Below, piece by piece: positions 1 through 64,000 of a DNA stretch of 64,000 nucleotides; position 1 is the first letter of the stretch; every line of letters begins with the position of its first letter. The translations under genes were made by a program, and so were the position numbers. The notes below the pieces were generated by a model. It was given only the letters and a program-made list of their open reading frames with translations. It was not told the origin of the DNA and did not search any database. This DNA comes from Mycobacterium sp. SMC-8 (GTDB lineage: Bacteria > Actinomycetota > Actinomycetes > Mycobacteriales > Mycobacteriaceae), in assembly GCF_025263565.1 (NCBI RefSeq), contig NZ_CP079865.1, forward strand, positions 2,294,001 through 2,358,000, in the 5' to 3' direction.

Positions 1-437
1 CCCGGGATGGTGAACACATCACCGATGTCGACCATGTTCAGCTGTTCGCGCAGATCGACACCGGACTCATAGTTGTAGGTCCCGAAGAGGTTGGTGGAGC
101 GGCGAATTCCCTGAGGGCCGAACCGGGTTCCGGGCCGGTAGGTGGCGCCGGCGTCCAGCGGAACACCGAATATCGCGACCTCGGCGTCGTCGACCTCGTT
201 GACGTCCTCGATGAACGGGCACTTCAGGAAAGTGCCGCGCTCACCGGCGAAATGGGGTTTCTCGCCGCGGACGAACGTCGAGATCGTCCGGTCGTTGATC
301 GTCGGCGCGGCCTCCAGGCCGTAGCTCAGGCCGCGGTCGATCTCCTCGCGCAGCCGCCGATCGCCGAGCCGGGCCTCGGCCTGTTGAGCCCACGCGCCCT
401 CGGCGTTGGGCAGCGACGGGTCGGGATAGTCGGACAT
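1..437 (-). CDS. agmatinase/ureohydrolase family protein, N-terminal part (truncated by window edge)
   Basis: The minus strand is open from an ATG at 437 to the window edge, giving the first 145 residues. The translation contains the ureohydrolase signature GVPLDAGATYRPGTRFGP followed by QGIR, and then a segment that leads toward the metal-binding region, which lies outside the window. The family (agmatinase, guanidinobutyrase, arginase) hydrolyses guanidino compounds to urea and an amine using two manganese ions. A GGGAG ribosome site sits about 7 bases before the ATG. The divergent neighbour is a sodium:solute symporter, so uptake and hydrolysis of a guanidino compound is a reasonable inference; the exact substrate cannot be told from this fragment. 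Confidence 0.85.
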   Translation of the reverse strand, partial: MSDYPDPSLPNAEGAWAQQAEARLGDRRLREEIDRGLSYGLEAAPTINDRTISTFVRGEKPHFAGERGTFLKCPFIEDVNEVDDAEVAIFGVPLDAGATYRPGTRFGPQGIRRSTNLFGTYNYESGVDLREQLNMVDIGDVFTIP

Positions 438-793
438 GAAAGCTCCCAACGCGCCGTCTTGTCGCTGACCGGGTACGACGCACCTCGTCCGGGGCGCCGG
501 ATCGCACGGCGCCTGCGACAATTGTCAACACGTCGGTGAATTGCTGTCCACTGGAACAGGAAACGCATCGTTTACATCCGGTGCGCCCGGACGTAATGCA
601 CGGGAGTTTTCCTGGCTGGGACTCACATCGGCATGTGGGGCGCGCCTAGGGTTCCGCCGGCAGGCAGCCGGGTCTGGTCCGAGAGACGCAGGCGGCCGGC
701 ACCGGAGCCCGGCCGCTCCACGGCGGGACAAAAACCCGGGAGACTTCCGCAAGTGTGGAGGCTCGGTCTCCGCGTGATCTCGGGAGATCCCCA
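438..793. promoter_or_regulatory. divergent intergenic region between ureohydrolase and symporter genes
   Basis: These 356 bases have no convincing gene. They must hold both divergent promoters. Visible elements are a perfect palindrome GACAATTGTC at 517-526, a short inverted repeat TCCGG-5 nt-CCGGA at 577-591, and a GGGAGAT ribosome site just before the symporter ATG. No strong -10 element is obvious. Confidence 0.5.
517..526. promoter_or_regulatory. palindromic candidate operator
   Basis: GACAATTGTC is a perfect 10-bp palindrome about 80 bases upstream of the ureohydrolase start. Position and symmetry suit a dimeric repressor or activator of the guanidino-compound genes. No matching regulator gene is visible next to it, so this is only a candidate. 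Confidence 0.3.
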
Positions 794-2317
794 ATGATCC
801 TTCTCGGTGTGGCGATCAGCATCGCCATCGTGGTGGCCGTCGGTTTCGCTGTATCGCGGCGCATCGAAGGCGACAGCGCGAATTTCCTTGTCGGCGGCCG
901 GATGTTGCCGTTCTGGCTCGTCGGCGGTGCGTTGATGGGCGCGGCGGTCGACACCAACGCCACCCTCGGAAACACCGATCTGGCCTTCGAATTCGGATTC
1001 TGGGCCGGTGCCTGTCTGCCGCTGGGGCTGGCGTTGTGCCTGACGATCACCGGCATCTTCTTCGCCAAGCCGATGAACCGGATGGGGCTGACGTCGTTCC
1101 CCGACTACTACCGGCTGCGGTTCGGTCGCTCGGTGGAGATCGGCGCCTCACTGCTTCTCGTGGTCGCGTTCTGCATGCTGGTGGCCGGCAACCTGGTCGC
1201 CGGCGGCCTGCTGTTCAACTACTTCCTCGGTATGCCGTACTGGCTCGGGGTGGTGCTGATCGCGGCCATCGCGGTGGCCTACACCGGGACCGGCGGACTG
1301 ATCGCCGACGCGTACACCGCGATCATCCAGATGGCACTGATCCTGGTCGGCGCGATCGGGCTGTTCATCTGGATGACGAGCACACATGGGCTCGACATCG
1401 CCGAGGGCACAGGACCATTAGCGCTCGGTCAGCTCTCCGACCCGGCTCAGGGTGCGGTGATCAACTGGGCGACACTGATTGCGCTGGGGATCGGCGACAT
1501 CGTCGCGATCGACTTCATGGCGCGGGTGTTCTCGGCGAAGTCGCCCGAGGCCGCCCGCAAGGCCTGCTTCACCGCGGCGGCCGGCACGGTGGCGATCTGC
1601 ATCCCGTTCGGACTGGTCGAGCTCGCCGCGCATTCGTTCCTGCCGGAGGAACTCGACGGGCCGGTGCTGTTCGTGCTGCTGGACCGGTACGCGCCGGCCG
1701 GGCTGACGGTGCTGGTGCTGTGCGGGCTGGTCGGCGCGTCGATGTCGACCGCCAACGGTGCGATCCTGGCGATCTCGAACGTGTGCGTGCGCAACCTCGG
1801 CGGGGTGCGGCGCGTGCATGTGCCCGGGAAGAAGGATCCACTGCTGCGCGCCGCGCGCATCGCGATGGCGCCGATGACCCTGTTCTCCATCCTGTTCGCG
1901 ATCTACGTGCAGCAGACGGGAATTCTGCTCACGCTGGCATTCGACCTGATGCTGGCCTGCCTGATCGTGCCGTTCATCCTCGGTCTGGTGTGGCGGCGCG
2001 GGACCACCACCGCGGCCGTCGCCGCGATCGCCGTCGGTTTCGCGGTCCGGATCGCGCTCTTCGTGCTCACCCCGACGATGTTCGGCGTCGAGAACACCAT
2101 CCTGTACATCCCCAACGACCTCATCAGCGCCTCCTTCGACGGCTGGCCGACGTTCATCGCGTTCCTCGCGGGTCTGCTGACCTATGTCGTGGTGGCACTG
2201 ATGACCCCGCCCGCGCACATGCGGGGTCTCGACATACAGGTCGCCAAGGATCTCGACGACGTCCTCGACGATGCGGACCGCTTCGAGAAGGAGCCCGAGC
2301 CCGAGCCCGTCAGCTGA
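794..2317 (+). CDS. sodium:solute symporter family (SSS) transporter
   Basis: A 507-residue polytopic membrane protein with about 13 hydrophobic segments, typical of the SSS family that couples Na+ or H+ influx to solute uptake. It begins MILLGVAISIAIVV with the first helix at the N-terminus. Glycine-rich family segments such as YTGTGGLIADAYTAIIQ and GLVGASMSTANGAILAISNV are visible, and the C-terminus is a short charged tail. I chose the ATG at 794 over an upstream GTG at 755 because GGGAGAT lies just before it and the upstream extension is not membrane-like. Divergent from the agmatinase-family gene, so it may import a guanidino compound or another nitrogen source; this is inferred from context only. 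Its 3' end overlaps the convergent methyltransferase gene by 8 bases. Confidence 0.87.
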   Translation: MILLGVAISIAIVVAVGFAVSRRIEGDSANFLVGGRMLPFWLVGGALMGAAVDTNATLGNTDLAFEFGFWAGACLPLGLALCLTITGIFFAKPMNRMGLTSFPDYYRLRFGRSVEIGASLLLVVAFCMLVAGNLVAGGLLFNYFLGMPYWLGVVLIAAIAVAYTGTGGLIADAYTAIIQMALILVGAIGLFIWMTSTHGLDIAEGTGPLALGQLSDPAQGAVINWATLIALGIGDIVAIDFMARVFSAKSPEAARKACFTAAAGTVAICIPFGLVELAAHSFLPEELDGPVLFVLLDRYAPAGLTVLVLCGLVGASMSTANGAILAISNVCVRNLGGVRRVHVPGKKDPLLRAARIAMAPMTLFSILFAIYVQQTGILLTLAFDLMLACLIVPFILGLVWRRGTTTAAVAAIAVGFAVRIALFVLTPTMFGVENTILYIPNDLISASFDGWPTFIAFLAGLLTYVVVALMTPPAHMRGLDIQVAKDLDDVLDDADRFEKEPEPEPVS

Positions 2318-3107
2318 CCGGTGCGACGGCGTCCCACGGCACCGTGAGGACGCCGTCGCGCCGACTGCGGCGCGGCGATGTCACCGGAAACCCTTCGCCG
2401 GCAAGCAATTCCAGCATTGCCCGCCACCGGATCCGCGGACCGAACACGCCGTGGCCGGCGACGCTGGCCCAGGCGCGATCGGCGGCACGCAGCAGTGTGT
2501 GGATCGGCTGACCCGGCACGTTGTGGTGGATCAGCACCTTCGGCAGGCGTTCGGCCAGATCCGACGGCCGCTCGATCGCGAACGGATCGCAGGCCAGCGT
2601 GAGGCTGACCGGCGAGGCGGTGTCCAGCAGCACCCAGCAGCACAGCCGGCCCAGCTCGTCACAGGTGCCGTCCACGATCAGGCCGCCGGGGGCGACGCCG
2701 CGGCGCATCGCGGCCCAGGCGTCGTCCACCTCGTCGACCGGATACTGACGCAACACGTTGAACGCCCGGACCAGGATCGGCCGGTGTCCGGCCAGTTCGA
2801 AGCCGCCCAAAGCGAATTCGACGCCATCGGGGGTCCCGTCCCGCACCGCGGCCTGACCGGCGCGCACCCGCTCCGGGTCGATCTCCAGTCCGATCACCCG
2901 TACGTCGGGGCGAACCCGGCGCAGCCGGATCGCCAGCTCCAGCGTGGTCACCGGTTTGGCGCCGTAGCCCAGGTCGACCACCAGCGGGTCGGCCGTCGAC
3001 TGCAGCGCGGTGCGGACCCGGCAGGAGTGGACCAGCCAACGGTCGCTGCGCCGAAGCCGGTTGTGGCCGGTGGTGCCCCGGGTCACCTGTCCGAGCGGGG
3101 CAGCCAT
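2310..3107 (-). CDS. class I SAM-dependent methyltransferase, substrate unknown
   Basis: A 265-residue protein with a Rossmann-type methyltransferase core: VVDLGYGAKPVTTLELA resembles motif I (hhDhGxG), followed by an acidic strand end in VRVIGLEIDPERV that would bind the SAM ribose. The N-terminus holds a basic segment (RRSDRWLVHSCRVR). No target-specific domain is visible, so the substrate is unknown. It is not part of the M. tuberculosis Rv0481c neighbourhood as I know it. A TACCAT -10 element at 3115-3120 places transcription at or next to the ATG. Confidence 0.75.
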   Translation of the reverse strand: MAAPLGQVTRGTTGHNRLRRSDRWLVHSCRVRTALQSTADPLVVDLGYGAKPVTTLELAIRLRRVRPDVRVIGLEIDPERVRAGQAAVRDGTPDGVEFALGGFELAGHRPILVRAFNVLRQYPVDEVDDAWAAMRRGVAPGGLIVDGTCDELGRLCCWVLLDTASPVSLTLACDPFAIERPSDLAERLPKVLIHHNVPGQPIHTLLRAADRAWASVAGHGVFGPRIRWRAMLELLAGEGFPVTSPRRSRRDGVLTVPWDAVAPVS

Positions 3108-3114
3108 GGCGTGA

Positions 3115-3120
3115 ATGGTA
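3115..3120 (-). promoter_or_regulatory. -10 element for the methyltransferase gene (leaderless)
   Basis: On the minus strand TACCAT fits TANNNT; a start site 12 bases on falls one base before the ATG at 3107, predicting a leaderless transcript. Confidence 0.45.
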
Positions 3121-3129
3121 GAGACCCGG

Positions 3130-3636
3130 TCAGCTGTTTTCGGTGATCCACACCGTGGTGAACCGCTGTTCGGCGATCACCAGATCCACCAGCTGACTGC
3201 CGATGAAGTTCTCGATCTTGCCGCCGATCAGAGGTACCCGGACCTCGACGGTGGCCGTCAATGTCATCCGCGCCCCGGCGCCGGCCGGCCCCAGCTGCGC
3301 CTCGCCGGTCAGCTCGGCCGGAGCACCCGGGATCGAGCCGCGCACCACCCCCGAGGCGCGCCCGTCGCTGATCGGGGTCCAGATCTCCTCACGCACCAAG
3401 CTCAGGTCACCGCGGTGGAACTGCGTGACCACCGCGGGCAGACGGTCGGCGCGCAGCGTCTGGGTGGTCTTGACGCGGACGTTTCCCGCCTCGTCGACCA
3501 CCATTTCGTCGAGCGAGGCGTGATCGGCACCGGAGTCACTGAGCCGGACCAGCCAGTAGTGCTCGTCGCTGAACGCGTTGTGTACCTGTTCGACCGTGCC
3601 CTCGTACTCGGCGGCCATGTCGAATGAACGAGGCAT
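3130..3636 (-). CDS. DUF2505 / SRPBCC-like conserved protein (Rv0481c homologue)
   Basis: A 168-residue protein beginning MPRSFDMAAEYEGTVEQV, which matches the start of mycobacterial Rv0481c proteins (DUF2505). The family is thought to adopt a START-like (SRPBCC) ligand-binding fold; no catalytic residues are assigned. The alternating beta pattern (for example RMTLTATVEVRVPLIGGKIE) fits such a fold. It is transcribed divergently from murB across a 26-base gap, the same arrangement as in M. tuberculosis. Function is unknown. Confidence 0.8.
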   Translation of the reverse strand: MPRSFDMAAEYEGTVEQVHNAFSDEHYWLVRLSDSGADHASLDEMVVDEAGNVRVKTTQTLRADRLPAVVTQFHRGDLSLVREEIWTPISDGRASGVVRGSIPGAPAELTGEAQLGPAGAGARMTLTATVEVRVPLIGGKIENFIGSQLVDLVIAEQRFTTVWITENS

Positions 3637-3644
3637 AGCTGGCC

Positions 3645-3654
3645 ACGCTACCGT
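3645..3654. promoter_or_regulatory. overlapping divergent -10 elements for murB and the DUF2505 gene
   Basis: ACGCTACCGT contains TACCGT for the plus strand (3649-3654) and TAGCGT for the minus strand (3650-3645), sharing one TA step. Start sites 12 bases downstream fall 2 bases before murB GTG 3663 and 2 bases before the DUF2505 ATG 3636, so both mRNAs would be nearly leaderless. Confidence 0.5.
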
Positions 3655-3662
3655 TAGCTGTC

Positions 3663-4712
3663 GTGGTCAGTTCGTTGTCCGGCGGCGTGCCGTGTGCCCA
3701 GCACGTGCCGCTCGCACCGCTGACCACGCTGCGTGTCGGTCCCTCGGCGCGTTGCCTGATCACCTGCGAGACCACCGAGCAGATCGGTCCCGCGGTTCGC
3801 GAGGCCGGACCGGACGCGCTGATCCTGGCGGGCGGGTCCAACGTGGTCATCGCCGACGACCTGGCCGATCTGACGGTGGTGCGGCTGGCCAACACCGGCA
3901 TCGACATCGACGGCGCCGTGGTGCGCGCCGAAGCCGGCGCGGTGTGGGACGACGTCGTCGCCGCGTCGTTGGCGCACGGTCTGGGCGGTCTGGAGTGCCT
4001 GTCCGGTATCCCGGGATCGGCGGGTGCGACGCCGGTGCAGAACGTGGGCGCCTACGGGGCCGAGGTGGCCGACACCATCACCGGGGTCAGGCTGCTGGAC
4101 CGCCGCACCGGTGAGGACCGCTGGGTCACCCCGGAATTCCTGCAGTTCGGTTACCGCACAAGCATTGTCAAGCACTCGTCGGCCTGGGTGGTGCTGGAGG
4201 TGGAGTTCACGCTCGACCCGTCGGGTCGCAGCGCGCCGCTGCGCTACGGGGAGCTGGCCACCGTACTGGGCGTCGCACCGGGGGAGCGCGCGGAACCGGC
4301 CCGGGTGCGGGCGGCGGTGCTGTCGTTGCGGGCCGGCAAGGGCATGGTTCTCGACGACGCCGACCACGACACCTGGAGCGTCGGCTCGTTCTTCACCAAC
4401 CCGGTGGTCAGCCGTGCCGAACTCGACCGGCTCGCCGCGTCCGTCGACGGTCCGGTGCCGAACTATCCCGTCCCGGGCGGGGTGAAGCTCGCCGCCGGCT
4501 GGCTCGTCGAACGCGCCGGATTCGCCAAGGGCCATCCCGGGGACGGTGCGCCGGCCCGGCTGTCGACCAAGCACGCGCTGGCGCTGACCAACCGCGGGTC
4601 CGCCACCTCCGCGGAGGTGATCGCGCTGGCCAGGGCGGTGCGCGACGGTGTGCGGGCCGCGTTCGGGATCGACCTCACACCCGAGCCGGTGCTGGTCGGC
4701 TGCTCTCTCTAG
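3663..4712 (+). CDS. murB: UDP-N-acetylmuramate dehydrogenase (UDP-N-acetylenolpyruvoylglucosamine reductase)
   Basis: A 349-residue cytosolic FAD enzyme that reduces UDP-GlcNAc-enolpyruvate to UDP-MurNAc with NADPH, the second step of peptidoglycan precursor synthesis. The PCMH-type FAD domain is clear: [14 protein letters not shown] near residues 53-66 and [19 protein letters not shown] near 117-135. The proton-donor serine of the GSFFTNP motif is Ser242. Length matches Rv0482. The GTG start at 3663 follows a TACCGT -10 element, which favours this start. Next downstream is the L,D-transpeptidase gene, so two cell-wall genes sit together. Confidence 0.95.
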
Positions 4713-4713
4713 G

Positions 4714-4719
4714 TACCGT
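4714..4719 (+). promoter_or_regulatory. -10 element for the L,D-transpeptidase gene
   Basis: TACCGT, the same hexamer used ahead of murB, ends 8 bases before the GTG at 4728, so a leaderless or near-leaderless transcript is likely. The gene could still also be read through from murB. Confidence 0.4.
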
Positions 4720-4727
4720 GGCTTCAC

Positions 4728-6026
4728 GTGAGCCCTGCTGAACCGCTGCCGTCGATCACGCGGCGGCGTGCCCTCGCCGCCCTGGCGGTCGGCGTCGTCG
4801 TACCCGGTGCGTTGGCAGCGTGCGCGTCCAGCGACAACGGCGCGCCCGGCGGATCCGACGCCGGCGAGGCGGCGAAGGCGCCGACGCTGCGCTTTGAGCC
4901 CGCGAACGCGTCCGACGACGTCAAACCCAACACGCCGGTCAGCGTCGAGGTCACCGACGGCTGGTTTCAGAAGGTGACCCTGACCAATGCCGGCGGCAAG
5001 GTGGTCCAAGGCGCCCTGAACCGGGACCGCAACGTCTTCACCGTCACCGAACCGCTCGGCTACGGCGTCGAGTACACCTGGGCGGGCACCGCGGTCGGCA
5101 AGGACGGCAAGTCGGTGCCGGTGGAGGCGTCGTTCACCACCGTCGACCCGTCCGTGCAGGTCAACGGCCGGTTCCAGCTCGCCGACGGGCAGACCGTCGG
5201 GGTGGCGGCGCCGATCATCCTGCAGTTCGACTCCGCGATCGCCGACGACGACCGCGCCGAAGTCGAGAAGGCGCTGACGGTGACGACCACGCCGCCGGTG
5301 GAGGGCAGCTGGGCCTGGCTGCCCGACGAGGCCGCGGGGTCCCGGGTGCACTGGCGGACCAGGGAGTACTACCCGGCGGGCACCACCGTGCACGTCGACG
5401 CGAAGCTCTACGGCGTGCCGTTCGGCGACGGCGCCTACGGGGCCGCGGACTCGACGCTGGACTTCTCCGTCGGCCGGTTCCAGGTGGTGAAGGCCGAGGC
5501 GTCCTCACACCGGATCCAGGTCCTCACCGACGCCGGCGTGATCATGGACTTCCCGTGCAGCTACGGCGAGGGAGATCTTGACCGCAACGTCACCCGCAGC
5601 GGGATCCACGTGGTCACCGAGAAGTACGAGGACTTCTACATGACCAACCCGGCGGCCGGCTACGCCAACGTTCGGGAGCGGTTCGCGGTCCGGATCTCCA
5701 ACAACGGCGAGTTCATCCACGCCAACCCGGCCAGTTCGGGCGCCCAGGGCAACAGCAACGTCACCAACGGCTGCATCAACCTGTCGCTCGAGGACGCCGA
5801 GCAGTACTTCAACGTCGCGATCTACGGCGATCCCGTCGAGGTGACCGGCACCCGCATCCCGCTGTCCTACGCCGACGGTGACATCTGGGATTGGGCGGTG
5901 CCCTGGGACGAATGGGTTTCGATGTCGGCGCTGTCGGAGCGCGACGCTCCGGAGAACATCCCCAGCACCGCGCCGGTGACGCCGTCGGAGGCGCCGCAGC
6001 CGGTGGGCGACCGCCCCGGCCGCTGA
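4728..6026 (+). CDS. lprQ: L,D-transpeptidase lipoprotein (LprQ/Ldt5 homologue, Rv0483)
   Basis: A 432-residue exported enzyme that makes 3-3 cross-links in mycobacterial peptidoglycan and is the target class of carbapenems. The N-terminus has RRR, a hydrophobic stretch and a lipobox LAAC with Cys32 as the lipidation site. Two Ig-like regions lead to a YkuD catalytic domain: His331 in EFIHANP and the nucleophile Cys349 in VTNGCINLS. The C-terminal tail is Pro/Ala-rich. GTG start at 4728 follows a TACCGT element. It ends just before a 65-base hairpin that separates it from the convergent SDR gene. Assignment to Ldt5/LprQ rests on gene order and motif form. Confidence 0.92.
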
Positions 6027-6035
6027 CCGGTTTTC

Positions 6036-6100
6036 CCGCCGAAATCGCATTCCACGCGCGTCAAGTGCGACTTGACGCGCGTGGAATGCAATTTCGGCGG
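6036..6100. repeat. long palindromic repeat, copy 1 (possible bidirectional terminator)
   Basis: Two 31-base arms (6036-6066 and 6070-6100) with one mismatch surround a 3-base loop. Arm core: GAAATCGCATTCC. It lies between the convergent L,D-transpeptidase and SDR genes, where it could end transcription from both sides; there is no U-tract. Related but looser copies occur at 39084-39147 and 43281-43335. Confidence 0.8.
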
Positions 6101-6103
6101 AGG

Positions 6104-6862
6104 TCAGGTCACCCGGTTGAACCGTGACCCGGACGCGCCACTGACCTGGTCGCGCGGGCGGACCACGATCAGATCCAGGTCGACGTGGGGCGGGCGGCTT
6201 GCCACAAACCCGATGATCTCGGCGATGTCCTCGGCGACCAGCGGCGTCACGCCCTCGTACACCTTGTCGGCGCGTTCGGTGTCACCGTCGAACCGGTTGA
6301 GCGAGAAGTCGGTTCGCACCATGCCCGGGGCGACCTCGGTGAGCCGGACCGGCTTTCCGAGCAGCTCGCTGCGCAGCGTGCGGTGCAGCACACCCTGGGC
6401 GTGCTTGGCCGAGGTGTAGCCGGCGCCGTTGTCGTAGATCTCCACCGCGGCGATCGAGGTGACGGTGACGATCAGCCCGTCACCCGAGTCGATCAGCTTG
6501 GGCAGCAGCGCGCGGGTGACGTGCAGGGTGCCCAGCACGTTGGCCTCCCACATCCAGCGCCAGTGCTCGACGTCGGCGTCGGCCACCGACTCGAGTCCGC
6601 GGGCTCCGCCGGCGTTGTTGACGAGCACATCGACGCGGTCGAGCCGTCCGGCGAGCGCCGCCACGGCCGTCGGATCAGTGACGTCGGCCACAATCGCCGT
6701 CCCGTCCAGCTCGGCGGCCAGCGCTTGGATCGGAGCTTCCCGGCGGGCCACGCAGACCACGTGAAAGCCTTGTGCAGCAAGCGTTCTCGCGGTCGCTTCG
6801 CCGATTCCGGCGCTGGCTCCGGTGACCACTGCGACCCGGCGGGCATCTGATGGCGTCGTCAT
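6104..6862 (-). CDS. short-chain dehydrogenase/reductase (Rv0484c homologue)
   Basis: A 252-residue classical SDR. It has the NADP-binding motif TGASAGIG (residues 14-21), NNAGG (82-86) and the catalytic YTSAK with Tyr149 and Lys153. The nearby VTSIAAV holds the catalytic serine region. Substrate is not evident. I chose the ATG at 6862 rather than 6886 because a TAGGCT -10 element at 6875-6870 puts transcription one base before 6862, and the extension MRAPRLGL would lie inside the promoter. Gene order matches Rv0484c. Confidence 0.88.
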   Translation of the reverse strand: MTTPSDARRVAVVTGASAGIGEATARTLAAQGFHVVCVARREAPIQALAAELDGTAIVADVTDPTAVAALAGRLDRVDVLVNNAGGARGLESVADADVEHWRWMWEANVLGTLHVTRALLPKLIDSGDGLIVTVTSIAAVEIYDNGAGYTSAKHAQGVLHRTLRSELLGKPVRLTEVAPGMVRTDFSLNRFDGDTERADKVYEGVTPLVAEDIAEIIGFVASRPPHVDLDLIVVRPRDQVSGASGSRFNRVT

Positions 6863-6869
6863 GAGGCCA

Positions 6870-6875
6870 AGCCTA
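6870..6875 (-). promoter_or_regulatory. -10 element for the SDR gene (leaderless)
   Basis: On the minus strand TAGGCT predicts a start site at 6863, directly before the ATG at 6862. It decides the start codon of the SDR gene. Confidence 0.5.
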
Positions 6876-6917
6876 GGCGCACGCATCCGACCGTCGCGCG
6901 GGCCCGCGAAGCCGTGC

Positions 6918-6923
6918 TAAGTT
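6918..6923 (+). promoter_or_regulatory. -10 element for the polycysteine leader ORF (leaderless)
   Basis: TAAGTT occupies positions -12 to -7 relative to the A of the ATG at 6930, the standard layout for a leaderless mycobacterial mRNA starting with the leader ORF. Confidence 0.6.
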
Positions 6924-6929
6924 CTCGCC

Positions 6930-7004
6930 ATGTCTCCGAACAGTCAGGCAGTTCCCGCTGCCGCGCGGCGTGCGTGTTGTTGTTGCGCACCTCGCCGCGC
7001 CTGA
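6930..7004 (+). CDS. polycysteine leader peptide (putative cysteine-responsive attenuator)
   Basis: A 24-residue ORF, MSPNSQAVPAAARR then ACCCCAPRRA, with four consecutive cysteine codons (TGT TGT TGT TGC, 6975-6986). Its ATG sits exactly 12 bases after a TAAGTT -10 element, so it should be translated from a leaderless mRNA. The Cys codons lie in the loop of a short stem GTGCG/CGCAC (6970-6974, 6986-6990). It ends 83 bases before the ROK regulator gene, which is followed by mshA of mycothiol synthesis. Leaderless polycysteine small ORFs acting as cysteine-responsive attenuators have been described in mycobacteria, and this one fits that class. Slow reading of the Cys codons when Cys-tRNA is short would alter expression of the downstream genes; that role here is inference. 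Confidence 0.75.
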   Translation: MSPNSQAVPAAARRACCCCAPRRA

Positions 7005-7087
7005 CTGCGCCCGGACTGATCACGTCCTGCTGAGTCGCCAGGTGTGGCATCTGCCAGACCATCCCCGACTCGACGAAGGACAGCTCC

Positions 7088-8383
7088 GTGAGCACTGCCA
7101 CTCTCGCCCCACGCTCCCGCACCGCACCGCCTAAGAGCGTCAAGCCGGCTGCCGGGGGCGGCCGCTACCCGCAGGCGCTGCTGCACCACATCGTCGCCCC
7201 CGCGCTGCGCGTCCCCGAGGCCGCCGCGGCGGCGGTGTTCGCCGCGGCCCGCCAGCGCGGGCCCATCGCCCGTGACGTCATCGCCCAGGTCACCGGCCTC
7301 AGCATCGCCACGGTGAACCGCCAGGTCACCGCGCTCCTGGACGCCGGCATGCTGCGCGAGCGCGCCGATCTCGCGGTGTCCGGCGCCATCGGCCGGCCCC
7401 GTGTCCCGGTAGAGGTCAACCACGAACCCTTCCTGACGCTGGGCATCCACATCGGCGCCCGCACCACGATCATCGTGGCCGCCGATCTATTCGGCCGCAC
7501 GCTCGACGTCGTGGAGACGCCGACCCCGCGCGGCCCCCAGTCCGCCGCGCTGACGGCGATCGCGGGCAGCGCCCGCCGCTACCTGAGCCGCTGGCACCGT
7601 CGCCGCCCGCTGTGGGTCGGGGTGGCCACCGGCGGCGTCGTCGACAGCACCACCGGCTATCTCGACCACTCGCGCCTGGGCTGGTCTGACGCGCCGGTCG
7701 GCCCGGTGCTCGCCGAGGCCATCGGCTTGCCGGTGTCGGTCGCGTCGCACGTCGACGCGATGGCCGGCGCGGAACTGCTGCTCGGTGTGCGCCGCCAGCC
7801 CGACACCACCTCCACCAGCCTGTACGTGTACGCCCGCGAAACCGTCGGCTACGCGCTGTCCATCGGGGGTCGGGTGCACTCGCCGGCCAGCGGTCCGGGC
7901 ACCATCGCCGGACTGCCCGCGTTCTCTGAACTCCTCGGCGGCACAGGGCAATTGGAGTCTACTGTCAGCGACGAGGCGGTACTGACCGCGGCTCGCAGGG
8001 CGCGCATCGTGCCCGCCGAGGGGCCGGCGTCGACCGTCACGGCCGTGCTGCGCGCGGCCCGGCAGGGCAACGAGCAGGCCGCCGCGCTGGTGGCCGAACG
8101 GGCGCGGGTCCTCGGCGAGGCCGTCGCCCTGCTGCGCGACATGCTCAACCCCGACGACCTGGTGGTCGGCGGCCAGGCCTTCACCGAATACCCCGAAGGC
8201 ATGCCACTGGTCGAATCCGCGTTCGCCGCCCGCTCCGCGCTGCCGCACCGCGACATCCGGGTGACGGCGTTCGGCAACCGCATCCAGGAAGCCGGCGCGG
8301 GCATCGTGTCCCTCGGCGGGCTGTACGCGGACCCGATCGGCGCGATGCGGCGGGCGGCTCGCAGGCCCGAAGTCAGTGCCTGA
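7088..8383 (+). CDS. ROK-family transcriptional regulator (Rv0485 homologue)
   Basis: A 431-residue protein with an N-terminal winged helix-turn-helix (RGPIARDVIAQVTGLSIATV) followed by a ROK sugar-kinase-like domain (LGIHIGARTTIIVAADLFGR and later GVATGGVVDSTTGYL). The ROK zinc-finger cysteines and the kinase catalytic Asp are not obvious, so it is probably a regulator and not an enzyme. Rv0485 in M. tuberculosis is a regulator with reported effects on PE/PPE genes. The GTG at 7088 has AGGACAG upstream. It lies between a polycysteine leader ORF and mshA, so its expression is likely tied to cysteine supply. Confidence 0.85.
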   Translation: MSTATLAPRSRTAPPKSVKPAAGGGRYPQALLHHIVAPALRVPEAAAAAVFAAARQRGPIARDVIAQVTGLSIATVNRQVTALLDAGMLRERADLAVSGAIGRPRVPVEVNHEPFLTLGIHIGARTTIIVAADLFGRTLDVVETPTPRGPQSAALTAIAGSARRYLSRWHRRRPLWVGVATGGVVDSTTGYLDHSRLGWSDAPVGPVLAEAIGLPVSVASHVDAMAGAELLLGVRRQPDTTSTSLYVYARETVGYALSIGGRVHSPASGPGTIAGLPAFSELLGGTGQLESTVSDEAVLTAARRARIVPAEGPASTVTAVLRAARQGNEQAAALVAERARVLGEAVALLRDMLNPDDLVVGGQAFTEYPEGMPLVESAFAARSALPHRDIRVTAFGNRIQEAGAGIVSLGGLYADPIGAMRRAARRPEVSA

Positions 8384-8419
8384 GGTCGGCCCGCGGCCCG
8401 GCGGTGTAGACATGACGAT

Positions 8420-9742
8420 GTGCGTCTAGCGACCGAACCGGCTGGCCTACCGTCCGGACTGCCCCAGCCACGCCGGGTGGCGGTGCTGTCGGTGCATACC
8501 TCCCCACTGGCCCAGCCGGGCACCGGCGACGCCGGCGGCATGAACGTCTACGTGCTGCAGACCGCGCTGGAACTGGCGAGCCGCGGGGTCGACGTGGAGA
8601 TCTTCACCCGGGCCACCTCGTCGTCCGACCAGCCGGTGGTGCCGGTCGCGCCCGGGGTGCTGGTGCGCAACGTCGTGGCGGGCCCGTTCGAGGGGTTGGA
8701 CAAGAACGACCTGCCGACGCAGCTGTGCGCGTTCACCGCCGGGGTCCTGCGCGCCGAGGCCACCCACGAACCCGGCTACTACGACGTGCTTCATTCCCAC
8801 TACTGGCTGTCGGGCCAGGTCGGGTGGTTGGCCGCTGACCGGTGGGCCGTGCCGCTGGTGCACACCGCCCACACCTTGGCGGCGGTCAAGAACGCGTCGC
8901 TGGCGGACGGCGACACCCCGGAGCCGCCGATGCGCTCGATCGGCGAGCAGCAGGTGGTCGACGAGGCCGACCGGTTGATCGTCAACACCGAACACGAAGA
9001 GCACCAACTCGTTTCGCTGCACCAGGCCGATCCGTCGCGCATCGACGTGGTGCACCCCGGGGTCGATCTGAAGACCTTCACACCGGGCGAGCGCAGAGCC
9101 GCCCGGGCCGCTCTCGGGCTGGACATCGAAGCGCAGATCGTGGCGTTCGTCGGCCGGATCCAGCCGCTGAAAGCTCCCGACGTGCTGTTGCGCGCGGCCG
9201 CCCTGCTGCCGGGAGTGCAGGTGGTCATCGCCGGTGGCCCGTCGGGGTCGGGACTGGCCACTCCGGACAACCTGGTTCATCTCGCCGCGGAGCTGGGTAT
9301 TTCCGAGCGGGTGACCTTCCTTCCCCCACAGTCGCGCGACCAACTGGTGCAGGTCTACCGGGCCGCGGACATCGTCGCGGTGCCCAGCCACTCGGAGTCC
9401 TTCGGGTTGGTCGCCGTCGAGGCCCAGGCGTGTGGGACGCCGGTGGTGGCCGCCGCGGTCGGCGGACTCCCGGTCGCGGTGCGCGATGGTGTCAGCGGCG
9501 CCCTCGTCGATGGCCACCACCCCCGCGCATGGGCGTCGACGCTGTCGGCGGTGCTCGCCGCCGACGCGGCCGCGATGAGCCGCGCCGCCCTCGACCACGC
9601 CGCCACGTTCTCCTGGTCTCACACCGTCGACGCTCTGCTGGCCGGGTACGGCCGGGCCATCGCCGATTACCGTGCTGCACACCAGCTTTCGGCTCGGCGC
9701 AGCGGGCGTCGGTTCTCAATGCGCAGAGGAGTCCGGGCATGA
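8420..9742 (+). CDS. mshA: D-inositol-3-phosphate glycosyltransferase (mycothiol synthesis)
   Basis: A 440-residue GT4 enzyme that transfers GlcNAc from UDP-GlcNAc to 1L-myo-inositol 1-phosphate, the first committed step of mycothiol synthesis. Family hallmarks: [20 protein letters not shown] near residues 27-46, [26 protein letters not shown] and the donor-site segment [20 protein letters not shown]. These match MshA closely. The GTG at 8420 is the only suitable start before the conserved core. Its stop overlaps the next gene (ATGA at 9739-9742), indicating coupling with the YbjN-like gene. Confidence 0.95.
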
Positions 9743-10299
9743 GCGGCGATGAGCTTGCGCGAAGGGCGAAGAGCGCAGCGGCGGTGCAGGACCTGATCGA
9801 GCAGACGCTCAAGGAACACGACCTGGAGTACAGCCACCATGACGGCGGGGCCGGCGGGCTGCCCGGGCTGGTCGTCGCGCTGCCGGGAGAGCGCAGGCTC
9901 AAGACCAACACGATCCTTTCCATCGGTGAGCACTCGGTGCGCGTCGAGGCGTTCGTGTGCCGGAAGCCCGACGAGAACCACGAAGGCGTCTACCGGTTCC
10001 TGCTCAAGCGCAATCGCAGGCTCTACGGCGTCGCCTACACTCTCGACAACGTCGGCGACATCTACCTCGTCGGCCGGATGGCGCTGGCCTCCGTCACCCC
10101 CGACGAGGTCGACCGTGTGCTCGGGCAGGTGCTCGAAGCGGTGGACTCCGACTTCAACACGTTGCTGGAGTTGGGTTTTCGCACCTCCATCCAGAAGGAA
10201 TGGGAGTGGCGGGTATCGCGCGGGGAGTCGCTGAAGAACCTGCAGGCCTTCCAGCACCTCATCACCGACGACCGCGACGACGACTGGACCCGGCCGTGA
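9739..10299 (+). CDS. YbjN-domain conserved protein (Rv0487 homologue)
   Basis: A 186-residue soluble protein of the YbjN / type III secretion chaperone-like fold. It has the family pattern of an N-terminal helix ([16 protein letters not shown]) followed by beta strands, and [19 protein letters not shown]. YbjN proteins are linked to stress and motility phenotypes in E. coli, but no biochemical role is known in mycobacteria. It starts with an ATGA overlap with mshA, so the two are translationally coupled. gpmA follows after 12 bases. Confidence 0.8.
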
Positions 10300-10311
10300 G
10301 AAGATCAGCCC

Positions 10312-11064
10312 ATGGCTGAAACCTCGACGCTGATCCTGCTCCGCCACGGCGAGAGCGAGTGGAACGCGCTGAACCTGTTCACCGGTTGGGTGGACGTCGA
10401 CCTCACCGACAAGGGCAGGGCCGAGGCGGCACGCGCCGGTGAGCTCCTCAAGGCGCAGGACCGGTTGCCCGACGTGCTGTACACGTCGCTGCTGCGCCGG
10501 GCCATCACCACCGCCAACATCGCGTTGGACAAGGCCGACCGGCATTGGATCCCGGTGCACCGCGACTGGCGCCTCAACGAGCGCCACTACGGCGCGTTGC
10601 AGGGGCTGAACAAGGCCGAGGTGAAGGCCAAGTACGGCGAAGAGCAGTTCATGGCGTGGCGCCGCAGCTACGACACCCCGCCGCCGCCCATCGAACCCGG
10701 CAGCGAGTTCAGCCAGGACCGCGACCCGCGATACGCCGACATCCCCGGCGGCCCCCCGCTGACCGAGTGCCTGAAGGACGTCGTCGAACGCTTCGTCCCC
10801 TACTTCACCGAGGTGATCGTGCCGGACCTGAAGGCCGGTAAGACCGTGCTGATCGCCGCGCACGGCAATTCGCTGCGGGCGTTGGTCAAGTACCTCGACG
10901 GGATCTCCGACGAAGACATCGTCAGCCTGAACATCCCGACCGGTATCCCGCTGCGGTACGACCTGGACGAGAACCTGAAGCCGACGGTGGCCGGCGGCAG
11001 CTACCTCGACCCCGAGGCTGCGGCCGCGGGCGCCGCGGCCGTGGCCGCCCAAGGCGCCAAGTAA
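10312..11064 (+). CDS. gpmA: 2,3-bisphosphoglycerate-dependent phosphoglycerate mutase
   Basis: A 250-residue glycolytic enzyme interconverting 3- and 2-phosphoglycerate. The phosphohistidine motif LRHGESEWN gives His12; the second active-site histidine is His184 in [17 protein letters not shown] and [12 protein letters not shown] are classic for dPGM. The C-terminal tail is Ala-rich and unlike that of enterobacterial enzymes. Order mshA-ybjN-like-gpmA-senX3 matches Rv0486-Rv0490. Confidence 0.96.
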
Positions 11065-11078
11065 TCCTGCGGTGACGT

Positions 11079-11148
11079 CGGGCGAACGCCGGGTGAACAA
11101 CCGGGGACATGAGACCGAACTTCCGGCTCCGACGTTGTGACATGTCCC
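11079..11148 (+). promoter_or_regulatory. senX3 upstream region with direct and inverted repeats
   Basis: Two copies of CGGGYGAAC (11079-11087 and 11090-11098) are spaced 11 bp apart, one helical turn, as expected for a PhoB/OmpR-type site; GTTCACC at 11176-11182 repeats the half-site in inverse orientation. A separate 8-bp inverted repeat GGGACATG/CATGTCCC spans 11104-11148. RegX3 is known to autoregulate, so these are candidate RegX3 sites. Confidence 0.45.
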
Positions 11149-11189
11149 GTTTTGGCCGCTCGCCGCTGGGATGACGTTCACCGAATGCG

Positions 11190-11195
11190 TACGAT
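11190..11195 (+). promoter_or_regulatory. -10 element for senX3 (leaderless)
   Basis: TACGAT lies exactly at -12 to -7 from the GTG at 11202. It supports that start codon over the TTG at 11196. Confidence 0.5.
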
Positions 11196-11201
11196 TTGCC
11201 C

Positions 11202-12395
11202 GTGAGTGTCGGATCGGCGCTGCTTCTCGTAGCGGTGGTGGCACTGCTCGCATCGGCGGTCGGTGTGGCGTGCGGAGTGCTGGTGGCGCCCCGGCTTCGA
11301 GACGGCCGTCAACGGCGATCCAGCGAACAGATCGGCCTCACGGTGTCGCAGATGCTGGATTACATCGTGTCCCAGGCTCCGGTCGGCATCGCGGTCGTGG
11401 ACACGTTCCGTGACGTCGTCTACACCAACGACCGGGCCGAGGAGTTCGGCCTGGTGCGTGACCGGCTACTCGATGACCAGGCATGGGGGGCCGCGGAACG
11501 CACGCTGCTCACCGGTGAGCCCATCACCTTCGACCTGTCGCCTCGCCGGCGCAGCCGTCCTGTCCGGGCGGGGCTGTCGATCCGCGGACACGCGCAGCTG
11601 CTCACCGATCAGGACCGGCGGTTCGCGGTGGTCTACGTGACCGATCACTCCGAGCAGGCGCGGATGGAGGCGACTCGCCGCGACTTCGTCGCCAACGTCA
11701 GCCATGAGCTCAAGACCCCGGTCGGTGCGCTGGGGGTGCTCGCGGAGGCCGTGCTCGCCTCGGACGACGACCCCGACACCGTGAAGCACTTCGCCGGCAA
11801 GATGGTGGCGGAGTCGACCCGGCTGGCCGACATGGTCGGCGAGCTGATCGAGCTGTCCCGGCTGCAGGGTGCCGAACGGCTGCCCGATCTGGAAGCCGTC
11901 GACGTTGACACCGTGGTCTCCGAGGCGCTGTCCCGGCACAAAGTCGCCGCCGACAACGCCGATATCGCCGTCACCACCGACGCACCCACCGGGTTTCAGG
12001 TGCTCGGTGACCAGACGCTGCTCGTGACCGCTCTCGCGAACCTGGTGTCCAATGCGATTGCATACTCCCCCAACGGATCTGCGGTCTCCATCAGCCGCAG
12101 ACGCCGTGGCGACAACATCGAGATCGCGGTCACCGATCGCGGTATCGGCATCGCCCCGGAAGACCAGGAGCGGGTGTTCGAGCGGTTCTTCCGGGTCGAC
12201 AAGGCGCGGTCCCGGGCCACCGGCGGTACCGGTCTCGGGCTCGCGATCGTCAAACACGTCGCCGCCAATCACAACGGCGATATCCGACTGTGGAGCCAGC
12301 CGGGCACCGGCTCGACGTTCACCCTGTCCATTCCTGCCTATCACCGCGGCGCCGACGCCGACGGTGCCGACGACCCCGAAGAGCGAGAGGGCTGA
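11202..12395 (+). CDS. senX3: phosphate-sensing two-component histidine kinase
   Basis: A 397-residue membrane kinase. It opens with a hydrophobic segment, then a PAS-like domain, a HisKA dimerisation domain with phospho-acceptor His168 in [10 protein letters not shown], and an HATPase with N-box [13 protein letters not shown]1 [11 protein letters not shown] and G2 [12 protein letters not shown]. With RegX3 it controls the response to phosphate limitation, together with PhoU and the Pst system. The GTG at 11202 is favoured by a TACGAT element 12 bases upstream. In M. tuberculosis MIRU repeats separate senX3 from regX3; here only 7 bases do. Confidence 0.95.
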
Positions 12396-12402
12396 TGCAT
12401 CG

Positions 12403-13089
12403 ATGACCAGCGTGCTGATCGTGGAGGACGAGGAGTCCCTGGCCGATCCCCTGGCCTTTCTGTTGCGTAAAGAAGGTTTCGAGACCACCGTGGTGACCGA
12501 CGGGCCGGCCGCGCTGGCCGAGTTCGACCGCGCCGGCGCCGACATCGTGTTGCTCGACCTGATGCTGCCCGGGATGAGCGGCACCGACGTGTGCAAGCAA
12601 CTGCGGTCGCGGTCGAGCGTCCCGGTGATCATGGTGACGGCCCGCGACAGCGAGATCGACAAGGTGGTCGGCCTGGAGCTCGGCGCCGACGACTACGTCA
12701 CCAAGCCGTACTCGGCGCGTGAGCTGATCGCACGAATCCGTGCGGTGTTGCGTCGCGGCGCCGACAACGACGACGCCGGCATCGATGACGGCGTGCTGGA
12801 GGCCGGGCCGGTGCGGATGGACGTCGAACGGCACGTGGTCAGCGTCAACGGTCAGCCGATCACGTTGCCGCTCAAGGAATTCGACCTGCTCGAGTACCTG
12901 ATGCGCAACAGCGGCCGGGTGCTCACCCGCGGACAGCTCATCGACCGGGTCTGGGGTGCGGACTATGTCGGCGACACCAAGACACTCGACGTGCACGTCA
13001 AGCGGCTGCGCAGCAAGATCGAGACGGACCCGGCCAATCCCGTTCACCTGGTGACCGTGCGGGGGCTGGGTTACAAGCTCGAAGGCTGA
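12403..13089 (+). CDS. regX3: two-component response regulator of the phosphate response
   Basis: A 228-residue OmpR/PhoB-class regulator. The receiver domain has acidic pocket residues in VEDEE, phospho-acceptor Asp52 in LLDLMLPG and Lys101 in VTKPYS. The C-terminal winged-helix DNA-binding domain ends with VKRLRSKIE and VTVRGLGYKLEG. It starts 7 bases after senX3, so the pair is co-transcribed. RegX3 activates phosphate-scavenging genes and ESX-5 secretion in mycobacteria. The next gene downstream is the glycan locus across 477 bases of non-coding DNA. Confidence 0.96.
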   Translation: MTSVLIVEDEESLADPLAFLLRKEGFETTVVTDGPAALAEFDRAGADIVLLDLMLPGMSGTDVCKQLRSRSSVPVIMVTARDSEIDKVVGLELGADDYVTKPYSARELIARIRAVLRRGADNDDAGIDDGVLEAGPVRMDVERHVVSVNGQPITLPLKEFDLLEYLMRNSGRVLTRGQLIDRVWGADYVGDTKTLDVHVKRLRSKIETDPANPVHLVTVRGLGYKLEG

Positions 13090-13303
13090 CCCGTCGCGGC
13101 GCCGCTCCCCGGTATCCCGGTTTGCGGTGAGATTAAATCTCGGTGCTGACGCCCTTAATGGCAACCACCGTTAATTCGTGATCTTGGTAACAGTCGACAG
13201 GTCGTTTTCGTTGTCTTCTGTTTGCTAACTCTGCACAAGATCGCACAAAATTACGCGACACCACAAGCGTCGGTGTCTCATGAACTTCCACGGTTATACG
13301 GTC

Positions 13304-13315
13304 TACCAGCTGGTA
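13304..13315. promoter_or_regulatory. 12-bp palindrome, candidate operator of the glycan locus
   Basis: TACCAGCTGGTA is a perfect palindrome in the middle of the AT-rich region upstream of the glycosyltransferase genes. It is symmetric enough for a dimeric regulator; which one is unknown. Confidence 0.35.
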
Positions 13316-13348
13316 CATGCCCGAGTATTAACGCGGATGTCGATACAC

Positions 13349-13373
13349 AGCTAACTCTCAGAATCGGTTAGCT
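13349..13373. promoter_or_regulatory. inverted repeat upstream of the glycan locus
   Basis: Perfect 7-base arms AGCTAAC and GTTAGCT flank an 11-base spacer, about 195 bases before the first glycosyltransferase gene. It may be an operator or an RNA hairpin if transcription starts upstream. Confidence 0.3.
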
Positions 13374-13566
13374 AGATCCAAAATACCTTGCCTAGCGCGT
13401 CGATTGACGCACTGATAACGTCCCGCGCTAACGCCGAACGGCCACGATCTGTCGCCGTAGCGAACGCAGTGAGGTTTGCAGCCGAATGTGCTGACTGCAC
13501 CTGTGCGGCCGCGGGCGGACCGGTCCGAACCACGGGAACCTGACCCGGAACAGAGGGAGTCGAGCA

Positions 13567-14400
13567 GTGACTGAACTGGCGGCGCAGAACGGGCACGACA
13601 CGACCGCGACGATGCGGGCCACCGGCCTGATCGACGGCCGAAGCGCGCGCACGGCGGCGGGCCGCACCCCTGCCGCGTCGGCGATGACGGTCAGCCTGGT
13701 CATCCCGGTCCGCAACGAGGCCCGCAACGTCGCGTGGGTGCTCGAACAGATCACCGACGACGTGGACGAGATCATCCTGGTCGACGGCAGATCGACCGAC
13801 GCGACCGTGATCACCGCGCGCAGCTACCGCCCCGACATCACGGTGGTGTCGCAGCAGGGGACCGGCAAGGGGGATGCGCTGCGCGCCGGCTTCGCCGCCG
13901 CCACCGGCGACGTCGTAGTGATGATGGACGCCGACGGCAGCATGGCCCCCCAGGAGATCCGGCACTACCTGCACTTCCTGGCCAACGGCTACGACTTCGT
14001 CAAGGGTTCGCGGTTCATCGCCGGCGGCGGGTCGCTGGACATCACACCGTTCCGCCGGGCCGGCAACAAATTCCTTCTTGCGGTGTTCAACTCGCTGTTC
14101 GACAGCGAGCTCACCGACCTGTGCTACGGGTTCTGTGCCTTCCATCGCCGGTATCTCGACTTGTTGGCCTTGCAGGCAACGGGTTTCGAGATCGAGGCGG
14201 AGATGACGGTGCGCGCCAGTCAAGCGGGGCTGCGCATCGCCGAGGTGCCCAGCATGGAGATGCCGAGGCGCTACGGCACATCGAACCTGCACGCCATCCG
14301 GGACGGGATCCGGGTGCTGCGCACGGTGTTGCGCAACCACCGGTCGGGCGTCTCGGGCCGCGTGGCCCAGGCGCTGGCCGCCGAGAAGCGCTCGGCGTAG
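13567..14400 (+). CDS. GT2 glycosyltransferase, dolichol-phosphate-sugar synthase-like
   Basis: A 277-residue GT-A enzyme. The core starts at SLVIPVRNEARNV (about residue 42) after a polar N-terminal tail, with the metal-binding DAD in VVMMDADGSM, and acceptor-side segments KGSRFIAGGGS and GFEIEAEMTVRA. This pattern is that of polyprenyl-phosphate mannose or glucose synthases (DPM1-like), lacking the C-terminal membrane domain. It may charge a polyprenyl-phosphate carrier with a sugar for use outside the membrane. First gene of the glycan locus; GAGGGAG precedes the GTG. Confidence 0.85.
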   Translation: MTELAAQNGHDTTATMRATGLIDGRSARTAAGRTPAASAMTVSLVIPVRNEARNVAWVLEQITDDVDEIILVDGRSTDATVITARSYRPDITVVSQQGTGKGDALRAGFAAATGDVVVMMDADGSMAPQEIRHYLHFLANGYDFVKGSRFIAGGGSLDITPFRRAGNKFLLAVFNSLFDSELTDLCYGFCAFHRRYLDLLALQATGFEIEAEMTVRASQAGLRIAEVPSMEMPRRYGTSNLHAIRDGIRVLRTVLRNHRSGVSGRVAQALAAEKRSA

Positions 14401-14423
14401 CGATCATCCGGGGGGTTGACGAC

Positions 14424-15326
14424 GTGACCAGCATCATCGCCTCGACGTCGCCGTCGAGAACACCGCGCGAGCGCAAAGCCCGTCCCGCAGTGTCGATCTG
14501 CATCCCCGCCTACCAGGCGCAGCGCCATCTGGGCGCGACCCTGGACAGCACGCTGGCGCAGGACAGCGACGACTTCGAGGTCGTGGTCGTCGACAACAAC
14601 AGCTCCGACGGCACCGGCCGACTACTCGACGGGCTCACCGATCCGCGGGTTCGGGTCCTGCGTAACGACGTGACCGTGCCGATGATCGACAACTTCAATC
14701 TCGCGATCCGCCGCAGCCGCGGCCGCTACGTCAAACTCGTTTGCGCCGACGACATTCTGGCGCCGGACTGCGTGCGGGTACAGGCGGCCGCGCTGGAGGC
14801 GATGCCCGAGGTCACGCTGGTCTCGGCGCGGACGGACTTCATCGACGACGCAGGCACGATGATCCGGCCCGACCGGGGCCTGCCGGGCATCGAGGGCAGG
14901 CGGCCGGCCGACCACGTCGTGCGCCGCATCGTCCGCAGCGGCACCAACCCGATCGGCCCGCCGGTCGCCGCGATGTTCCGGCGCGCCGACTTCGACCGCT
15001 GCGGCGGGTTCCGGCACGTCAGCTCGTTCCTCAGCGAGCTCGACCTGTGGGTGCGTCTGCTCGGCCGCGGCGAGTTCTACGGCGTCCCGAGAACTCTCGC
15101 GGCCTTCCGGATCGCCAGCGGTTCCACCACGGCGCTGACCTCCGCGCGGTCCCAGCTCGGGCAGATCCTCGGGTTCTCCGGCATGCTCGCGGCCGACCCG
15201 GCCTGGAACGTCACCGTCGGCGACCGCATCTACGGCCGTGTCCGGTCCTGCGACATGCAGCTCCGGCGCACCGGTCTCTACGCGTTGAGCACGATCCGCA
15301 GCCGCAGGAGCGCACATGACCATTGA
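14424..15326 (+). CDS. GT2 family glycosyltransferase
   Basis: A 300-residue GT-A fold enzyme with the N-terminal nucleotide-sugar motif SICIPAYQAQRHL, VVVVDNNSSDGT and a CADD (DxD-type) metal site in VKLVCADDILAP. The catalytic-base region is in SELDLWVRLLGRGEF. Substrates are not predictable. I placed the start at the GTG at 14424, preceded by a run of G residues that can pair with 16S rRNA, because the longer open frame lacks family similarity. It overlaps the next gene by 11 bases. Confidence 0.82.
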   Translation: MTSIIASTSPSRTPRERKARPAVSICIPAYQAQRHLGATLDSTLAQDSDDFEVVVVDNNSSDGTGRLLDGLTDPRVRVLRNDVTVPMIDNFNLAIRRSRGRYVKLVCADDILAPDCVRVQAAALEAMPEVTLVSARTDFIDDAGTMIRPDRGLPGIEGRRPADHVVRRIVRSGTNPIGPPVAAMFRRADFDRCGGFRHVSSFLSELDLWVRLLGRGEFYGVPRTLAAFRIASGSTTALTSARSQLGQILGFSGMLAADPAWNVTVGDRIYGRVRSCDMQLRRTGLYALSTIRSRRSAHDH

Positions 15327-16305
15327 GCACGTCCGCAACCACCGGGTACTGCCGCACGTTCGGCGGGCCGAACTGCGGCCGGTGGAAAGCCTGTCCGTCG
15401 TCATCTGCGCCTACACCACCGAACGCTGGGACGACCTGTGCCGGTCGGTCGAGTCGGTGCTGGCCGACCGGGGCCCGCAGCTGCAGGTCGTCGTGGTGAT
15501 CGACCACAACGACGAGCTCTACGCGCGCGCAATCGTACGGTTCGGCCACGATCATCGAATCCTGGTGCGTCACAGCGACGGTCCGCGTGGGCTGTCGGGG
15601 GCTCGCAACACCGGAGTGGATTTCGCCGACGGCGAGGTGGTGGCGTTCCTCGACGACGACGCGGCCGCCGAACCCGGATGGAGCCGGGCCCTGCTGCGGC
15701 ACTACGACAATCCCCGCGTGCTCGGGGTCGGCGGCTCCGCGGCGCCGGTCTGGCCGGACGGCCGCCCCCGTTGGATGCCCGCCGAGTTCGACTGGGTGGT
15801 CGGCTGCAGCTATACCGGCCAACCCGAGCGTCTCGCACCGGTGCGTAATCCGTTGGGCTGCAACATGTCGCTACGCAGGTCCGCGCTCGACGACATCGGC
15901 GGATTCCGCCCGGAGGTCGGCCGGGTCGGAAAGAAGCCGGTCGGCGGCGAGGAGACCGAGCTGTTCCTGCGGCTGCGCACCATGCGACCGACCGGCCGGG
16001 TGCTGCTGGATCCCGCTGCGTCCGTGCGGCACTACGTCAGCAGCGACCGGGCGACGCTGCGGTACTTCGTCAGCCGCTGCTACCACGAAGGCTTGTCCAA
16101 GGCGGTGGTCACCCGGCTGGCCCGGGCGTCGCGGCCACTCGACAGCGAACGTGCCTACACCACCAGGGTTCTGCCGCGTGCGGTGGCCCGGGAAGCAGTG
16201 TCCCTGCGCCGCGGCGGCCGGGCCAGAGCGGCGGTCATGGTGCTGGGGCTCGGCGTCACCACCGCCGGCTACCTGCGGGGCAGGCTCACCCGGCGGAGCA
16301 GCTGA
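15316..16305 (+). CDS. GT2 family glycosyltransferase
   Basis: A 329-residue enzyme with SVVICAYTTERWDDL, the LSGARNTG segment typical of actinobacterial surface-glycan transferases, and a FLDDDAAAEPGW metal site. GEETELFLRLR carries the likely catalytic acidic residues. The C-terminal region holds a short hydrophobic stretch (AAVMVLGLGVTTAGYL) that may anchor it to the membrane. Overlaps the preceding gene and is followed one base after its stop by the next glycosyltransferase. Confidence 0.84.
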   Translation: MTIEHVRNHRVLPHVRRAELRPVESLSVVICAYTTERWDDLCRSVESVLADRGPQLQVVVVIDHNDELYARAIVRFGHDHRILVRHSDGPRGLSGARNTGVDFADGEVVAFLDDDAAAEPGWSRALLRHYDNPRVLGVGGSAAPVWPDGRPRWMPAEFDWVVGCSYTGQPERLAPVRNPLGCNMSLRRSALDDIGGFRPEVGRVGKKPVGGEETELFLRLRTMRPTGRVLLDPAASVRHYVSSDRATLRYFVSRCYHEGLSKAVVTRLARASRPLDSERAYTTRVLPRAVAREAVSLRRGGRARAAVMVLGLGVTTAGYLRGRLTRRSS

Positions 16306-16306
16306 G

Positions 16307-17605
16307 ATGACCGACCTCACCGTCCCCGACGTGACGCTACGCCCCGTGCTCGCCGGTGCGGCGCGGCCGGACTGGGACGGCGCGCTCTGGGTGGGCGAGA
16401 TCTGGGCGGACGCGTGCGGCGTGCACCGGCTGCACGCCGCCGACGGATACCGGCGGGCCCGCCTGCTGGTGCGCGCCGAGTCCGGCCCGCTCGGCTTCGT
16501 CGAGCTCGACATCGTCGACCGGGCCGTCGATCCGCGGCAGCTGCGGGCGGCTGTCGCCGACCTGCCCGCGCGGGACCCGTCGCCGACGGGCCCCGCATCG
16601 ACGGTTCCCGGCGCGCGAGCCGTGCCGATCAGCATCGTGATCTGCACCCGCGACCGCGTGTCCATGCTGCGTACCGCCGTGGAATCGGCTCTGGCCGTGA
16701 ACTATCCGGACTTCGAGATCGTCGTCGTCGACAACGCCGGTGCCACGGACGCCACCCGGCGGTACGTCGAGAGCCTGGCCGACCCCCGGGTGCGGGTGGT
16801 CGAGGAACCACGCCCCGGACTGTCCCGGGCGCGCAACACCGGACTGCTGGCCGCCGGGGGCGAGGTCGTCGCGTACACCGACGACGACGTCGTCGTCGAC
16901 CGGCACTGGCTGAGCGCGATCGCCCACGGCTTCGGTCGCGGACCGTCGGTCTCGTGCGTGTCCGGGATCGTGCCCGCCGCCGAACTGCGCACCCCGGCGC
17001 AGGCGTACTTCGACGCCCGGGTGGCGTGGTCGAAGTGTCTGGACGCGCGGGTGTTCGACCGGTCCGCGCCGCCGGCCGACATCCCGCTGTTCCCGTACGC
17101 GGTCGGGCATTACGGCACCGGCGCGAACTTCGCCGTCGACCGGGCCGTCGCCCTCGCGTTGGGTGGATTCGACGAGGCCCTCGGGGCCGGCGCCCCGGCG
17201 GGCGGCGGGGAGGACCTCGACATGTTCTTCCGTGTGCTGGCCGCAGGCGGGCAGCTGGTGTACGACCCGGCTGCGCTGGTGTGGCACCGGCACCGCGCCG
17301 ACGGTGACGGCCTCGCCGCGCAGAGCCGCACCTACGGGACAGGCCTGGGGGCCTGGATCGCCAAGATCGCGTGCGATCGCCGCACGGCCCCCGACGCCGT
17401 GATGACGGCGGTGCGCAAGGCTCCTGCGTTCGTCGGGCACCTGTCGTACTCGGCGTCCACGGCCCGCCCCGCCGACGACCTGACCGACCTGCTGCCCGAC
17501 GGGCTGACCACGCCCGCGTGGCGCTCGGTCCTCGCCGGCTTCCGCGCCTACCGCGCCGCGCTGCGCGAGGGGCGAAGCCCCGCACCGCTTCTGGGGACGA
17601 CGTGA
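16307..17605 (+). CDS. GT2 family glycosyltransferase with a 100-residue N-terminal extension
   Basis: A 432-residue protein. The GT-A core begins near residue 105 (ISIVICTRDRVSML), with VVVDNAGATD, LSRARNTG, and the metal site YTDDDVVVD; GGGEDLDMFFRVL supplies the late acidic residues. The first 100 residues (LRPVLAGAARPDWDGALW and on) form a separate alpha/beta unit I do not recognise, possibly an acceptor or partner-binding module. Starts at ATG 16307 directly after the preceding stop. Its stop overlaps the GTG of the flippase-GH16 gene. Confidence 0.83.
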   Translation: MTDLTVPDVTLRPVLAGAARPDWDGALWVGEIWADACGVHRLHAADGYRRARLLVRAESGPLGFVELDIVDRAVDPRQLRAAVADLPARDPSPTGPASTVPGARAVPISIVICTRDRVSMLRTAVESALAVNYPDFEIVVVDNAGATDATRRYVESLADPRVRVVEEPRPGLSRARNTGLLAAGGEVVAYTDDDVVVDRHWLSAIAHGFGRGPSVSCVSGIVPAAELRTPAQAYFDARVAWSKCLDARVFDRSAPPADIPLFPYAVGHYGTGANFAVDRAVALALGGFDEALGAGAPAGGGEDLDMFFRVLAAGGQLVYDPAALVWHRHRADGDGLAAQSRTYGTGLGAWIAKIACDRRTAPDAVMTAVRKAPAFVGHLSYSASTARPADDLTDLLPDGLTTPAWRSVLAGFRAYRAALREGRSPAPLLGTT

Positions 17606-19674
17606 GCCTGCACGCCGAACGCAACCTGCGGCTCAACACCGTTGCGCTGATCCTGTCGACGGCGTCGACAGGTGTGCTCGGCCTGGCGTTCTGGGCCGTG
17701 TCGGCCCGGCTGTTCCCCGCTCACGAGGTCGGTCTGGCCTCGGCGCTCATCACTTCGGCGGTGCTGTTGTCGTCGCTGTCGTGTCTCGGCCTCGACGTCC
17801 TCTACGAGCGCTTCCTGCCGGTGGCGGGAACGCGCGCGCCCGCTCTGCTGCACCGTGGCTTCCTGCTGGTCGCAGGCACCGGTGCGCTGACCGGGGCGGT
17901 GCTGGTCGTCGTCGGCCCGCGTCAGCCGCTGTTCGAATCCGGCTGGGCGATGGCGGGTTTCCCGCTAATGGTGATGGTGCTGGCTGTTTTCGCCCTGCTC
18001 GACAAGGCCACTTCGGGGCTGGGTGTGGCGCGCTGGTCGGCGGTGAAGAACCTGGCGCACGCCGCGGCGAAGCTGGTGGCGGTCGTCGCACTGGCGGTCT
18101 GGGAGCAGGCCGCCACCATCGTGCTGAGCTGGACGCTCACCGCCGCGGTCGCCGCTTTGTGCACCTACGTGGTGCTACACCGGCGCAGCCGGCGGCATCC
18201 CCGATGGCACCGCCCGGCCGATCTGCCTCCGCGCAAACAGATGTGGTCGTACTTCGGTTCGTCACTGGGCATCGGGTCGTTGTGGTCGATCGGTCCGCTG
18301 GTGGTGCCGCTGATCGTGGTCACCCAGATCGGACCTGCGGCGAACGCGTACTTCGCGATCAGCTGGGCCATGATCAGCGCGCTGTACCTGATGATGCACC
18401 TGGTCGTCGGACCGTACGTGGCCGAGGTCGCGGCCAACCCCGGCCAGGTGCGGGCGCTGTCCTGGCGCATGGTGCGGATGATGGCCGCCGTGGCCGTGCT
18501 GTCCTCGGCCGGTCTGCTCCTGGTGGGACCGCTGACGCTGGGCCTGGCCGGTGACGAATACCGTGCCGAGGGCACAGCTCTGCTGTGGCTGGCGGCGGCG
18601 TTCCTGCCGCTGTCGGCGGTGGCCGCCGTCTACGAGGGCTTCGCCCGCGTGCAGCGCAGACTCGCGCTGTACCTGTCCGTGCAGGCACTGGTCACCGTGG
18701 TGATCGTCGCCGGATCCTGGTACGGCACCCGCGCGCTCGGTGTCATCGGCGTCGGCTGGGCCTACCTGGTGGCCGAAGCGCTGGCCGCGCTGATCCTGAT
18801 CTGGCCGACCGTGGCGTGGCTGCGCGGTATCGGTGCCGCACCGGGCGCGCGGCCCCGTCATGCGGCGCCGTCGAACCGGGTCCCGATCCGCGTCGGGGCG
18901 GTGCTGCTGGCCGCGGCACTGCCGGTCGGTCTGCTTTATGTGATCGAACGTCCCACTGCAGCAGCGTCGTTGGTGCTCTTCGACGATTTCAACGGTGCCG
19001 CGGGGACGCCGCCCGACCCGGCGCGGTGGGGCCACGACGTCGGCGGCGGCGGATGGGGCAACGGCGAAGTGCAGGTGTACACCGACGATCCGGCCAACGC
19101 GGCGCTGGACGGCGACGGCCACCTCGTGGTGACCGCCCGGCGCGACGGCCGGCATATCACCTCCGCGCGGCTGACCACCAAAGACCGTCTGTCCTTCACC
19201 TACGGACGTGCGGAGGCGCGGCTGAAGCTGCCCCAGGGCGCGGGGCTGCACCCCGCCTTCTGGCTGCTGGGCACCGACCTCGACAGTGTGGGCTGGCCCG
19301 CCAGCGGAGAACTCGACGTCGTCGAGACCATCGGTGAGGCGCACTTCGTCCACTCCGGCGCGATCGGCCCCTACACCGACGGCACGGAATACAAGCTGGC
19401 TGCGGCCGTGCCGATCGATCCGGCCTTCGTCGACGGCTTCCACACCTACTGGGTGCAGCGGGAACCGGGCATCGTCTCGATGGGCGTCGACGACCGGACC
19501 ACCGGCGTGTTCCACGCCGCAGACCTTTCCCCCGAACAACTCTGGGTGTTCGACAAGCCGTTCTTCCTCGTGCTCAACGTCGCGGTCGGTGGGGACTGGC
19601 CGGGGCCCGTGCAGGACGGCACACCGTTTCCCGCCGAGATGACGGTCGACTGGGTGAGGGTGACCGGTGACTGA
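17602..19674 (+). CDS. oligosaccharide flippase fused to a GH16 glycoside hydrolase domain
   Basis: One uninterrupted 690-residue frame. Residues 1-425 are a MATE/MOP-type polysaccharide transporter (about 12 hydrophobic segments, first one LNTVALILSTASTGVLGLAF), the class that flips lipid-linked oligosaccharides. A further membrane helix at about 427-448 leads to a GH16 (beta-glucanase/laminarinase-like) domain at 457-690. Its catalytic motif is complete: Glu570 nucleophile, Asp572 and Glu575 acid/base in GELDVVE. The topology would place the hydrolase outside the cytoplasm, next to the exit of the flippase. It could trim, release or transfer the exported glycan. The GTG start overlaps the preceding stop. 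No stop or frameshift is seen at the junction; an internal start producing the GH16 half alone cannot be excluded. Confidence 0.85.
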   Translation: MSLHAERNLRLNTVALILSTASTGVLGLAFWAVSARLFPAHEVGLASALITSAVLLSSLSCLGLDVLYERFLPVAGTRAPALLHRGFLLVAGTGALTGAVLVVVGPRQPLFESGWAMAGFPLMVMVLAVFALLDKATSGLGVARWSAVKNLAHAAAKLVAVVALAVWEQAATIVLSWTLTAAVAALCTYVVLHRRSRRHPRWHRPADLPPRKQMWSYFGSSLGIGSLWSIGPLVVPLIVVTQIGPAANAYFAISWAMISALYLMMHLVVGPYVAEVAANPGQVRALSWRMVRMMAAVAVLSSAGLLLVGPLTLGLAGDEYRAEGTALLWLAAAFLPLSAVAAVYEGFARVQRRLALYLSVQALVTVVIVAGSWYGTRALGVIGVGWAYLVAEALAALILIWPTVAWLRGIGAAPGARPRHAAPSNRVPIRVGAVLLAAALPVGLLYVIERPTAAASLVLFDDFNGAAGTPPDPARWGHDVGGGGWGNGEVQVYTDDPANAALDGDGHLVVTARRDGRHITSARLTTKDRLSFTYGRAEARLKLPQGAGLHPAFWLLGTDLDSVGWPASGELDVVETIGEAHFVHSGAIGPYTDGTEYKLAAAVPIDPAFVDGFHTYWVQREPGIVSMGVDDRTTGVFHAADLSPEQLWVFDKPFFLVLNVAVGGDWPGPVQDGTPFPAEMTVDWVRVTGD

Positions 19675-21775
19675 TCTCCTCGAACGCCCGGTCCATCGCG
19701 TGGCGCCGCCGTCGGGCGGCGGCAGGCACCGCAAGGTCGCCCCGGTCGCGCATCACCTCGACACCCCGGCGGTGGAACCGTTCGCGCTGGCGTCGGCGGT
19801 GCTCGGCACGCTGTCACTGGCCCCGGTGCCGCCGTGGCTGCGGGCGGTGCTGCTGGCGGTGTTCGTCCTGACCGGTCCCGGGTTGGCGACGGTGCTGTGG
19901 TTGCGTCTGCCGTCGGCCACCGTCGTCGCGGTCGTGCCGGTCACCGGCCTGGCCGGAATGGCCGGGGCCACCGCGGTGTGCAACTGGGCGGGGCTTTGGC
20001 TCCCGGTGCCGTTGCTGCTGTCGGCCACGGCGGCCGTCGCGGCGTCGGCGCTGGTGTCAGTCTGGCGCCGCGGCACTTTCACCACCGCCTGGCCGCTGCC
20101 GGCCGCGCAGCATTGGCGGGTGACCGCGCCGTACCTGTGGATCATCGCGGCGTTGTGCGGATGGGCAGCCGCGCTGCCCGGGATGGCAGCCGCCCCCGAC
20201 TCGCCGTTCGGCCTGCTGTTCAGCGGCACCGGACCGATGCTCGTCGCGGTGGCCGCCGTGCTCGTCGCGGTGTTCGTGGTCGCGCTGCGGGACGACGCGC
20301 TGGTGGTCGCCGCCGCGGCGGTCGGCGCCGTGATCGTGGTGCTGCGGTTGACCGTCACGCTGATCACCGACCTGCCGTTGTATCCGTGGACCTACAAACA
20401 TCTCGGCATCGTCGACTACCTGATACAGCATCACGGGTTCCCGCCGTCCGGCGTCGACGTCTACCGCGAATGGCCCGCGTTCTTCACCTCGTTCGCCTGG
20501 TTCAGTGACGTCACCGCAGTGGATCCCGTGACCGTCGCGCACTGGTTCGCGCCGGTGACCCACGTGGTGCTGGCACTGGTCATTGCGGGCCTGTCGGCCA
20601 CGCTCGGATTGGACCGGCCGCAGACGCTCGCCGCGGTGATGGTCGTCGAACTGGCGAACTGGGTGGCTCAGGACTACTTCGCCCCCCAGGCCTATGCGAT
20701 GGTGCTCGGTCTCGGTGTCGTCGTCACGCTGCTCGCCGCGCGCACCGCCCCTGCGGCCGGATGGCTGTCGCTGGTGTTGTTCGCCGCGCTGGTGCCCACC
20801 CACCAGCTCACGCCGTACTGGGTGTTCGGTGTGGTCGTGACGCTGGCGGCGGCGCGTCGGCTCAGGTCGGCCTGGATCGTGATCCCTTATGCCGCAGTGC
20901 TGATCGGATACCTGATTCCGCGCAGTTACATCGTCTTCCAGCACGGCGGCCTGTCGAGCATGAACCCACTGGCCAACGGCGCCGGAAACGCCGAGTACGC
21001 CGGGTCGGCCGCGAAGATGTTCACCTCGCTCGTGTGTCGCGGGCTGTCGGCCGGGATGGTGCTGCTGGCGCTGGTCGCGGTGGTGGTGTGGTGGCGCAGT
21101 GGGCGCCGCGTGCTGATCCCGGCCGTGCTGGCGTTCAGTCCGTTCGGTCTGCTGCTGCTCAACAGCTATGGGGGCGAGGCGATCTTCCGCGTCTACCTGT
21201 ACGCACTGCCGGGCTGCGCGGTGCTGATCGCTCCGCTGCTGGTCGCATCGATCAGAGTCCGTGCCGGCCGGTACGTGGCCGCGCTGGCCCTGGCCGGGAT
21301 CGCCGGCGCAGGGCTGCAGGGCTATTACGGCACCTGGCAGCTCAACGTGCAGAAGCCTTCCCAGCTGGCGCTGTTGGCGAACCTGGTGGAGGGTGTGGAC
21401 GCGTCCCGGGGCCCGGCCACCGTGTGGAATCTGCACACCGCAGGCTTCCCGTCGCGGGCGACGGCGACGGCGGTGTCCCTGGCTGTCGCCGACAGCGCCT
21501 ACGACGGAACCATTTTCGAACGCTGGCCGGGTTTCGAGACCGGCTTCCCGGACGCCGGACAGTTCGACGACGTGACCGCGCTGGCCGCGGCCGGGACGGG
21601 GGACACGTACTTCGTGTTCTCCGACGAGGCGACGGCGGCGCTGTCCTATCTCGGCCACGCCGAACCCGGCACGGTCGAGCGCTTCGAGGACATGTTCGCG
21701 ACAAGCCCGGTGTGGTGCCTGCGAATGCAGGACGAGACCACCACCGTGTACCGATACCAGGAGGTGTGCCGATGA
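19667..21775 (+). CDS. large polytopic membrane protein, possible polymerase or GT-C-like transferase
   Basis: A 702-residue protein with a polar N-terminal tail, some 13-15 hydrophobic segments and a roughly 150-residue soluble C-terminal part after LALAGIAGAGLQGYYGTWQL. An extracytoplasmic loop has charged and aromatic residues (YKHLGIVDYLIQHH, DVYREWPAFF) like those of GT-C transferases and Wzy-type polymerases. I do not recognise a family with confidence. In a locus with a flippase and four transferases, a polymerase or a polyprenyl-phosphate-sugar-dependent transferase is the missing part, so this is the best candidate. It overlaps both neighbours by a few bases. Confidence 0.7.
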   Translation: MTDLLERPVHRVAPPSGGGRHRKVAPVAHHLDTPAVEPFALASAVLGTLSLAPVPPWLRAVLLAVFVLTGPGLATVLWLRLPSATVVAVVPVTGLAGMAGATAVCNWAGLWLPVPLLLSATAAVAASALVSVWRRGTFTTAWPLPAAQHWRVTAPYLWIIAALCGWAAALPGMAAAPDSPFGLLFSGTGPMLVAVAAVLVAVFVVALRDDALVVAAAAVGAVIVVLRLTVTLITDLPLYPWTYKHLGIVDYLIQHHGFPPSGVDVYREWPAFFTSFAWFSDVTAVDPVTVAHWFAPVTHVVLALVIAGLSATLGLDRPQTLAAVMVVELANWVAQDYFAPQAYAMVLGLGVVVTLLAARTAPAAGWLSLVLFAALVPTHQLTPYWVFGVVVTLAAARRLRSAWIVIPYAAVLIGYLIPRSYIVFQHGGLSSMNPLANGAGNAEYAGSAAKMFTSLVCRGLSAGMVLLALVAVVVWWRSGRRVLIPAVLAFSPFGLLLLNSYGGEAIFRVYLYALPGCAVLIAPLLVASIRVRAGRYVAALALAGIAGAGLQGYYGTWQLNVQKPSQLALLANLVEGVDASRGPATVWNLHTAGFPSRATATAVSLAVADSAYDGTIFERWPGFETGFPDAGQFDDVTALAAAGTGDTYFVFSDEATAALSYLGHAEPGTVERFEDMFATSPVWCLRMQDETTTVYRYQEVCR

Positions 21776-23016
21776 GATGCCGATTGTGTGGATCCGCCCG
21801 CATGCACAGTGTGCTCGACCTCGGCGCCACGCCGCCGTGCGCGAAGTTCCTCACCGCAGACGAACTCGACGTCGCGGAGCCGACCTACCCACTGCACCTG
21901 CGGCTGTGCCAGGACTGTCTGCTGCTGCAGATTCCGGCGCTGATCACGCCTGAGGACAACTTCACCGAGTACGCGTACTTCTCGTCGTACTCCGACACCT
22001 GGGTCGACCACGCCCGGCGCTTCGTGGCCGACGCCACCGAACGTGCCGGGCTGGGCCGGGATTCGTTCGTGGTCGAGGTCGCCAGCAACGACGGGTACCT
22101 GCTGCAGCACGTCGTCGCGGCCGGCATCGGGTGCCTGGGCGTGGAGCCCTCGATCAACGTCGGGGCGGCCGCGCGCCGCCGCGGAGTGCCGACGCTGTCG
22201 GCGTTCCTCGACGAACAGACCGCCGCCGAGGTGCGCGCCCAGCACGGGCCCGCCGATCTGGTGGTCGCCAACAACGTCTACGCCCACATCCCCGACCTGC
22301 TCGGCTTCACCCGGGCGCTGCGTGGTCTGCTTGCCGACGACGGCTGGCTGAGCATCGAGGTCCACCACGCGCTGAATCTGGTTGCGCTGGGCCAGTTCGA
22401 CACCGTCTACCACGAGCACTTCCAGTACTACACCGTGCTCTCGGCGATCCGGGCGCTGGCCACCGGAGGGCTGACGGTGGTGGACGTGGAGATGCTGCCG
22501 ACCCACGGCGGATCGATCCGGCTGTGGGCACGTCCCGCGGAGAGCGCCGGTGCACCGGGCCCTCGGGTCACCGCGGCGCTGGAGGCCGAGAACGAGGCCG
22601 GATTGCACCACCTCGACGGATATCTCGGCCTGCGGCCCCGGACCGAGGCGATCCGGCACGACCTGCTGCGCTTCCTGCTCGACTGCCGGTCCCGCGGCCT
22701 GCGGGTGGTCGGCTACGGGGCACCCGGCAAGGGCAGCACGCTGCTCAACTACTGCGGTATCCGCGACGACCTGATCGAGTACACCGTGGACCGGAACCCG
22801 TACAAGCATGGCCGGTTCACCCCGGGCACGCGGATCCCGATTCACGATCCGGCCCAGCTCGACAAGGACCGCCCCGACGTGATCGTGGTGCTGCCGTGGA
22901 ACCTGCGGGCCGAGATCACCGAGCAGCTCGCGTACACCGCCGAATGGGGTGCGCGGCTGGTCTTCCCACTTCCCACCCTGCACGTCGTCGACGTGACGGA
23001 AGGAACCGTGAAATGA
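21772..23016 (+). CDS. sugar C-methyltransferase (NDP-hexose C-methyltransferase family)
   Basis: A 414-residue three-part enzyme of the TylC3/NovU type, which adds a methyl branch to a carbon of a 4-keto nucleotide sugar. Cys3, Cys6, Cys46 and Cys49 form the N-terminal zinc site. The SAM motif is intact: VVEVASNDGYLL with Glu102 to Gly108. THGGSIRLW and the C-terminal GYGAPGKGSTLLNYCGI are family signatures. It implies that the glycan contains a branched-chain sugar. A strong GGAGGT ribosome site (21760-21765) precedes the ATG, which overlaps the previous stop as ATGA. Confidence 0.88.
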   Translation: MRCRLCGSARMHSVLDLGATPPCAKFLTADELDVAEPTYPLHLRLCQDCLLLQIPALITPEDNFTEYAYFSSYSDTWVDHARRFVADATERAGLGRDSFVVEVASNDGYLLQHVVAAGIGCLGVEPSINVGAAARRRGVPTLSAFLDEQTAAEVRAQHGPADLVVANNVYAHIPDLLGFTRALRGLLADDGWLSIEVHHALNLVALGQFDTVYHEHFQYYTVLSAIRALATGGLTVVDVEMLPTHGGSIRLWARPAESAGAPGPRVTAALEAENEAGLHHLDGYLGLRPRTEAIRHDLLRFLLDCRSRGLRVVGYGAPGKGSTLLNYCGIRDDLIEYTVDRNPYKHGRFTPGTRIPIHDPAQLDKDRPDVIVVLPWNLRAEITEQLAYTAEWGARLVFPLPTLHVVDVTEGTVK

Positions 23017-23813
23017 AAGTCGTGTTGTTCTGTGGTGGCTACGGGATGCGCATGCGCAACAGCAGCGACGACACCATCCCCAAGCCCATGCAGATGCTCG
23101 GTCCGCGACCGCTGATCTGGCACGTCATGCGCTACTACGCCCACTTCGGGCACACCGAGTTCGTGCTGTGCCTGGGCTACGGCGCCGAGCACATCAAGAA
23201 CTACTTCCTCACCTATCAGGAATCGGCGTCCAACGACTTCGTCATCCGCGGCGGCAAGGTGGAGCTGCTGCAGACCGACATCAGCGACTGGTCCATCACC
23301 TTCGTCGACACCGGCACGGAATCCTCGATCGGAGAACGGCTCCGGCGGGTGCGCCACTTCGTCGAGGACGACGAGTACTTCCTCGCCAACTACGCCGACG
23401 TGCTCACCGACGCGCCGCTCAACGACATCATCGACGAGGTCAAGGCGTCGGGAGCGACGGCGTCGATGCTGATCGTGCCGCCCCAGTCGTCGTTCCACTG
23501 CGTCGACGTGGCCGACTCCGGGCAGGGATGCGGTGCGATCACCGGGATCACCCCGGTGTCCCGGCTGCCGATCTGGGAGAACGGGGGCTACTTCGTGATG
23601 TCCTCGCAGATCCTGAACCTGCTCACCGAGAACTGCGATCTGGTCGAGGACACCTGCGCCCGGCTGGCCGCCGACGGAAAGCTGTTCGGGTACCGGCATC
23701 TCGGCTTCTGGAAGCCCGCCGACACCTTCAAGGAGCGTGCCGAGCTCGAAGTCGCCTACCGCAGCGGGGACCGGCCGTGGGCACTGTGGGAGCACGCGAA
23801 GGCGGCCTCGTGA
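23013..23813 (+). CDS. glucose-1-phosphate cytidylyltransferase-like nucleotidyltransferase
   Basis: A 266-residue sugar-nucleotidyltransferase. The signature GGYGMRM...PKPM (residues 8-26) has Met where most have Thr; VDTGTESSIGERLRRV and the C-terminal GFWKPADTFKERAELE are the RfbF (glucose-1-phosphate cytidylyltransferase) pattern. RfbF makes CDP-glucose, the entry point to CDP-linked deoxy sugars such as abequose, tyvelose and yersiniose. No dedicated CDP-glucose 4,6-dehydratase is recognisable in the locus unless the SDR at 24466 serves. ATG overlaps the C-methyltransferase stop. Confidence 0.85.
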   Translation: MKVVLFCGGYGMRMRNSSDDTIPKPMQMLGPRPLIWHVMRYYAHFGHTEFVLCLGYGAEHIKNYFLTYQESASNDFVIRGGKVELLQTDISDWSITFVDTGTESSIGERLRRVRHFVEDDEYFLANYADVLTDAPLNDIIDEVKASGATASMLIVPPQSSFHCVDVADSGQGCGAITGITPVSRLPIWENGGYFVMSSQILNLLTENCDLVEDTCARLAADGKLFGYRHLGFWKPADTFKERAELEVAYRSGDRPWALWEHAKAAS

Positions 23814-24469
23814 TCGACCTCACCGCAGGACCCGTCCGCGAGGTGGCGGCGCTCGGCGCGCACTGCGACGACATCGCGATCGGCGCAGGCGCAACACTTC
23901 TCACGCTGTCTCGGGCGAACCCGGGACTGCAGGTCCATGCACTGGTGCTGTGCGGCGCCGGCACCGAACGCGAAGCCGAGGAGCGGGCGGCGCTGGCGGC
24001 GTTCTGCCCCGGCGCCACGGTGCACCTGACCCTCCTGGGCCTGCCCGACGGGCGCACCCCGGCCCACTGGGACAGCGTCAAGGACGGGCTCAGCACAATG
24101 CGCCGCAGCTGCGAACCGCAACTGGTGTTCAGCCCGCACCGCCATGACGCCCACCAGGACCACCGGCTGCTCGCCGAACTGACCCCCACCGAGTTCCGCG
24201 ACCACGTGGTGCTGGGCTACGAGATCCTCAAATGGGAGTCGGACACCCCGTCGCCCAACGTGTTCCACCCGGTGGATGCCGAGATCGCCGAGGAGAAGGT
24301 CAGGCTGCTGCACAAGCACTACCCGTCGCAGGCCGGCCGCGACTGGTTCGACGAGCAGTCGTTCCTCGGGTTGACGCGACTGCGCGGCGTGCAGTGCCGC
24401 AGCGCGCACGCCGAGGCGTTCGTCGCGGAGAAGACGGTGCTGCGATTCCCGCGGCGAGGTGCGGCATGA
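23810..24469 (+). CDS. PIG-L (LmbE-like) N-deacetylase
   Basis: A 219-residue zinc enzyme of the family containing MshB and GlcNAc-PI deacetylase. The AHxDD motif is present as AHCDD (His18, Asp20, Asp21), with the second metal-binding cluster PHRHDAHQDHR giving His112 and His115. Members remove acetyl groups from N-acetylated sugars. It could expose an amine on a sugar of this glycan, in keeping with the aminotransferase encoded downstream. GTG start overlaps the preceding stop by 4 bases. Confidence 0.87.
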   Translation: MIDLTAGPVREVAALGAHCDDIAIGAGATLLTLSRANPGLQVHALVLCGAGTEREAEERAALAAFCPGATVHLTLLGLPDGRTPAHWDSVKDGLSTMRRSCEPQLVFSPHRHDAHQDHRLLAELTPTEFRDHVVLGYEILKWESDTPSPNVFHPVDAEIAEEKVRLLHKHYPSQAGRDWFDEQSFLGLTRLRGVQCRSAHAEAFVAEKTVLRFPRRGAA

Positions 24470-25500
24470 GCCGGCGCGTACTGGTCACCGGTCACCAGGG
24501 CTATCTCGGCACCGTCATGGTGCCGGCGCTGCGCGCGGCAGGCCACCAGGTCACCGGTCTGGACGTCGGGTACTTCGCCGACTGCGTGCTGGGCCCCCGC
24601 CCGGACGACCCCGTGGGCCTGGCAGTCGACCTGCGCGACGTCCGCCCCGAGCACCTGGCCGGCTTCGACGCGGTCATCCACCTGGCCGCCCTGTCCAACG
24701 ATCCGCTCGGCGCGCTGGCGCCCGAGGTCACCCACGACATCAACCACCACGCCTCGGTGCGCCTGGCCCGCTTCGCGAAAGAGGCCGGGGTGCAACGGTT
24801 CCTGTACGCCTCGACGTGTTCGGTGTACGGCGCGGCAGGGGACGGGGCGGTCGACGAGGACGCCCCGCTGCGCCCGCTCACGCCCTACGCGGTCAGCAAG
24901 GTCCGCGTCGAGGACGATGTGGCGGCACTGGCCGACAGCGACTTCGCTCCCGTGTTCCTGCGCAACGCCACGGCGTTCGGTTTCTCGGCGCGGCTGCGCG
25001 CAGACATCGTGCTGAACAACCTGGTCGGATCCGCGGTGCTGACCGGGGTGGTGCGCGTGCTGTCCGACGGCACCCCGTGGCGTCCGCTGGTGCACGCCCG
25101 CGACATCGCCGCGGCGTTCATCCGGTGCCTGGAGGCGCCGGCGCCGACGGTCGCCTGCCGCGCTTTCAACATCGGCAGCGAGCGCAACAACGTCACCGTG
25201 GCGCAGATCGCGCGGCAGGTGGCCGACGCCGTGCCGGCCTCACAGGTGTTGATCACCGGCGAGACCGGTGCCGACCCGCGTTCCTACCGGGTCGACTTCA
25301 CGAGGGCCAGAACCGAACTCGGCTTCGAGGCCGCCGTGTCGGTGGCCGAAGGGGCCGCCGAGCTGTGCTCGGCGTATCTGCGCCACGGCCTGACTTCGGC
25401 AGACATGGCGGCGAAGTTCACCCGGCTGGCCCGCCTCGCGCAGCTGCGCGACAGCGGCCGGCTGGACGACGCGATGCGGAGGATCAGTGAAGTTGTGTGA
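24466..25500 (+). CDS. NAD-dependent nucleotide-sugar epimerase/dehydratase (extended SDR)
   Basis: A 344-residue extended SDR with TGHQGYLG (residues 8-15) for NAD binding and an intact catalytic YAVSK (Tyr141, Lys145) preceded by the Thr-Ser region STCSVYG. The substrate domain contains RNATAFGFS and GTPWRPLVHARD, common in enzymes acting on CDP- or dTDP-sugars. It may be a 4-epimerase, a 4-ketoreductase or the missing 4,6-dehydratase. ATG overlaps the PIG-L stop. The last 17 bases overlap the convergent RmlC-like gene. Confidence 0.85.
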   Translation: MSRRVLVTGHQGYLGTVMVPALRAAGHQVTGLDVGYFADCVLGPRPDDPVGLAVDLRDVRPEHLAGFDAVIHLAALSNDPLGALAPEVTHDINHHASVRLARFAKEAGVQRFLYASTCSVYGAAGDGAVDEDAPLRPLTPYAVSKVRVEDDVAALADSDFAPVFLRNATAFGFSARLRADIVLNNLVGSAVLTGVVRVLSDGTPWRPLVHARDIAAAFIRCLEAPAPTVACRAFNIGSERNNVTVAQIARQVADAVPASQVLITGETGADPRSYRVDFTRARTELGFEAAVSVAEGAAELCSAYLRHGLTSADMAAKFTRLARLAQLRDSGRLDDAMRRISEVV

Positions 25501-26038
25501 GCAGCCGGGCCCAGCTGGCCGCCGCGGCGTCACGCGGCGACAGCAGGGCCGGACGCAGCGGCCATTCGATATCCAGGTCGGGGTCGTCGTGCGCCACGGC
25601 GATGTCCTCGGCCGGATCGTGCGCGCGGTTGATGCGGTAGCAGACGTCGGCGACGTCGGTGAGCGCCTGGAAGCCGTGCAGCATGCCCGGCGGCACGTAG
25701 AGATGGCGGAATGTGGTGTCGTCGAGCAGGAACACCTCGTGCCTGCCGAACGTCGGCGACTGCGGTCTGGCGTCGACGAGCACGTCGTGCACGGCACCGT
25801 GTGCGCAGCGCACGAGCTTGGCCTCGCCGCGGCCGCGCCGGCCGTGCAGGCCGCGGATGACCCCACGGGCCGAGCGGGACTGGGAATCCTGGACGAACGA
25901 GGCCGCGGCGCCGGGCACACCCGACCAGTCGTCGAAAACCTCGGCGTCGAACGTGCGGGTGAACAATCCACGGTCGTCGTGGTGCGGTTGCGGCACCAGC
26001 GTGACCACACCCGCGAGCTGGGCCGGTTCGATACGCAC
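25484..26038 (-). CDS. dTDP-4-dehydrorhamnose 3,5-epimerase-like protein (RmlC family)
   Basis: A 184-residue cupin-fold sugar epimerase. The RmlC pattern is present: VIRGLH with catalytic His65, the strand pair GRHEVFLLDD, and VPPGMLHGFQ leading to CYRI with Tyr134. It would epimerise a 4-keto nucleotide sugar at C3 and/or C5. It is the only gene of the locus on the minus strand, overlapping the SDR tail by 17 bases and starting 14 bases from the divergent fusion gene. I used the GTG at 26038, where the family alignment begins; longer versions run into the neighbour. Confidence 0.85.
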   Translation of the reverse strand: MRIEPAQLAGVVTLVPQPHHDDRGLFTRTFDAEVFDDWSGVPGAAASFVQDSQSRSARGVIRGLHGRRGRGEAKLVRCAHGAVHDVLVDARPQSPTFGRHEVFLLDDTTFRHLYVPPGMLHGFQALTDVADVCYRINRAHDPAEDIAVAHDDPDLDIEWPLRPALLSPRDAAAASWARLLTQLH

Positions 26039-26052
26039 CAGGACATGGTGGC

Positions 26053-28485
26053 ATGAAGGCCGGCCACTGCCGCGGATGCGGGGATCCCGGACTGCACCGT
26101 GTGCTCGACCTGGGGCTGGTGCCCGCCGCCGACCACTTCCCGCCGGCCGACCTGCCCGTCGATCCGGCGGAGGTGTCCCACCCGCTGGCGATGGACCTGT
26201 GCGCCGCATGCGGGCTCGCTCAGCTCGCCGAGGACGACACCGACACTGCTGAGCCCCGCGGTGTCGAGCCGCAGGCGCTCAAAGATCAAGCTGCAGAAGC
26301 GGTCCGCCGCGTCGAGGACGCGGGCTGGCTGAACGTGGCGGGCGGCACGGTACGCGAGTTCGGCAGCCCGCACGGCGGCAGCTGGCTGCCGCTTCTCGCC
26401 GAGCGCCGGTACCGCGCCACCTGCGGGGGCACGGCCGACGTCGTGCTCGACTGTTTCGGCATCATGCACGACGCCGACCAGCAGACCGCGTTCGAAGAGC
26501 GCGCCAGGGCCACCGCGCCGGACGGGGTGCTGCTGATCCAGTTCCACAGCTTGGCCGCGATCGTCGCGCACGGGCAGTGGAACTCGTTGCGGCACGGCCA
26601 CTTCGCCTACTACTCCACGCCGGTCGTCGTCGCACAGCTCGAGCGGGTCGGTATGCGCGCCGCACACGCGTGGACCTTCGACCTCTACGGCGGGACCGTG
26701 CTCGTCGCGGCCGTCCATGGCACCGGCGAACCCGGCCCGACCGTCGCGTCCCTGCTGGAATCCGAAGCCGCGCTGACCGATGCGGCCACCGTGGGCGTTG
26801 TGCAGGACGCCGCCGATTCGCAGGTGGTCGCGCTGCGTAGCTGGCTGGAGCAGGAACGCCGGGCCGGCCGCCGGGTCTACGCGTACGGCGCCGCGTCGCG
26901 CGCCGTCGCGCTGTTCGCCCGGGCCGGGTTGGACCGGACGCTGATCGGTGCGGTCGCGGACGCGGCACCGGCCAAGCAGGGCCGCCGGATGCCGGGCACC
27001 GATGTGCCGATCGTGTCACCGGACGAGCTCGTCGCGGCGGACCCGGACCGGGTGCTGCTGACGCTGGGTGATCTGCGGGCCGAGGTGTCGGCGCGCTGGC
27101 CGCAACTGGACGGCCGCTGGGTTCCCGATGATCGGTTCGTCAGGCCCGCACGCAGTTTCGCGCGGTCCCGGCAGCTGCAGGAGCGGCTGCACGAGCTGGT
27201 GCCCGGCGGCGCGCACACCTACGCGCGGGGGCCCGACCAGTACCCGGAGTTCATGCCGCCGGTGCTGACCCGAGGGTCGGGCTGCCGGGTGTGGGACGCC
27301 GACGGCAACGAATACATCGAGTACGGGATCGGGCTGCGCGCGGTGACCCTCGGTCACGGCTATCGCCCGGTCGTCGACGCGGCAGCCCGCGCGATGGCCG
27401 ACGGCCTCGGGTTCAGCAGGCCGACCGCGCTGGAGGTCGCCGCCGCCGAGGACTTCCTGGAACTGGTGCCCGGGGCGGAGATGGTCAAGTTCGCCAAGAA
27501 CGGGTCCGACGCCACCACCGCGGCGGTGCGGCTGGCCCGCGCGGTGACCGGCCGGGTCAAGGTCGCGGTCTGCGATCAACCGTTCTTCTCCACCGACGAC
27601 TGGTTCATCGGCACCACCGCGATGGCCGCAGGCGTGCCCGCCGAGCACGCCGCGGCCACGGTCCGGTTCCGGTACAACGACGCCGCGTCGCTGGCCGAAC
27701 TGCTGAGCGCCGAGGACGTCGCCTGCGTGGTGATGGAGCCCGCCTCGGCGACCGCCGAACCCGCCGCCGGGTTCCTCGACGAGGTCCGCGACCTGTGCGA
27801 CCGCACCGGCACGCTGCTGGTGTTCGACGAGATGATCACCGGCTTCCGCTGGGCGGCCGGCGGCGCGCAGACCCTGTACGGGGTCACCCCGGACCTGTCC
27901 TGCTGGGGCAAGGCGATGGGCAACGGGTTCCCGCTGTCGGCGCTGGCGGGACTCCGCCGTCACCTGGAGTTCGGGGGTTTGCGCACCGGCGCCGACCGGG
28001 TCTTCCTGCTCTCCACCACGCACGGCCCGGAAACGGCGTCCCTGGCCGCGTTCCGCGCGGTGGCCGCGGCGTACCGCAGCGAGGACCCGATCGCGCGGAT
28101 GGAGCACGCGGGCCGCCGGCTGGCCGCCGGCGTCGGCGCGGCGGTGGCCGAGGCCGGGCTGGAGGAGCACCTCCGGGTGATCGGGCGCCCAACGTGTCTG
28201 GTGTTCGTCACCGGCGACGCCGACGGCACGCCGTCACAGGCCTACCGCACGCTGTTCCTACAGGAACTGTTGCGCCGCGGCGTGCTCGGTCAGTCTTTCG
28301 TCACCTCCGCCGCGCACACCGACGAGGCCGTCGACGCGACGGTGCAGGCGGTACGGGATGCGCTGCCCGTCTACCGGTACGCGATCGACGCGGGCAGCGT
28401 GCGTGGACTGCTGCAGGGCAGACCGGTCGCACCGGCGATCCGGCGCACCGCGGAGCCGCGGCGCACCGCCGGCCGGATGGGCTAG
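26053..28485 (+). CDS. C-methyltransferase-like protein fused to a class III aminotransferase
   Basis: A single 810-residue frame. Residues 1-365 follow the C-methyltransferase plan: zinc cysteines Cys6, Cys9, Cys50 and Cys53, a core and a C-terminal GRRVYAYGAASRAVALFARAG segment. The SAM motif is altered to EFGSPHGGSW where the active enzyme upstream has EVASNDGY. Residues 370-800 are a class III PLP aminotransferase close to glutamate-1-semialdehyde aminomutase, with ELVPGGAHTYARG, VFDEMITGFRW and the PLP lysine Lys620 in SCWGKAMGNG. It probably aminates a keto sugar, perhaps with a scaffold or altered methyltransferase half. The true heme aminomutase is encoded separately at 52445. ATG start at 26053; convergent with the next gene. 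Confidence 0.84.
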   Translation: MKAGHCRGCGDPGLHRVLDLGLVPAADHFPPADLPVDPAEVSHPLAMDLCAACGLAQLAEDDTDTAEPRGVEPQALKDQAAEAVRRVEDAGWLNVAGGTVREFGSPHGGSWLPLLAERRYRATCGGTADVVLDCFGIMHDADQQTAFEERARATAPDGVLLIQFHSLAAIVAHGQWNSLRHGHFAYYSTPVVVAQLERVGMRAAHAWTFDLYGGTVLVAAVHGTGEPGPTVASLLESEAALTDAATVGVVQDAADSQVVALRSWLEQERRAGRRVYAYGAASRAVALFARAGLDRTLIGAVADAAPAKQGRRMPGTDVPIVSPDELVAADPDRVLLTLGDLRAEVSARWPQLDGRWVPDDRFVRPARSFARSRQLQERLHELVPGGAHTYARGPDQYPEFMPPVLTRGSGCRVWDADGNEYIEYGIGLRAVTLGHGYRPVVDAAARAMADGLGFSRPTALEVAAAEDFLELVPGAEMVKFAKNGSDATTAAVRLARAVTGRVKVAVCDQPFFSTDDWFIGTTAMAAGVPAEHAAATVRFRYNDAASLAELLSAEDVACVVMEPASATAEPAAGFLDEVRDLCDRTGTLLVFDEMITGFRWAAGGAQTLYGVTPDLSCWGKAMGNGFPLSALAGLRRHLEFGGLRTGADRVFLLSTTHGPETASLAAFRAVAAAYRSEDPIARMEHAGRRLAAGVGAAVAEAGLEEHLRVIGRPTCLVFVTGDADGTPSQAYRTLFLQELLRRGVLGQSFVTSAAHTDEAVDATVQAVRDALPVYRYAIDAGSVRGLLQGRPVAPAIRRTAEPRRTAGRMG

Positions 28486-28495
28486 CGCGATCCGG

Positions 28496-29299
28496 TCATT
28501 CGGCGGCGCGGGTCGCCGGGTGCACGGCGATCAACCCTAAACCGCTGCGGCGCTTGCACATCGCGGCCAGCTCCGCGTAGGTCTTCTCGCCGAGAAGTTC
28601 GGTCAGCTCGGGGGCGTAGGACTGCCACACCGGTTTGGCGCCGACGTGGGTGCCGGGGTCGCTGGTGCAGTACCAGTGCAGATCGAGGCCGCCTTCGCCC
28701 CAGCCGCGGCGGTCGTACTCGGTGATGGTGGTCTTGAGGATCTCCGAGCCGTCGGGTCGGGTCACCCATTCCTGGGTGCGGCGGATCGGCAGCTGCCAGC
28801 ACACCTCGGGTTTGAGCGTCAGCGGCTCCACACCGATCTCCAGCGCCTTCTGGTGCAGCGCACAGCCGATGCCCTTCGGCCAACCCGGGCGATTCAGAAA
28901 GATGCAGGCGCCCTTGTACTTTCGCGTCCGCCAGTTGGGTTTGTCGTCGTACTCGTCGAGCTCCAGGTAACCCTTGCGGCCCAGACCCTTGTCACGGAAC
29001 TGCCAGTCCTCGGCGGTCAGCAGTTTGACCGCGTCGTCGAGCTGGGCGCGATCGTCGTCGTCGGACAGAAACGCCCCGTGGGAACAGCATCCGTCGTCGG
29101 GCCGGTCCTCCACGGTGCCCTTGCAGGCGGGGGTGCCGAACACACAGGTCCAGCGGGACAGCAGCCAGGTCAGATCGGCGGCGATCAGATGTTCGGGGTT
29201 GTCCGGGTCGTAGAACTCCACCCACTCACGGGCGAAATCCAATTCGACCTCACCAGGATGCGATGCCGATGCGCTCACGGTTTTCCACGGTAGACCCAT
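28496..29299 (-). CDS. conserved mycobacterial protein of unknown function (Rv0495c homologue)
   Basis: A 267-residue soluble protein rich in Cys, Trp and Asp. It has clustered cysteines in [12 protein letters not shown] and [10 protein letters not shown], plus a later IGCALHQKA and EVCWQLPI, a layout suggesting a bound metal or cluster. It matches the position and size of Rv0495c, a conserved protein of unknown function. It is divergent from ppx with a 12-base gap between start codons. The function cannot be assigned from sequence. Confidence 0.78.
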
Positions 29300-29305
29300 T
29301 AGGTT
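29300..29305 (+). promoter_or_regulatory. -10 element for ppx (leaderless)
   Basis: TAGGTT lies exactly 12 bases before the GTG at 29312, inside the 12-base gap between the divergent start codons, predicting a leaderless ppx mRNA. Confidence 0.5.
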
Positions 29306-29311
29306 GGTTGG

Positions 29312-30349
29312 GTGCGACTAGGCGTGCTCGACGTGGGCAGCAACACCGTTCACCTTCTGGTGGTGGATGCCCGCCGCGGTGGCCACCCCACTCCGATGAG
29401 TTCCACCAAGGCTTCTCTGCGGTTGGCGGAGGCCATCGACACCTCGGGGAAACTCACCCGCAGGGGCGCCGACAGGCTTGTCGGCACCGTCGACGAGTTC
29501 GCGCGGATCGCCACCAGTTCCGGGTGTGCCGAGCTGATGGCGTTCGCCACCTCCGCCGTGCGGGACGCGACGAACTCCGAGGACGTGCTGGCCCGGGTCA
29601 GGGCCGAGACCGGCGTGGAGCTCAGAGTGCTCAGCGGCGTCGACGAGTCGCGGCTCACCTTCCTGGCGGTGCGCCGCTGGTACGGCTGGAGCGCCGGTCG
29701 GATCATCAACATCGACATCGGCGGCGGGTCGCTGGAGCTGTCCAGCGGGGTGGACGAGGAACCCGACGTCGCGCTGTCGCTGCCGCTGGGTGCGGGGCGG
29801 TTGACGCGGGAATGGCTGCCCGAGGATCCGCCGGGCCGGCGCCGGGTGGCGATGCTGCGGGACTGGCTGTCCAACGAGCTGTCCGAGGCGGCGTCGGCGA
29901 TCGCCGACGCGGGCCCTCCGGACCTCGCGGTGGCCACGTCGAAGACCTTCCGTTCGCTGGCCAGGCTCACCGGTGCCGCGCCGTCGGGGGCCGGTCCGCG
30001 GGTCAAACGCACGCTGACCGCCACCGGTCTTCGGCAACTCATAAATTTCATCTCTAGGATGACCGCGGCTGACCGAGCAGAACTGGAAGGGGTGAGTGCC
30101 GATCGGGCACCTCAGATCGTCGCGGGCGCGCTGGTGGCGGAGGCGAGCATGAAAGCCCTCGGCATCGAGAGCGTCGATATCTGTCCCTGGGCGTTGCGTG
30201 AAGGTCTCATCCTGCGGAAACTCGACAGTGAGGCAGACGGTAGCGCCTTCGTGGGCGGCAGCGGCGAATCGGACGATTCTGGCAAACCAGGCAGAGCGAG
30301 CGGAGAATCGGCCTCACGGCCGATGTCGGTGCGCGATGCTGGACGGTGA
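29312..30349 (+). CDS. ppx: exopolyphosphatase (Ppx/GppA family, Rv0496 homologue)
   Basis: A 345-residue member of the ASKHA-fold Ppx/GppA family that releases phosphate from the ends of short inorganic polyphosphate. Phosphate-binding loops are [14 protein letters not shown] at the N-terminus and [12 protein letters not shown] in the middle; [14 protein letters not shown] is also typical. The last 30 residues are a low-complexity Gly/Ser tail beyond the family domain. GTG start with a TAGGTT element at exactly -12. It is one of two exopolyphosphatase paralogues usual in mycobacteria. Confidence 0.93.
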
Positions 30350-30376
30350 AGCAGCGAGGCTCGAAGGCAGCAGGCG

Positions 30377-31675
30377 ATGACTGGATCTGAGGACGACCAC
30401 AGCAACACCCGGCCGATTTCGGTCGCGGAGCTGCTGGCCCGCAACGGCACGATCGGGGCACCCCCGGTCGGCGGCCGGCGCCGCCGCCGGCGCGGCAACG
30501 CCGATGCCGTCACCGTCGCCGAGCTCACCGGTGAGATCCCGATCGTCCGTCCGGACGACCAGCCACCCGTCGCGGCCGAACCCGAATCCGAGCCAGAGCC
30601 CGAACCCCAGCCCGAACCCGAACCGGAGCTCGTGCCGGAACCGGAGCCCGAAGCCGCAGCCGAAACGGAGCCCGAAGCCGAAACGGAGCCCGAAGCCGAA
30701 ACGGAGCCCGACGCCGCAGCGGACGGGGAGGCCGCACGCGAGGCGGAGTCCGACGACCTTGTCGACCGCGAAGTCGACCGCGAAGAGGACGTCACGCCTG
30801 ACGAGGACGCCGCACCCGGGGCCATCGAGGAGGTCCCGGTTGAGGCCGACCCCGACGACGGCGAGTACGCCGACGCTGGCGCCGACCCCAGCGCCCACGT
30901 CGCGGAGCGGGAGGCCGAACGCGAGGTCGCGCCCGAACCGACCCGCCGCTTCGGCTTCAGCCTGTTCGGCCGCAAGAACCAGACCGTCGACGCCGAGCAG
31001 TGGACCCCGGACCCGGTCGACGAGGACACCCGCACCAGCGGACCCAGCGCAGAAGCCGCCACGGAACCGGACGCGGATCTGCTGGACGAAGACGCCCCGG
31101 AGATCGAGGACCTCGACGACGAGATCGCCCTGACCACCGACCTCGACGCGCACCCCGACACCGGCTTCGACACCGATATCGAGGAGGACGACGCTGTCGA
31201 ACGGGCCCTCGACGAAGACGAGGACGAGGACGAGTTGCCGTCCTACCTCCGCTCGACCGAGGAGCCGCTCTTCGGCGGCCCGAGCGCCGACAGCGAGGAC
31301 CGCGACGCCGTCATCGAAACCGCTGATCGCGACGAGCTCGACCGGGACGAACTCGATCGGGACGAACTCGAACGCGACGAGCTCGACGAGGAGCACGGCG
31401 AACCCCGCCGGATGTCGTCGTTCGTGAGCGGCCTGTGGATCGTCGGCCAAAGCGTGATCGCCGTGATCTTCGGCGCCGGCTTGTTCGTCGCGTTCGACCA
31501 GCTGTGGAAATGGAACAACATCGTCGCGCTGGTGCTGTCGGTGTTGGTGATCCTGGGCCTCGTCGTCGGGGTGCGGGTAGTGCGCAAGACCGAGGACATC
31601 GGCAGCACGCTGATCGCGGTGGCGGTCGGCGCGCTGGTCACCCTCGGCCCGCTCGCGCTGCTGCAGTCCGGCTGA
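30377..31675 (+). CDS. acidic-repeat membrane protein (Rv0497 homologue)
   Basis: A 432-residue protein. A basic RRRRRR patch near residue 35 is followed by about 270 residues of highly acidic low complexity, including alternating Glu-Pro (about 69-85), three near-copies of EAETEP and a tandem RDELD repeat near 318-336. The C-terminal 100 residues form three hydrophobic segments (LWIVGQSVIAVIFGAGL, NNIVALVLSVLVILGL, TLIAVAVGALVTLG). The long N-terminal part is probably disordered and cytoplasmic. Gene order matches Rv0497. It follows ppx by 27 bases. Function unknown. Confidence 0.82.
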   Translation: MTGSEDDHSNTRPISVAELLARNGTIGAPPVGGRRRRRRGNADAVTVAELTGEIPIVRPDDQPPVAAEPESEPEPEPQPEPEPELVPEPEPEAAAETEPEAETEPEAETEPDAAADGEAAREAESDDLVDREVDREEDVTPDEDAAPGAIEEVPVEADPDDGEYADAGADPSAHVAEREAEREVAPEPTRRFGFSLFGRKNQTVDAEQWTPDPVDEDTRTSGPSAEAATEPDADLLDEDAPEIEDLDDEIALTTDLDAHPDTGFDTDIEEDDAVERALDEDEDEDELPSYLRSTEEPLFGGPSADSEDRDAVIETADRDELDRDELDRDELERDELDEEHGEPRRMSSFVSGLWIVGQSVIAVIFGAGLFVAFDQLWKWNNIVALVLSVLVILGLVVGVRVVRKTEDIGSTLIAVAVGALVTLGPLALLQSG

Positions 31676-31689
31676 GGCCGACCGGCACG

Positions 31690-32535
31690 GTGCGTCCCGC
31701 TATCAAGGTCGGTCTGTCGACGGCCTCGGTCTACCCGCTCAAGACCGAGGCCGCTTTCGAGTACGCCGCCGAGCTCGGCTACGACGGCGTCGAGCTGATG
31801 GTGTGGGCCGAAACGGTCAGCCAGGACACGGCCGCGATCGAGGCGATGTCGAAGCACTACGGCGTGCCGGTGCTGTCGGTGCACGCGCCGTGTCTGCTGA
31901 TCACCCAGCGCGTCTGGGGCGCGAACCCGATCCCGAAACTGGAGCGCAGTGTGCGCGCCGCCGAACAGCTGGGCGCCCAGACCGTGGTGGTGCATCCGCC
32001 GTTTCGGTGGCAGCGGCGCTACGCGGAAGGATTCAGCGACCAGGTGGCCGAGCTGGAAGCCTCCAGCGACGTGATGATCGCCGTGGAGAACATGTTCCCG
32101 TTCCGCGCCGACCGGTTCTTCGGCGCCGGCCAGACCTCGATCGAGCGGATGCGCAAACGCGGAGGCAACCCGGGGCCCGGCATCTCGGCGTTCGCGCCGT
32201 CCTACGATCCGCTCGACGGTAGTCATGCGCACTACACGCTGGATCTGTCGCACACCGCCACTGCAGGCACCGACGCCGTAGAGATGGCCCGCCGGATGGG
32301 CGACGGTCTGGTGCACCTGCACCTGGCCGACGGCAGTGGCGCGTCCACCGACGAACACCTGGTGCCGGGCCGCGGCACCCAGCCGACCGTGGAGATCTGC
32401 GAGATGCTCGCCGCGAGTGACTTCGTGGGCCACGTGATCCTGGAGGTCAGTACCTCCGGCGCGCGCACCGCCGCCGAACGCGAGGCGCTGCTCACCGAGT
32501 CGCTGCAGTTCGCGCGGCGGCATCTGCTGCGCTGA
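31690..32535 (+). CDS. sugar phosphate isomerase/epimerase-like TIM barrel (Rv0498 homologue)
   Basis: A 281-residue AP-endonuclease-2-type TIM barrel. Metal-ligand segments are visible: YDGVELMVW, VHAPCLLI, VVVHPPFRW, VENMFPF, LDLSHTA and VHLHLADG. The family includes xylose isomerase-like epimerases, but substrate is unknown. I placed the start at GTG 31690, giving IKVGLSTASVYP as the first strand. The gene follows the acidic membrane protein by 14 bases and belongs to the same conserved row Rv0496-Rv0500. Confidence 0.84.
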   Translation: MRPAIKVGLSTASVYPLKTEAAFEYAAELGYDGVELMVWAETVSQDTAAIEAMSKHYGVPVLSVHAPCLLITQRVWGANPIPKLERSVRAAEQLGAQTVVVHPPFRWQRRYAEGFSDQVAELEASSDVMIAVENMFPFRADRFFGAGQTSIERMRKRGGNPGPGISAFAPSYDPLDGSHAHYTLDLSHTATAGTDAVEMARRMGDGLVHLHLADGSGASTDEHLVPGRGTQPTVEICEMLAASDFVGHVILEVSTSGARTAAEREALLTESLQFARRHLLR

Positions 32536-32555
32536 GCGCGTGCGATGATGCCGCG

Positions 32556-33428
32556 GTGACGAGTTCGACGCTGTTCACCGACGCCATGGCCCTGACCTCT
32601 GTAGCGGACGGGGTGTATCGCGGAGAACTCAACGAGCACTGGACGATCGGGCCCAAGGTGCACGGCGGCGCGATGCTGGCGCTGTGCGCGAATGCCGCAC
32701 GCACCGAGTTCGGCCGAGCGGCGGGCTCGGCGCCGCGACAGAATGCCGAGCCCGACGTGGAGCCCATCGCGGTGTCGGGCAGCTTCCTGTGGGCGCCCGA
32801 CCCGGGACCGATGGACCTCGTCACCACCGTGCGCAAGCGCGGCCGCCGGGTCAGCCTGATCGACGTCGAACTCAACCAGGGCGACCGCACGGCCCTGCGC
32901 GCGGCGATCACATTGGGCACCCCGGAACACCATGTGCCGCCGCTGCTGTCGGTCAATCCGGTGGTCCCGCTGATGACGCCGGAGCCGCCGCCCGGGCTGG
33001 CACCGATCGGCCCCGGCCATTCGATGGCCGACATCGTGCACCTGGCGCACGGGTGCGACATCCGGCCGTCGCTGACGACGTTCGACCGGCGCGCGGAAGG
33101 CGGACCGCGTACGCGAGGAGCGGATCAGCAGATGCCGGTGATCGAATACTGGGTGCGCCCCAAGGTGGTTGCACCGGACGTGCTGTTCGCGCTGCTGTGT
33201 GGCGACGTGTCGGCTCCGGTGACGTTCGGGGTCAACCGGTTCGGGTGGGCGCCAACGGTTCAGCTCACCGCGTATCTGCGGGCCCGGCCGGCCGACGGCT
33301 GGCTGCGCGTGATGTGCACCGCCACGCAGATCGGTCAAGACTGGTTCGACGAGGACCACATCGTGGTCGACTGTGAGGGGCGCATCATCGTGCAGACGCG
33401 GCAGCTGGCGATGGTGCCGACCGGTTGA
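32556..33428 (+). CDS. thioesterase-family (double hotdog) protein (Rv0499 homologue)
   Basis: A 290-residue protein with two hotdog-like halves, resembling acyl-CoA thioesterase II. The first half has GVYRGELNEHWTIGPKVHGGAMLAL, typical of a hotdog helix; the second ends VQTRQLAMVPTG. A conserved Asp-Gln-Ser/Thr triad is not clearly seen, so enzyme activity is uncertain. It starts at GTG 32556, 20 bases after the preceding stop. Confidence 0.75.
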   Translation: MTSSTLFTDAMALTSVADGVYRGELNEHWTIGPKVHGGAMLALCANAARTEFGRAAGSAPRQNAEPDVEPIAVSGSFLWAPDPGPMDLVTTVRKRGRRVSLIDVELNQGDRTALRAAITLGTPEHHVPPLLSVNPVVPLMTPEPPPGLAPIGPGHSMADIVHLAHGCDIRPSLTTFDRRAEGGPRTRGADQQMPVIEYWVRPKVVAPDVLFALLCGDVSAPVTFGVNRFGWAPTVQLTAYLRARPADGWLRVMCTATQIGQDWFDEDHIVVDCEGRIIVQTRQLAMVPTG

Positions 33429-33496
33429 GCCGCCGGGACCGCCAGTCGGGTTTGGAGCGGCTGACACCGCCACGCGGCTGACACCGCCAGCGTGCG

Positions 33497-34381
33497 ATGC
33501 TGTCCGGCATGGCCAGAATCGCGATCATCGGCGGCGGCAGCATCGGCGAGGCGCTGCTCGCGGGCTTGCTGCGTGCCGGCAGGCAGGTCAAGGACCTCGT
33601 CGTCGCCGAGCAGAACCCCGCCCGGGCGAAGTACCTGTCCGAGAAGTACTCGGTGCTGGTGACGACGGTGTCCGACGCGGTGGACAGCGCGACCTACGTC
33701 GTCGTCGCGGTGAAGCCGGGGGATGTGCAGTACGTCATCGGCGACATCGCCGACACCGCGGCCCGCGCGGAAAGCGACGCGGCCGAACAGGTTGTGGTGT
33801 CCGTCGCGGCCGGGGTGAGCACCGCGTTCTACGAGAACAGACTGCCCGCCGGTTCGCCGGTGGTACGTGTGATGCCCAACGCCCCGATGTTGGTCGGCGG
33901 CGGCGTCAGCGCGGTCGCCCCCGGCCGGTTCGCCACCCCGGAGCACCTCAAGGAGGTTTCGCTGCTGTTCGACGCGGTCGGCGGTGTGCTCACGGTCGCC
34001 GAATCCCAGATCGACGCGGTCACCGCGGTGTCGGGCTCCGGGCCCGCCTACTTCTTCCTGATGGTCGAGGCGCTCGTGGATGCCGCCGTAGACGCCGGTC
34101 TTTCGCGTCCGGTGGCCACCGACCTGGTGGTGCAGACGATGGCCGGTTCGGCCGCGATGCTCCTCGAGCAACTCGATGTCGCAGCCGCCGCGGCGGAGGC
34201 GGCGCCGGCCGCTGCGATGAACACCTCACCGGCCCAGCTGCGGGCCACGGTGACCTCCCCGGGCGGCACCACCGCCGCTGGGCTGCGCGAACTCGAACGG
34301 GGCGGGCTGCGGGCCGCGGTGGCCAACGCCGTCGAGGCCGCGAAAACGCGCTCTGAGCAGCTCGGAATTACACCCGAGTAG
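33497..34381 (+). CDS. proC: pyrroline-5-carboxylate reductase
   Basis: A 294-residue enzyme that reduces pyrroline-5-carboxylate to proline with NAD(P)H. The N-terminal Rossmann motif is IAIIGGGSIGEALLAGLL; VVVAVKPGDV, RVMPNAPMLVG, AVSGSGPAYFFLMVEAL and the C-terminal TVTSPGGTTAAGL are diagnostic. The ATG at 33497 gives MLSGMARIA, matching the common mycobacterial annotation; the ATG at 33509 (MARIA) is equally possible because neither has a strong ribosome site. It corresponds to Rv0500. Confidence 0.95.
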   Translation: MLSGMARIAIIGGGSIGEALLAGLLRAGRQVKDLVVAEQNPARAKYLSEKYSVLVTTVSDAVDSATYVVVAVKPGDVQYVIGDIADTAARAESDAAEQVVVSVAAGVSTAFYENRLPAGSPVVRVMPNAPMLVGGGVSAVAPGRFATPEHLKEVSLLFDAVGGVLTVAESQIDAVTAVSGSGPAYFFLMVEALVDAAVDAGLSRPVATDLVVQTMAGSAAMLLEQLDVAAAAAEAAPAAAMNTSPAQLRATVTSPGGTTAAGLRELERGGLRAAVANAVEAAKTRSEQLGITPE

Positions 34382-34438
34382 TTCGGGAATTTGAAACTGA
34401 ATAACCCACACCCGTCGCAGTAACCACACCTGCCACGC

Positions 34439-34444
34439 TATTCT
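34439..34444 (+). promoter_or_regulatory. candidate -10 element upstream of the helix-turn-helix gene
   Basis: TATTCT lies in a 139-base AT-richer gap after proC and would start an mRNA near 34451, about 70 bases before the ATG at 34521. No clear -35 element is seen. Confidence 0.35.
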
Positions 34445-34520
34445 CCTGGTGGTAAGCACGGGTTGGTGCCAGCGGTGGGGAAGCCGCTGGAACTGCCCGC
34501 GCCTGATTGATTGGGTTGCG

Positions 34521-34793
34521 ATGACGTCTATGAACGGGCCATCTTCGCGGGATTCGGCCGGCGGTAAGGCGGCGCGAGACGCCGGACAGACCAGCTCCGG
34601 CGACGGGCAGCAGCAGCGTGCCCAGTTCCTCACCGTCGCCGAGGTGGCGAGCCTGATGCGGGTGAGCAAGATGACCGTCTACCGCCTGGTGCACAACGGC
34701 GAACTGCCCGCGGTGCGCGTGGGCCGGTCGTTCCGGGTGCACGCCAAGGCAGTCCACGACATGCTGGAAAGCTCGTACTTCGACGCCGGATAG
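34521..34793 (+). CDS. small helix-turn-helix (excisionase/MerR-like) DNA-binding protein (Rv0500A homologue)
   Basis: A 90-residue protein: a disordered Ser/Gly/Gln-rich N-terminal half, then a single winged HTH, FLTVAEVASLMRVSKMTVYR followed by GELPAVRVGRSFRV. This is the HTH_17/BldC-like class, small regulators conserved in actinobacteria. The ATG at 34521 gives the size expected for the family; an in-frame GTG at 34449 adds an unrelated sequence. It sits between proC and the bS22 gene, as in M. tuberculosis. Targets are unknown. Confidence 0.83.
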   Translation: MTSMNGPSSRDSAGGKAARDAGQTSSGDGQQQRAQFLTVAEVASLMRVSKMTVYRLVHNGELPAVRVGRSFRVHAKAVHDMLESSYFDAG

Positions 34794-34810
34794 CGCCGTA
34801 CGGCGCGGCT

Positions 34811-34835
34811 CCCCTCCGGTCGCCGACCGAAGGGG
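34811..34835 (+). terminator. hairpin after the HTH gene
   Basis: CCCCTCCGGTC and GACCGAAGGGG form an 11-base stem with one mismatch and a 3-base loop, 18 bases after the stop codon. A U-tract is missing, as is common in mycobacteria. Confidence 0.5.
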
Positions 34836-34861
34836 ATTTCAGCGCCGGCGCGGTCGCGAGG

Positions 34862-34867
34862 TAAGGT
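34862..34867 (+). promoter_or_regulatory. candidate -10 element for the bS22 gene
   Basis: TAAGGT lies 60 bases before the ATG at 34927 and just after the hairpin, so the ribosomal protein gene probably has its own promoter and a leader of about 50 bases. Confidence 0.4.
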
Positions 34868-34926
34868 GACCGGTCGAGACTGACGAGATCCGACGGATCT
34901 ACACACACACTTAGGTAGCGGAGTTC

Positions 34927-35028
34927 ATGGGTTCTGTCATCAAGAAGCGGCGCAAGCGCATGTCGAAGAAGAAGCACCGCAAGCTGCTTCGTCGCACGCG
35001 GGTGCAACGCAGAAAACTCGGCAAGTAG
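34927..35028 (+). CDS. small ribosomal protein bS22 (AURKAIP1/COX24 domain, Rv0500B homologue)
   Basis: A 33-residue, extremely basic protein, starting [20 protein letters not shown] and ending RRKLGK. It matches the small protein seen near the decoding centre in mycobacterial ribosome structures and named bS22. GCGGAG precedes the ATG. Nearly every residue is Lys, Arg or adjacent to one, as expected for a peptide threaded into rRNA. Confidence 0.93.
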
Positions 35029-35046
35029 GCCCCGCGCCCCGCTCGC

Positions 35047-35052
35047 TAGGCT
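35047..35052 (+). promoter_or_regulatory. -10 element for the galE2-like gene (leaderless)
   Basis: TAGGCT lies exactly 12 bases before the ATG at 35059, predicting an mRNA that begins with the start codon. Confidence 0.5.
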
Positions 35053-35058
35053 GTCTGG

Positions 35059-36171
35059 ATGGATTCCGACGCCCGCTCTGGAAGTCGTTCCCGGGGTGGC
35101 GCCGACGGCTCGAACACCCGTGACGGTCTGAACTACCCGAAGGTCGTGCTGGTCACCGGCGCCTGCCGGTTCCTAGGCGGGTATCTGACCGCCCGGCTGG
35201 CGCAGAACCCCTTGATCAACCATGTGATCGCGGTCGACGCGGTCGCGCCGAGCAAGGATCTGCTGCGCCGGATGGGCCGGGCGGAATTCGTGCGGGCCGA
35301 CATCCGCAACCCGTTCATCGCCAAGGTCATCCGCAACGGCGAGGTCGACACCGTGGTGCATGCCGCCGCGGCGTCGTACGCGCCGCGGGCGGGTGGTCGC
35401 GCGACGCTCAAAGAGCTGAACGTGATGGGTGCGATCCAGTTGTTCGCGGCCTGCCAGAAGGCGCCGTCGGTGCGTCGGGTCATCCTCAAGTCCACCTCCG
35501 AGGTGTACGGGTCGAGCTCGAGGGACCCGGTGCTGTTCACCGAGAGCTCCAGCCGCCGCAGGCCACCCGGTGAGGGCTTCGCCCGGGACAGCATCGACAT
35601 CGAGGGCTACGCCCGCGGGCTGGGCCGGCGCCGACCCGACATCGCGGTGACGATCCTGCGGCTGGCCAACATGATCGGGCCCGCGATGGACACCGCCCTC
35701 TCGCGCTACCTGGCCGGCCCGGTGGTGCCGTCGGTGCTCGGCCACGACGCCCGGCTGCAGCTCCTGCACGAGCAGGATGCGCTGGGCGCCCTGGAGCGCG
35801 CGACGATGGCCGGCAAGGCCGGCACGTTCAATGTCGGGGCCTCCGGCGTGATCATGATGAGTCAGGCGATCCGGCGGGCCGGGCGTTTGGCGCTGCCCGT
35901 CCCACGGTCGGCGTTGGTGGCCGTCGATTCGCTATGGCGGGCCACTCGTAACTCCGAGCTCGATCGGGAGCAGGTCGACTATCTGAGCTACGGGCGCGTC
36001 ATGGACACCACCCGCATGCGCAGCGAACTCGGGTACACCCCGAAGTGGACGACGGCCGAGGCCTTCGACGACTACGTGCGGGGCCGCGGTCTGACACCGA
36101 TCGTGGACCCTCGCTGGATACATGCTGTGGAGAATCGTGCGGTTGCGGCGGCGCAGCGCTGGGGGCGGTAA
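35059..36171 (+). CDS. extended SDR, NAD-dependent epimerase-like (GalE2, Rv0501 homologue)
   Basis: A 370-residue protein with a Rossmann motif VTGACRFLGGYLTARL, a DIRN adenine-ribose site and the epimerase-like STSEVYGSS. The position of the catalytic YxxxK reads GYARGLG, so the lysine is missing. The classical UDP-glucose 4-epimerase reaction is therefore doubtful even though the family is annotated as GalE2. The N-terminus carries a 25-residue polar extension. A TAGGCT element fixes the ATG. Confidence 0.8.
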   Translation: MDSDARSGSRSRGGADGSNTRDGLNYPKVVLVTGACRFLGGYLTARLAQNPLINHVIAVDAVAPSKDLLRRMGRAEFVRADIRNPFIAKVIRNGEVDTVVHAAAASYAPRAGGRATLKELNVMGAIQLFAACQKAPSVRRVILKSTSEVYGSSSRDPVLFTESSSRRRPPGEGFARDSIDIEGYARGLGRRRPDIAVTILRLANMIGPAMDTALSRYLAGPVVPSVLGHDARLQLLHEQDALGALERATMAGKAGTFNVGASGVIMMSQAIRRAGRLALPVPRSALVAVDSLWRATRNSELDREQVDYLSYGRVMDTTRMRSELGYTPKWTTAEAFDDYVRGRGLTPIVDPRWIHAVENRAVAAAQRWGR

Positions 36172-36222
36172 ACTCACGTCTCAGTTTGTAGGCCGGGGGG
36201 ATTTGGGGGAGAAGGTAAGACG

Positions 36223-37290
36223 TTGCCGGGCGAGCCTAAAGCGAAAGTCATTCCGCTGCATGCGAATTCAGGTCGCAGTGCGAACAAACGGCGTGCCGCG
36301 GCTCAGCGCGCCGACGCGGCTCGTCGACATCCGTCGGTATTGAACGATCCCGGTGGCCGCGCGTCGGCCGAGCAGATCGCCGCGGTGGTCCGCGAGATCG
36401 ATCAGCGCCGCGGATCCAGCCCGGGCGCCGGTGTCGCCGACACACCCAACGAGCTGGCGCAGCGGATCTCCGCGGTCGCCGATTTCCTGCGCAAGCGGGT
36501 GACCGGTGACTATCCCGTCGATGAGTTCGGCTTCGATCCGCACCTCACCAACGCAATCTTTCTGCCTTTGCTGAGAGTGTTCTTCAACTCCTGGTTCCGG
36601 GTCGAGGTGAGCGGCGTCGAGAACCTGCCGGAGACGGGTGCGGTACTGGTGGTGGCCAATCACGCCGGGGTGCTGCCGTTCGACGGCCTGATGACCCAGG
36701 TCGCCGTCCGCGACCGGCATCCGGCCCATCGCAACCTGCGCCTGCTCGCCGCCGACCTGGTGTTCGACATGCCGATGGTGGGCGAGGCGGCCCGCAAGGC
36801 CGGCCACACCATGGCGTGCACCGACGACGCGCACCGGCTGCTGGCCGCCGGGGAGCTGACGGCGGTGTTCCCCGAGGGCTACAAAGGCCTCGGCAAGCAC
36901 TTCAAGGACCGTTACAAGCTGCAGCGTTTCGGCCGCGGCGGTTTCGTCTCCGCGGCGCTGCGCACCAAGGCGCCGATCGTGCCGTGTTCGATCGTCGGGT
37001 CCGAGGAGATTTACCCGATGATGGCCGACGTGAAGTTGATGGCACGCCTGCTGGGCCTGCCGTACTTCCCGGTCACGCCGCTGTTCCCGCTGGCCGGTCC
37101 GCTGGGCGTGGTGCCGCTGCCGTCGAAGTGGCACATCCAGTTCGGTGAACCGATTGACACCACCGGCTACGACGAGTCCGCGGCCGACGACCCGATGGTC
37201 ACGTTCGATCTGACCGACCAGGTTCGCGAGACGATTCAGCAGACGCTGTACCAGCTGCTGGCGAACCGGCGGAACACCTTCTTCGGCTGA
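36223..37290 (+). CDS. lysophospholipid/1-acyl-glycerol acyltransferase-like protein (Rv0502 homologue)
   Basis: A 355-residue PlsC-type acyltransferase. Motif I is NHAGVLPFD (His followed by Asp after six residues, longer than the usual HX4D), the glycerophosphate-binding motif III is FPEGYKG and motif IV is IVPCSIVG. The first 90 residues are polar. The likely role is acyl transfer in phospholipid or other cell-envelope lipid synthesis at the membrane. I accept the TTG at 36223 because GGAGAAGG lies just upstream. In M. tuberculosis cmaA2 follows; here the next gene is the convergent Had-like dehydratase. Confidence 0.87.
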   Translation: MPGEPKAKVIPLHANSGRSANKRRAAAQRADAARRHPSVLNDPGGRASAEQIAAVVREIDQRRGSSPGAGVADTPNELAQRISAVADFLRKRVTGDYPVDEFGFDPHLTNAIFLPLLRVFFNSWFRVEVSGVENLPETGAVLVVANHAGVLPFDGLMTQVAVRDRHPAHRNLRLLAADLVFDMPMVGEAARKAGHTMACTDDAHRLLAAGELTAVFPEGYKGLGKHFKDRYKLQRFGRGGFVSAALRTKAPIVPCSIVGSEEIYPMMADVKLMARLLGLPYFPVTPLFPLAGPLGVVPLPSKWHIQFGEPIDTTGYDESAADDPMVTFDLTDQVRETIQQTLYQLLANRRNTFFG

Positions 37291-37298
37291 CCGCCCGG

Positions 37299-37841
37299 TC
37301 AGTCCGCTCTCGGGCTTTGCCCGGCAACGAACTTCGACAGTGCCGCCGCGTCCCGCTTCGCCGCGATCTGGGCGGTCAACTCGTCGGCCTCGGTGTCCGA
37401 CTTCGCCTCACCCATCACGGTGACGATGCTGGTGATCACCCGTTCGCCGTTGTCGTCGGTGACCTCGCCGCGGATCTCGGTCAGCACGGCACCGTGCGAC
37501 TCGGTCACCGAGTCCAGGTAGGAGTCGAACCACAGCTTGTCCCCGGCCAGGATCGGGCGGTGGAAGATCAGCTTCTGGTCGCGGTGCAGGACCCGCTCCA
37601 TGTTGATCGGCAGGTCGAACTGATTGAAAATCTCCTGCTGCACCCGCCTGCCGGCCACCGCCAGGAAGGTCAGCGACGCGATCAGTGCGTCGTAGCCGTG
37701 CTCCCTGGCCGCCTCTTCGTCGTGGTGGGCCGGGTGCTCGTCCTTGACGGCGCGGGCGAACTCGCGGATCTTCTCGCGGTCAACCTGGAAGTAGTCGGGA
37801 TACCGGTAGTGGGTGCCGATGATCTCTTCAGCGATAGCCAT
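37299..37841 (-). CDS. (3R)-hydroxyacyl-ACP dehydratase subunit-like protein (HadA/HadC family, Rv0504c homologue)
   Basis: A 180-residue single-hotdog protein of the FAS1-like dehydratase N-terminal (UPF0336) family: [19 protein letters not shown] at the start and [19 protein letters not shown] in the middle. In mycobacterial FAS-II, HadA and HadC are the substrate-binding partners of the catalytic HadB; this paralogue lacks the catalytic hydratase motif. It is read with, and 38 bases downstream of, the SerB1-like gene. Its partner and substrate are unknown. Confidence 0.85.
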
Positions 37842-37879
37842 GCCCAAGTCTTTCCGTTCTGCCGTCAGCGGGCGCGAGC

Positions 37880-38785
37880 CTACCTGGCTTCGCGGCGGGA
37901 CACCGCGGCCGCCAGCGCGCCGCCGATGGCGCCCAGCGCCAGCGCCGACGGGACGCCGATCCGCGCGGCCTTGCGCGCGGTGCGGAAATCGCGGATCTCC
38001 CAGCCCCGCTCCCGCGCCAGGTCGCGCAGGTCGGCGTCCGGGTTGATGGCGACTGCGGTACCGACCAGCGACAGCATCGGCACGTCGTTGAAACTGTCCG
38101 AGTACGCGGTACATCGACGCAGGTTCAGGCCTTCGCGGATCGCCAGCGACCGCACGGCGTGCGCCTTGCCGGTGCCGTGCAGGATATCGCCCACCAGCCG
38201 CCCGGTGAACACCCCGTCGATCGACTCCGCCACGGTGCCCAACGCGCCGGTCAGCCCCAACCGGCGGGCGATGGTGTCGGCCAGCTCGTACGGCGTGGCG
38301 GTCACCAGCCACACCTGCTGGCCGGCGTCGAGGTGCATCTGCGCCAGCGCCCGGGTGCCCGGCCAGATCTTGTCGGCGATGATCTCGTCGTAGATGTCCT
38401 CGCCCAGTGCGACCAGCTCCGCGGTCGAACGTCCCTCGATGAACGCCAGCGCCTTGCGACGGCCGGCGGCCACGTCGTCGCTGTTCTCCCGGCCTGTCAG
38501 CTGGAACTTCGCCTGGGCGAACGCAAAGCGGGCCAGGTCCTGATAGGTGAAGTACTCACGGGCGGCCAGGCCGCGCGCGAAGTGCACCAGCGAGGAGCCG
38601 TGCACCAGGGTGTTGTCCACGTCGAAGAACGCGGCCGCGGTCAGATCCGGCGGTGGCGGCGGCGGGCCGGCCTCCGGTTCCAGCGGGCGGGCGAGCCCCT
38701 CGGCGGCGACTTCCGCGCTGACCTGACCGGCGAGTTTCTGCGCCCGGCTGCCGGCCCCGGCCTCGGATCCCCCGGTAACGGACAC
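37880..38785 (-). CDS. HAD-superfamily subfamily IB hydrolase (SerB1-like, Rv0505c homologue)
   Basis: A 301-residue protein with a Pro-rich N-terminal tail and a HAD domain: motif [10 protein letters not shown] with the nucleophile Asp, motif II LVTATP, and motif [16 protein letters not shown]. The class contains phosphoserine phosphatase and the lysophosphatidic acid phosphatase-like CicA proteins; its annotation as SerB1 is not proof of serine synthesis. A hydrophobic stretch near the C-terminus ([16 protein letters not shown]) may bind the membrane. GTG start follows a TAATCT element. Confidence 0.88.
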
Positions 38786-38792
38786 GGCTACC

Positions 38793-38798
38793 AGATTA
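38793..38798 (-). promoter_or_regulatory. -10 element for the SerB1-like gene (leaderless)
   Basis: On the minus strand TAATCT predicts a start site at 38786, one base before the GTG at 38785. Confidence 0.45.
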
Positions 38799-38824
38799 GG
38801 TCACCTGGTCGGAATACTGGCGGG

Positions 38825-39079
38825 GTGGATCGACAGGTGGAGTTGCTCACACGCCAGGGCTGCCCGATGTGCGCGGCCGCCGCGGCGCGGCTGCATGAGC
38901 TCGCCGCCGAGCTCGGCTTCGTGCTGACCGTGACGGACGTCGACGTCGCGGCCGCGGCCGGCGAGCGCGGCCTGCGCGCCGAATACGGCGACCGGCTTCC
39001 GGTCGTGCTGCTCGACGGGGCCGAGCACAGCTACTGGGAGATCGACGAGCCGAGGCTGCGCGAGGACCTCGCGCGCTGA
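38825..39079 (+). CDS. glutaredoxin-like protein (Rv0508 homologue)
   Basis: An 84-residue thioredoxin-fold protein with the redox motif CPMC in RQGCPMCAAA and the cis-proline segment RLPVVLLDG. It starts at GTG 38825. Its position directly before hemA is conserved in mycobacteria, although mmpS2 and mmpL2 that precede it in M. tuberculosis are missing here. The partner is unknown; glutaredoxin or mycoredoxin-like disulfide reduction is plausible. Confidence 0.87.
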   Translation: MDRQVELLTRQGCPMCAAAAARLHELAAELGFVLTVTDVDVAAAAGERGLRAEYGDRLPVVLLDGAEHSYWEIDEPRLREDLAR

Positions 39080-39083
39080 CGAT

Positions 39084-39147
39084 CCCGCCGCCGAAATCGC
39101 ATTCCGGTACGGGTTGGCACGCGTTTTGCCGCGTGGAATGCGGTTTC
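39084..39147. repeat. palindromic repeat, copy 2
   Basis: Arms GAAATCGCATTCC (39093-39105) and GGAATGCGGTTTC (39135-39147) are inverted with one mismatch and enclose a GC-rich loop. It lies directly after the glutaredoxin-like gene, upstream of the hemA promoter. Same family as 6036-6100. Confidence 0.75.
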
Positions 39148-39165
39148 AGCGCAGAGAGAGCAAAT

Positions 39166-39194
39166 TTGGTAGGCCAGCTGAGAAGGACTACCTT
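39166..39194 (+). promoter_or_regulatory. candidate hemA operon promoter
   Basis: TTGGTA (39166-39171) and TACCTT (39189-39194) are separated by 17 bases, a good SigA-type arrangement. The start site would be near 39201, about 24 bases before the hemA ATG. Confidence 0.5.
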
Positions 39195-39224
39195 TGATGT
39201 CGTGCTGAGCGTGGTGAGGGAGCC

Positions 39225-40595
39225 ATGAGCGTCTTGCTCTTCGGGGTTTCGCACCGCAGCGCGCCGGTGTCCGTTCTCGAGCAACTGAGCACCGACGAAT
39301 CCGATCAGGCCAAGATCGTCGAAGAGGTGCTGCGCTCCTCGCTGGTCACCGAGGCCATGGTGCTCTCGACCTGCAACCGCGTGGAGATCTACGCCGTCGT
39401 CGAGGCGTTCCATGGCGGGCTGTCGGTGATCGGCCAGGTGCTCTCCGAGCACTCCGGGATGTCACTGCAGGATCTGACCAAGTACGCCTACGTGCGCTAC
39501 GCCGAAGCGGCCGTCGAGCATCTGTTCGCCGTCGCCGGCGGCCTCGATTCCGCCGTCATCGGCGAGCAGCAGGTGCTCGGCCAGGTCCGGCGTGCCTATG
39601 CGTCCGCTGAAGCCAACCATTCGGTGGGCCGCATCCTGCACGAGCTGTCTCAGCGGGCCCTGGCCGTCGGCAAGCGGGTTCATTCGGAGACCGGGATCGA
39701 CGCCGCGGGCGCCTCGGTCGTCTCGGTGTCCCTCGACATCGCCGAGCAGAAGGTCGGATCGCTGGCCGGCCGCAGCGCGGTGGTCGTCGGCGCCGGATCC
39801 ATGGGGGCGCTGGCCGCCAAGCATCTGGCGCGAGCCGGTGTCGAACGCATCCACGTGGTCAACCGCACGCTGCCGCGAGGCAAGCGCCTCGCCGAGAACA
39901 TCCGCGCGTACGGCCTCGCCGCTGACGCATACCCGTTCGACCACCTGCCGCCGCTGCTCACCGACGCCGACATCGTGATCAGCTGTACCGGCGCGGTGCG
40001 GCCGGTGGTTTCGCTGGCCGACGTGCACCGCGGACTGGCGCACGTGCGGGAGCCCAAAGACCTGGTCATCTGCGACCTCGGGATGCCGCGGGACGTCGAC
40101 CCCGCCGTCGCCGGCCTGCCGGGGGTTTTCGTGGTCGACATGGAGCGCATCCTGCGCGAGCCGACGGCCAAGGCCGCGGCCACCGACGCGGATGCCGCCC
40201 GCACGATCGTGGCGGCGGAAGTCGCCAACTACCTGGCCGGGCAGCGTATGGCCGAGGTCACCCCGACCGTCACCGCGCTTCGTCAGCGCGCTGCCGATGT
40301 CGTCGAGGCCGAACTGCTCAGGCTGGACAACCGGTTGCCCGGACTGGACGCCGGGCACCGCGACGAAGTTGCCAACACGGTCCGCCGGGTTGTCGACAAA
40401 CTGCTGCACGCGCCGACGGTGCGGGTCAAGCAGCTGGCCAGCGCTCCCGGCGGCGACAGCTACGCCGAGGCGCTGCGTGAGCTGTTCGAGCTCGACCAGC
40501 ACGCGGTCGACGCCGTCGCCGGCAGCGAACTGGGACCCATTGCCGGAGGTGATGACATGGGTTCCAATGCAATTGATCTCGACAAGACCGAGTGA
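39225..40595 (+). CDS. hemA: glutamyl-tRNA reductase
   Basis: A 456-residue enzyme that reduces Glu-tRNA(Glu) to glutamate-1-semialdehyde, the first committed step of tetrapyrrole synthesis by the C5 route. The catalytic cysteine is in [22 protein letters not shown], the NADPH-binding [17 protein letters not shown] and VISCTGA are diagnostic. The C-terminal part is the dimerisation domain. GAGGGAG precedes the ATG. It heads the hemACDB operon, whose product feeds heme, siroheme and F430/cobalamin-type pathways. Confidence 0.97.
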
Positions 40596-40620
40596 CGCTC
40601 GGCCCGCCGAAAGCCATTAC

Positions 40621-41559
40621 GTGATTCGAATCGGCACCCGGGGGAGCCTGCTGGCCACCACCCAAGCCGGAACCGTGCGCGACGCCCTGATCGCCGCCGG
40701 ACATGACGCCGAACTGGTCATCGTCTCCACCGAAGGGGACCGCCGCGCCGACGCGCCCATCGCCGACATCGGTGTCGGGGTGTTCACCGCCGCGCTGCGT
40801 GAGGCCATTGCCGACGACGTCGTCGACGCCGCCGTGCACTCGTATAAGGATTTGCCGACCGCGGCCGACCCGCGCTTCGTGATCGCGGCGACCCCGGTGC
40901 GCGAGGACGCCCGGGACGCGCTCGTGGCCCGTGACGGACTGGTGCTGGGTGAGTTGCCGGCGGGCTCGGTGATCGGCACGTCGTCCCCGCGGCGGGCGGC
41001 ACAGCTTAGAGCACTGGGTCTCGGTTTGGAAATCCGCCCCCTACGAGGCAACCTAGATACCAGGTTGAACAGGGTAAGCAGCGGTGAACTCGACGCCATC
41101 GTGGTGGCCAGAGCGGGATTGGCCCGCATCGGTCGCCTCGACGCGGTGACCGAAGCGCTGGAGCCGGTACAGATGCTGCCGGCGCCTGCGCAGGGGGCAC
41201 TGGCCGTCGAGTGCCGCGCCGGTGACACGGCGCTCGCGCGGGTGTTGGCAGAACTCGACGACGCCGACACGCGGGCGGCGGTCACCGCAGAGCGAACCCT
41301 GCTGGCCGAACTGGAGGCGGGTTGCTCCGCACCGGTGGGCGCGATCGCCGAGGTGGTCGAGTCTATCGATGAGGACGGCCGCGTCTTCGAAGAGCTGTCG
41401 CTGCGCGGCTGCGTGGCGACGCTGGACGGATCCGACGTGATCCGCGCGTCCGGGATCGGGACACCCGATCGGGCCCGGGAGCTGGGGCTCTCGGTGGCCG
41501 AGGAGTTGTTCGGGCTAGGAGCGCGCGATTTGTTGGACGAAGGCGGGAGAGACAGATGA
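40621..41559 (+). CDS. hemC: porphobilinogen deaminase (hydroxymethylbilane synthase)
   Basis: A 312-residue enzyme that links four porphobilinogens into hydroxymethylbilane. [15 protein letters not shown] opens the protein; HSYKDLPT and [14 protein letters not shown] contain the active-site Lys and Arg residues; Cys235 in [11 protein letters not shown] carries the dipyrromethane cofactor. GTG start 25 bases after hemA. A run of rare codons and lower GC covers residues 128-154 (41002-41084), unlike the rest of the gene. Its stop overlaps hemD (ATGA). Confidence 0.97.
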
Positions 41560-43271
41560 GCTTGCGAGGACGCAAGGGCAAGCCCGGCCGCATCACGTTC
41601 GTCGGCTCCGGGCCCGGGGATCCGGGCCTGCTGACGACGAGGGCACGTGCGGTGCTGAATAACGCCGCGCTGGTGTTCACCGACCCCGACGTGCCCGAAG
41701 CGGTACTTGGCCTGGTGGGCTCGGAGCTGCCGCCGCCGTCAGGACCGTTGCCGCCGGTCACCGACGCGGCGCAGAAATCCGCGGCCGCGGCGAAGCCCGC
41801 CGAGAACGAGGCCGACGTGGCGAGGCCGGCCGAAGGTGCCAAGCCCGCCGAGGACGCCGTGATCCCCGGCGGGCCCGATGTGCGCCCGGCGCTGGGCGAC
41901 CCGGCCGAGGTCGCCAAGACCCTGGCCACCGAGGCCCGCACCGGGGTGGACGTGGTCCGTCTCGTCGCCGGTGATCCGCTGTCGATCGACTCGGTGATCA
42001 CCGAGATCAACGCACTGGCCAAGACGCAGCTGACATTCGAGATCGTGCCGGGCCTGCCCGGAACCTCGGCGGTACCCACCTATGCCGGTCTGCCGCTGGG
42101 TTCGTCGCACACCGTCGCCGACGTCCGCGATCCCAACGTCGACTGGGCGGCGCTGGCCGCCGCCCCCGGGCCGCTGATCCTGCACGCCACCGCGTCACAC
42201 CTTCCCGAGGCGGCGCGGACCCTCATCGAGTACGGCCTGACCGAATCCACCCCGGCGGTCGTCACCGCCAATGGGACAACGTGCCAACAGCGTTCGGTCG
42301 AGACCACGCTGGGCGGCCTGCTCGACAAGGCCGTGCTGGACAAGCCGGCCGTCACCGAGCCGGCCGGCCCACTGACCGGGACGCTGGTGGTCACGCTCGG
42401 GCGCACCGTGTCCCACCGCGCGAAGCTGAACTGGTGGGAGAGCCGCGCGCTGTACGGCTGGACCGTTCTGGTGCCGCGCACCAAGGATCAGGCGGGCGAG
42501 ATGAGCGACCGACTGGTCGGTCACGGCGCGCTGCCCATCGAGGTGCCGACCATCGCCGTCGAGCCGCCGCGCAGCCCGGCCCAGATGGAGAGGGCCGTCA
42601 AGGGATTGGTGGACGGCCGGTTCCAGTGGGTGGTGTTCACCTCCACCAACGCGGTGCGCGCGGTGTGGGAGAAGTTCAACGAGTTCGGGCTCGACGCCCG
42701 CGCGTTCTCCGGTGTGAAGATCGCCTGCGTCGGGCAGGCCACCGCGGAGAAGGTGCGCTCGTTCGGGATCAACCCCGAGCTGGTGCCCACCGGCGAGCAG
42801 AGTTCGTTGGGGCTGCTGGACGAGTTTCCGCCGTACGACGAGATTTTCGATCCGGTGAACCGGGTGCTGTTACCACGGGCAGACATCGCGACCGAGACAC
42901 TGGCCGAAGGTCTGCGTGAACTCGGTTGGGAGATCGAGGATGTCACCGCCTACCGCACGGTTCGCGCGGCCCCGCCGCCGGCGCACACCCGCGAGATGAT
43001 CAAGACCGGCGGGTTCGACGCCGTGTGCTTCACATCGAGCTCGACGGTGCGCAACCTGGTCGGTATCGCTGGTAAGCCGCACGCGCGCACCATCGTCGCG
43101 TGCATCGGCCCCAAGACCGCCGAGACCGCAGCGGAATTCGGCCTGCGCGTGGACGTGCAGCCCGAGGTCGCCGCGGTGGGCCCGCTGGTCGAGGCGCTCG
43201 CCGAGCACGCGGCCCGGCTGCGCGCCGAGGGCGCGTTGCCGCCGCCGCGGAAGAAGAGCCGCCGCCGCTAG
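41556..43271 (+). CDS. hemD: uroporphyrinogen-III synthase fused to an SUMT-like methyltransferase domain
   Basis: A 571-residue bifunctional protein (Rv0511 type). Residues 1-280 are a uroporphyrinogen-III C-methyltransferase-like (CobA/CysG) domain starting [18 protein letters not shown], interrupted after about residue 55 by an Ala/Pro/Glu-rich insert of some 60 residues. Residues 290-555 are HemD, which closes the tetrapyrrole ring with D-ring inversion ([37 protein letters not shown]). The insert breaks the methyltransferase domain, so siroheme-directed methylation may be weak or lost. A basic tail KKSRRRR-like ends the protein. Last before hemB, from which a repeat separates it. Confidence 0.93.
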
Positions 43272-43280
43272 GAACTCGCC

Positions 43281-43335
43281 GAAAATGCACTCCGGCAGGT
43301 GGGCACTCGACTCTTGGCTGCTGGAATGCGATTTC
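43281..43335. repeat. palindromic repeat, copy 3
   Basis: Arms GAAAATGCACTCC (43281-43293) and GGAATGCGATTTC (43323-43335) are imperfectly inverted. It fills the gap between hemD and hemB. Same family as 6036-6100 and 39084-39147. Confidence 0.7.
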
Positions 43336-43348
43336 GTGGAAGGTTGAC

Positions 43349-44329
43349 ATGGCGTTCCCACGACACCGCCCCAGGAGGCTGCGGACCACGCCGGCGATGC
43401 GCCGGCTGGTCGCCCAGACCACGCTGGAGCCACGGCATCTGGTGCTTCCGCTGTTCGTCGCCGACGGCATCGACGAACCCCGAGACATCACCTCGATGCC
43501 CGGGGTCGTGCAGCACACCCGGGACTCGCTGCGCCGGGCCGCTGCCGAGGCGGTCAGCGCGGGCGTGGGCGGGTTGATGCTGTTCGGCGTCCCGAAGGGC
43601 GAGGACAAGGACCCCACCGGAAGCGTCGGCGTCCACCCGGACGGCATCCTCAACACCGCGCTGCGCGACCTTGCCAAGGATCTCGGCGACGACACCGTGC
43701 TGATGGCCGACACCTGCCTCGACGAGTTCACCGACCACGGGCACTGCGGGGTGATCGACGCCGCGGGACGCGTCGACAACGACCTGACCAACCGCCGGTA
43801 CATCGAACTTGCTGTGGCGCAGGCTAATTCAGGCGCCCATGTGGTGGCGCCGAGCGGCATGATGGACGGCCAGGTGGCCGCGATCCGCGACGGTCTCGAC
43901 GCCGCCGGATACCCCGACACCGCGATCCTGGCCTATGCGGCGAAGTTCGCGTCGGCGTTCTACGGTCCGTTCCGGGAGGCGGTCGGGTCCAGCCTGCAGG
44001 GCGACCGGCGCACTTACCAGCAGGATCCCGGCAACGCGCGGGAAGCGCTGCACGAGGTCTCCCTCGACCTCGAGGAGGGCGCCGACATCGTGATGGTCAA
44101 GCCTGCGATGTCCTACCTCGACGTGGTGCGCCAAGCCGCCGAGCTCTCCCCGGTCCCCGTGGCGGCGTATCAGATCTCGGGCGAGTACGCGATGATCACC
44201 GCCGCCGCCGAGCGGGGCTGGATCGATCTGCGGGCGTCCGTGCTGGAGTCGTTGACCGGGATCCGGCGGGCGGGCGCCGACATCGTGCTGACCTACTGGG
44301 CCGCCGACGTGGCCCGCTGGCTGTCGTGA
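43349..44329 (+). CDS. hemB: delta-aminolevulinic acid dehydratase (porphobilinogen synthase)
   Basis: A 326-residue TIM-barrel enzyme condensing two aminolevulinates to porphobilinogen. Two Schiff-base lysines are visible, in YAAKFASAFYGPFRE and VMVKPAMSYLDV. The metal segment reads DTCLDEFTDHGHCG: the first and last of the three zinc cysteines are kept and the middle one is Asp, a mixed form common in actinobacteria. GAAGGTTGAC precedes the ATG. Its stop overlaps the next gene (GTGA). Confidence 0.97.
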   Translation: MAFPRHRPRRLRTTPAMRRLVAQTTLEPRHLVLPLFVADGIDEPRDITSMPGVVQHTRDSLRRAAAEAVSAGVGGLMLFGVPKGEDKDPTGSVGVHPDGILNTALRDLAKDLGDDTVLMADTCLDEFTDHGHCGVIDAAGRVDNDLTNRRYIELAVAQANSGAHVVAPSGMMDGQVAAIRDGLDAAGYPDTAILAYAAKFASAFYGPFREAVGSSLQGDRRTYQQDPGNAREALHEVSLDLEEGADIVMVKPAMSYLDVVRQAAELSPVPVAAYQISGEYAMITAAAERGWIDLRASVLESLTGIRRAGADIVLTYWAADVARWLS

Positions 44330-44763
44330 CCGGTCCGGCCGAGCAGCCGCACCGAATCGAGGGCCCGTCGCCCGCCCGCCCGCCTGACGTCGACACGGCG
44401 TTCTGGTTGTGGGTGGTCGCGCTGCCTCTGATGATCGGCAGCTACGTGCTGGACCTGCTGGTGACCCGTGACCATCCGAACAGCCTGATGCTGGCGCTGT
44501 CGCTGGTGTTCGCCGGGATTCTTGCCGCAGTCGTGCTCACGTTCTTGTTCCTGCTCAGGCAGGGTTATCGCTGGGCGCGCACGCTGTTGACCGCCGGCGC
44601 CATCGCGTCGGTGGTGTACTCGCTGTCGAACCTGTTCGGTGTCGAGCGGCCCACCGCGGCGGCGATGGCCTACGCCGCGTCGGTCATCATCGGATCCGTA
44701 CTGACCGGCGGCGGCGTGTACCTGCTGCACCGCAAAGACTCCCACGAGTTCTTCACCCGCTGA
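44326..44763 (+). CDS. small polytopic membrane protein (Rv0513-like)
   Basis: A 145-residue protein with a Pro-rich polar N-terminus and four hydrophobic segments (AFWLWVVALPLMIGSYVL, LMLALSLVFAGILAAVVL, LLTAGAIASVVYSL, MAYAASVIIGSVLTGG). GTG start overlaps the hemB stop, so it is coupled to the heme operon. The pattern WxWVVxLPxxxG occurs in several actinobacterial membrane proteins of unknown role. Confidence 0.75.
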   Translation: MTGPAEQPHRIEGPSPARPPDVDTAFWLWVVALPLMIGSYVLDLLVTRDHPNSLMLALSLVFAGILAAVVLTFLFLLRQGYRWARTLLTAGAIASVVYSLSNLFGVERPTAAAMAYAASVIIGSVLTGGGVYLLHRKDSHEFFTR

Positions 44764-44768
44764 TTCGC

Positions 44769-44774
44769 TAGGCT
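44769..44774 (+). promoter_or_regulatory. -10 element for the second small membrane protein gene
   Basis: TAGGCT lies 15 bases before the ATG at 44784, which predicts a leader of about 3 bases. Confidence 0.4.
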
Positions 44775-44783
44775 GACCCGACC

Positions 44784-45230
44784 ATGACCCCGCCCACCCC
44801 CGCCGCCCGGCCGCGCATCGTCGATCTGGCGTTCTGGTGCTTCATCGGCGGCGCGGTGCTGATGATCGTCGGCGGACTGATGGCGGCGACCGCGACTTAC
44901 GACGCCGCGCGGGCGGCGATCCCGACGACGGTGTCCGACGAGCAGGTGCGCAACTACCTGACTGTCTACCGGTTCACCGGTATCGGGGCGGTGCTGGTGG
45001 CCGGCGCGTTGGCGTTCCTGGCCGGTCGCGCCCGGCACGGCGACTCCCGCTTCCGGCTGGCGACGCTGGCTCTGGCTTTCGCGGCGCTGGTCGTCATCGG
45101 TGTGCTGGCGCTCGGGGTGGGTGTCGCGCAGCCGCTGATCCTGCTCGGATTGCTGCCGGTCCTGATCGGGACGCTGCTCATCGTGCAGCCCGCGGCGCGA
45201 TTCTGGTTCCAACAGGAGGACCGACGGTGA
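44784..45230 (+). CDS. small polytopic membrane protein
   Basis: A 148-residue protein with four hydrophobic segments, starting after a Pro/Ala tail and sharing the AFW-F-GGAVLMIVGGLM type of opening with its upstream neighbour; the two may be distant paralogues. An ATG at 44784 follows a TAGGCT element. Its stop overlaps the next gene as GTGA. Function unknown. Confidence 0.75.
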   Translation: MTPPTPAARPRIVDLAFWCFIGGAVLMIVGGLMAATATYDAARAAIPTTVSDEQVRNYLTVYRFTGIGAVLVAGALAFLAGRARHGDSRFRLATLALAFAALVVIGVLALGVGVAQPLILLGLLPVLIGTLLIVQPAARFWFQQEDRR

Positions 45231-45718
45231 CCGAATCTTCCAACACCCCTGAGGTGCTCTTCTACGAACAGGGCGCCAGCTGGCTGTGGGTGCTGGCGGG
45301 CCCGGCCGCGGGTGTCGCGATGGCTCTGATCCAGCTCTCCGCCGGCTACGGAATCCAGTGGATGGTGCCGGGCCTGTTTTTCGTGCTCGTGTCGCTGTTC
45401 CTGGCGATCCAGGTGAAGGCGGCCCGGATCCACACCTCCGTGGAGCTGACCACCGAGAAGCTACGGCAGGGCACCGAGATCACGCTCACCGACGAGATCG
45501 TGCGCATCTACCCGGAAGCCAGCGGTTCCGAGACGCCCAAGTGGCAGTACGCGCGGGCACTCGGTGAGCTGACCGGGGTGCCCCGCGGTCGCACCGGCAT
45601 CGGTCTGCGCCTGACCAACGACCGCACCGCCCAGGCGTGGGCCCGCAAACACCAGCGGCTGCGCGCCGCGCTGACCAGCCTGGTCGAGGAACGCATTCCG
45701 CCGGAGCCCGCGTCGTGA
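45227..45718 (+). CDS. membrane-anchored conserved protein, possibly DUF3093-like
   Basis: A 163-residue protein with two hydrophobic segments near the N-terminus (WLWVLAGPAAGVAMALI and WMVPGLFFVLVSLFLAI) and a cytoplasmic beta-rich domain containing ITLTDEIVRIYPE. The layout, two helices then a PH-like domain, resembles DUF3093 proteins, but the match is only by eye. GTG start overlaps the previous stop; its own stop overlaps the next start. Confidence 0.7.
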   Translation: MTESSNTPEVLFYEQGASWLWVLAGPAAGVAMALIQLSAGYGIQWMVPGLFFVLVSLFLAIQVKAARIHTSVELTTEKLRQGTEITLTDEIVRIYPEASGSETPKWQYARALGELTGVPRGRTGIGLRLTNDRTAQAWARKHQRLRAALTSLVEERIPPEPAS

Positions 45719-45993
45719 ACCGGTGGGCCGTCGTGCAGCTGGTGCTGGCGGCCGGCGCGGCGGTGGGCTGCGTGCTCAGCTGGCTGGCGGCCTGCAGCGA
45801 CGTGGTCGTGGGCCCGGTGCTGGCCGGTGAACCGTCGACGATCTCGCAGGTCTATTACGCCCCGATGCTGACTTTGTCTCTGCTGCTCGCGACGGCGGCC
45901 GGCGTGCTGACCGTCCTCGGTGTGGCACGCCTGCGCGGGCCGCATACCCGGGTCCCCCTCGCCGGGGGCGCCGCGAAACCGCCATCACGGTAG
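45715..45993 (+). CDS. small membrane protein with two predicted helices (Rv0514-like)
   Basis: A 92-residue protein with hydrophobic segments VVQLVLAAGAAVGCVLSWL and MLTLSLLLATAAGVLTVL. GTG start overlaps the preceding stop, making four linked small membrane-protein genes after hemB. Size and position recall Rv0514. Function unknown. Confidence 0.7.
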   Translation: MNRWAVVQLVLAAGAAVGCVLSWLAACSDVVVGPVLAGEPSTISQVYYAPMLTLSLLLATAAGVLTVLGVARLRGPHTRVPLAGGAAKPPSR

Positions 45994-46096
45994 TGATGAG
46001 CCGCCTTCGACTACCAGGAAGGCGCTCTCGCGAACCGGAGTGACCCTCGCCACAGGCGTCTTGGTACAAAGTGCACAATCTGTAACACTGTTGCTC

Positions 46097-46993
46097 ATGA
46101 CCGAGTTGGCGGACAAGAGCGAGCACCTCGACGCTGCGGAACCGGATGCGCTGCCGCTGGGGCCCCGGTCCCTGGTGTGGCGCTACTTCGGCGACAACCG
46201 CATGTACCTGATCGGCCCGCGCCCGGCGGTGCTGCAGAACATGCTCGCCGAGCTCGGCCAGGGCGTGTACGACCACTCGACGTTCTTCGCCGACACCGCC
46301 GAACGCCTCAAGCGCACCATCCCGCCGATCTTCAACACGGTGTACGGCTCCGACGACGACCATGCGGGTCTGCGGGTCCGCGATTTCCACCATCACGTCA
46401 AGGGAGAGATGCCCGGCCCCGACGGTGCTGCCGGCTCCCGCTACCACGCGCTGGACCCCGACACGTACTTCTGGGCGCACGCCACCTTCGTCGAGCAGAT
46501 CTACTACTTCGCCGACACCTTCGTGAAGCGGCTGACCCGCGCCGAACGCGAACAGATCTGGCTGGAGTCCAAGACCTGGTACCGCCGCTACGGGGTCAGC
46601 GACCGCGCCATGCCCGCGACCTACGACGAGTTCGAGAAGTACTGGGACGCGATGATGACCGAGGTCCTCGTCGCCCACCCGTCGGCCAGGTACGGCGTCG
46701 GCTACGTCACCAAGGGCTTCCCGAAACCCAAGGCGGTGCACCCGCTGGTGTGGCGACTCGTGGCTCCGGTGTTCAACCCGCTCGCGGCGTTCCTGACCAC
46801 CGGAGGGCTGCCGCCGCGGGCGCGGGACCTGCTCGGGCTGCCCTGGACCGACAAGCAGGAACGCCGCTATCAGCGCTTCGCCGCGTTCTGGCGGTCGCGG
46901 CCGGTGAACTGGGCCTGGGACCGTCTGCCCATGCGCGTGCGCTACAGCGGATACGCGGTGAAGGGGTATGCCCGCTCCGATGTCCGGCCCTGA
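46097..46993 (+). CDS. DUF2236 oxygenase-like protein (MpaB / latex-clearing protein family)
   Basis: A 298-residue all-helical protein of the DUF2236 family, which includes heme-dependent rubber oxygenase Lcp and mycophenolic-acid enzyme MpaB. FHHHVKG supplies candidate heme ligands and conserved [17 protein letters not shown] is the family signature; Arg and Thr around the heme are also seen. Substrate unknown. The ATG at 46097 was chosen because a TAACAC element precedes it; longer versions lack family similarity. The overlapping TetR gene downstream probably controls it. Confidence 0.82.
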
Positions 46994-47573
46994 TTCGGCG
47001 ACCCAGCACATTCTCGACGCCGCCGTCGTCGAGTTCGAGCGGCACGGCTTCCGCCGGGTCGCCCTCGACGATGTCGCGCGGCGAGCCGGGGTCAGCCGCA
47101 CCACCATCTACCGGCGCTTCGCCAACAAGGACGAACTGGTCGGCGCGGTCATCGAGCGGGAGAACGTCCGACTCTTCGCCGACATCGCGGCCGAGCTGAA
47201 ACAGGCTGGGCCGCAATCAAATTACTATGTCGAAGCGTTCACGCTGTCGATTCTGAAGTTCCGCGGGCACCGAGTGCTGCACCAGATGATCACCGATGAA
47301 CCCGGACTCGTGCTCGAGCTCGCCGGCCGCCACCACCGCGCCGCGATCGAGCGCATGGCCGAGGCGTTGCGGACGATCTTCCCGCCCGGATTCGCCGACC
47401 GCATCGGGGCCGAGGCCGTCGACGACCTTGCCGACACCATCCTGCGGTACGCGGCGATGGTGCTGCTGCTGCCCAGCGCGCAGCCCTTGGAGACAGCCGA
47501 CGACATCCGCGCATTCGCGCGCCGGCATTTCCTGACGAGCCTGCCCACGGCGCTGCGGTCGGTCCCCGCATGA
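46980..47573 (+). CDS. TetR-family transcriptional regulator
   Basis: A 197-residue regulator with a clear N-terminal [24 protein letters not shown] followed by [20 protein letters not shown]. The remaining helical part is the ligand and dimer domain. It overlaps the end of the DUF2236 gene; starts at 46968 and 46980 are both possible. Its likely target is the upstream gene, but no clear palindromic operator is visible in the 46000-46096 gap. Confidence 0.86.
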
Positions 47574-47615
47574 CGCCGTGTTTCGCAGATCACACTTTCG
47601 GGCAGCCCGAAAGCC

Positions 47616-47951
47616 ATGACCACCGATGACAAAACCCAGCAACGTCAGTCCGGTGACACACCGGACGTCCAGCTCGATCACGTCACCGAGACACCGAATT
47701 CGGAGAACCAGAAGCTCACGGAGAAGCCTGAGGTCACCGACGAACACCGGGAGAAGGCCAAGGAGATGGCCAAGGCCTACTCCGAGGACCTGCAGACCAC
47801 CACGCTGCCCGGCAGCAGCGGCACCGTCTCCGGAACGTCCGTCACCGACTGGGTCGACGACAAGGACAAGGGCAAGATCGAGACGTCGGCCGACGAGGGC
47901 AACGTCGAGTACCGCAAGACCGAGGAGTTCCGCAAGAAACTCGAAGAGTGA
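47616..47951 (+). CDS. small hydrophilic protein of unknown function
   Basis: A 111-residue, very polar protein, rich in Asp, Glu, Lys and Thr, with no hydrophobic core, signal peptide or known motif. A helical middle (EHREKAKEMAKAYSEDLQ) separates two disordered parts. Codon use is typical of the genome. ATG at 47616 is 42 bases after the TetR stop. Probably intrinsically disordered; role unknown. Confidence 0.65.
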   Translation: MTTDDKTQQRQSGDTPDVQLDHVTETPNSENQKLTEKPEVTDEHREKAKEMAKAYSEDLQTTTLPGSSGTVSGTSVTDWVDDKDKGKIETSADEGNVEYRKTEEFRKKLEE

Positions 47952-47984
47952 CGGTCCCGGCGGCGGGGACAAAGACCGCTTGCC

Positions 47985-47990
47985 TAATCT
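47985..47990 (+). promoter_or_regulatory. -10 element for the PNPOx-like gene (leaderless)
   Basis: TAATCT predicts a start site one base before the GTG at 47998. Confidence 0.45.
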
Positions 47991-47997
47991 GACTGCT

Positions 47998-48498
47998 GTG
48001 ACACCTCTCGATCAGATCGCCCCCGCCTTCGTCGAGATGGCGCACTCGATCGTCTGGGCGTCGGTGGCCACCGTCGACGACGACGGCAAACCTCGCACCC
48101 GCATCCTGCATCCCCTCTGGGAGTGGGACGGCACAGACTTGTTCGGCTGGATCGCGACGGTGCCGACACCGATCAAGCGCGCCCATCTGTCCGCCCACCG
48201 CGAGGTGTCGGTGAGCTACTGGACCACCAACCACGACACGTGCTCGGCCGAGTGCCTCACCGAGTGGTACACCGACGACGACACCCGCTCCGCGGTGTGG
48301 CAGAAGTTCGCGACGGCGCCGGCTCCGGTCGGATACGACCCGGCCATCATCCCGATGTGGACCGACGGCCCGACCTGCGCCGATTTCGCCGTGCTGCGGC
48401 TGGCGCCGTACCGGTTGCGGGTGATGCCCGGCACCGTGATGACTCAGGGCCGAGGTGCCCCGCTGCTGTGGAGTGATCGCAGTGGTCGCAGAAACTGA
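47998..48498 (+). CDS. pyridoxamine 5'-phosphate oxidase-like flavin/F420-binding protein
   Basis: A 166-residue split-barrel protein: VWASVATVDDDGKPRTRILHPLWEW and LTPIKRAHLSAHREVSVSYW-like strands typical of the PNPOx superfamily. Members bind FMN, F420 or heme. The cofactor is unknown. GTG start follows a TAATCT element. It overlaps the following P450 gene by 17 bases, suggesting they are expressed together. Confidence 0.77.
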   Translation: MTPLDQIAPAFVEMAHSIVWASVATVDDDGKPRTRILHPLWEWDGTDLFGWIATVPTPIKRAHLSAHREVSVSYWTTNHDTCSAECLTEWYTDDDTRSAVWQKFATAPAPVGYDPAIIPMWTDGPTCADFAVLRLAPYRLRVMPGTVMTQGRGAPLLWSDRSGRRN

Positions 48499-49846
48499 CA
48501 CCGCCGTCGCCGGCTTACCGCTGGTCCCGCGCAATCCGCTGCCGCTGTGGAAGCTGGCGCAGCTGGTCCGGCGGCTCGACACCGGCCAGGAGGTGATCCG
48601 CGACGCCGGCGGTCCGATCACCCGCATTCAGCTGGGCCCGAGGAAACTGGTGCCGCCGATCGTGGCGGTGATGTCACCGACCGGGATGCGGGATGTGTTG
48701 GGGCGCAACGACGCCTCCTCGGATCGCTGCATCATCCACGACGAGGTCCGACAGACGGCAGGCGACAGCCTGTGGGTGTTGCCGAACGAACAGTGGCGGC
48801 CCCGCAAGCGGGCACTGGCGCCGGTGTTCACCAAATTCAGCGTGCGCACCTTCGGCGGTCACATGTCCACGGCCGCACAGGCGTTCGTCGACCGATGGCC
48901 CGCCGGCGGCGAGGTCGACCTCGACGCCGAGTGCCGCAGCGTCGCCATGCAGTCGCTGGGCCGGTCGGTGCTGGGCGTCGACCTGAACGAACGCGGCGAG
49001 ACCATTGCGCGATGCATGCATGTGGCCTCCTCCTACACCGCCGACCGCGCGTTGCGGCCGGTGCGGGCACCGCGCTGGCTGGCCACCCCGGCGCGTCGGC
49101 GGGCCCGTTCGGCGGTGAACGCGATGCGCGCGATCACCGACGAGATGGTCAGGGCGTGCCGGCACGACCCGCAGCGGGACGCACCGCTGGTGCAGGCGCT
49201 GATCGCGGCCACCGACCCGGAGACGGGCCGTCCGCTGTCCGACGAAGAGATCTCCAACGACCTGCTGATCTTCATGCTGGCCGGCCACGACACCACCGCG
49301 ACGGCGCTGACCTACGCGCTGTGGGTGCTCGGCCACCATCCCGAGATCCAGGATCGTGTCGCGGCGGAGGCCGCCGCGATCGGTGACCGCGAACTGACGC
49401 CCGACGACGTGCCGGCGTTGGGATACACCGTTCAGGTGCTGCACGAGGCGGTGCGGTTGTGCCCGCCCGCCGCCGGCGTAGCGCGGCTGGTGACCAGCGA
49501 CATCGCGGTCGACGGCTACCGGGTGGAGGCCGGCAGCCTGGTCGCCCTCGGGCTCTACGGGCTGCACCACGACCCGGCCCTGTGGCCGGATCCGATGGCC
49601 TTCGACCCGGACAGGTTCAGCCCGGAGAACGTCAAGGCCCGCGACCGCTGGCAGTTCCTGCCGTTCCTCGGCGGGGGACGCCCCTGTATCGGTGAGCACT
49701 TCGCCCGGCTGGAGACCACGCTGGCGCTCGCCACCGTGGTCCGCGCCTGCCGGATCGAGTCGCTCGATGACGATTTCGAGTGCGAGGTGCCGTTGACCAC
49801 GGTCGCCAAGGGGCCGATCAGGGCGCGCATCACCCCGCGTCGCTGA
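48482..49846 (+). CDS. cytochrome P450
   Basis: A 454-residue P450. The I-helix has AGHDTTATAL, the K-helix ExxR is EAVRL, and the heme-binding loop FLGGGRPCIG gives Cys402 as the thiolate ligand. The general form is that of a class I bacterial P450 needing ferredoxin; no ferredoxin gene is adjacent. Substrate unknown; many mycobacterial P450s act on lipids and sterols. I chose GTG 48482, which gives the usual length. Its stop abuts the convergent Ddn-like gene. Confidence 0.9.
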   Translation: MVAETDTAVAGLPLVPRNPLPLWKLAQLVRRLDTGQEVIRDAGGPITRIQLGPRKLVPPIVAVMSPTGMRDVLGRNDASSDRCIIHDEVRQTAGDSLWVLPNEQWRPRKRALAPVFTKFSVRTFGGHMSTAAQAFVDRWPAGGEVDLDAECRSVAMQSLGRSVLGVDLNERGETIARCMHVASSYTADRALRPVRAPRWLATPARRRARSAVNAMRAITDEMVRACRHDPQRDAPLVQALIAATDPETGRPLSDEEISNDLLIFMLAGHDTTATALTYALWVLGHHPEIQDRVAAEAAAIGDRELTPDDVPALGYTVQVLHEAVRLCPPAAGVARLVTSDIAVDGYRVEAGSLVALGLYGLHHDPALWPDPMAFDPDRFSPENVKARDRWQFLPFLGGGRPCIGEHFARLETTLALATVVRACRIESLDDDFECEVPLTTVAKGPIRARITPRR

Positions 49847-50227
49847 TCAACCCCGGTCGAGCAGCACCGCCTGTTCGAACGGCAGCAGCCCGAACACCGG
49901 CCGCATCACGCCGGTCACCGACGGGGCCGCCTCGACCTTCGTCATCACCCGCGGATTCACCACCGCAAACGATCGGCCGTGGCGGCGCATGGTGCCGCCG
50001 CCGGCAGCGACGATGTTCTTCAGCCAGTCCCGGTCGGGGCCGTAGGTGAGCAGGATGGCGACGCCGTCGGCGGTCGAGAACACCGTCAGCGGGGTGCGGC
50101 AACGGCGGCCGGAGCGGCGTCCGGTGTGTTCGAGAATTCCCATCGTCGGCGCCCAGCCCGCCCACATCCGCTGGATGGGGTTGGTGACGTGCCGGTTGAA
50201 CCGCGCCAGCCACTGCGGCAACTGCAT
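49847..50227 (-). CDS. deazaflavin (F420)-dependent nitroreductase-family protein
   Basis: A 126-residue Ddn-like split-barrel protein. It has LEHTGRRSGRRCRTPL, in which the family contacts the F420 phosphate tail, and a YGPDRDWLKNIVAAGG motif typical of the group. Members transfer hydride from F420H2 to quinones or nitro compounds. GGAGGA precedes the ATG. A second family member lies at 52012. Confidence 0.86.
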   Translation of the reverse strand: MQLPQWLARFNRHVTNPIQRMWAGWAPTMGILEHTGRRSGRRCRTPLTVFSTADGVAILLTYGPDRDWLKNIVAAGGGTMRRHGRSFAVVNPRVMTKVEAAPSVTGVMRPVFGLLPFEQAVLLDRG

Positions 50228-50508
50228 GTCACCATGATCCTCCTTGCGCGGCGGCGATTTCCACCGCGACCCCGGCGCCGCTCCACGGCCGGCCCCGCAG
50301 CGCCGACGTCGGCCGGCGAATCCACACGGGTAAGAAGCTGACCAGCAGGCTCAAAGATGCGGACTCCGGATCCATGGACGAAACTCACAGCAGTGTGGAG
50401 AAGCTGCTGAGGTTCGGTACACGGACCGGGATATCGAAGTGAGCTCAGCATGAATCCACCGGCGCAGCGTGGCGCGACTCGACCCCTCCGATGAATCAGG
50501 AAGTCGCC

Positions 50509-51957
50509 ATGACCTCAGTCGACACCGCGCCCGCGCCGCCGGGTCCGCCACACGGGCAGCACGACCTGGAAGCCGAGCTGACCGTCATCCCGGAATCGGC
50601 GAAGACCACCGACCTGCGCGGCCAGTTCTGGATCTGGGCGGGGGCCAATATCGCCCCGATCAACTGGATCCTCGGCGCGCTCGGCGTGACGATGGGTCTC
50701 GGGCTGGTCGAGACGATCCTGGTGCTGGCGGTCGGCAACGCGATCGGCATGTCGCTGTTCGGGATCTTCGTCGTGATCGGACAGCGCACCGGCGTCACCG
50801 GAATGGTGCTGGCGCGCGCGGTATTCGGCCGCCGGGGCGCCTACGTCCCCGCCGCCGTGCAGGCGCTGGTCTGTATCGGGTGGTGCGCCGTGAACACCTG
50901 GATCGTGCTCGATCTGGTGATGGCGCTGCTCGGTCGCATCGGCCTGGTCGATCCCGGTCAGAGCAACAACGCCGCACGCATCATCGTGGCCGGCGTCATC
51001 ATGAGCATCCAGGTGGTCATCGCGTGGTTCGGCTACCGGGTGATCGCGGCGTTCGAGCGCTGGCCGGTGCCGCCGACGGTCGCTGTGCTGGTCGCCATGA
51101 CCGGGGTGGCCTGGATCGGTCTCGACGTCGACTGGGGCTACGCCGGCGATGCCGCGCTGACGCCGGCCGAGCATCTCGCCGCGATCACCGCGGTCATGAC
51201 CGCGATCGGAATCGGTTGGGGCATCACCTGGTTGGGCTATGCCGCCGACTACTCGCGGTTCGTGTCGACGTCGGTGCCGGCCCGCAAGCTCTTCGCCGCG
51301 AGCGCGCTGGGTCAGTTCATCCCGGTGGTGTGGCTGGGCGCGCTGGGCGCCACCCTGGCGACCCTGAGCACGTCGTCGGACCCGGGCGAGATCATCGTCG
51401 ACGCCTACGGCGTGCTGGCGATCCCGGTGCTGCTGCTGGTGGTGCACGGCCCGCTGGCCACCAACATTCTCAACATCTACACCTGCGCGGTCTCCACGCA
51501 GGCGCTCGACATCCGGGTCAACCGCCGGGTGCTCAACGTCGTGATCGGCGTGGTCGCCATGGCGTGTGTGGTGTATTTCGTGCTCAGCGGGGACTTCGCG
51601 CACACCATCGACGCCTGGCTCGTCGGGATCGTCGGCTGGCTCGCCCCGTGGGCGGCGGTGATGCTGGTGCACTGGTTCGCGGTGGCCCGCCGGCAGGTCG
51701 ACGCCGAGGCGCTGCTCGCGCCGCCGGGGGAATCCGCGTTGCCTGTCGTGCGTCCCAGCGCGCTGATCTCCCTCGCGGTCGGCATCGTCTTCACCTGGCT
51801 GTTCATGTACGGGATGGTGCCGGTGATGCAGGGCCCGATCGCCACCGCGCTGGGCGGTGTGGACCTGTCCTGGCTCGCCGGCGGTCTGGCCGCCGGGACG
51901 CTGTACGCCGCGCTGGAGATCCCGCGGGCCCGTCGGGCGCGGGTGACCGCTGGCTGA
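50509..51957 (+). CDS. NCS1-family purine/cytosine permease
   Basis: A 482-residue membrane transporter with about 12 hydrophobic segments and the NCS1 start DLRGQFWIWAGANIAPINWI. ITWLGYAADYSRF is another family signature. The family imports cytosine, purines, allantoin, hydantoins or thiamine with Na+ or H+. I prefer the ATG at 50509, preceded by AGGAAG, over the ATG at 50491. Its substrate cannot be told; neighbours give no pathway. Confidence 0.86.
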   Translation: MTSVDTAPAPPGPPHGQHDLEAELTVIPESAKTTDLRGQFWIWAGANIAPINWILGALGVTMGLGLVETILVLAVGNAIGMSLFGIFVVIGQRTGVTGMVLARAVFGRRGAYVPAAVQALVCIGWCAVNTWIVLDLVMALLGRIGLVDPGQSNNAARIIVAGVIMSIQVVIAWFGYRVIAAFERWPVPPTVAVLVAMTGVAWIGLDVDWGYAGDAALTPAEHLAAITAVMTAIGIGWGITWLGYAADYSRFVSTSVPARKLFAASALGQFIPVVWLGALGATLATLSTSSDPGEIIVDAYGVLAIPVLLLVVHGPLATNILNIYTCAVSTQALDIRVNRRVLNVVIGVVAMACVVYFVLSGDFAHTIDAWLVGIVGWLAPWAAVMLVHWFAVARRQVDAEALLAPPGESALPVVRPSALISLAVGIVFTWLFMYGMVPVMQGPIATALGGVDLSWLAGGLAAGTLYAALEIPRARRARVTAG

Positions 51958-52011
51958 ACTGAGCCTCCGGCCATTGCGGCGCATGGGCATCGACGAGCAG
52001 ACTCGTGTGTC

Positions 52012-52392
52012 GTGGCTTACTTGAAGCCTCCCTGGTTCACGAGGCGCATCTTCAACCGCTTCGCGATGGCCTTCGGGGTGGGGCAGACGCTGACGGTGAC
52101 CGGGCGGCGCAGTGGCCGGCCCCACCGCATCCCGGTGGTGGTGCCCGAGGTCGGCGGCGTCAAGTACCTGGTATCCACGCGGGGTGAGTCGGACTGGGTG
52201 AAGAACGTCCGGGCGCATCCGCAGGTGACGCTGGATGGTGCGGCGTTTCTGGCCACCGAGATCCCGGTGGAGCAGCGGGCGCCCATCCTGGCGGTCTATC
52301 GCCCGCAGGCGGGTAAGGCCGTGCAGGGCTACTGGCGGCGCCTGCCCGCAGACGCCGACCATCCTGTGTTCGCCCTCACCCCGGCGGGATGA
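52012..52392 (+). CDS. second deazaflavin (F420)-dependent nitroreductase-family protein
   Basis: A 126-residue Ddn-like protein with LTVTGRRSGRPHRIPVVV and STRGESDWVKNVRAHP, the same motifs as the gene at 49847 but clearly different elsewhere, so they are paralogues and not a recent duplication. GTG start. It lies between the permease and hemL genes. Confidence 0.85.
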   Translation: MAYLKPPWFTRRIFNRFAMAFGVGQTLTVTGRRSGRPHRIPVVVPEVGGVKYLVSTRGESDWVKNVRAHPQVTLDGAAFLATEIPVEQRAPILAVYRPQAGKAVQGYWRRLPADADHPVFALTPAG

Positions 52393-52444
52393 CCACTACA
52401 CCCTGTAGTTGGACGATTTCGGCGCGGCTGCGACACTGGTCGGC

Positions 52445-53743
52445 ATGAGCAGTACCGACCTGTCCGCGAAGTTGTTCGCCGACGCGTCCTCGGTGATCCC
52501 CGGCGGGGTCAACTCGCCGGTGCGGGCCTTCAGCTCCGTCGGCGGCACGCCGCGGTTCATCACATCGGCCAAGGGGTGCTGGCTGACCGATGCCGACGGC
52601 AACCGCTACGTGGACCTGGTGTGTTCATGGGGCCCGATGATCCTCGGCCACGCCCACCCTGCCGTCGTCGAGGCGGTGCAGCGGGTGGCCGCCGACGGGC
52701 TGTCGTTCGGCGCCCCGACCCCGTCGGAGTCCGAACTGGCCCGCGAGATCATCGACCGCGTGGCTCCGGTCGAACTGCTCCGGCTGGTCAACTCCGGCAC
52801 CGAGGCCACCATGAGCGCGATCCGGCTGGCCCGCGGCTTCACCGGCCGCGCCAAGATCGTGAAGTTCTCCGGCTGTTATCACGGCCACAGCGACGCCCTG
52901 CTCGCCGACGCCGGATCGGGGGTCGCCACCCTGGGCCTGCCGTCGTCTCCAGGGGTGACGGGCGCGGCAGCCGCCGACACCATCGTGCTGCCGTACAACA
53001 ACGTGCCCGCGGTCGAGGAGGTGTTCGCCCGCTTCGGCGCCGAGATCGCCTGCGTGATCACCGAGGCCAGCCCCGGCAACATGGGCACCGTGCCGCCGCT
53101 GCCCGGGTTCAACGCCGAACTGCGCCGCATCACCGCCGCCCACGGCGCGCTGCTCATCCTCGACGAGGTGATGACGGGCTTCCGGGTGAGCCGCGCCGGC
53201 TGGTACGGCGTCGATCCGGTGGACGCCGACCTGTTCACCTTCGGCAAGGTGATGAGCGGCGGGCTGCCGGCCGCGGCGTTCGGCGGCCGCGCCGAGGTGA
53301 TGAACCGGCTGGCCCCGCTGGGCCCGGTGTACCAGGCGGGCACGCTGTCCGGTAACCCGGTTGCGATGGCTGCCGGGCTGGCCACACTGCGCGCTGCCGA
53401 CGACGCCGCCTACGCCGCGCTGGACGCCAACGCCGACCGGCTGGTCGGCCTGATCGGTGATGCGCTCACCAAAGCCGGTGTGGCGCACCAGATCCCGCGG
53501 GCGGGCAACATGTTCAGCGTGTTCTTCGGCGCCGAGCCGGTGACCGACTTCGCCGCCGCGCGGGCCACCGAGACGTGGCGCTTCCCGGCGTTCTTCCACG
53601 GCCTCCTCGACGCGGGCGTCTACCCGCCGCCGAGTGCATACGAAACCTGGTTCGTTTCAACGGCTCTCGACGACGACGCGTTCGACAAGATCGCCGCCGC
53701 CCTGCCGGGTGCGGCGCGTGCGGCCGCGCAGGCCACCGCATGA
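52445..53743 (+). CDS. hemL: glutamate-1-semialdehyde 2,1-aminomutase
   Basis: A 432-residue PLP enzyme converting glutamate-1-semialdehyde to 5-aminolevulinate. [45 protein letters not shown] and the PLP lysine in [11 protein letters not shown] are hallmark segments. I chose the ATG at 52445 as the start, just before the first conserved helix. It is away from the hemACDB operon, as in M. tuberculosis (Rv0524), and the next gene starts inside its last codons. Confidence 0.97.
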
Positions 53744-54351
53744 CGACCAATCACACGGTGGTGCATGTGATGCGCCACGGCGAGGTGCACAACCCCGAAA
53801 AGATCCTTTACGGCCGGCTGCCCGACTATCACCTGTCCGACCGGGGCCGGGCGCAGGCGAACGCGGTCGCGGACTGGTTGGCCTCCCGTGACATCACCCA
53901 CGTCGTGGCGTCTCCGCTGGAACGCGCGCAGGAGACCGCCGCACCCATCGCCGCCCGCCACGAACTGCAGATCAACACCGACGAGGAGTTGATCGAGTCG
54001 ACGAATGTCTTCCAGGGGCAGCGAGTTTCCCCTGGCGACGGGGCGCTGCGCGATCCGCGTAATTGGTGGCACCTGCGCAACCCGCGCCTGCCGTCCTGGG
54101 GGGAGCCCTACACCGAGATCGCCACTCGGATGAAGCGCGCGGTGTTCCGGGCCAGGGAGGCCGCCGACGGCCACGAGGCGGTGTGCGTGAGCCATCAGCT
54201 TCCCGTCGAGACGCTGCGCCGCGCGATGACCGACCGTCCGCTGCACCATTTCCCGACCCGGCGGATGTGCAACCTGGCGTCGGTCACGTCGTTCTATTTT
54301 CACGGCGCCACCTGTGTCGGCTGGGGGTATGCGGAGTTGGCCGGGCGGTGA
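53740..54351 (+). CDS. histidine phosphatase / phosphoglycerate mutase-like protein (Rv0525 homologue)
   Basis: A 203-residue branch-1 histidine phosphatase. The catalytic motif MRHGEVHNP has the phospho-acceptor His; [13 protein letters not shown] carries the second His and [13 protein letters not shown] the Arg region. The Val-His form of RHGE instead of RHGxT suits a phosphatase more than a mutase. Overlaps hemL and the thioredoxin-like gene by 4 bases each, so it is coupled to both. Confidence 0.87.
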
Positions 54352-54950
54352 ACCGGGTGGTGGCCCTGATGCGTGCGCTGTTCGCAGCGTGCGCGGCAAC
54401 CGCTGTGCTCGCCGGATGCGCCACCGGCAGTGATGCCGTCGCCCAGGGCGGCAGCTTCGAATTCGTCGCCCCGGGCGGTCAGACCGACATCTTCTACGAC
54501 CCGCCCGGCGACCGCGGCACGCCGGGACCGCTGTCCGGCCCGGATCTGATGGATCCCGACAAGACCATCTCGCTGGACGATTTCGCGGGCAAGGTAGTGG
54601 TGATCAACGTGTGGGGACAGTGGTGCGGCCCATGCCGCACCGAGATCACCCAGCTGCAGAAGGTGTATGAGGCGACCCGGGACCAGGGGGTGGCGTTCCT
54701 CGGTATCGACGTGCGCGACAACAACATCGACGCCCCACGGGATTTCATCATCGACCGCGGAGTGACCTTCCCGTCGATCTACGACCCGCCGATGCGCACG
54801 ATGATCGCGTTCGGCGGGCGCTATCCCACCACGGTGATCCCGTCGACGGTGGTGCTGGACCGGGAGCACCGGGTGGCGGCGGTGTTTCTTCGCGAGTTGC
54901 TCGCCGAGGACCTGCAGCCCATCGTCGAGCGGTTGGCGGCGGAACGATGA
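54348..54950 (+). CDS. thioredoxin-like lipoprotein of cytochrome c maturation (CcsX/ResA-like, Rv0526 homologue)
   Basis: A 200-residue secreted protein with a lipobox LAGC (Cys24) and a thioredoxin domain whose redox pair is Cys93 and Cys96 in QWCGPC. It probably keeps apocytochrome c heme-binding cysteines reduced on the outer side of the membrane, receiving electrons from CcdA. GTG start overlaps the previous stop; its own stop overlaps the CcdA gene. Confidence 0.9.
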   Translation: MNRVVALMRALFAACAATAVLAGCATGSDAVAQGGSFEFVAPGGQTDIFYDPPGDRGTPGPLSGPDLMDPDKTISLDDFAGKVVVINVWGQWCGPCRTEITQLQKVYEATRDQGVAFLGIDVRDNNIDAPRDFIIDRGVTFPSIYDPPMRTMIAFGGRYPTTVIPSTVVLDREHRVAAVFLRELLAEDLQPIVERLAAER

Positions 54951-55735
54951 ACCTAGACCAGATCGATCAGTTGACCACCAGCGGCCCGCTGCTGCTGGCC
55001 ATGGGACTGGCCGCGCTGGCCGGCCTGGTGTCGTTCGCCTCGCCGTGCGTGATCCCGCTGGTGCCCGGCTACCTGTCCTACCTCGCGGCGGTGGTCGGGG
55101 TCGATGACCGACCGGGCGGAGCCGCCGGCCAGACGACGATCCAGGGCGCGCGGTTGCGGGTCGCCGGCGCGGCGGGACTGTTCGTGGCGGGATTCACGGT
55201 GGTGTTCCTGCTCGGCACGGTCGCCGTGCTCGGGATGACGACGACGTTGATCACCAATCAGCTTCTGCTGCAACGCCTCGGCGGGGTGGTCACGATTCTG
55301 ATGGGTCTGGTGTTCATCGGCCTGGTGCCGGTGCTGCAGCGTGACACGCGGATCACGCCGCGCCAGATCTCCACGCTCGGCGGGGCGCCGCTGCTCGGCG
55401 CGGTGTTCGCACTCGGCTGGACCCCGTGCCTGGGCCCGACGCTGACCGGTGTGATCGCGGTGGCGTCGGCGACCGAGGGCAGCAACGTCGCGCGTGGGGT
55501 GGTGCTCGTTGTGGCGTACTGCCTGGGGCTGGGAATTCCGTTCGTGCTGCTGGCCTTCGGGTCGGAGCGCGCGGTGGCGGGGCTGGGCTGGCTGCGCCGG
55601 CACACCCGCACCATCCAGGTGCTCGGCGGGGTGCTGATGATCCTGGTCGGCACCGCACTGGTCACCGGTTTGTGGAACGAGTTCGTGTCCTGGGTGCGCG
55701 ACGCGTTCGTCAGCGACGTCAGGCTGCCGATCTGA
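54947..55735 (+). CDS. ccdA: cytochrome c biogenesis thiol-disulfide transporter
   Basis: A 262-residue membrane protein with six hydrophobic segments. CcdA carries electrons from cytoplasmic thioredoxin across the membrane; the two redox cysteines are seen in FASPCVIPLVPGYLSYL and GWTPCLGPTLTGV. Corresponds to Rv0527. It overlaps the gene before by 4 bases and resB by one base (TGATG). Confidence 0.93.
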   Translation: MNLDQIDQLTTSGPLLLAMGLAALAGLVSFASPCVIPLVPGYLSYLAAVVGVDDRPGGAAGQTTIQGARLRVAGAAGLFVAGFTVVFLLGTVAVLGMTTTLITNQLLLQRLGGVVTILMGLVFIGLVPVLQRDTRITPRQISTLGGAPLLGAVFALGWTPCLGPTLTGVIAVASATEGSNVARGVVLVVAYCLGLGIPFVLLAFGSERAVAGLGWLRRHTRTIQVLGGVLMILVGTALVTGLWNEFVSWVRDAFVSDVRLPI

Positions 55736-57327
55736 TGCGACTCCTGGCCCTGATCCGCAACACCTGGCGGACCCTGACGTCGATGGGCACCGCGCTGGTG
55801 CTGCTGTTCCTGCTCGCTCTCGCGGCGATCCCCGGCGCGCTGCTGCCGCAGCGCAACCTCAACGAGGCCAAGGTCGCCGAGTACATCGCCGAACGCCCGA
55901 CCCTGGGCCCGTTGCTGGACCGGCTGCAGGCCTTCGATGTGTTCTCCAGCTTCTGGTTCACCGCGATCTACGTGCTGCTGTTCGTCTCGCTGGTGGGTTG
56001 TCTGACCCCCCGCATGGTCGAGCACGTCCGCAGCCTGCGCGCCACCCCGGTGGCGGCGCCGCGCAACCTCGGCCGACTACCCAAGCACCACAGCGCGGAG
56101 GTCCCCGCCGCCGACGCCGAAGCCGCGGCGGCCGCCGTGGAGGGCGAGCTGCGCGGCTGGCGTCGCACCACCCGTCGCGACGGCGACGCGACAGAGGTCT
56201 CCGCCGAGAAGGGCTACCTGCGCGAGTTCGGCAACATCGTCTTCCACTTCTCGCTGCTGGGCCTGCTCGTCGCGATCGCCGCTGGAAAGATGTTCAGCTA
56301 CGAGGGCAACGTCATCGTCGTCGCCAACGGCGGCCCCGGCTTCTGCTCGGCATCCCCGGCCGCGTTCGACTCCTTCCGCGCGGGCAACACCGTCGACGGC
56401 ACCTCGCTGTACCCGATGTGCGTGCGGGTCAATGACTTCGAGGCCACCTACCTGGAGAACGGGCAGGCAGTCGGCTTCCAGGCCAACATCGAATACCAGG
56501 CCGGCGACGATCTGGACACCGGAACCTGGCGGCCGTACCTGCTGAAGGTCAACGAGCCGCTCCGGGTCGGCGGTGACCGCGTCTATCTGCAGGGCCACGG
56601 CTACGCGCCGACGTTCACCGTGACCTTCCCGGACGGGCAGAGCCGCACGCAGACTCTGCAGTGGCGCCCGGAGGACCAGATCACGTTCCTGTCGTCGGGG
56701 GCGATGCGTTTCGATCCGCCCGGCGGCACCTACGCCGACGAACTGCAGCGCCGCCGCAGCCAGATCGCGATCCAGGGCCTGTTCGCGCCGACCGCGCAAC
56801 TCGACGGCACCCTGCTGTCATCCCGCTTCCCCGAGATGAACGACCCGGCTGTCGCCATCGACATCTACAAGGGCGACACGGGTCTGGACACCGGCCGGCC
56901 CCAGTCGCTGTTCACCCTGGACGAGCGGATGATCGGCCAGGGCCGGCTGACGAAGATGGCGCGCGTCAACCTCCAGGCCGGCGAGGACACCCGCCTGGAA
57001 GACGGCACCGTGATCCGCTTCGACGGCGCGGTCCCGTTCGTCAACCTGCAGGTCTCCCACGACCCCGCCCAGATCTGGGTGCTGGTGTTCTCGATGACGA
57101 TGATGGGCGGGCTGCTGGTCTCGCTGGTCATACGCCGGCGCCGCGTCTGGGTGCGGATCACCGACGGACCGGCGGGTACGGTGAACGTCGAGCTGGGCGG
57201 CCTGGCCCGCACCGACAACTCCGGGTGGGGCGACGAGTTCGAACGGCTGACGGCGCGGGTTCTCACTGCCGTGGAGGGCACCGGGACTACCGCGCCGGCA
57301 CGGGAAGAGGAGGCGGAGCGCGCATGA
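55735..57327 (+). CDS. resB: cytochrome c biogenesis protein ResB (CcsB-type, Rv0528)
   Basis: A 530-residue protein with three N-terminal membrane segments, a large extracytoplasmic domain and a C-terminal helix (WVLVFSMTMMGGLLVSLVI). With CcsA it forms the System II heme-export and cytochrome c synthetase. TSMGTALVLLFLLALAAIPG and EFGNIVFHFSLLGLLVAI are characteristic. It begins one base before the end of ccdA. A short 11-codon frame links it to ccsA. Confidence 0.93.
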   Translation: MRLLALIRNTWRTLTSMGTALVLLFLLALAAIPGALLPQRNLNEAKVAEYIAERPTLGPLLDRLQAFDVFSSFWFTAIYVLLFVSLVGCLTPRMVEHVRSLRATPVAAPRNLGRLPKHHSAEVPAADAEAAAAAVEGELRGWRRTTRRDGDATEVSAEKGYLREFGNIVFHFSLLGLLVAIAAGKMFSYEGNVIVVANGGPGFCSASPAAFDSFRAGNTVDGTSLYPMCVRVNDFEATYLENGQAVGFQANIEYQAGDDLDTGTWRPYLLKVNEPLRVGGDRVYLQGHGYAPTFTVTFPDGQSRTQTLQWRPEDQITFLSSGAMRFDPPGGTYADELQRRRSQIAIQGLFAPTAQLDGTLLSSRFPEMNDPAVAIDIYKGDTGLDTGRPQSLFTLDERMIGQGRLTKMARVNLQAGEDTRLEDGTVIRFDGAVPFVNLQVSHDPAQIWVLVFSMTMMGGLLVSLVIRRRRVWVRITDGPAGTVNVELGGLARTDNSGWGDEFERLTARVLTAVEGTGTTAPAREEEAERA

Positions 57328-57359
57328 GTGAAGCTCGCGAGCGAATGAGGCGGCTGTGA
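57324..57359 (+). CDS. 11-codon mini-ORF coupling resB to ccsA
   Basis: ATG at 57324 overlaps the resB stop and the TGA at 57357-57359 overlaps the ccsA GTG at 57356; the frame encodes MSEARERMRRL. A strong GAGGAGGCGGAG lies 6 bases upstream. It would carry ribosomes from resB to ccsA with no gap. It has no sign of a functional peptide, so a coupling role is inferred. Confidence 0.45.
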   Translation: MSEARERMRRL

Positions 57360-58330
57360 GTACGAGCATCGACATCGGGCTGGCCCGGTACTCCGATTGG
57401 GCGTTCACGTCCTCGGTGCTGGTGTTGCTCGCGGCGCTGCTCCTGCTCGCCGTGGAGCTGTCCTACAGCCGCAGCCGCAAGGCCGAGAGTCGCGAGCTGG
57501 TCACCGCCGGAGGCGTGGGCCGCGACAGCGCGGCCCCCGGCGTCGTCATCGACGCGCCGCGGCGTCCGTTCGACGAGCGGCTGGGCACCTCCGGGGTGGC
57601 GCTGGTCTACGTCGGGATCGCGCTGCTGCTGGCCTGCATCGTGCTGCGCGGACTGTCCACCTCACGGGTGCCGTGGGGCAACATGTACGAGTTCATCAAC
57701 CTGACCAGCTTCTGCGGTCTGGTGGCCGCGGCCTGGGTGCTGCGCCGCCCGCAATACCGCTCGCTGTGGGTGTTCGTGCTCGTCCCGGTGCTCATCCTGC
57801 TGACCGTGTCCGGCAAGTGGCTGTACTCGCACGCGGCACCGGTGATGCCTGCGCTGCAGTCCTACTGGCTGCCGATCCACGTGTCCGTGGTCAGCCTGGG
57901 TTCCGGGGTGTTCCTGGTGGCCGGCGTGGCCAGCATCCTGTTCCTGCTGAAGATGTCGCGGCTGGGCGACCCCGACCGCGCCGACGCGATCGGGCGGATC
58001 GTGGCCAAGCTGCCGGACGCCCAGACATTGGACCGGATCGCCTACCGGACCACGATCTTCGCCTTCCCGGTGTTCGGGTTCGGGGTGATCTTCGGGGCGA
58101 TCTGGGCCGAGGAGGCGTGGGGCCGCTATTGGGGCTGGGATCCCAAGGAGACGGTGTCGTTCATCGCGTGGGTCGTCTACGCGGCCTACCTGCACGCCCG
58201 CTCGACCGCCGGTTGGCGGGACAGAAAAGCGGCCTGGATCAACATCGTCGGGTTCGTCGCGATGGTGTTCAACCTGTTCTTCATCAATCTGGTGACGGTG
58301 GGCCTGCACTCGTATGCGGGCGTCGGCTGA
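57356..58330 (+). CDS. ccsA: cytochrome c biogenesis protein CcsA (System II, Rv0529)
   Basis: A 324-residue membrane protein with about eight hydrophobic segments. The tryptophan-rich heme-handling motif is WGWDPKETVSFIAW, preceded by a conserved His, with other conserved histidines in YSHAAPVM, IHVSVVSLG and LHARST. It acts with ResB to deliver heme to apocytochrome c. GTG start; coupled to resB through an 11-codon mini-ORF. Confidence 0.95.
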   Translation: MSTSIDIGLARYSDWAFTSSVLVLLAALLLLAVELSYSRSRKAESRELVTAGGVGRDSAAPGVVIDAPRRPFDERLGTSGVALVYVGIALLLACIVLRGLSTSRVPWGNMYEFINLTSFCGLVAAAWVLRRPQYRSLWVFVLVPVLILLTVSGKWLYSHAAPVMPALQSYWLPIHVSVVSLGSGVFLVAGVASILFLLKMSRLGDPDRADAIGRIVAKLPDAQTLDRIAYRTTIFAFPVFGFGVIFGAIWAEEAWGRYWGWDPKETVSFIAWVVYAAYLHARSTAGWRDRKAAWINIVGFVAMVFNLFFINLVTVGLHSYAGVG

Positions 58331-58351
58331 GCCGGGAGAGGGTACTGACTG

Positions 58352-59455
58352 TTGGTGGACGCGCCGGGGAGTTTTCGGGCACAGCAACGGTTTTCCGATC
58401 CCATGGCGCCAGTTCCCGCCGAATGGACGGCGCCGACCCCGCCCGAGGGGACGCCGCCGGTCGTCGCCGCCGACCCGCCGCCGGTTGTCGCCGCCGACCC
58501 GGCGCCGTATCTGGATCTGTCGACCGTCGCGCTGCTGGGCCACGCGAACCGCGGCCCGTCCTCGGGCTGGCGCAAGTGGCTGTACTGGGGCTCGGGCAAG
58601 CTGATCGACGTCGGGGAGAACCCGAAAGTGCTGCGCCGCAACAGCCTTGTCGCGCAGGTGCAACAGCCGCTGCGGGGCTGCTACCGCATCGCGATGCTGT
58701 CGCAGAAGGGTGGTGTCGGCAAGACCACGATCACCGCAACGCTCGGTGCGACGTTCGCCACCACCCGCGGCGACCGGGTGATCGCGGTGGACGCCAACCC
58801 CGATCGGGGCACCCTGAGCCAGAAGGTGCCGGTCGAGACCTCGGCCACCGTGCGCCATCTGTTGCGCGACGCCGAAGGGATCGCCTCCTACAGCGACGTG
58901 CGGCATTACACCTCGCAGGGGCCGAGCCGATTGGAAGTCCTGGCCTCGGAGAGCGATCCTGCGGTGTCGGAGGCGTTCAGCGCCGCCGACTACTGCCGCG
59001 CGGTCGACGTGCTCGAGCGCTTCTACAGCGTGGTGCTGACCGACTGCGGCACCGGCATGCTGCACTCGGCGATGTCAGGGGTCATCGAGAAGGCCGACGT
59101 GCTGGTGGTGATCAGCTCCGGTTCGGTCGACGGGGCACGTAGCGCATCCGCGACGCTGGACTGGCTGGACGCGCATGGCCACGAGGACATGGTGCGCAAC
59201 TCGATCGCCGTCATCAACGGCGTGCGGCGCGGGTCGAAGCGTGGCGCCTCGAAGGTGGACCTGAACAAGGTCGTGGATCATTTCGCCCGGCGGTGCCGCG
59301 CGGTGTGTCAGGTGCCGTTCGACCCACATCTGGAGGAGGGCGCCGAGATCAGCCTGGAGCGGCTGCGCGGGGACACCCGGGAATCGTTGCTGGAGTTGGC
59401 CGCAGTGGTCGCCGAGGGCTTCCCGCGGGCGCGGCGCGCCGACCCGGTGGGTTAG
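58352..59455 (+). CDS. MinD/ParA-like ATPase with N-terminal Pro-rich region (Rv0530 homologue)
   Basis: A 367-residue protein. The first 100 residues are low-complexity and Pro-rich (a PPVVAADP unit is repeated). The ATPase core has a deviant Walker A LSQKGGVGKTTI, VIAVDANPDRG and a second Lys-rich region. This type resembles the EspI/SpoIIIAA-like MinD proteins of actinobacteria rather than chromosome-segregating ParA; no parB is near. TTG at 58352 or GTG at 58355 may start it. It follows ccsA by 21 bases, so co-expression with cytochrome c genes is likely. Confidence 0.85.
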   Translation: MVDAPGSFRAQQRFSDPMAPVPAEWTAPTPPEGTPPVVAADPPPVVAADPAPYLDLSTVALLGHANRGPSSGWRKWLYWGSGKLIDVGENPKVLRRNSLVAQVQQPLRGCYRIAMLSQKGGVGKTTITATLGATFATTRGDRVIAVDANPDRGTLSQKVPVETSATVRHLLRDAEGIASYSDVRHYTSQGPSRLEVLASESDPAVSEAFSAADYCRAVDVLERFYSVVLTDCGTGMLHSAMSGVIEKADVLVVISSGSVDGARSASATLDWLDAHGHEDMVRNSIAVINGVRRGSKRGASKVDLNKVVDHFARRCRAVCQVPFDPHLEEGAEISLERLRGDTRESLLELAAVVAEGFPRARRADPVG

Positions 59456-59480
59456 CGGTCGGACCGAACGTCGATCAGTG

Positions 59481-59660
59481 TCAAGGCCGGGGCTGGTCGG
59501 GACGCGGCTGGTCGTCGCGCGGATTGATCCGTCGCAGGAATTCCGGATCGTCGTCCGGTCCGATCACCCGGTGCCGCGGTCGGTTCGCGTTCATCCGGCT
59601 CACCCGCCAGCCCACGTAGACCAGTGCGGCCAAAACGAGCATCAGGAGCAAATACGCCAC
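59481..59660 (-). CDS. small membrane protein, single helix (Rv0530A-like)
   Basis: A 59-residue protein: one N-terminal hydrophobic helix (AYLLLMLVLAALVYVGW), a basic region, and a Pro/Asp/Arg-rich tail with repeated DQPRP. The GTG at 59660 has a near-perfect AGGAGGT ribosome site 8 bases upstream and a TATATT -10 element. That is strong evidence for a real gene. It is convergent with the MinD-like gene and divergent from the DUF4229 gene. Confidence 0.8.
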   Translation of the reverse strand: MAYLLLMLVLAALVYVGWRVSRMNANRPRHRVIGPDDDPEFLRRINPRDDQPRPDQPRP

Positions 59661-59679
59661 TCAAAACCTCCTTCCTGTC

Positions 59680-59685
59680 AATATA
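59680..59685 (-). promoter_or_regulatory. -10 element for the small membrane protein gene
   Basis: On the minus strand TATATT predicts a start site near 59673 and a leader of about 12 bases that contains AGGAGGT. Confidence 0.5.
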
Positions 59686-59696
59686 CGCGCCGTCGG

Positions 59697-59702
59697 TAGG
59701 CT
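59697..59702 (+). promoter_or_regulatory. -10 element for the DUF4229 gene (leaderless)
   Basis: TAGGCT lies 13 bases before the GTG at 59710, so the mRNA would begin at or next to the start codon. Confidence 0.45.
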
Positions 59703-59709
59703 CGCTTTC

Positions 59710-60048
59710 GTGTCGAAGGACCCACGCCCGACCTCGCGGCTCATTGTTGATGTGCTGGCTTACACCGCCGCACGGCTGGTGCTCGTCGTCGCGCTGACGG
59801 CGGCCATTCTCGGTGTCGGGCACCTGGCCGGCATCCGTGAATTCCCCGTCGTGGTCGCGCTGTTGTTCGCGATCGTGATCGGGTTGCCGGTGGGAATCTG
59901 GGTGTTCACGCCGCTGAGGCGGCGTGCCAACGAGAGCATCGCGGTGTGGGACGAACGGCGGCGCCGTGACAGGGAGCAGCTGCAGTCGCGGCTGCGCGGA
60001 GGCGTCGATGGCCGGCCCGCCGGTCGCGACGGCAAGACCGACACCTGA
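59710..60048 (+). CDS. DUF4229 family small membrane protein (Rv0531 homologue)
   Basis: A 112-residue protein with two hydrophobic segments (AARLVLVVALTAAILGVG and VVVALLFAIVIGLPVGIWVF) and a long basic cytoplasmic tail starting RRRANESIAVWDERRRR. This is the DUF4229 pattern found across actinobacteria. GTG start follows a TAGGCT element. Function unknown. Confidence 0.8.
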   Translation: MSKDPRPTSRLIVDVLAYTAARLVLVVALTAAILGVGHLAGIREFPVVVALLFAIVIGLPVGIWVFTPLRRRANESIAVWDERRRRDREQLQSRLRGGVDGRPAGRDGKTDT

Positions 60049-60124
60049 CGCTGCGCGTCGAGAACGTAACGTCACGGTGAATTCGTGGGCTTAGCTGTGC
60101 CCGAACGCGGGTAACAGAAATGTC

Positions 60125-60538
60125 ATGAACAATCCGCAGGTCATGACCCGTCCTGGGGGCATGACGAGCCACAGAGGTATCAGTAGCCCCAAGGTCATGG
60201 TCGGACAGCGGTTGTACCAGCGGTGGATCCGGGAGCTGTGGGCCGGCGAGAGCATCGCCGCGGAGCTGGTGTCACCCGACTTCGTGGGCCATTGGCCGAC
60301 CAGGGACGTCCACGGGCCGGACGAACTGCAGGCCATGGTCGACGAGACCCGCGCCGCGCTCAAAGAACTGCTGTTCGTGGTGGAGGTCGGTCCGATCACC
60401 GACGGCGACCTGGTCGCGGCGCGGTGGATCGCCACCGGTTCGGGGCGGGACGGACCGGCGCGTTTCACCGGCAACGACCTGCTGCGGGTGGCCAACGGCA
60501 GGATCGTCGAGTACTGGAACGGCACCTCGAGGGCCTGA
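60125..60538 (+). CDS. SnoaL-like / ester-cyclase (NTF2-fold) protein
   Basis: A 137-residue protein of the alpha+beta cone (NTF2-like) fold: YQRWIRELWAGESIAAELVSPDFVGHWP and FVVEVGPITDGDLVAARW are typical of SnoaL-like polyketide cyclase relatives. A polar 25-residue tail precedes the domain. The substrate is unknown; catalytic Asp/His cannot be assigned by eye. It stands alone between Rv0531 and the MoxR-type operon. Confidence 0.78.
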   Translation: MNNPQVMTRPGGMTSHRGISSPKVMVGQRLYQRWIRELWAGESIAAELVSPDFVGHWPTRDVHGPDELQAMVDETRAALKELLFVVEVGPITDGDLVAARWIATGSGRDGPARFTGNDLLRVANGRIVEYWNGTSRA

Positions 60539-60550
60539 CGGGCTTGACGG

Positions 60551-61267
60551 TCACTGGGTAGCGGCGTCGCGCAGCAGTTGCCGCAGGGCTTCGAGCGGAT
60601 CGCCGCCACGGTCGAGGCGACGTTCTCCCGTCGGACCGGCCACGTCGGGCGCCGTGATCGGCGGCGCGGGTGGGGCGACGGTGACGGCAGCGGGAGGCGG
60701 CACCGGTGGTGCGAGGGGTGCCACCGAGCCGAGAGCCTCGATCTTGGCGGTGATCCGCTCGTCGGCGTCCTCGCGGATGGCGCGGCGCTCCCGATCGGGG
60801 TCGTCGTTGCCGTCGAAGCAGTTTGCAGGCGCGTCCGCGATCACGGTCAGCGCGCTGGTATACCGCTGCCGCGCCACCTCCGGGCGCGCCTCCCACGCGT
60901 CGATGTCGCCCTGCCGTTCGCGCACCAACGCGAGGTTCACTCGCACCGCGCACGATCGGCCCGGCTCGGTGCGCGCCAGCGCCGCGGAGAACTCGGTGTC
61001 CGCGACGTCGAGCCGGTCTTCGAGCACCGCGAGCCCGCCGGCGGCGAACGCGGTGGTGCCGGGTTCGACGACGTCGAACACCCGCAGCAGCGACACGTCC
61101 TGGCGCAGCGCGCCGATGTCCCCGCTCGCGTAGTGCTGTTGCGCCGAACCGCCGACCACCACCACCGAGATCAACTTCACGGCGACGACGATCGCGGCCA
61201 GCGCGATAGGCGCCGACGCCAGCAGCAGGCGTCTCCGCAGGCGAATCCGGGCCGGCGTGCGCGTCAC
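60551..61267 (-). CDS. membrane-anchored protein at the end of the MoxR-type operon
   Basis: A 238-residue protein with a basic N-terminus, one hydrophobic segment (LLASAPIALAAIVVAVKLIS), helical repeats that look TPR-like (FSAALARTEPGRSCAVRVNLALV) and a Pro-rich C-terminal tail. Its start overlaps the VWA gene before it. TPR proteins accompany BatA/BatB-type VWA proteins in many MoxR operons, which supports the call. Function unknown. Confidence 0.7.
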   Translation of the reverse strand: MTRTPARIRLRRRLLLASAPIALAAIVVAVKLISVVVVGGSAQQHYASGDIGALRQDVSLLRVFDVVEPGTTAFAAGGLAVLEDRLDVADTEFSAALARTEPGRSCAVRVNLALVRERQGDIDAWEARPEVARQRYTSALTVIADAPANCFDGNDDPDRERRAIREDADERITAKIEALGSVAPLAPPVPPPAAVTVAPPAPPITAPDVAGPTGERRLDRGGDPLEALRQLLRDAATQ

Positions 61268-62184
61268 TGCAGTACCTCCCGGCGCGTGGCCCTGGCGCGC
61301 AGCAGGTCCCGGGCGGTCAGGAAGATCTCCGCGAGCAGGAGCAGGCCGGCCAGCAGGGTGAGCACCCAGTAGTACTCGACCCGTCCGGGACTGTCGGCGG
61401 CCTCGGACGGCGCCGCCGCGGAGTCCGTCGGCGCGACGGCCGCGGGCAGCGGGTCCCCGCCGCCACGCTGGACGTAAGACACCCCCAACCGGCCGGCGAT
61501 GTCACGCAGCGTGGCCTCGCCGCGTCCGGTCCCGTAGCCGAGCACGGCTCCGCCGTCGACCGCGGGGGTGTCGAACGTGCCCTGGGGCGCCGTCGATTCC
61601 GGTGCCCCGGAGCCAAGGTAGTAGACGAGGTTCTCCGCGGACGGATACTGCTGGCCCGCCGCGATCAGCTGGTAGCGCAGCACGTTCGCGGCCGCCGCGG
61701 CGTTGACCTCTGTGTCGGCCGCGCTCGGGCCGGGAATCGGGGTGAGCGTCTCGACGACGGGTTGCAGACTCCAGGTGTCGTCAGACAGCGGCCACTCGAC
61801 GGCGGGCCGCGAGGCGAACGTGATCAGCGCGAACCGGGCACCGGGATGCGCGTCGACGAGTCGCTCGATGTCGTCGCGCATCGCCGACATCCGCGGGGTG
61901 CCGTCGGCGCCGACGGTCGCCGAGTCCGCCGACCGGTCGACCACGAGGAAGACGTTGGCCCCGCCCGGCCGCGGATGCCCGGTGTCGGTGTCGGCGGTCG
62001 CTGCGCTGACCGGTCGCGCGGCGGCCAGTAGCAGCAGCAGCATCGCCACCGTCGTGGTCGACCACCGCAGGACCGCGCGGCCTCCCGCGCCCGCGGCGGC
62101 CCGGACACCGAGCAGCCGCAGCACGATCAGCGCCGCCGCGGCGGCGGCCAACACCAGCGGGGGCAGCACCGGATCGAACGTCAT
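61264..62184 (-). CDS. VWA-domain membrane protein (BatB-like)
   Basis: A 306-residue protein with hydrophobic segments at both ends and a von Willebrand factor A domain between. The metal site (MIDAS) reads VVDRSADS, close to the usual DxSxS. The later RFALITFAS is the family's second conserved strand. In MoxR operons such proteins work with the MoxR AAA+ ATPase, which is expected upstream outside the window. It overlaps its neighbours at start and end. Confidence 0.82.
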   Translation of the reverse strand: MTFDPVLPPLVLAAAAAALIVLRLLGVRAAAGAGGRAVLRWSTTTVAMLLLLLAAARPVSAATADTDTGHPRPGGANVFLVVDRSADSATVGADGTPRMSAMRDDIERLVDAHPGARFALITFASRPAVEWPLSDDTWSLQPVVETLTPIPGPSAADTEVNAAAAANVLRYQLIAAGQQYPSAENLVYYLGSGAPESTAPQGTFDTPAVDGGAVLGYGTGRGEATLRDIAGRLGVSYVQRGGGDPLPAAVAPTDSAAAPSEAADSPGRVEYYWVLTLLAGLLLLAEIFLTARDLLRARATRREVLQ

Positions 62185-63140
62185 CGCCGCACCGCCAACA
62201 ACGCCACACCCAGCAGTGCCGAGAGTCCCAGCGCGATCACCAGGACGACGACAGGGGAGTCCACCCGGGCGTCGACACCGCCGGGAGGCCCGGCGGGCGG
62301 GGCCGCACGGATCGCGTCGAGCTGACCGTCGACGGCCTCGGCGTCGAACCGGAAGAACTGCCCTCCGGTCGCCGCTGCCGCCGCACTCAGCGCGGACGTG
62401 TCGCGGCCCGGGGTCGCGATCGCATTGATCTGCACGCCGGCCCGCCGTGCCATGTCGGTGACCTGGGCGTCGGTGAACAGCGACGGCCGGTCGTCACCGG
62501 GTGCCCGCAGCGAACCGGGCCCGAGGTAGATCAGCGACCGCCGGGTGTCACCGGGCTGCTGGAAGTCCGGGAATCCGGTCAGGCACAGGGCGAGCACGTC
62601 GGCGACTGTGGGAGCGTAGTCGTCGTACTCCACCGGCACCGCGAACCGCGGCGCCGCCGGGCCGCCGCGCGAGAACTCAGCCAGCCGCCCCGCGGCGAAC
62701 TGGTGGTCCCGGGTCAGCGGCACCAGGCGCCGGTTCACCGACGTGGCGCCGATGCGCTCGGACCCGTATCCGGTGGCCTGCCGGGCGAAGTAGTCGAGGA
62801 ACCCCGCCGTGGCCTCGTCGGTGGCGGGGGCCCCCGCGCACAGCATGATGTCGTCGCGCGGTTCCGAAGCCTCCGCATTCCAGAAGGTTCCGGTCGGACG
62901 GGCCGTGGCCAGAACGGTCGTCGCGAACAGCAGGACGAGGAGCGTGAGCGCGAGCGTCGCGGCGCGGGTCTGCCGTCGCACCACGGCGCGGTACTCGGGC
63001 AGCTCGGTCAGCCGTGCGGTGTGGGCCAGCGGCAGTTGCCGTTCGCGGCCGCGGCGGACCGGCACCAGCACCGTCAGAGCGGCGGCCAGCAGCAGGGCGC
63101 CGAACCCGAAGGCCACCACCGGCCACCATGTCAGCTCCAC
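62181..63140 (-). CDS. VWA-like membrane protein (BatA-like), degenerate metal site
   Basis: A 319-residue protein with helices near both ends (WPVVAFGFGALLLAAALTVLV and VVLVIALGLSALLGVALLAV). The middle keeps the VWA fold pattern (RSLIYLGPGSLRAPGDDR) but the MIDAS DxSxS is replaced by LCAGAPATDEATA, so it may not bind metal. GTG start at 63140. It overlaps the next upstream gene by 10 bases. Confidence 0.72.
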   Translation of the reverse strand: MELTWWPVVAFGFGALLLAAALTVLVPVRRGRERQLPLAHTARLTELPEYRAVVRRQTRAATLALTLLVLLFATTVLATARPTGTFWNAEASEPRDDIMLCAGAPATDEATAGFLDYFARQATGYGSERIGATSVNRRLVPLTRDHQFAAGRLAEFSRGGPAAPRFAVPVEYDDYAPTVADVLALCLTGFPDFQQPGDTRRSLIYLGPGSLRAPGDDRPSLFTDAQVTDMARRAGVQINAIATPGRDTSALSAAAAATGGQFFRFDAEAVDGQLDAIRAAPPAGPPGGVDARVDSPVVVLVIALGLSALLGVALLAVRR

Positions 63141-63604
63141 GATCGGATCAGCTCTTCGGTCTGTTCCCCGAGCCGGCCCACGTCCGCGGTCGACGCCTTG
63201 TCGAACTGCGCCTCGCCCAGCGCTTCCAGCACGGGGGCCGCGGCGGCGAGATCACCGGCAGCCACCGCGCGCAGCTGCATGAACTGTGCCGGAACGCCGG
63301 TCGCCTGGTGCAGGAAACTGCGCAGCGTGCGGCTCAGCGCCGCGCCTGCCTGCTCGGTCGAGAGCTCACCTGCCCGGTGGCGCCGGGTGACCGCCCGCGC
63401 TGAGTGCGCGAAGCGCTGCCGCAGCACCCTGGCGTGCAGCGCACGCACCCCGGGGATGCCCCGCAGGCTCTGTGACGGCATCGTCGCAATCAAAACCGCT
63501 GTGTACCAGCCAAAGACGAGAAGCAGCAAGACAAGTCCGAGCCACAGCCACAGAATCGAGAAGGGGGGCGGCCCGCTGACGAATTCCAACAGGTCATCCG
63601 GCAC
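63131..63604 (-). CDS. DUF4381-like / membrane-anchored accessory protein of the MoxR operon
   Basis: A 157-residue protein with one N-terminal hydrophobic segment (ILWLWLGLVLLLLVFGWYTAVLI) and a helical cytoplasmic domain (RTLRSFLHQATGVPAQFMQL). Size and position, between DUF58 and VWA genes, match the small accessory proteins of MoxR-Bat operons. GTG start overlaps the DUF58 gene stop by 11 bases. Confidence 0.72.
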   Translation of the reverse strand: MPDDLLEFVSGPPPFSILWLWLGLVLLLLVFGWYTAVLIATMPSQSLRGIPGVRALHARVLRQRFAHSARAVTRRHRAGELSTEQAGAALSRTLRSFLHQATGVPAQFMQLRAVAAGDLAAAAPVLEALGEAQFDKASTADVGRLGEQTEELIRSWS

Positions 63605-64000
63605 GCGACCACACCCTGGTCATCTCGGTGATACCCCGGCGGATCTGGCGACTGCCCGGGATCGTCGCATAAGAGACGGCGCGGGCAGCCATGAACTCGG
63701 CGAGGTGCTGGACTCGCCGCTCCTCGGCGCGGCGGTACGCGGTGACGACGCGCGGATCCACCGCGGCGGAGCCGAGCACCGGGCGGCCCGTCGCGACGTC
63801 GTAGCCGCCGTCCTCGGCGTCCACCGCGGGCAGGTCGGCGACCATCGCCCACATCAGGTCGTGCCGCCCGGTCAGCCGGTCCAGCACGTCGCCGAGCCGG
63901 TCGTCGGGCTCCGGTTCGTCAGAGACCACGACGACCAACATCGGATGGCGGTAATGCGTTGCCACATAGGTCAACTGGCACACGATGTCACTGGGGCCAG
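63594..64000 (-). CDS. DUF58 domain protein, C-terminal part (truncated by window edge)
   Basis: The minus strand is open from the window edge to the stop at 63594, giving 135 residues. It contains LVVVVSDEPEPDDRL and HDLMWAMVADLPAV, which fit the C-terminal VWA-like half of a DUF58 protein. The N-terminal part lies beyond 64000. DUF58 genes almost always follow a moxR gene, so an AAA+ ATPase gene is expected just outside the window. Confidence 0.75.
   Translation of the reverse strand, partial: GPSDIVCQLTYVATHYRHPMLVVVVSDEPEPDDRLGDVLDRLTGRHDLMWAMVADLPAVDAEDGGYDVATGRPVLGSAAVDPRVVTAYRRAEERRVQHLAEFMAARAVSYATIPGSRQIRRGITEMTRVWSRAG

Follow-up and report, generated by a model that had tools for sequence, protein, structure and literature searches.

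A putative two-module surface-glycan locus at a fixed chromosomal address in Mycobacterium sp. SMC-8

The window analysed here, i.e., the whole stretch of 64,000 nucleotides from Mycobacterium sp. SMC-8, carries twelve open reading frames inside positions 13567–28485, eleven on the plus strand and one on the minus strand, between a regX3-like and an Rv0495c-like gene (Table 1). Using Pfam, four Glycos_transf_2 proteins, a GH16 domain, a three-domain C-methyltransferase, a PIG-L protein, an SDR of the Epimerase family, a dTDP_sugar_isom protein and a Methyltransf_13/14–Aminotran_3 fusion were recognised, with no match for the 702-residue membrane protein, the RfbF-like protein or the flippase half of the flippase–GH16 fusion, and no PKS, NRPS, acyltransferase or MmpL-type domain in any of the twelve genes. 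The plus-strand neighbours from GT1 to the SDR follow one another at spacings of +23, −11, +1, −4, −8, −4, −4, −4 and −4 bp, and the minus-strand rmlC-like gene shares 17 bp with the 3′ end of the SDR gene, its own start being 14 bp away from that of the methyltransferase–aminotransferase gene. The original prediction had described twelve genes of these families in a row, in agreement with the open reading frames, the Pfam matches and the recurrence of the gene order in other loci; the mostly tiny overlaps it had noted were also found, whereas the single direction had to be given up, with the rmlC-like gene lying on the opposite strand.

Table 1. Genes of the locus, with positions in the window and the basis of each assignment.
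Feature	Position	Strand	Basis
GT1, candidate DPM/ArnC/AglJ-like polyprenyl-phosphate glycosyltransferase	13567..14400	+	PF00535
GT2, candidate branched-sugar transferase	14424..15326	+	PF00535; co-occurrence with CMT
GT3, AglG-like glycosyltransferase	15316..16305	+	PF00535; NCBIfam AglG below cut-off
GT4, GT2-family transferase	16307..17605	+	PF00535 (Glycos_transf_2); best NCBIfam MftF, below cut-off
Putative Wzx-type flippase + GH16 fusion	17602..19674	+	GH16 Pfam; flippase half by model
Putative GT-C-fold membrane glycosyltransferase ("mem"), 702 aa	19667..21775	+	model fold
CMT, predicted sugar 3-C-methyltransferase	21772..23016	+	PF08421/PF13489/PF08484; PDB 4rv9
RfbF-like putative sugar-1-phosphate nucleotidylyltransferase	23013..23813	+	TIGR02623 below cut-off; PDB 1tzf
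PIG-L deacetylase	23810..24469	+	PF02585; HCDD motif
Extended SDR, epimerase/C4-oxidoreductase-like	24466..25500	+	PF01370; PDB 6vo6
rmlC-like 3,5-epimerase	25484..26038	-	PF00908 (dTDP_sugar_isom); GTG start
C-methyltransferase-like half fused to class-III aminotransferase	26053..28485	+	PF08421+PF08484+PF00202

Among the flanking genes, the NCBIfam cut-offs are passed by gpm, mshA, proC and hemA; the matches of senX3, regX3 and ppx stay below them (sister families in the case of senX3 and regX3), and the Rv0495c-like gene has no NCBIfam match. The names senX3/regX3 and Rv0495c were assigned from the gene order, which we take to be that of M. tuberculosis. A promoter scan gave no sigma-70-type site, terminator-like sites numbered 4 against 3.9 expected, and the 477-bp stretch upstream of GT1 matched only two of the fetched loci (L001 and L002).

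For the comparisons, GT1, GT3, GT4, the flippase, GH16 and the GT-C protein were treated as an assembly module. GT1 has its best NCBIfam match in AglJ (TIGR04182) at 142.4 bits, failing the cut-off of 325, and GT3 in AglG (NF041394) at 226.8 bits, failing the cut-off of 440, with 12 of 12 orthologues matching AglJ and AglG, respectively; the best PDB match of GT1 is the dolichol-P-mannose synthase 5mlz. The flippase–GH16 protein consists of a Wzx-type part (residues ~1–410), an extra transmembrane helix (~430–449) and the GH16 domain (~507–685), and the model of its first half matches WzxE, which points to a flippase of the Wzx type, probably WzxE-like. The model of the 702-residue protein has a GT-C fold, with AglB among the best fold matches, suggesting a GT-C membrane glycosyltransferase.

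This set of genes resembles two known systems in part. Like the Wzx/Wzy loci for exopolysaccharide, capsule and O-antigen, it combines a flippase, several GT2-family transferases and a nucleotide-sugar cassette at a fixed address with variable content; unlike them, it has a GT-C protein and a flippase–GH16 fusion, and no Wzy (the Wzy families are divergent, and the candidate protein here is a GT-C), Wzz or initiating phosphoglycosyltransferase of the PF02397 type was recognised by Pfam in the twelve genes. It is in the haloarchaeal dolichyl-phosphate pathway of AglJ, AglG and AglB that GT1 and GT3 find their highest-scoring NCBIfam families, and AglB is among the top fold matches of the GT-C protein, but the scores are far under the cut-offs and the sugar cassette is unrelated. 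Oligosaccharyltransferases of the STT3/AglB/PglB kind carry a WWD motif, and no WWD string occurs in the 702 residues of the window protein. Another reading of the locus is protein glycosylation, in which an oligosaccharide built on polyprenyl monophosphate by the AglJ/AglG-like enzymes would be flipped and then handed over as a whole to proteins, with the GT-C protein as the oligosaccharyltransferase; we regard this as unlikely.

The remaining genes next to the assembly module, i.e., CMT, RfbF-like, PIG-L, SDR, rmlC-like and methyltransferase-like/aminotransferase, were treated as a sugar cassette. By Pfam, CMT is built like the sugar C-methyltransferases, with a zinc-binding, a SAM and a C-terminal domain, and its nearest relatives in the PDB are MtmC (4rv9, 263 bits) and TcaB9 (221 bits). 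In sugar 3-C-methyltransferases an EH in the active site is conserved, and CMT has both this EH (as HEH) and the MT13–SAM–MT14 make-up. With the same three domains as TylC3, MtmC and TcaB9 and an alignment over its full length, CMT is predicted from its sequence to be a sugar 3-C-methyltransferase of this type, the position C3 being part of the prediction; unlike these enzymes, it adjoins RfbF-like, PIG-L, SDR, rmlC and glycan-assembly genes and not an antibiotic cluster. The RfbF-like protein reaches 178.3 bits with TIGR02623, which fails the cut-off of 300.25, and 154 bits with PDB 1tzf, and is, as judged from these scores, a distant relative of glucose-1-phosphate cytidylyltransferase. The HCDD motif is present in the PIG-L protein, and the rmlC-like protein passes PF00908 while falling narrowly under the TIGR01221 cut-off (152.6 against 155.75 bits). 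The best PDB match of the SDR is 6vo6, presumably a heptose C4-oxidoreductase of C. jejuni, and its motifs are YAVSK and STCSVYG. The 4,6-dehydratases carry TDE, and by this rule their residues were not recognised in the SDR, which has STCSVYG instead; a 6-deoxy sugar can therefore not be asserted. The last protein of the cassette passes NF004856 (677 bits against a cut-off of 486) with its lysine motif GKAMGNG at residue 619, and its methyltransferase-like half has HGH where CMT has HEH. Outside the locus, the window has a canonical hemL (52445–53743), so that haem synthesis does not require the class-III aminotransferase.

The lipooligosaccharides (LOS) of M. kansasii carry N-acyl kansosamine (PMC4403928), and Table 1 of that paper lists, in the LOS cluster, sugar genes of the same enzyme types as in the cassette (glucose-1-phosphate cytidyltransferase, SDR, rhamnose epimerase and methyltransferase), a likeness of listed type. 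A kansosamine-like 3-C-methyl-4-amino sugar would thus be a fair guess by analogy. Kansosamine itself was weighed, as was virenose (PMC3539893): the enzyme types fit the former, yet no 4,6-dehydratase was recognised. The likeness also lends something to the idea that the locus decorates a glycolipid, e.g., a lipooligosaccharide, with the cassette making the kansosamine-like sugar, but the M. kansasii cluster as listed has PKS, acyl-CoA synthetase, MmpL and acyltransferase genes, none of which was recognised in the window locus, and this idea appears distinctly improbable.

A search of other genomes for the same gene order, which had been proposed along with the original prediction, found it complete in four loci (L001, L002, L005 and L006; that of L002 ends short of Rv0495c) and lacking only rmlC in two (L003 and L004), and the order is therefore not due to chance. 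No paper recognised as describing the locus was found in the open-access literature. The carrier of L006 is recorded as M. kyogaense NCTC 11659, a number that, as stated in PMC8657684, is used in the literature for an M. vaccae immunotherapy strain. A fused flippase–GH16 protein (P0131) is named from M. obuense. In 26 of the 29 loci with rmlC near the SDR, rmlC is counter-transcribed, and in the window (25484–26053) it appears as a conserved antisense gene within a same-direction gene row.

Across 248 genomes of the genus, Rv0495c was matched in 245, the GT-C protein in 26 (E 1e-60 or better) and the RfbF-like protein in 70 (E 1e-50 or better), with the GT-C gene adjoining Rv0495c in three (G001, G004 and G005). 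The cassette lies at the address, taken as an RfbF-like match at most 30 kb from Rv0495c, in at least 17 of the 248, a minimum because, of the 70 genomes that match RfbF, 15 have no listed Rv0495c position or 20-kb locus and G020 has no Rv0495c match. CMT, RfbF-like, PIG-L, SDR, methyltransferase-like and aminotransferase genes are present in all 17, rmlC in 16, GT2 in 11 and GT-C in three. Twenty relatives were picked for the high identity of their Rv0495c neighbours and not at random; 16 of them have an empty junction, with regX3 and the Rv0495c homologue 19–479 bp apart, and on this ground the claim that the locus replaces Rv0492c–Rv0494 was rejected.

The two modules are linked in several ways. 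Among 80 GT-C loci, GT2 is present (at least 40% identity) in nine of the ten with CMT versus none of the 70 without it, and the lone miss is a locus cut by a contig end (L007). Fusions were also found: an 875-residue protein (P0144) joins the flippase half to a C-methyltransferase with 74% identity to the window CMT, and a 1018-residue protein of Georgenia alba (P0278) joins an rmlC-like domain (61% identity), a methyltransferase-like part and a class-III aminotransferase. Away from the address, L126 has the cassette followed by GT1–GT2–GT3–GT4–flippase, i.e., the reverse module order. No aminotransferase was observed next to the cassette in L126 or in L115, L117–L122 and L124. The alternative that the cassette makes the sugar of a secreted small molecule, with its neighbours merely lodged there, draws on MtmC and TcaB9, the nearest solved relatives of CMT, which we take to be antibiotic-pathway enzymes, but it is hardly credible against the joint recurrence of cassette and assembly genes in several arrangements and the flippase–CMT fusion. 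The cassette also stands by itself at the address in L103, and for this reason, together with the counts of GT2 and GT-C among the 17 genomes, the sugar can be used by machinery whose genes lie elsewhere.

The content of the address varies further. In L086, L087 and L088 a stretch of 9.8–9.9 kb holds GT2, the cassette and a flippase that lacks GH16, while in L101, at the same address, the cassette is accompanied by Wzx, Wzz, Wzy_C and WecG/TagA domains, the first three as in Wzx/Wzy loci; in L100, L102, L104 and L105 the cassette map has a layout like that of L101. The same assembly genes stand with a different cassette in L048 (M. sediminis), comprising an SDR, a DegT aminotransferase, a full-score RfbF and a CMT, and with SDR, RfbF and CMT in L008 and L014; the RfbF homologues of L048 and L008 clear the TIGR02623 cut-off at 400 and 412 bits. 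In other actinobacteria there are also assembly modules that lack the cassette. In the 73 GT-C loci that measure 18 kb or longer, an identity threshold of 30% gave matches to GT1 in 70, to GT3 in 70, to GT4 in 71, to GH16 in 66 and to the flippase in 47; at this threshold, GT2-family matches may include paralogues. Three other arrangements were observed: in L048 (8382–9896) GH16 is fused to a membrane domain of the DUF998/Frag1 type, another way of tethering it; in L118 (9702–19859) a variant cassette whose rmlC shares the strand of the other genes lies beside WecG/TagA, PF02397 and Wzx-type genes; and in L112 (15519–16829) a protein with alpha/beta-hydrolase and guanylate-cyclase domains is encoded between the cassette and Rv0495c.

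The history of the cassette was followed by comparing its tree with that of the flanking genes gpm, senX3, regX3 and Rv0495c. The trees, built without the aminotransferase gene, have 15 of 18 splits in common, with a Mantel r of 0.85 that was reached in 0 of 2000 permutations. A recent transfer of the cassette is not favoured by this agreement, while a transfer together with the flanks may have taken place, because these genes adjoin the locus. Occupancy of the address changes at least 8 times on a tree of 38 chosen taxa (7 if L048 is counted as occupied); shuffled occupancy labels gave a mean of 12.7 changes, with 6 of 1000 shuffles at 8 or fewer. An old cassette that was repeatedly lost is the simplest reading, subject to the caveat that the flanks adjoin the locus.

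Taken together, we consider it probable that this is a two-module surface-glycan locus at a fixed address, which makes, flips and transfers outside a glycan with a 3-C-methyl, probably amino, sugar. The protein families, the modelled folds of the flippase and the GT-C protein, the gene order and its recurrence are the data from which we infer the reactions, the order of the steps, the acceptor and the surface location. The RfbF-like enzyme would activate a sugar-1-phosphate, the SDR would give a 4-keto intermediate, CMT would place the methyl branch onto C3, the rmlC-like enzyme would epimerise and PIG-L would take off an acyl group; the aminotransferase domain would then add the amino group, helped by the methyltransferase-like half, probably in sugar binding. 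GT1 would load a hexose onto polyprenyl phosphate, GT3 and GT4 would extend it and GT2 would add the branched sugar, after which the Wzx-type flippase would turn the lipid-linked glycan outward, the GT-C protein would carry out the transfer of sugar or glycan on the outer side, and GH16, as a tethered domain, might trim or re-join beta-linked chains. The lipid-linked glycan with an unusual sugar that had been proposed at the outset is thereby supported as to synthesis, assembly and flipping, by the folds, the relatives of CMT, the fusions and the absence of recognised PKS, NRPS and acyltransferase domains, while the amino group is surmised from the presence of the aminotransferase.

A bolder picture, which we hold to be possible though rather doubtful, is that of a serotype-like glycan locus in rapidly growing mycobacteria, lying at a fixed address beside a phosphate-type two-component system, with an old branched-amino-sugar cassette that was repeatedly lost and into which different assembly machines were built. 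The machine in the window would then correspond, in actinobacteria, to the polyprenyl-monophosphate pathway of haloarchaea, its GT-C protein of oligosaccharyltransferase fold replacing Wzy and its flippase bringing along a GH16 domain for trimming.

Accounts of the mycobacterial envelope usually name a short list of shared glycans. The carriers of the locus are some soil mycobacteria, the address is empty in several close relatives, and its variation resembles that of the capsule and O-antigen loci of other bacteria. By way of the cassette, the formation of a C-methyl-branched amino sugar can be tested directly, and the assembly module provides a GT-C alternative to Wzy that is likewise open to test. 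An address that is empty in some related species, and in others holds the cassette alone or various assembly genes, would give species- or strain-specific surface antigens a genetic basis.
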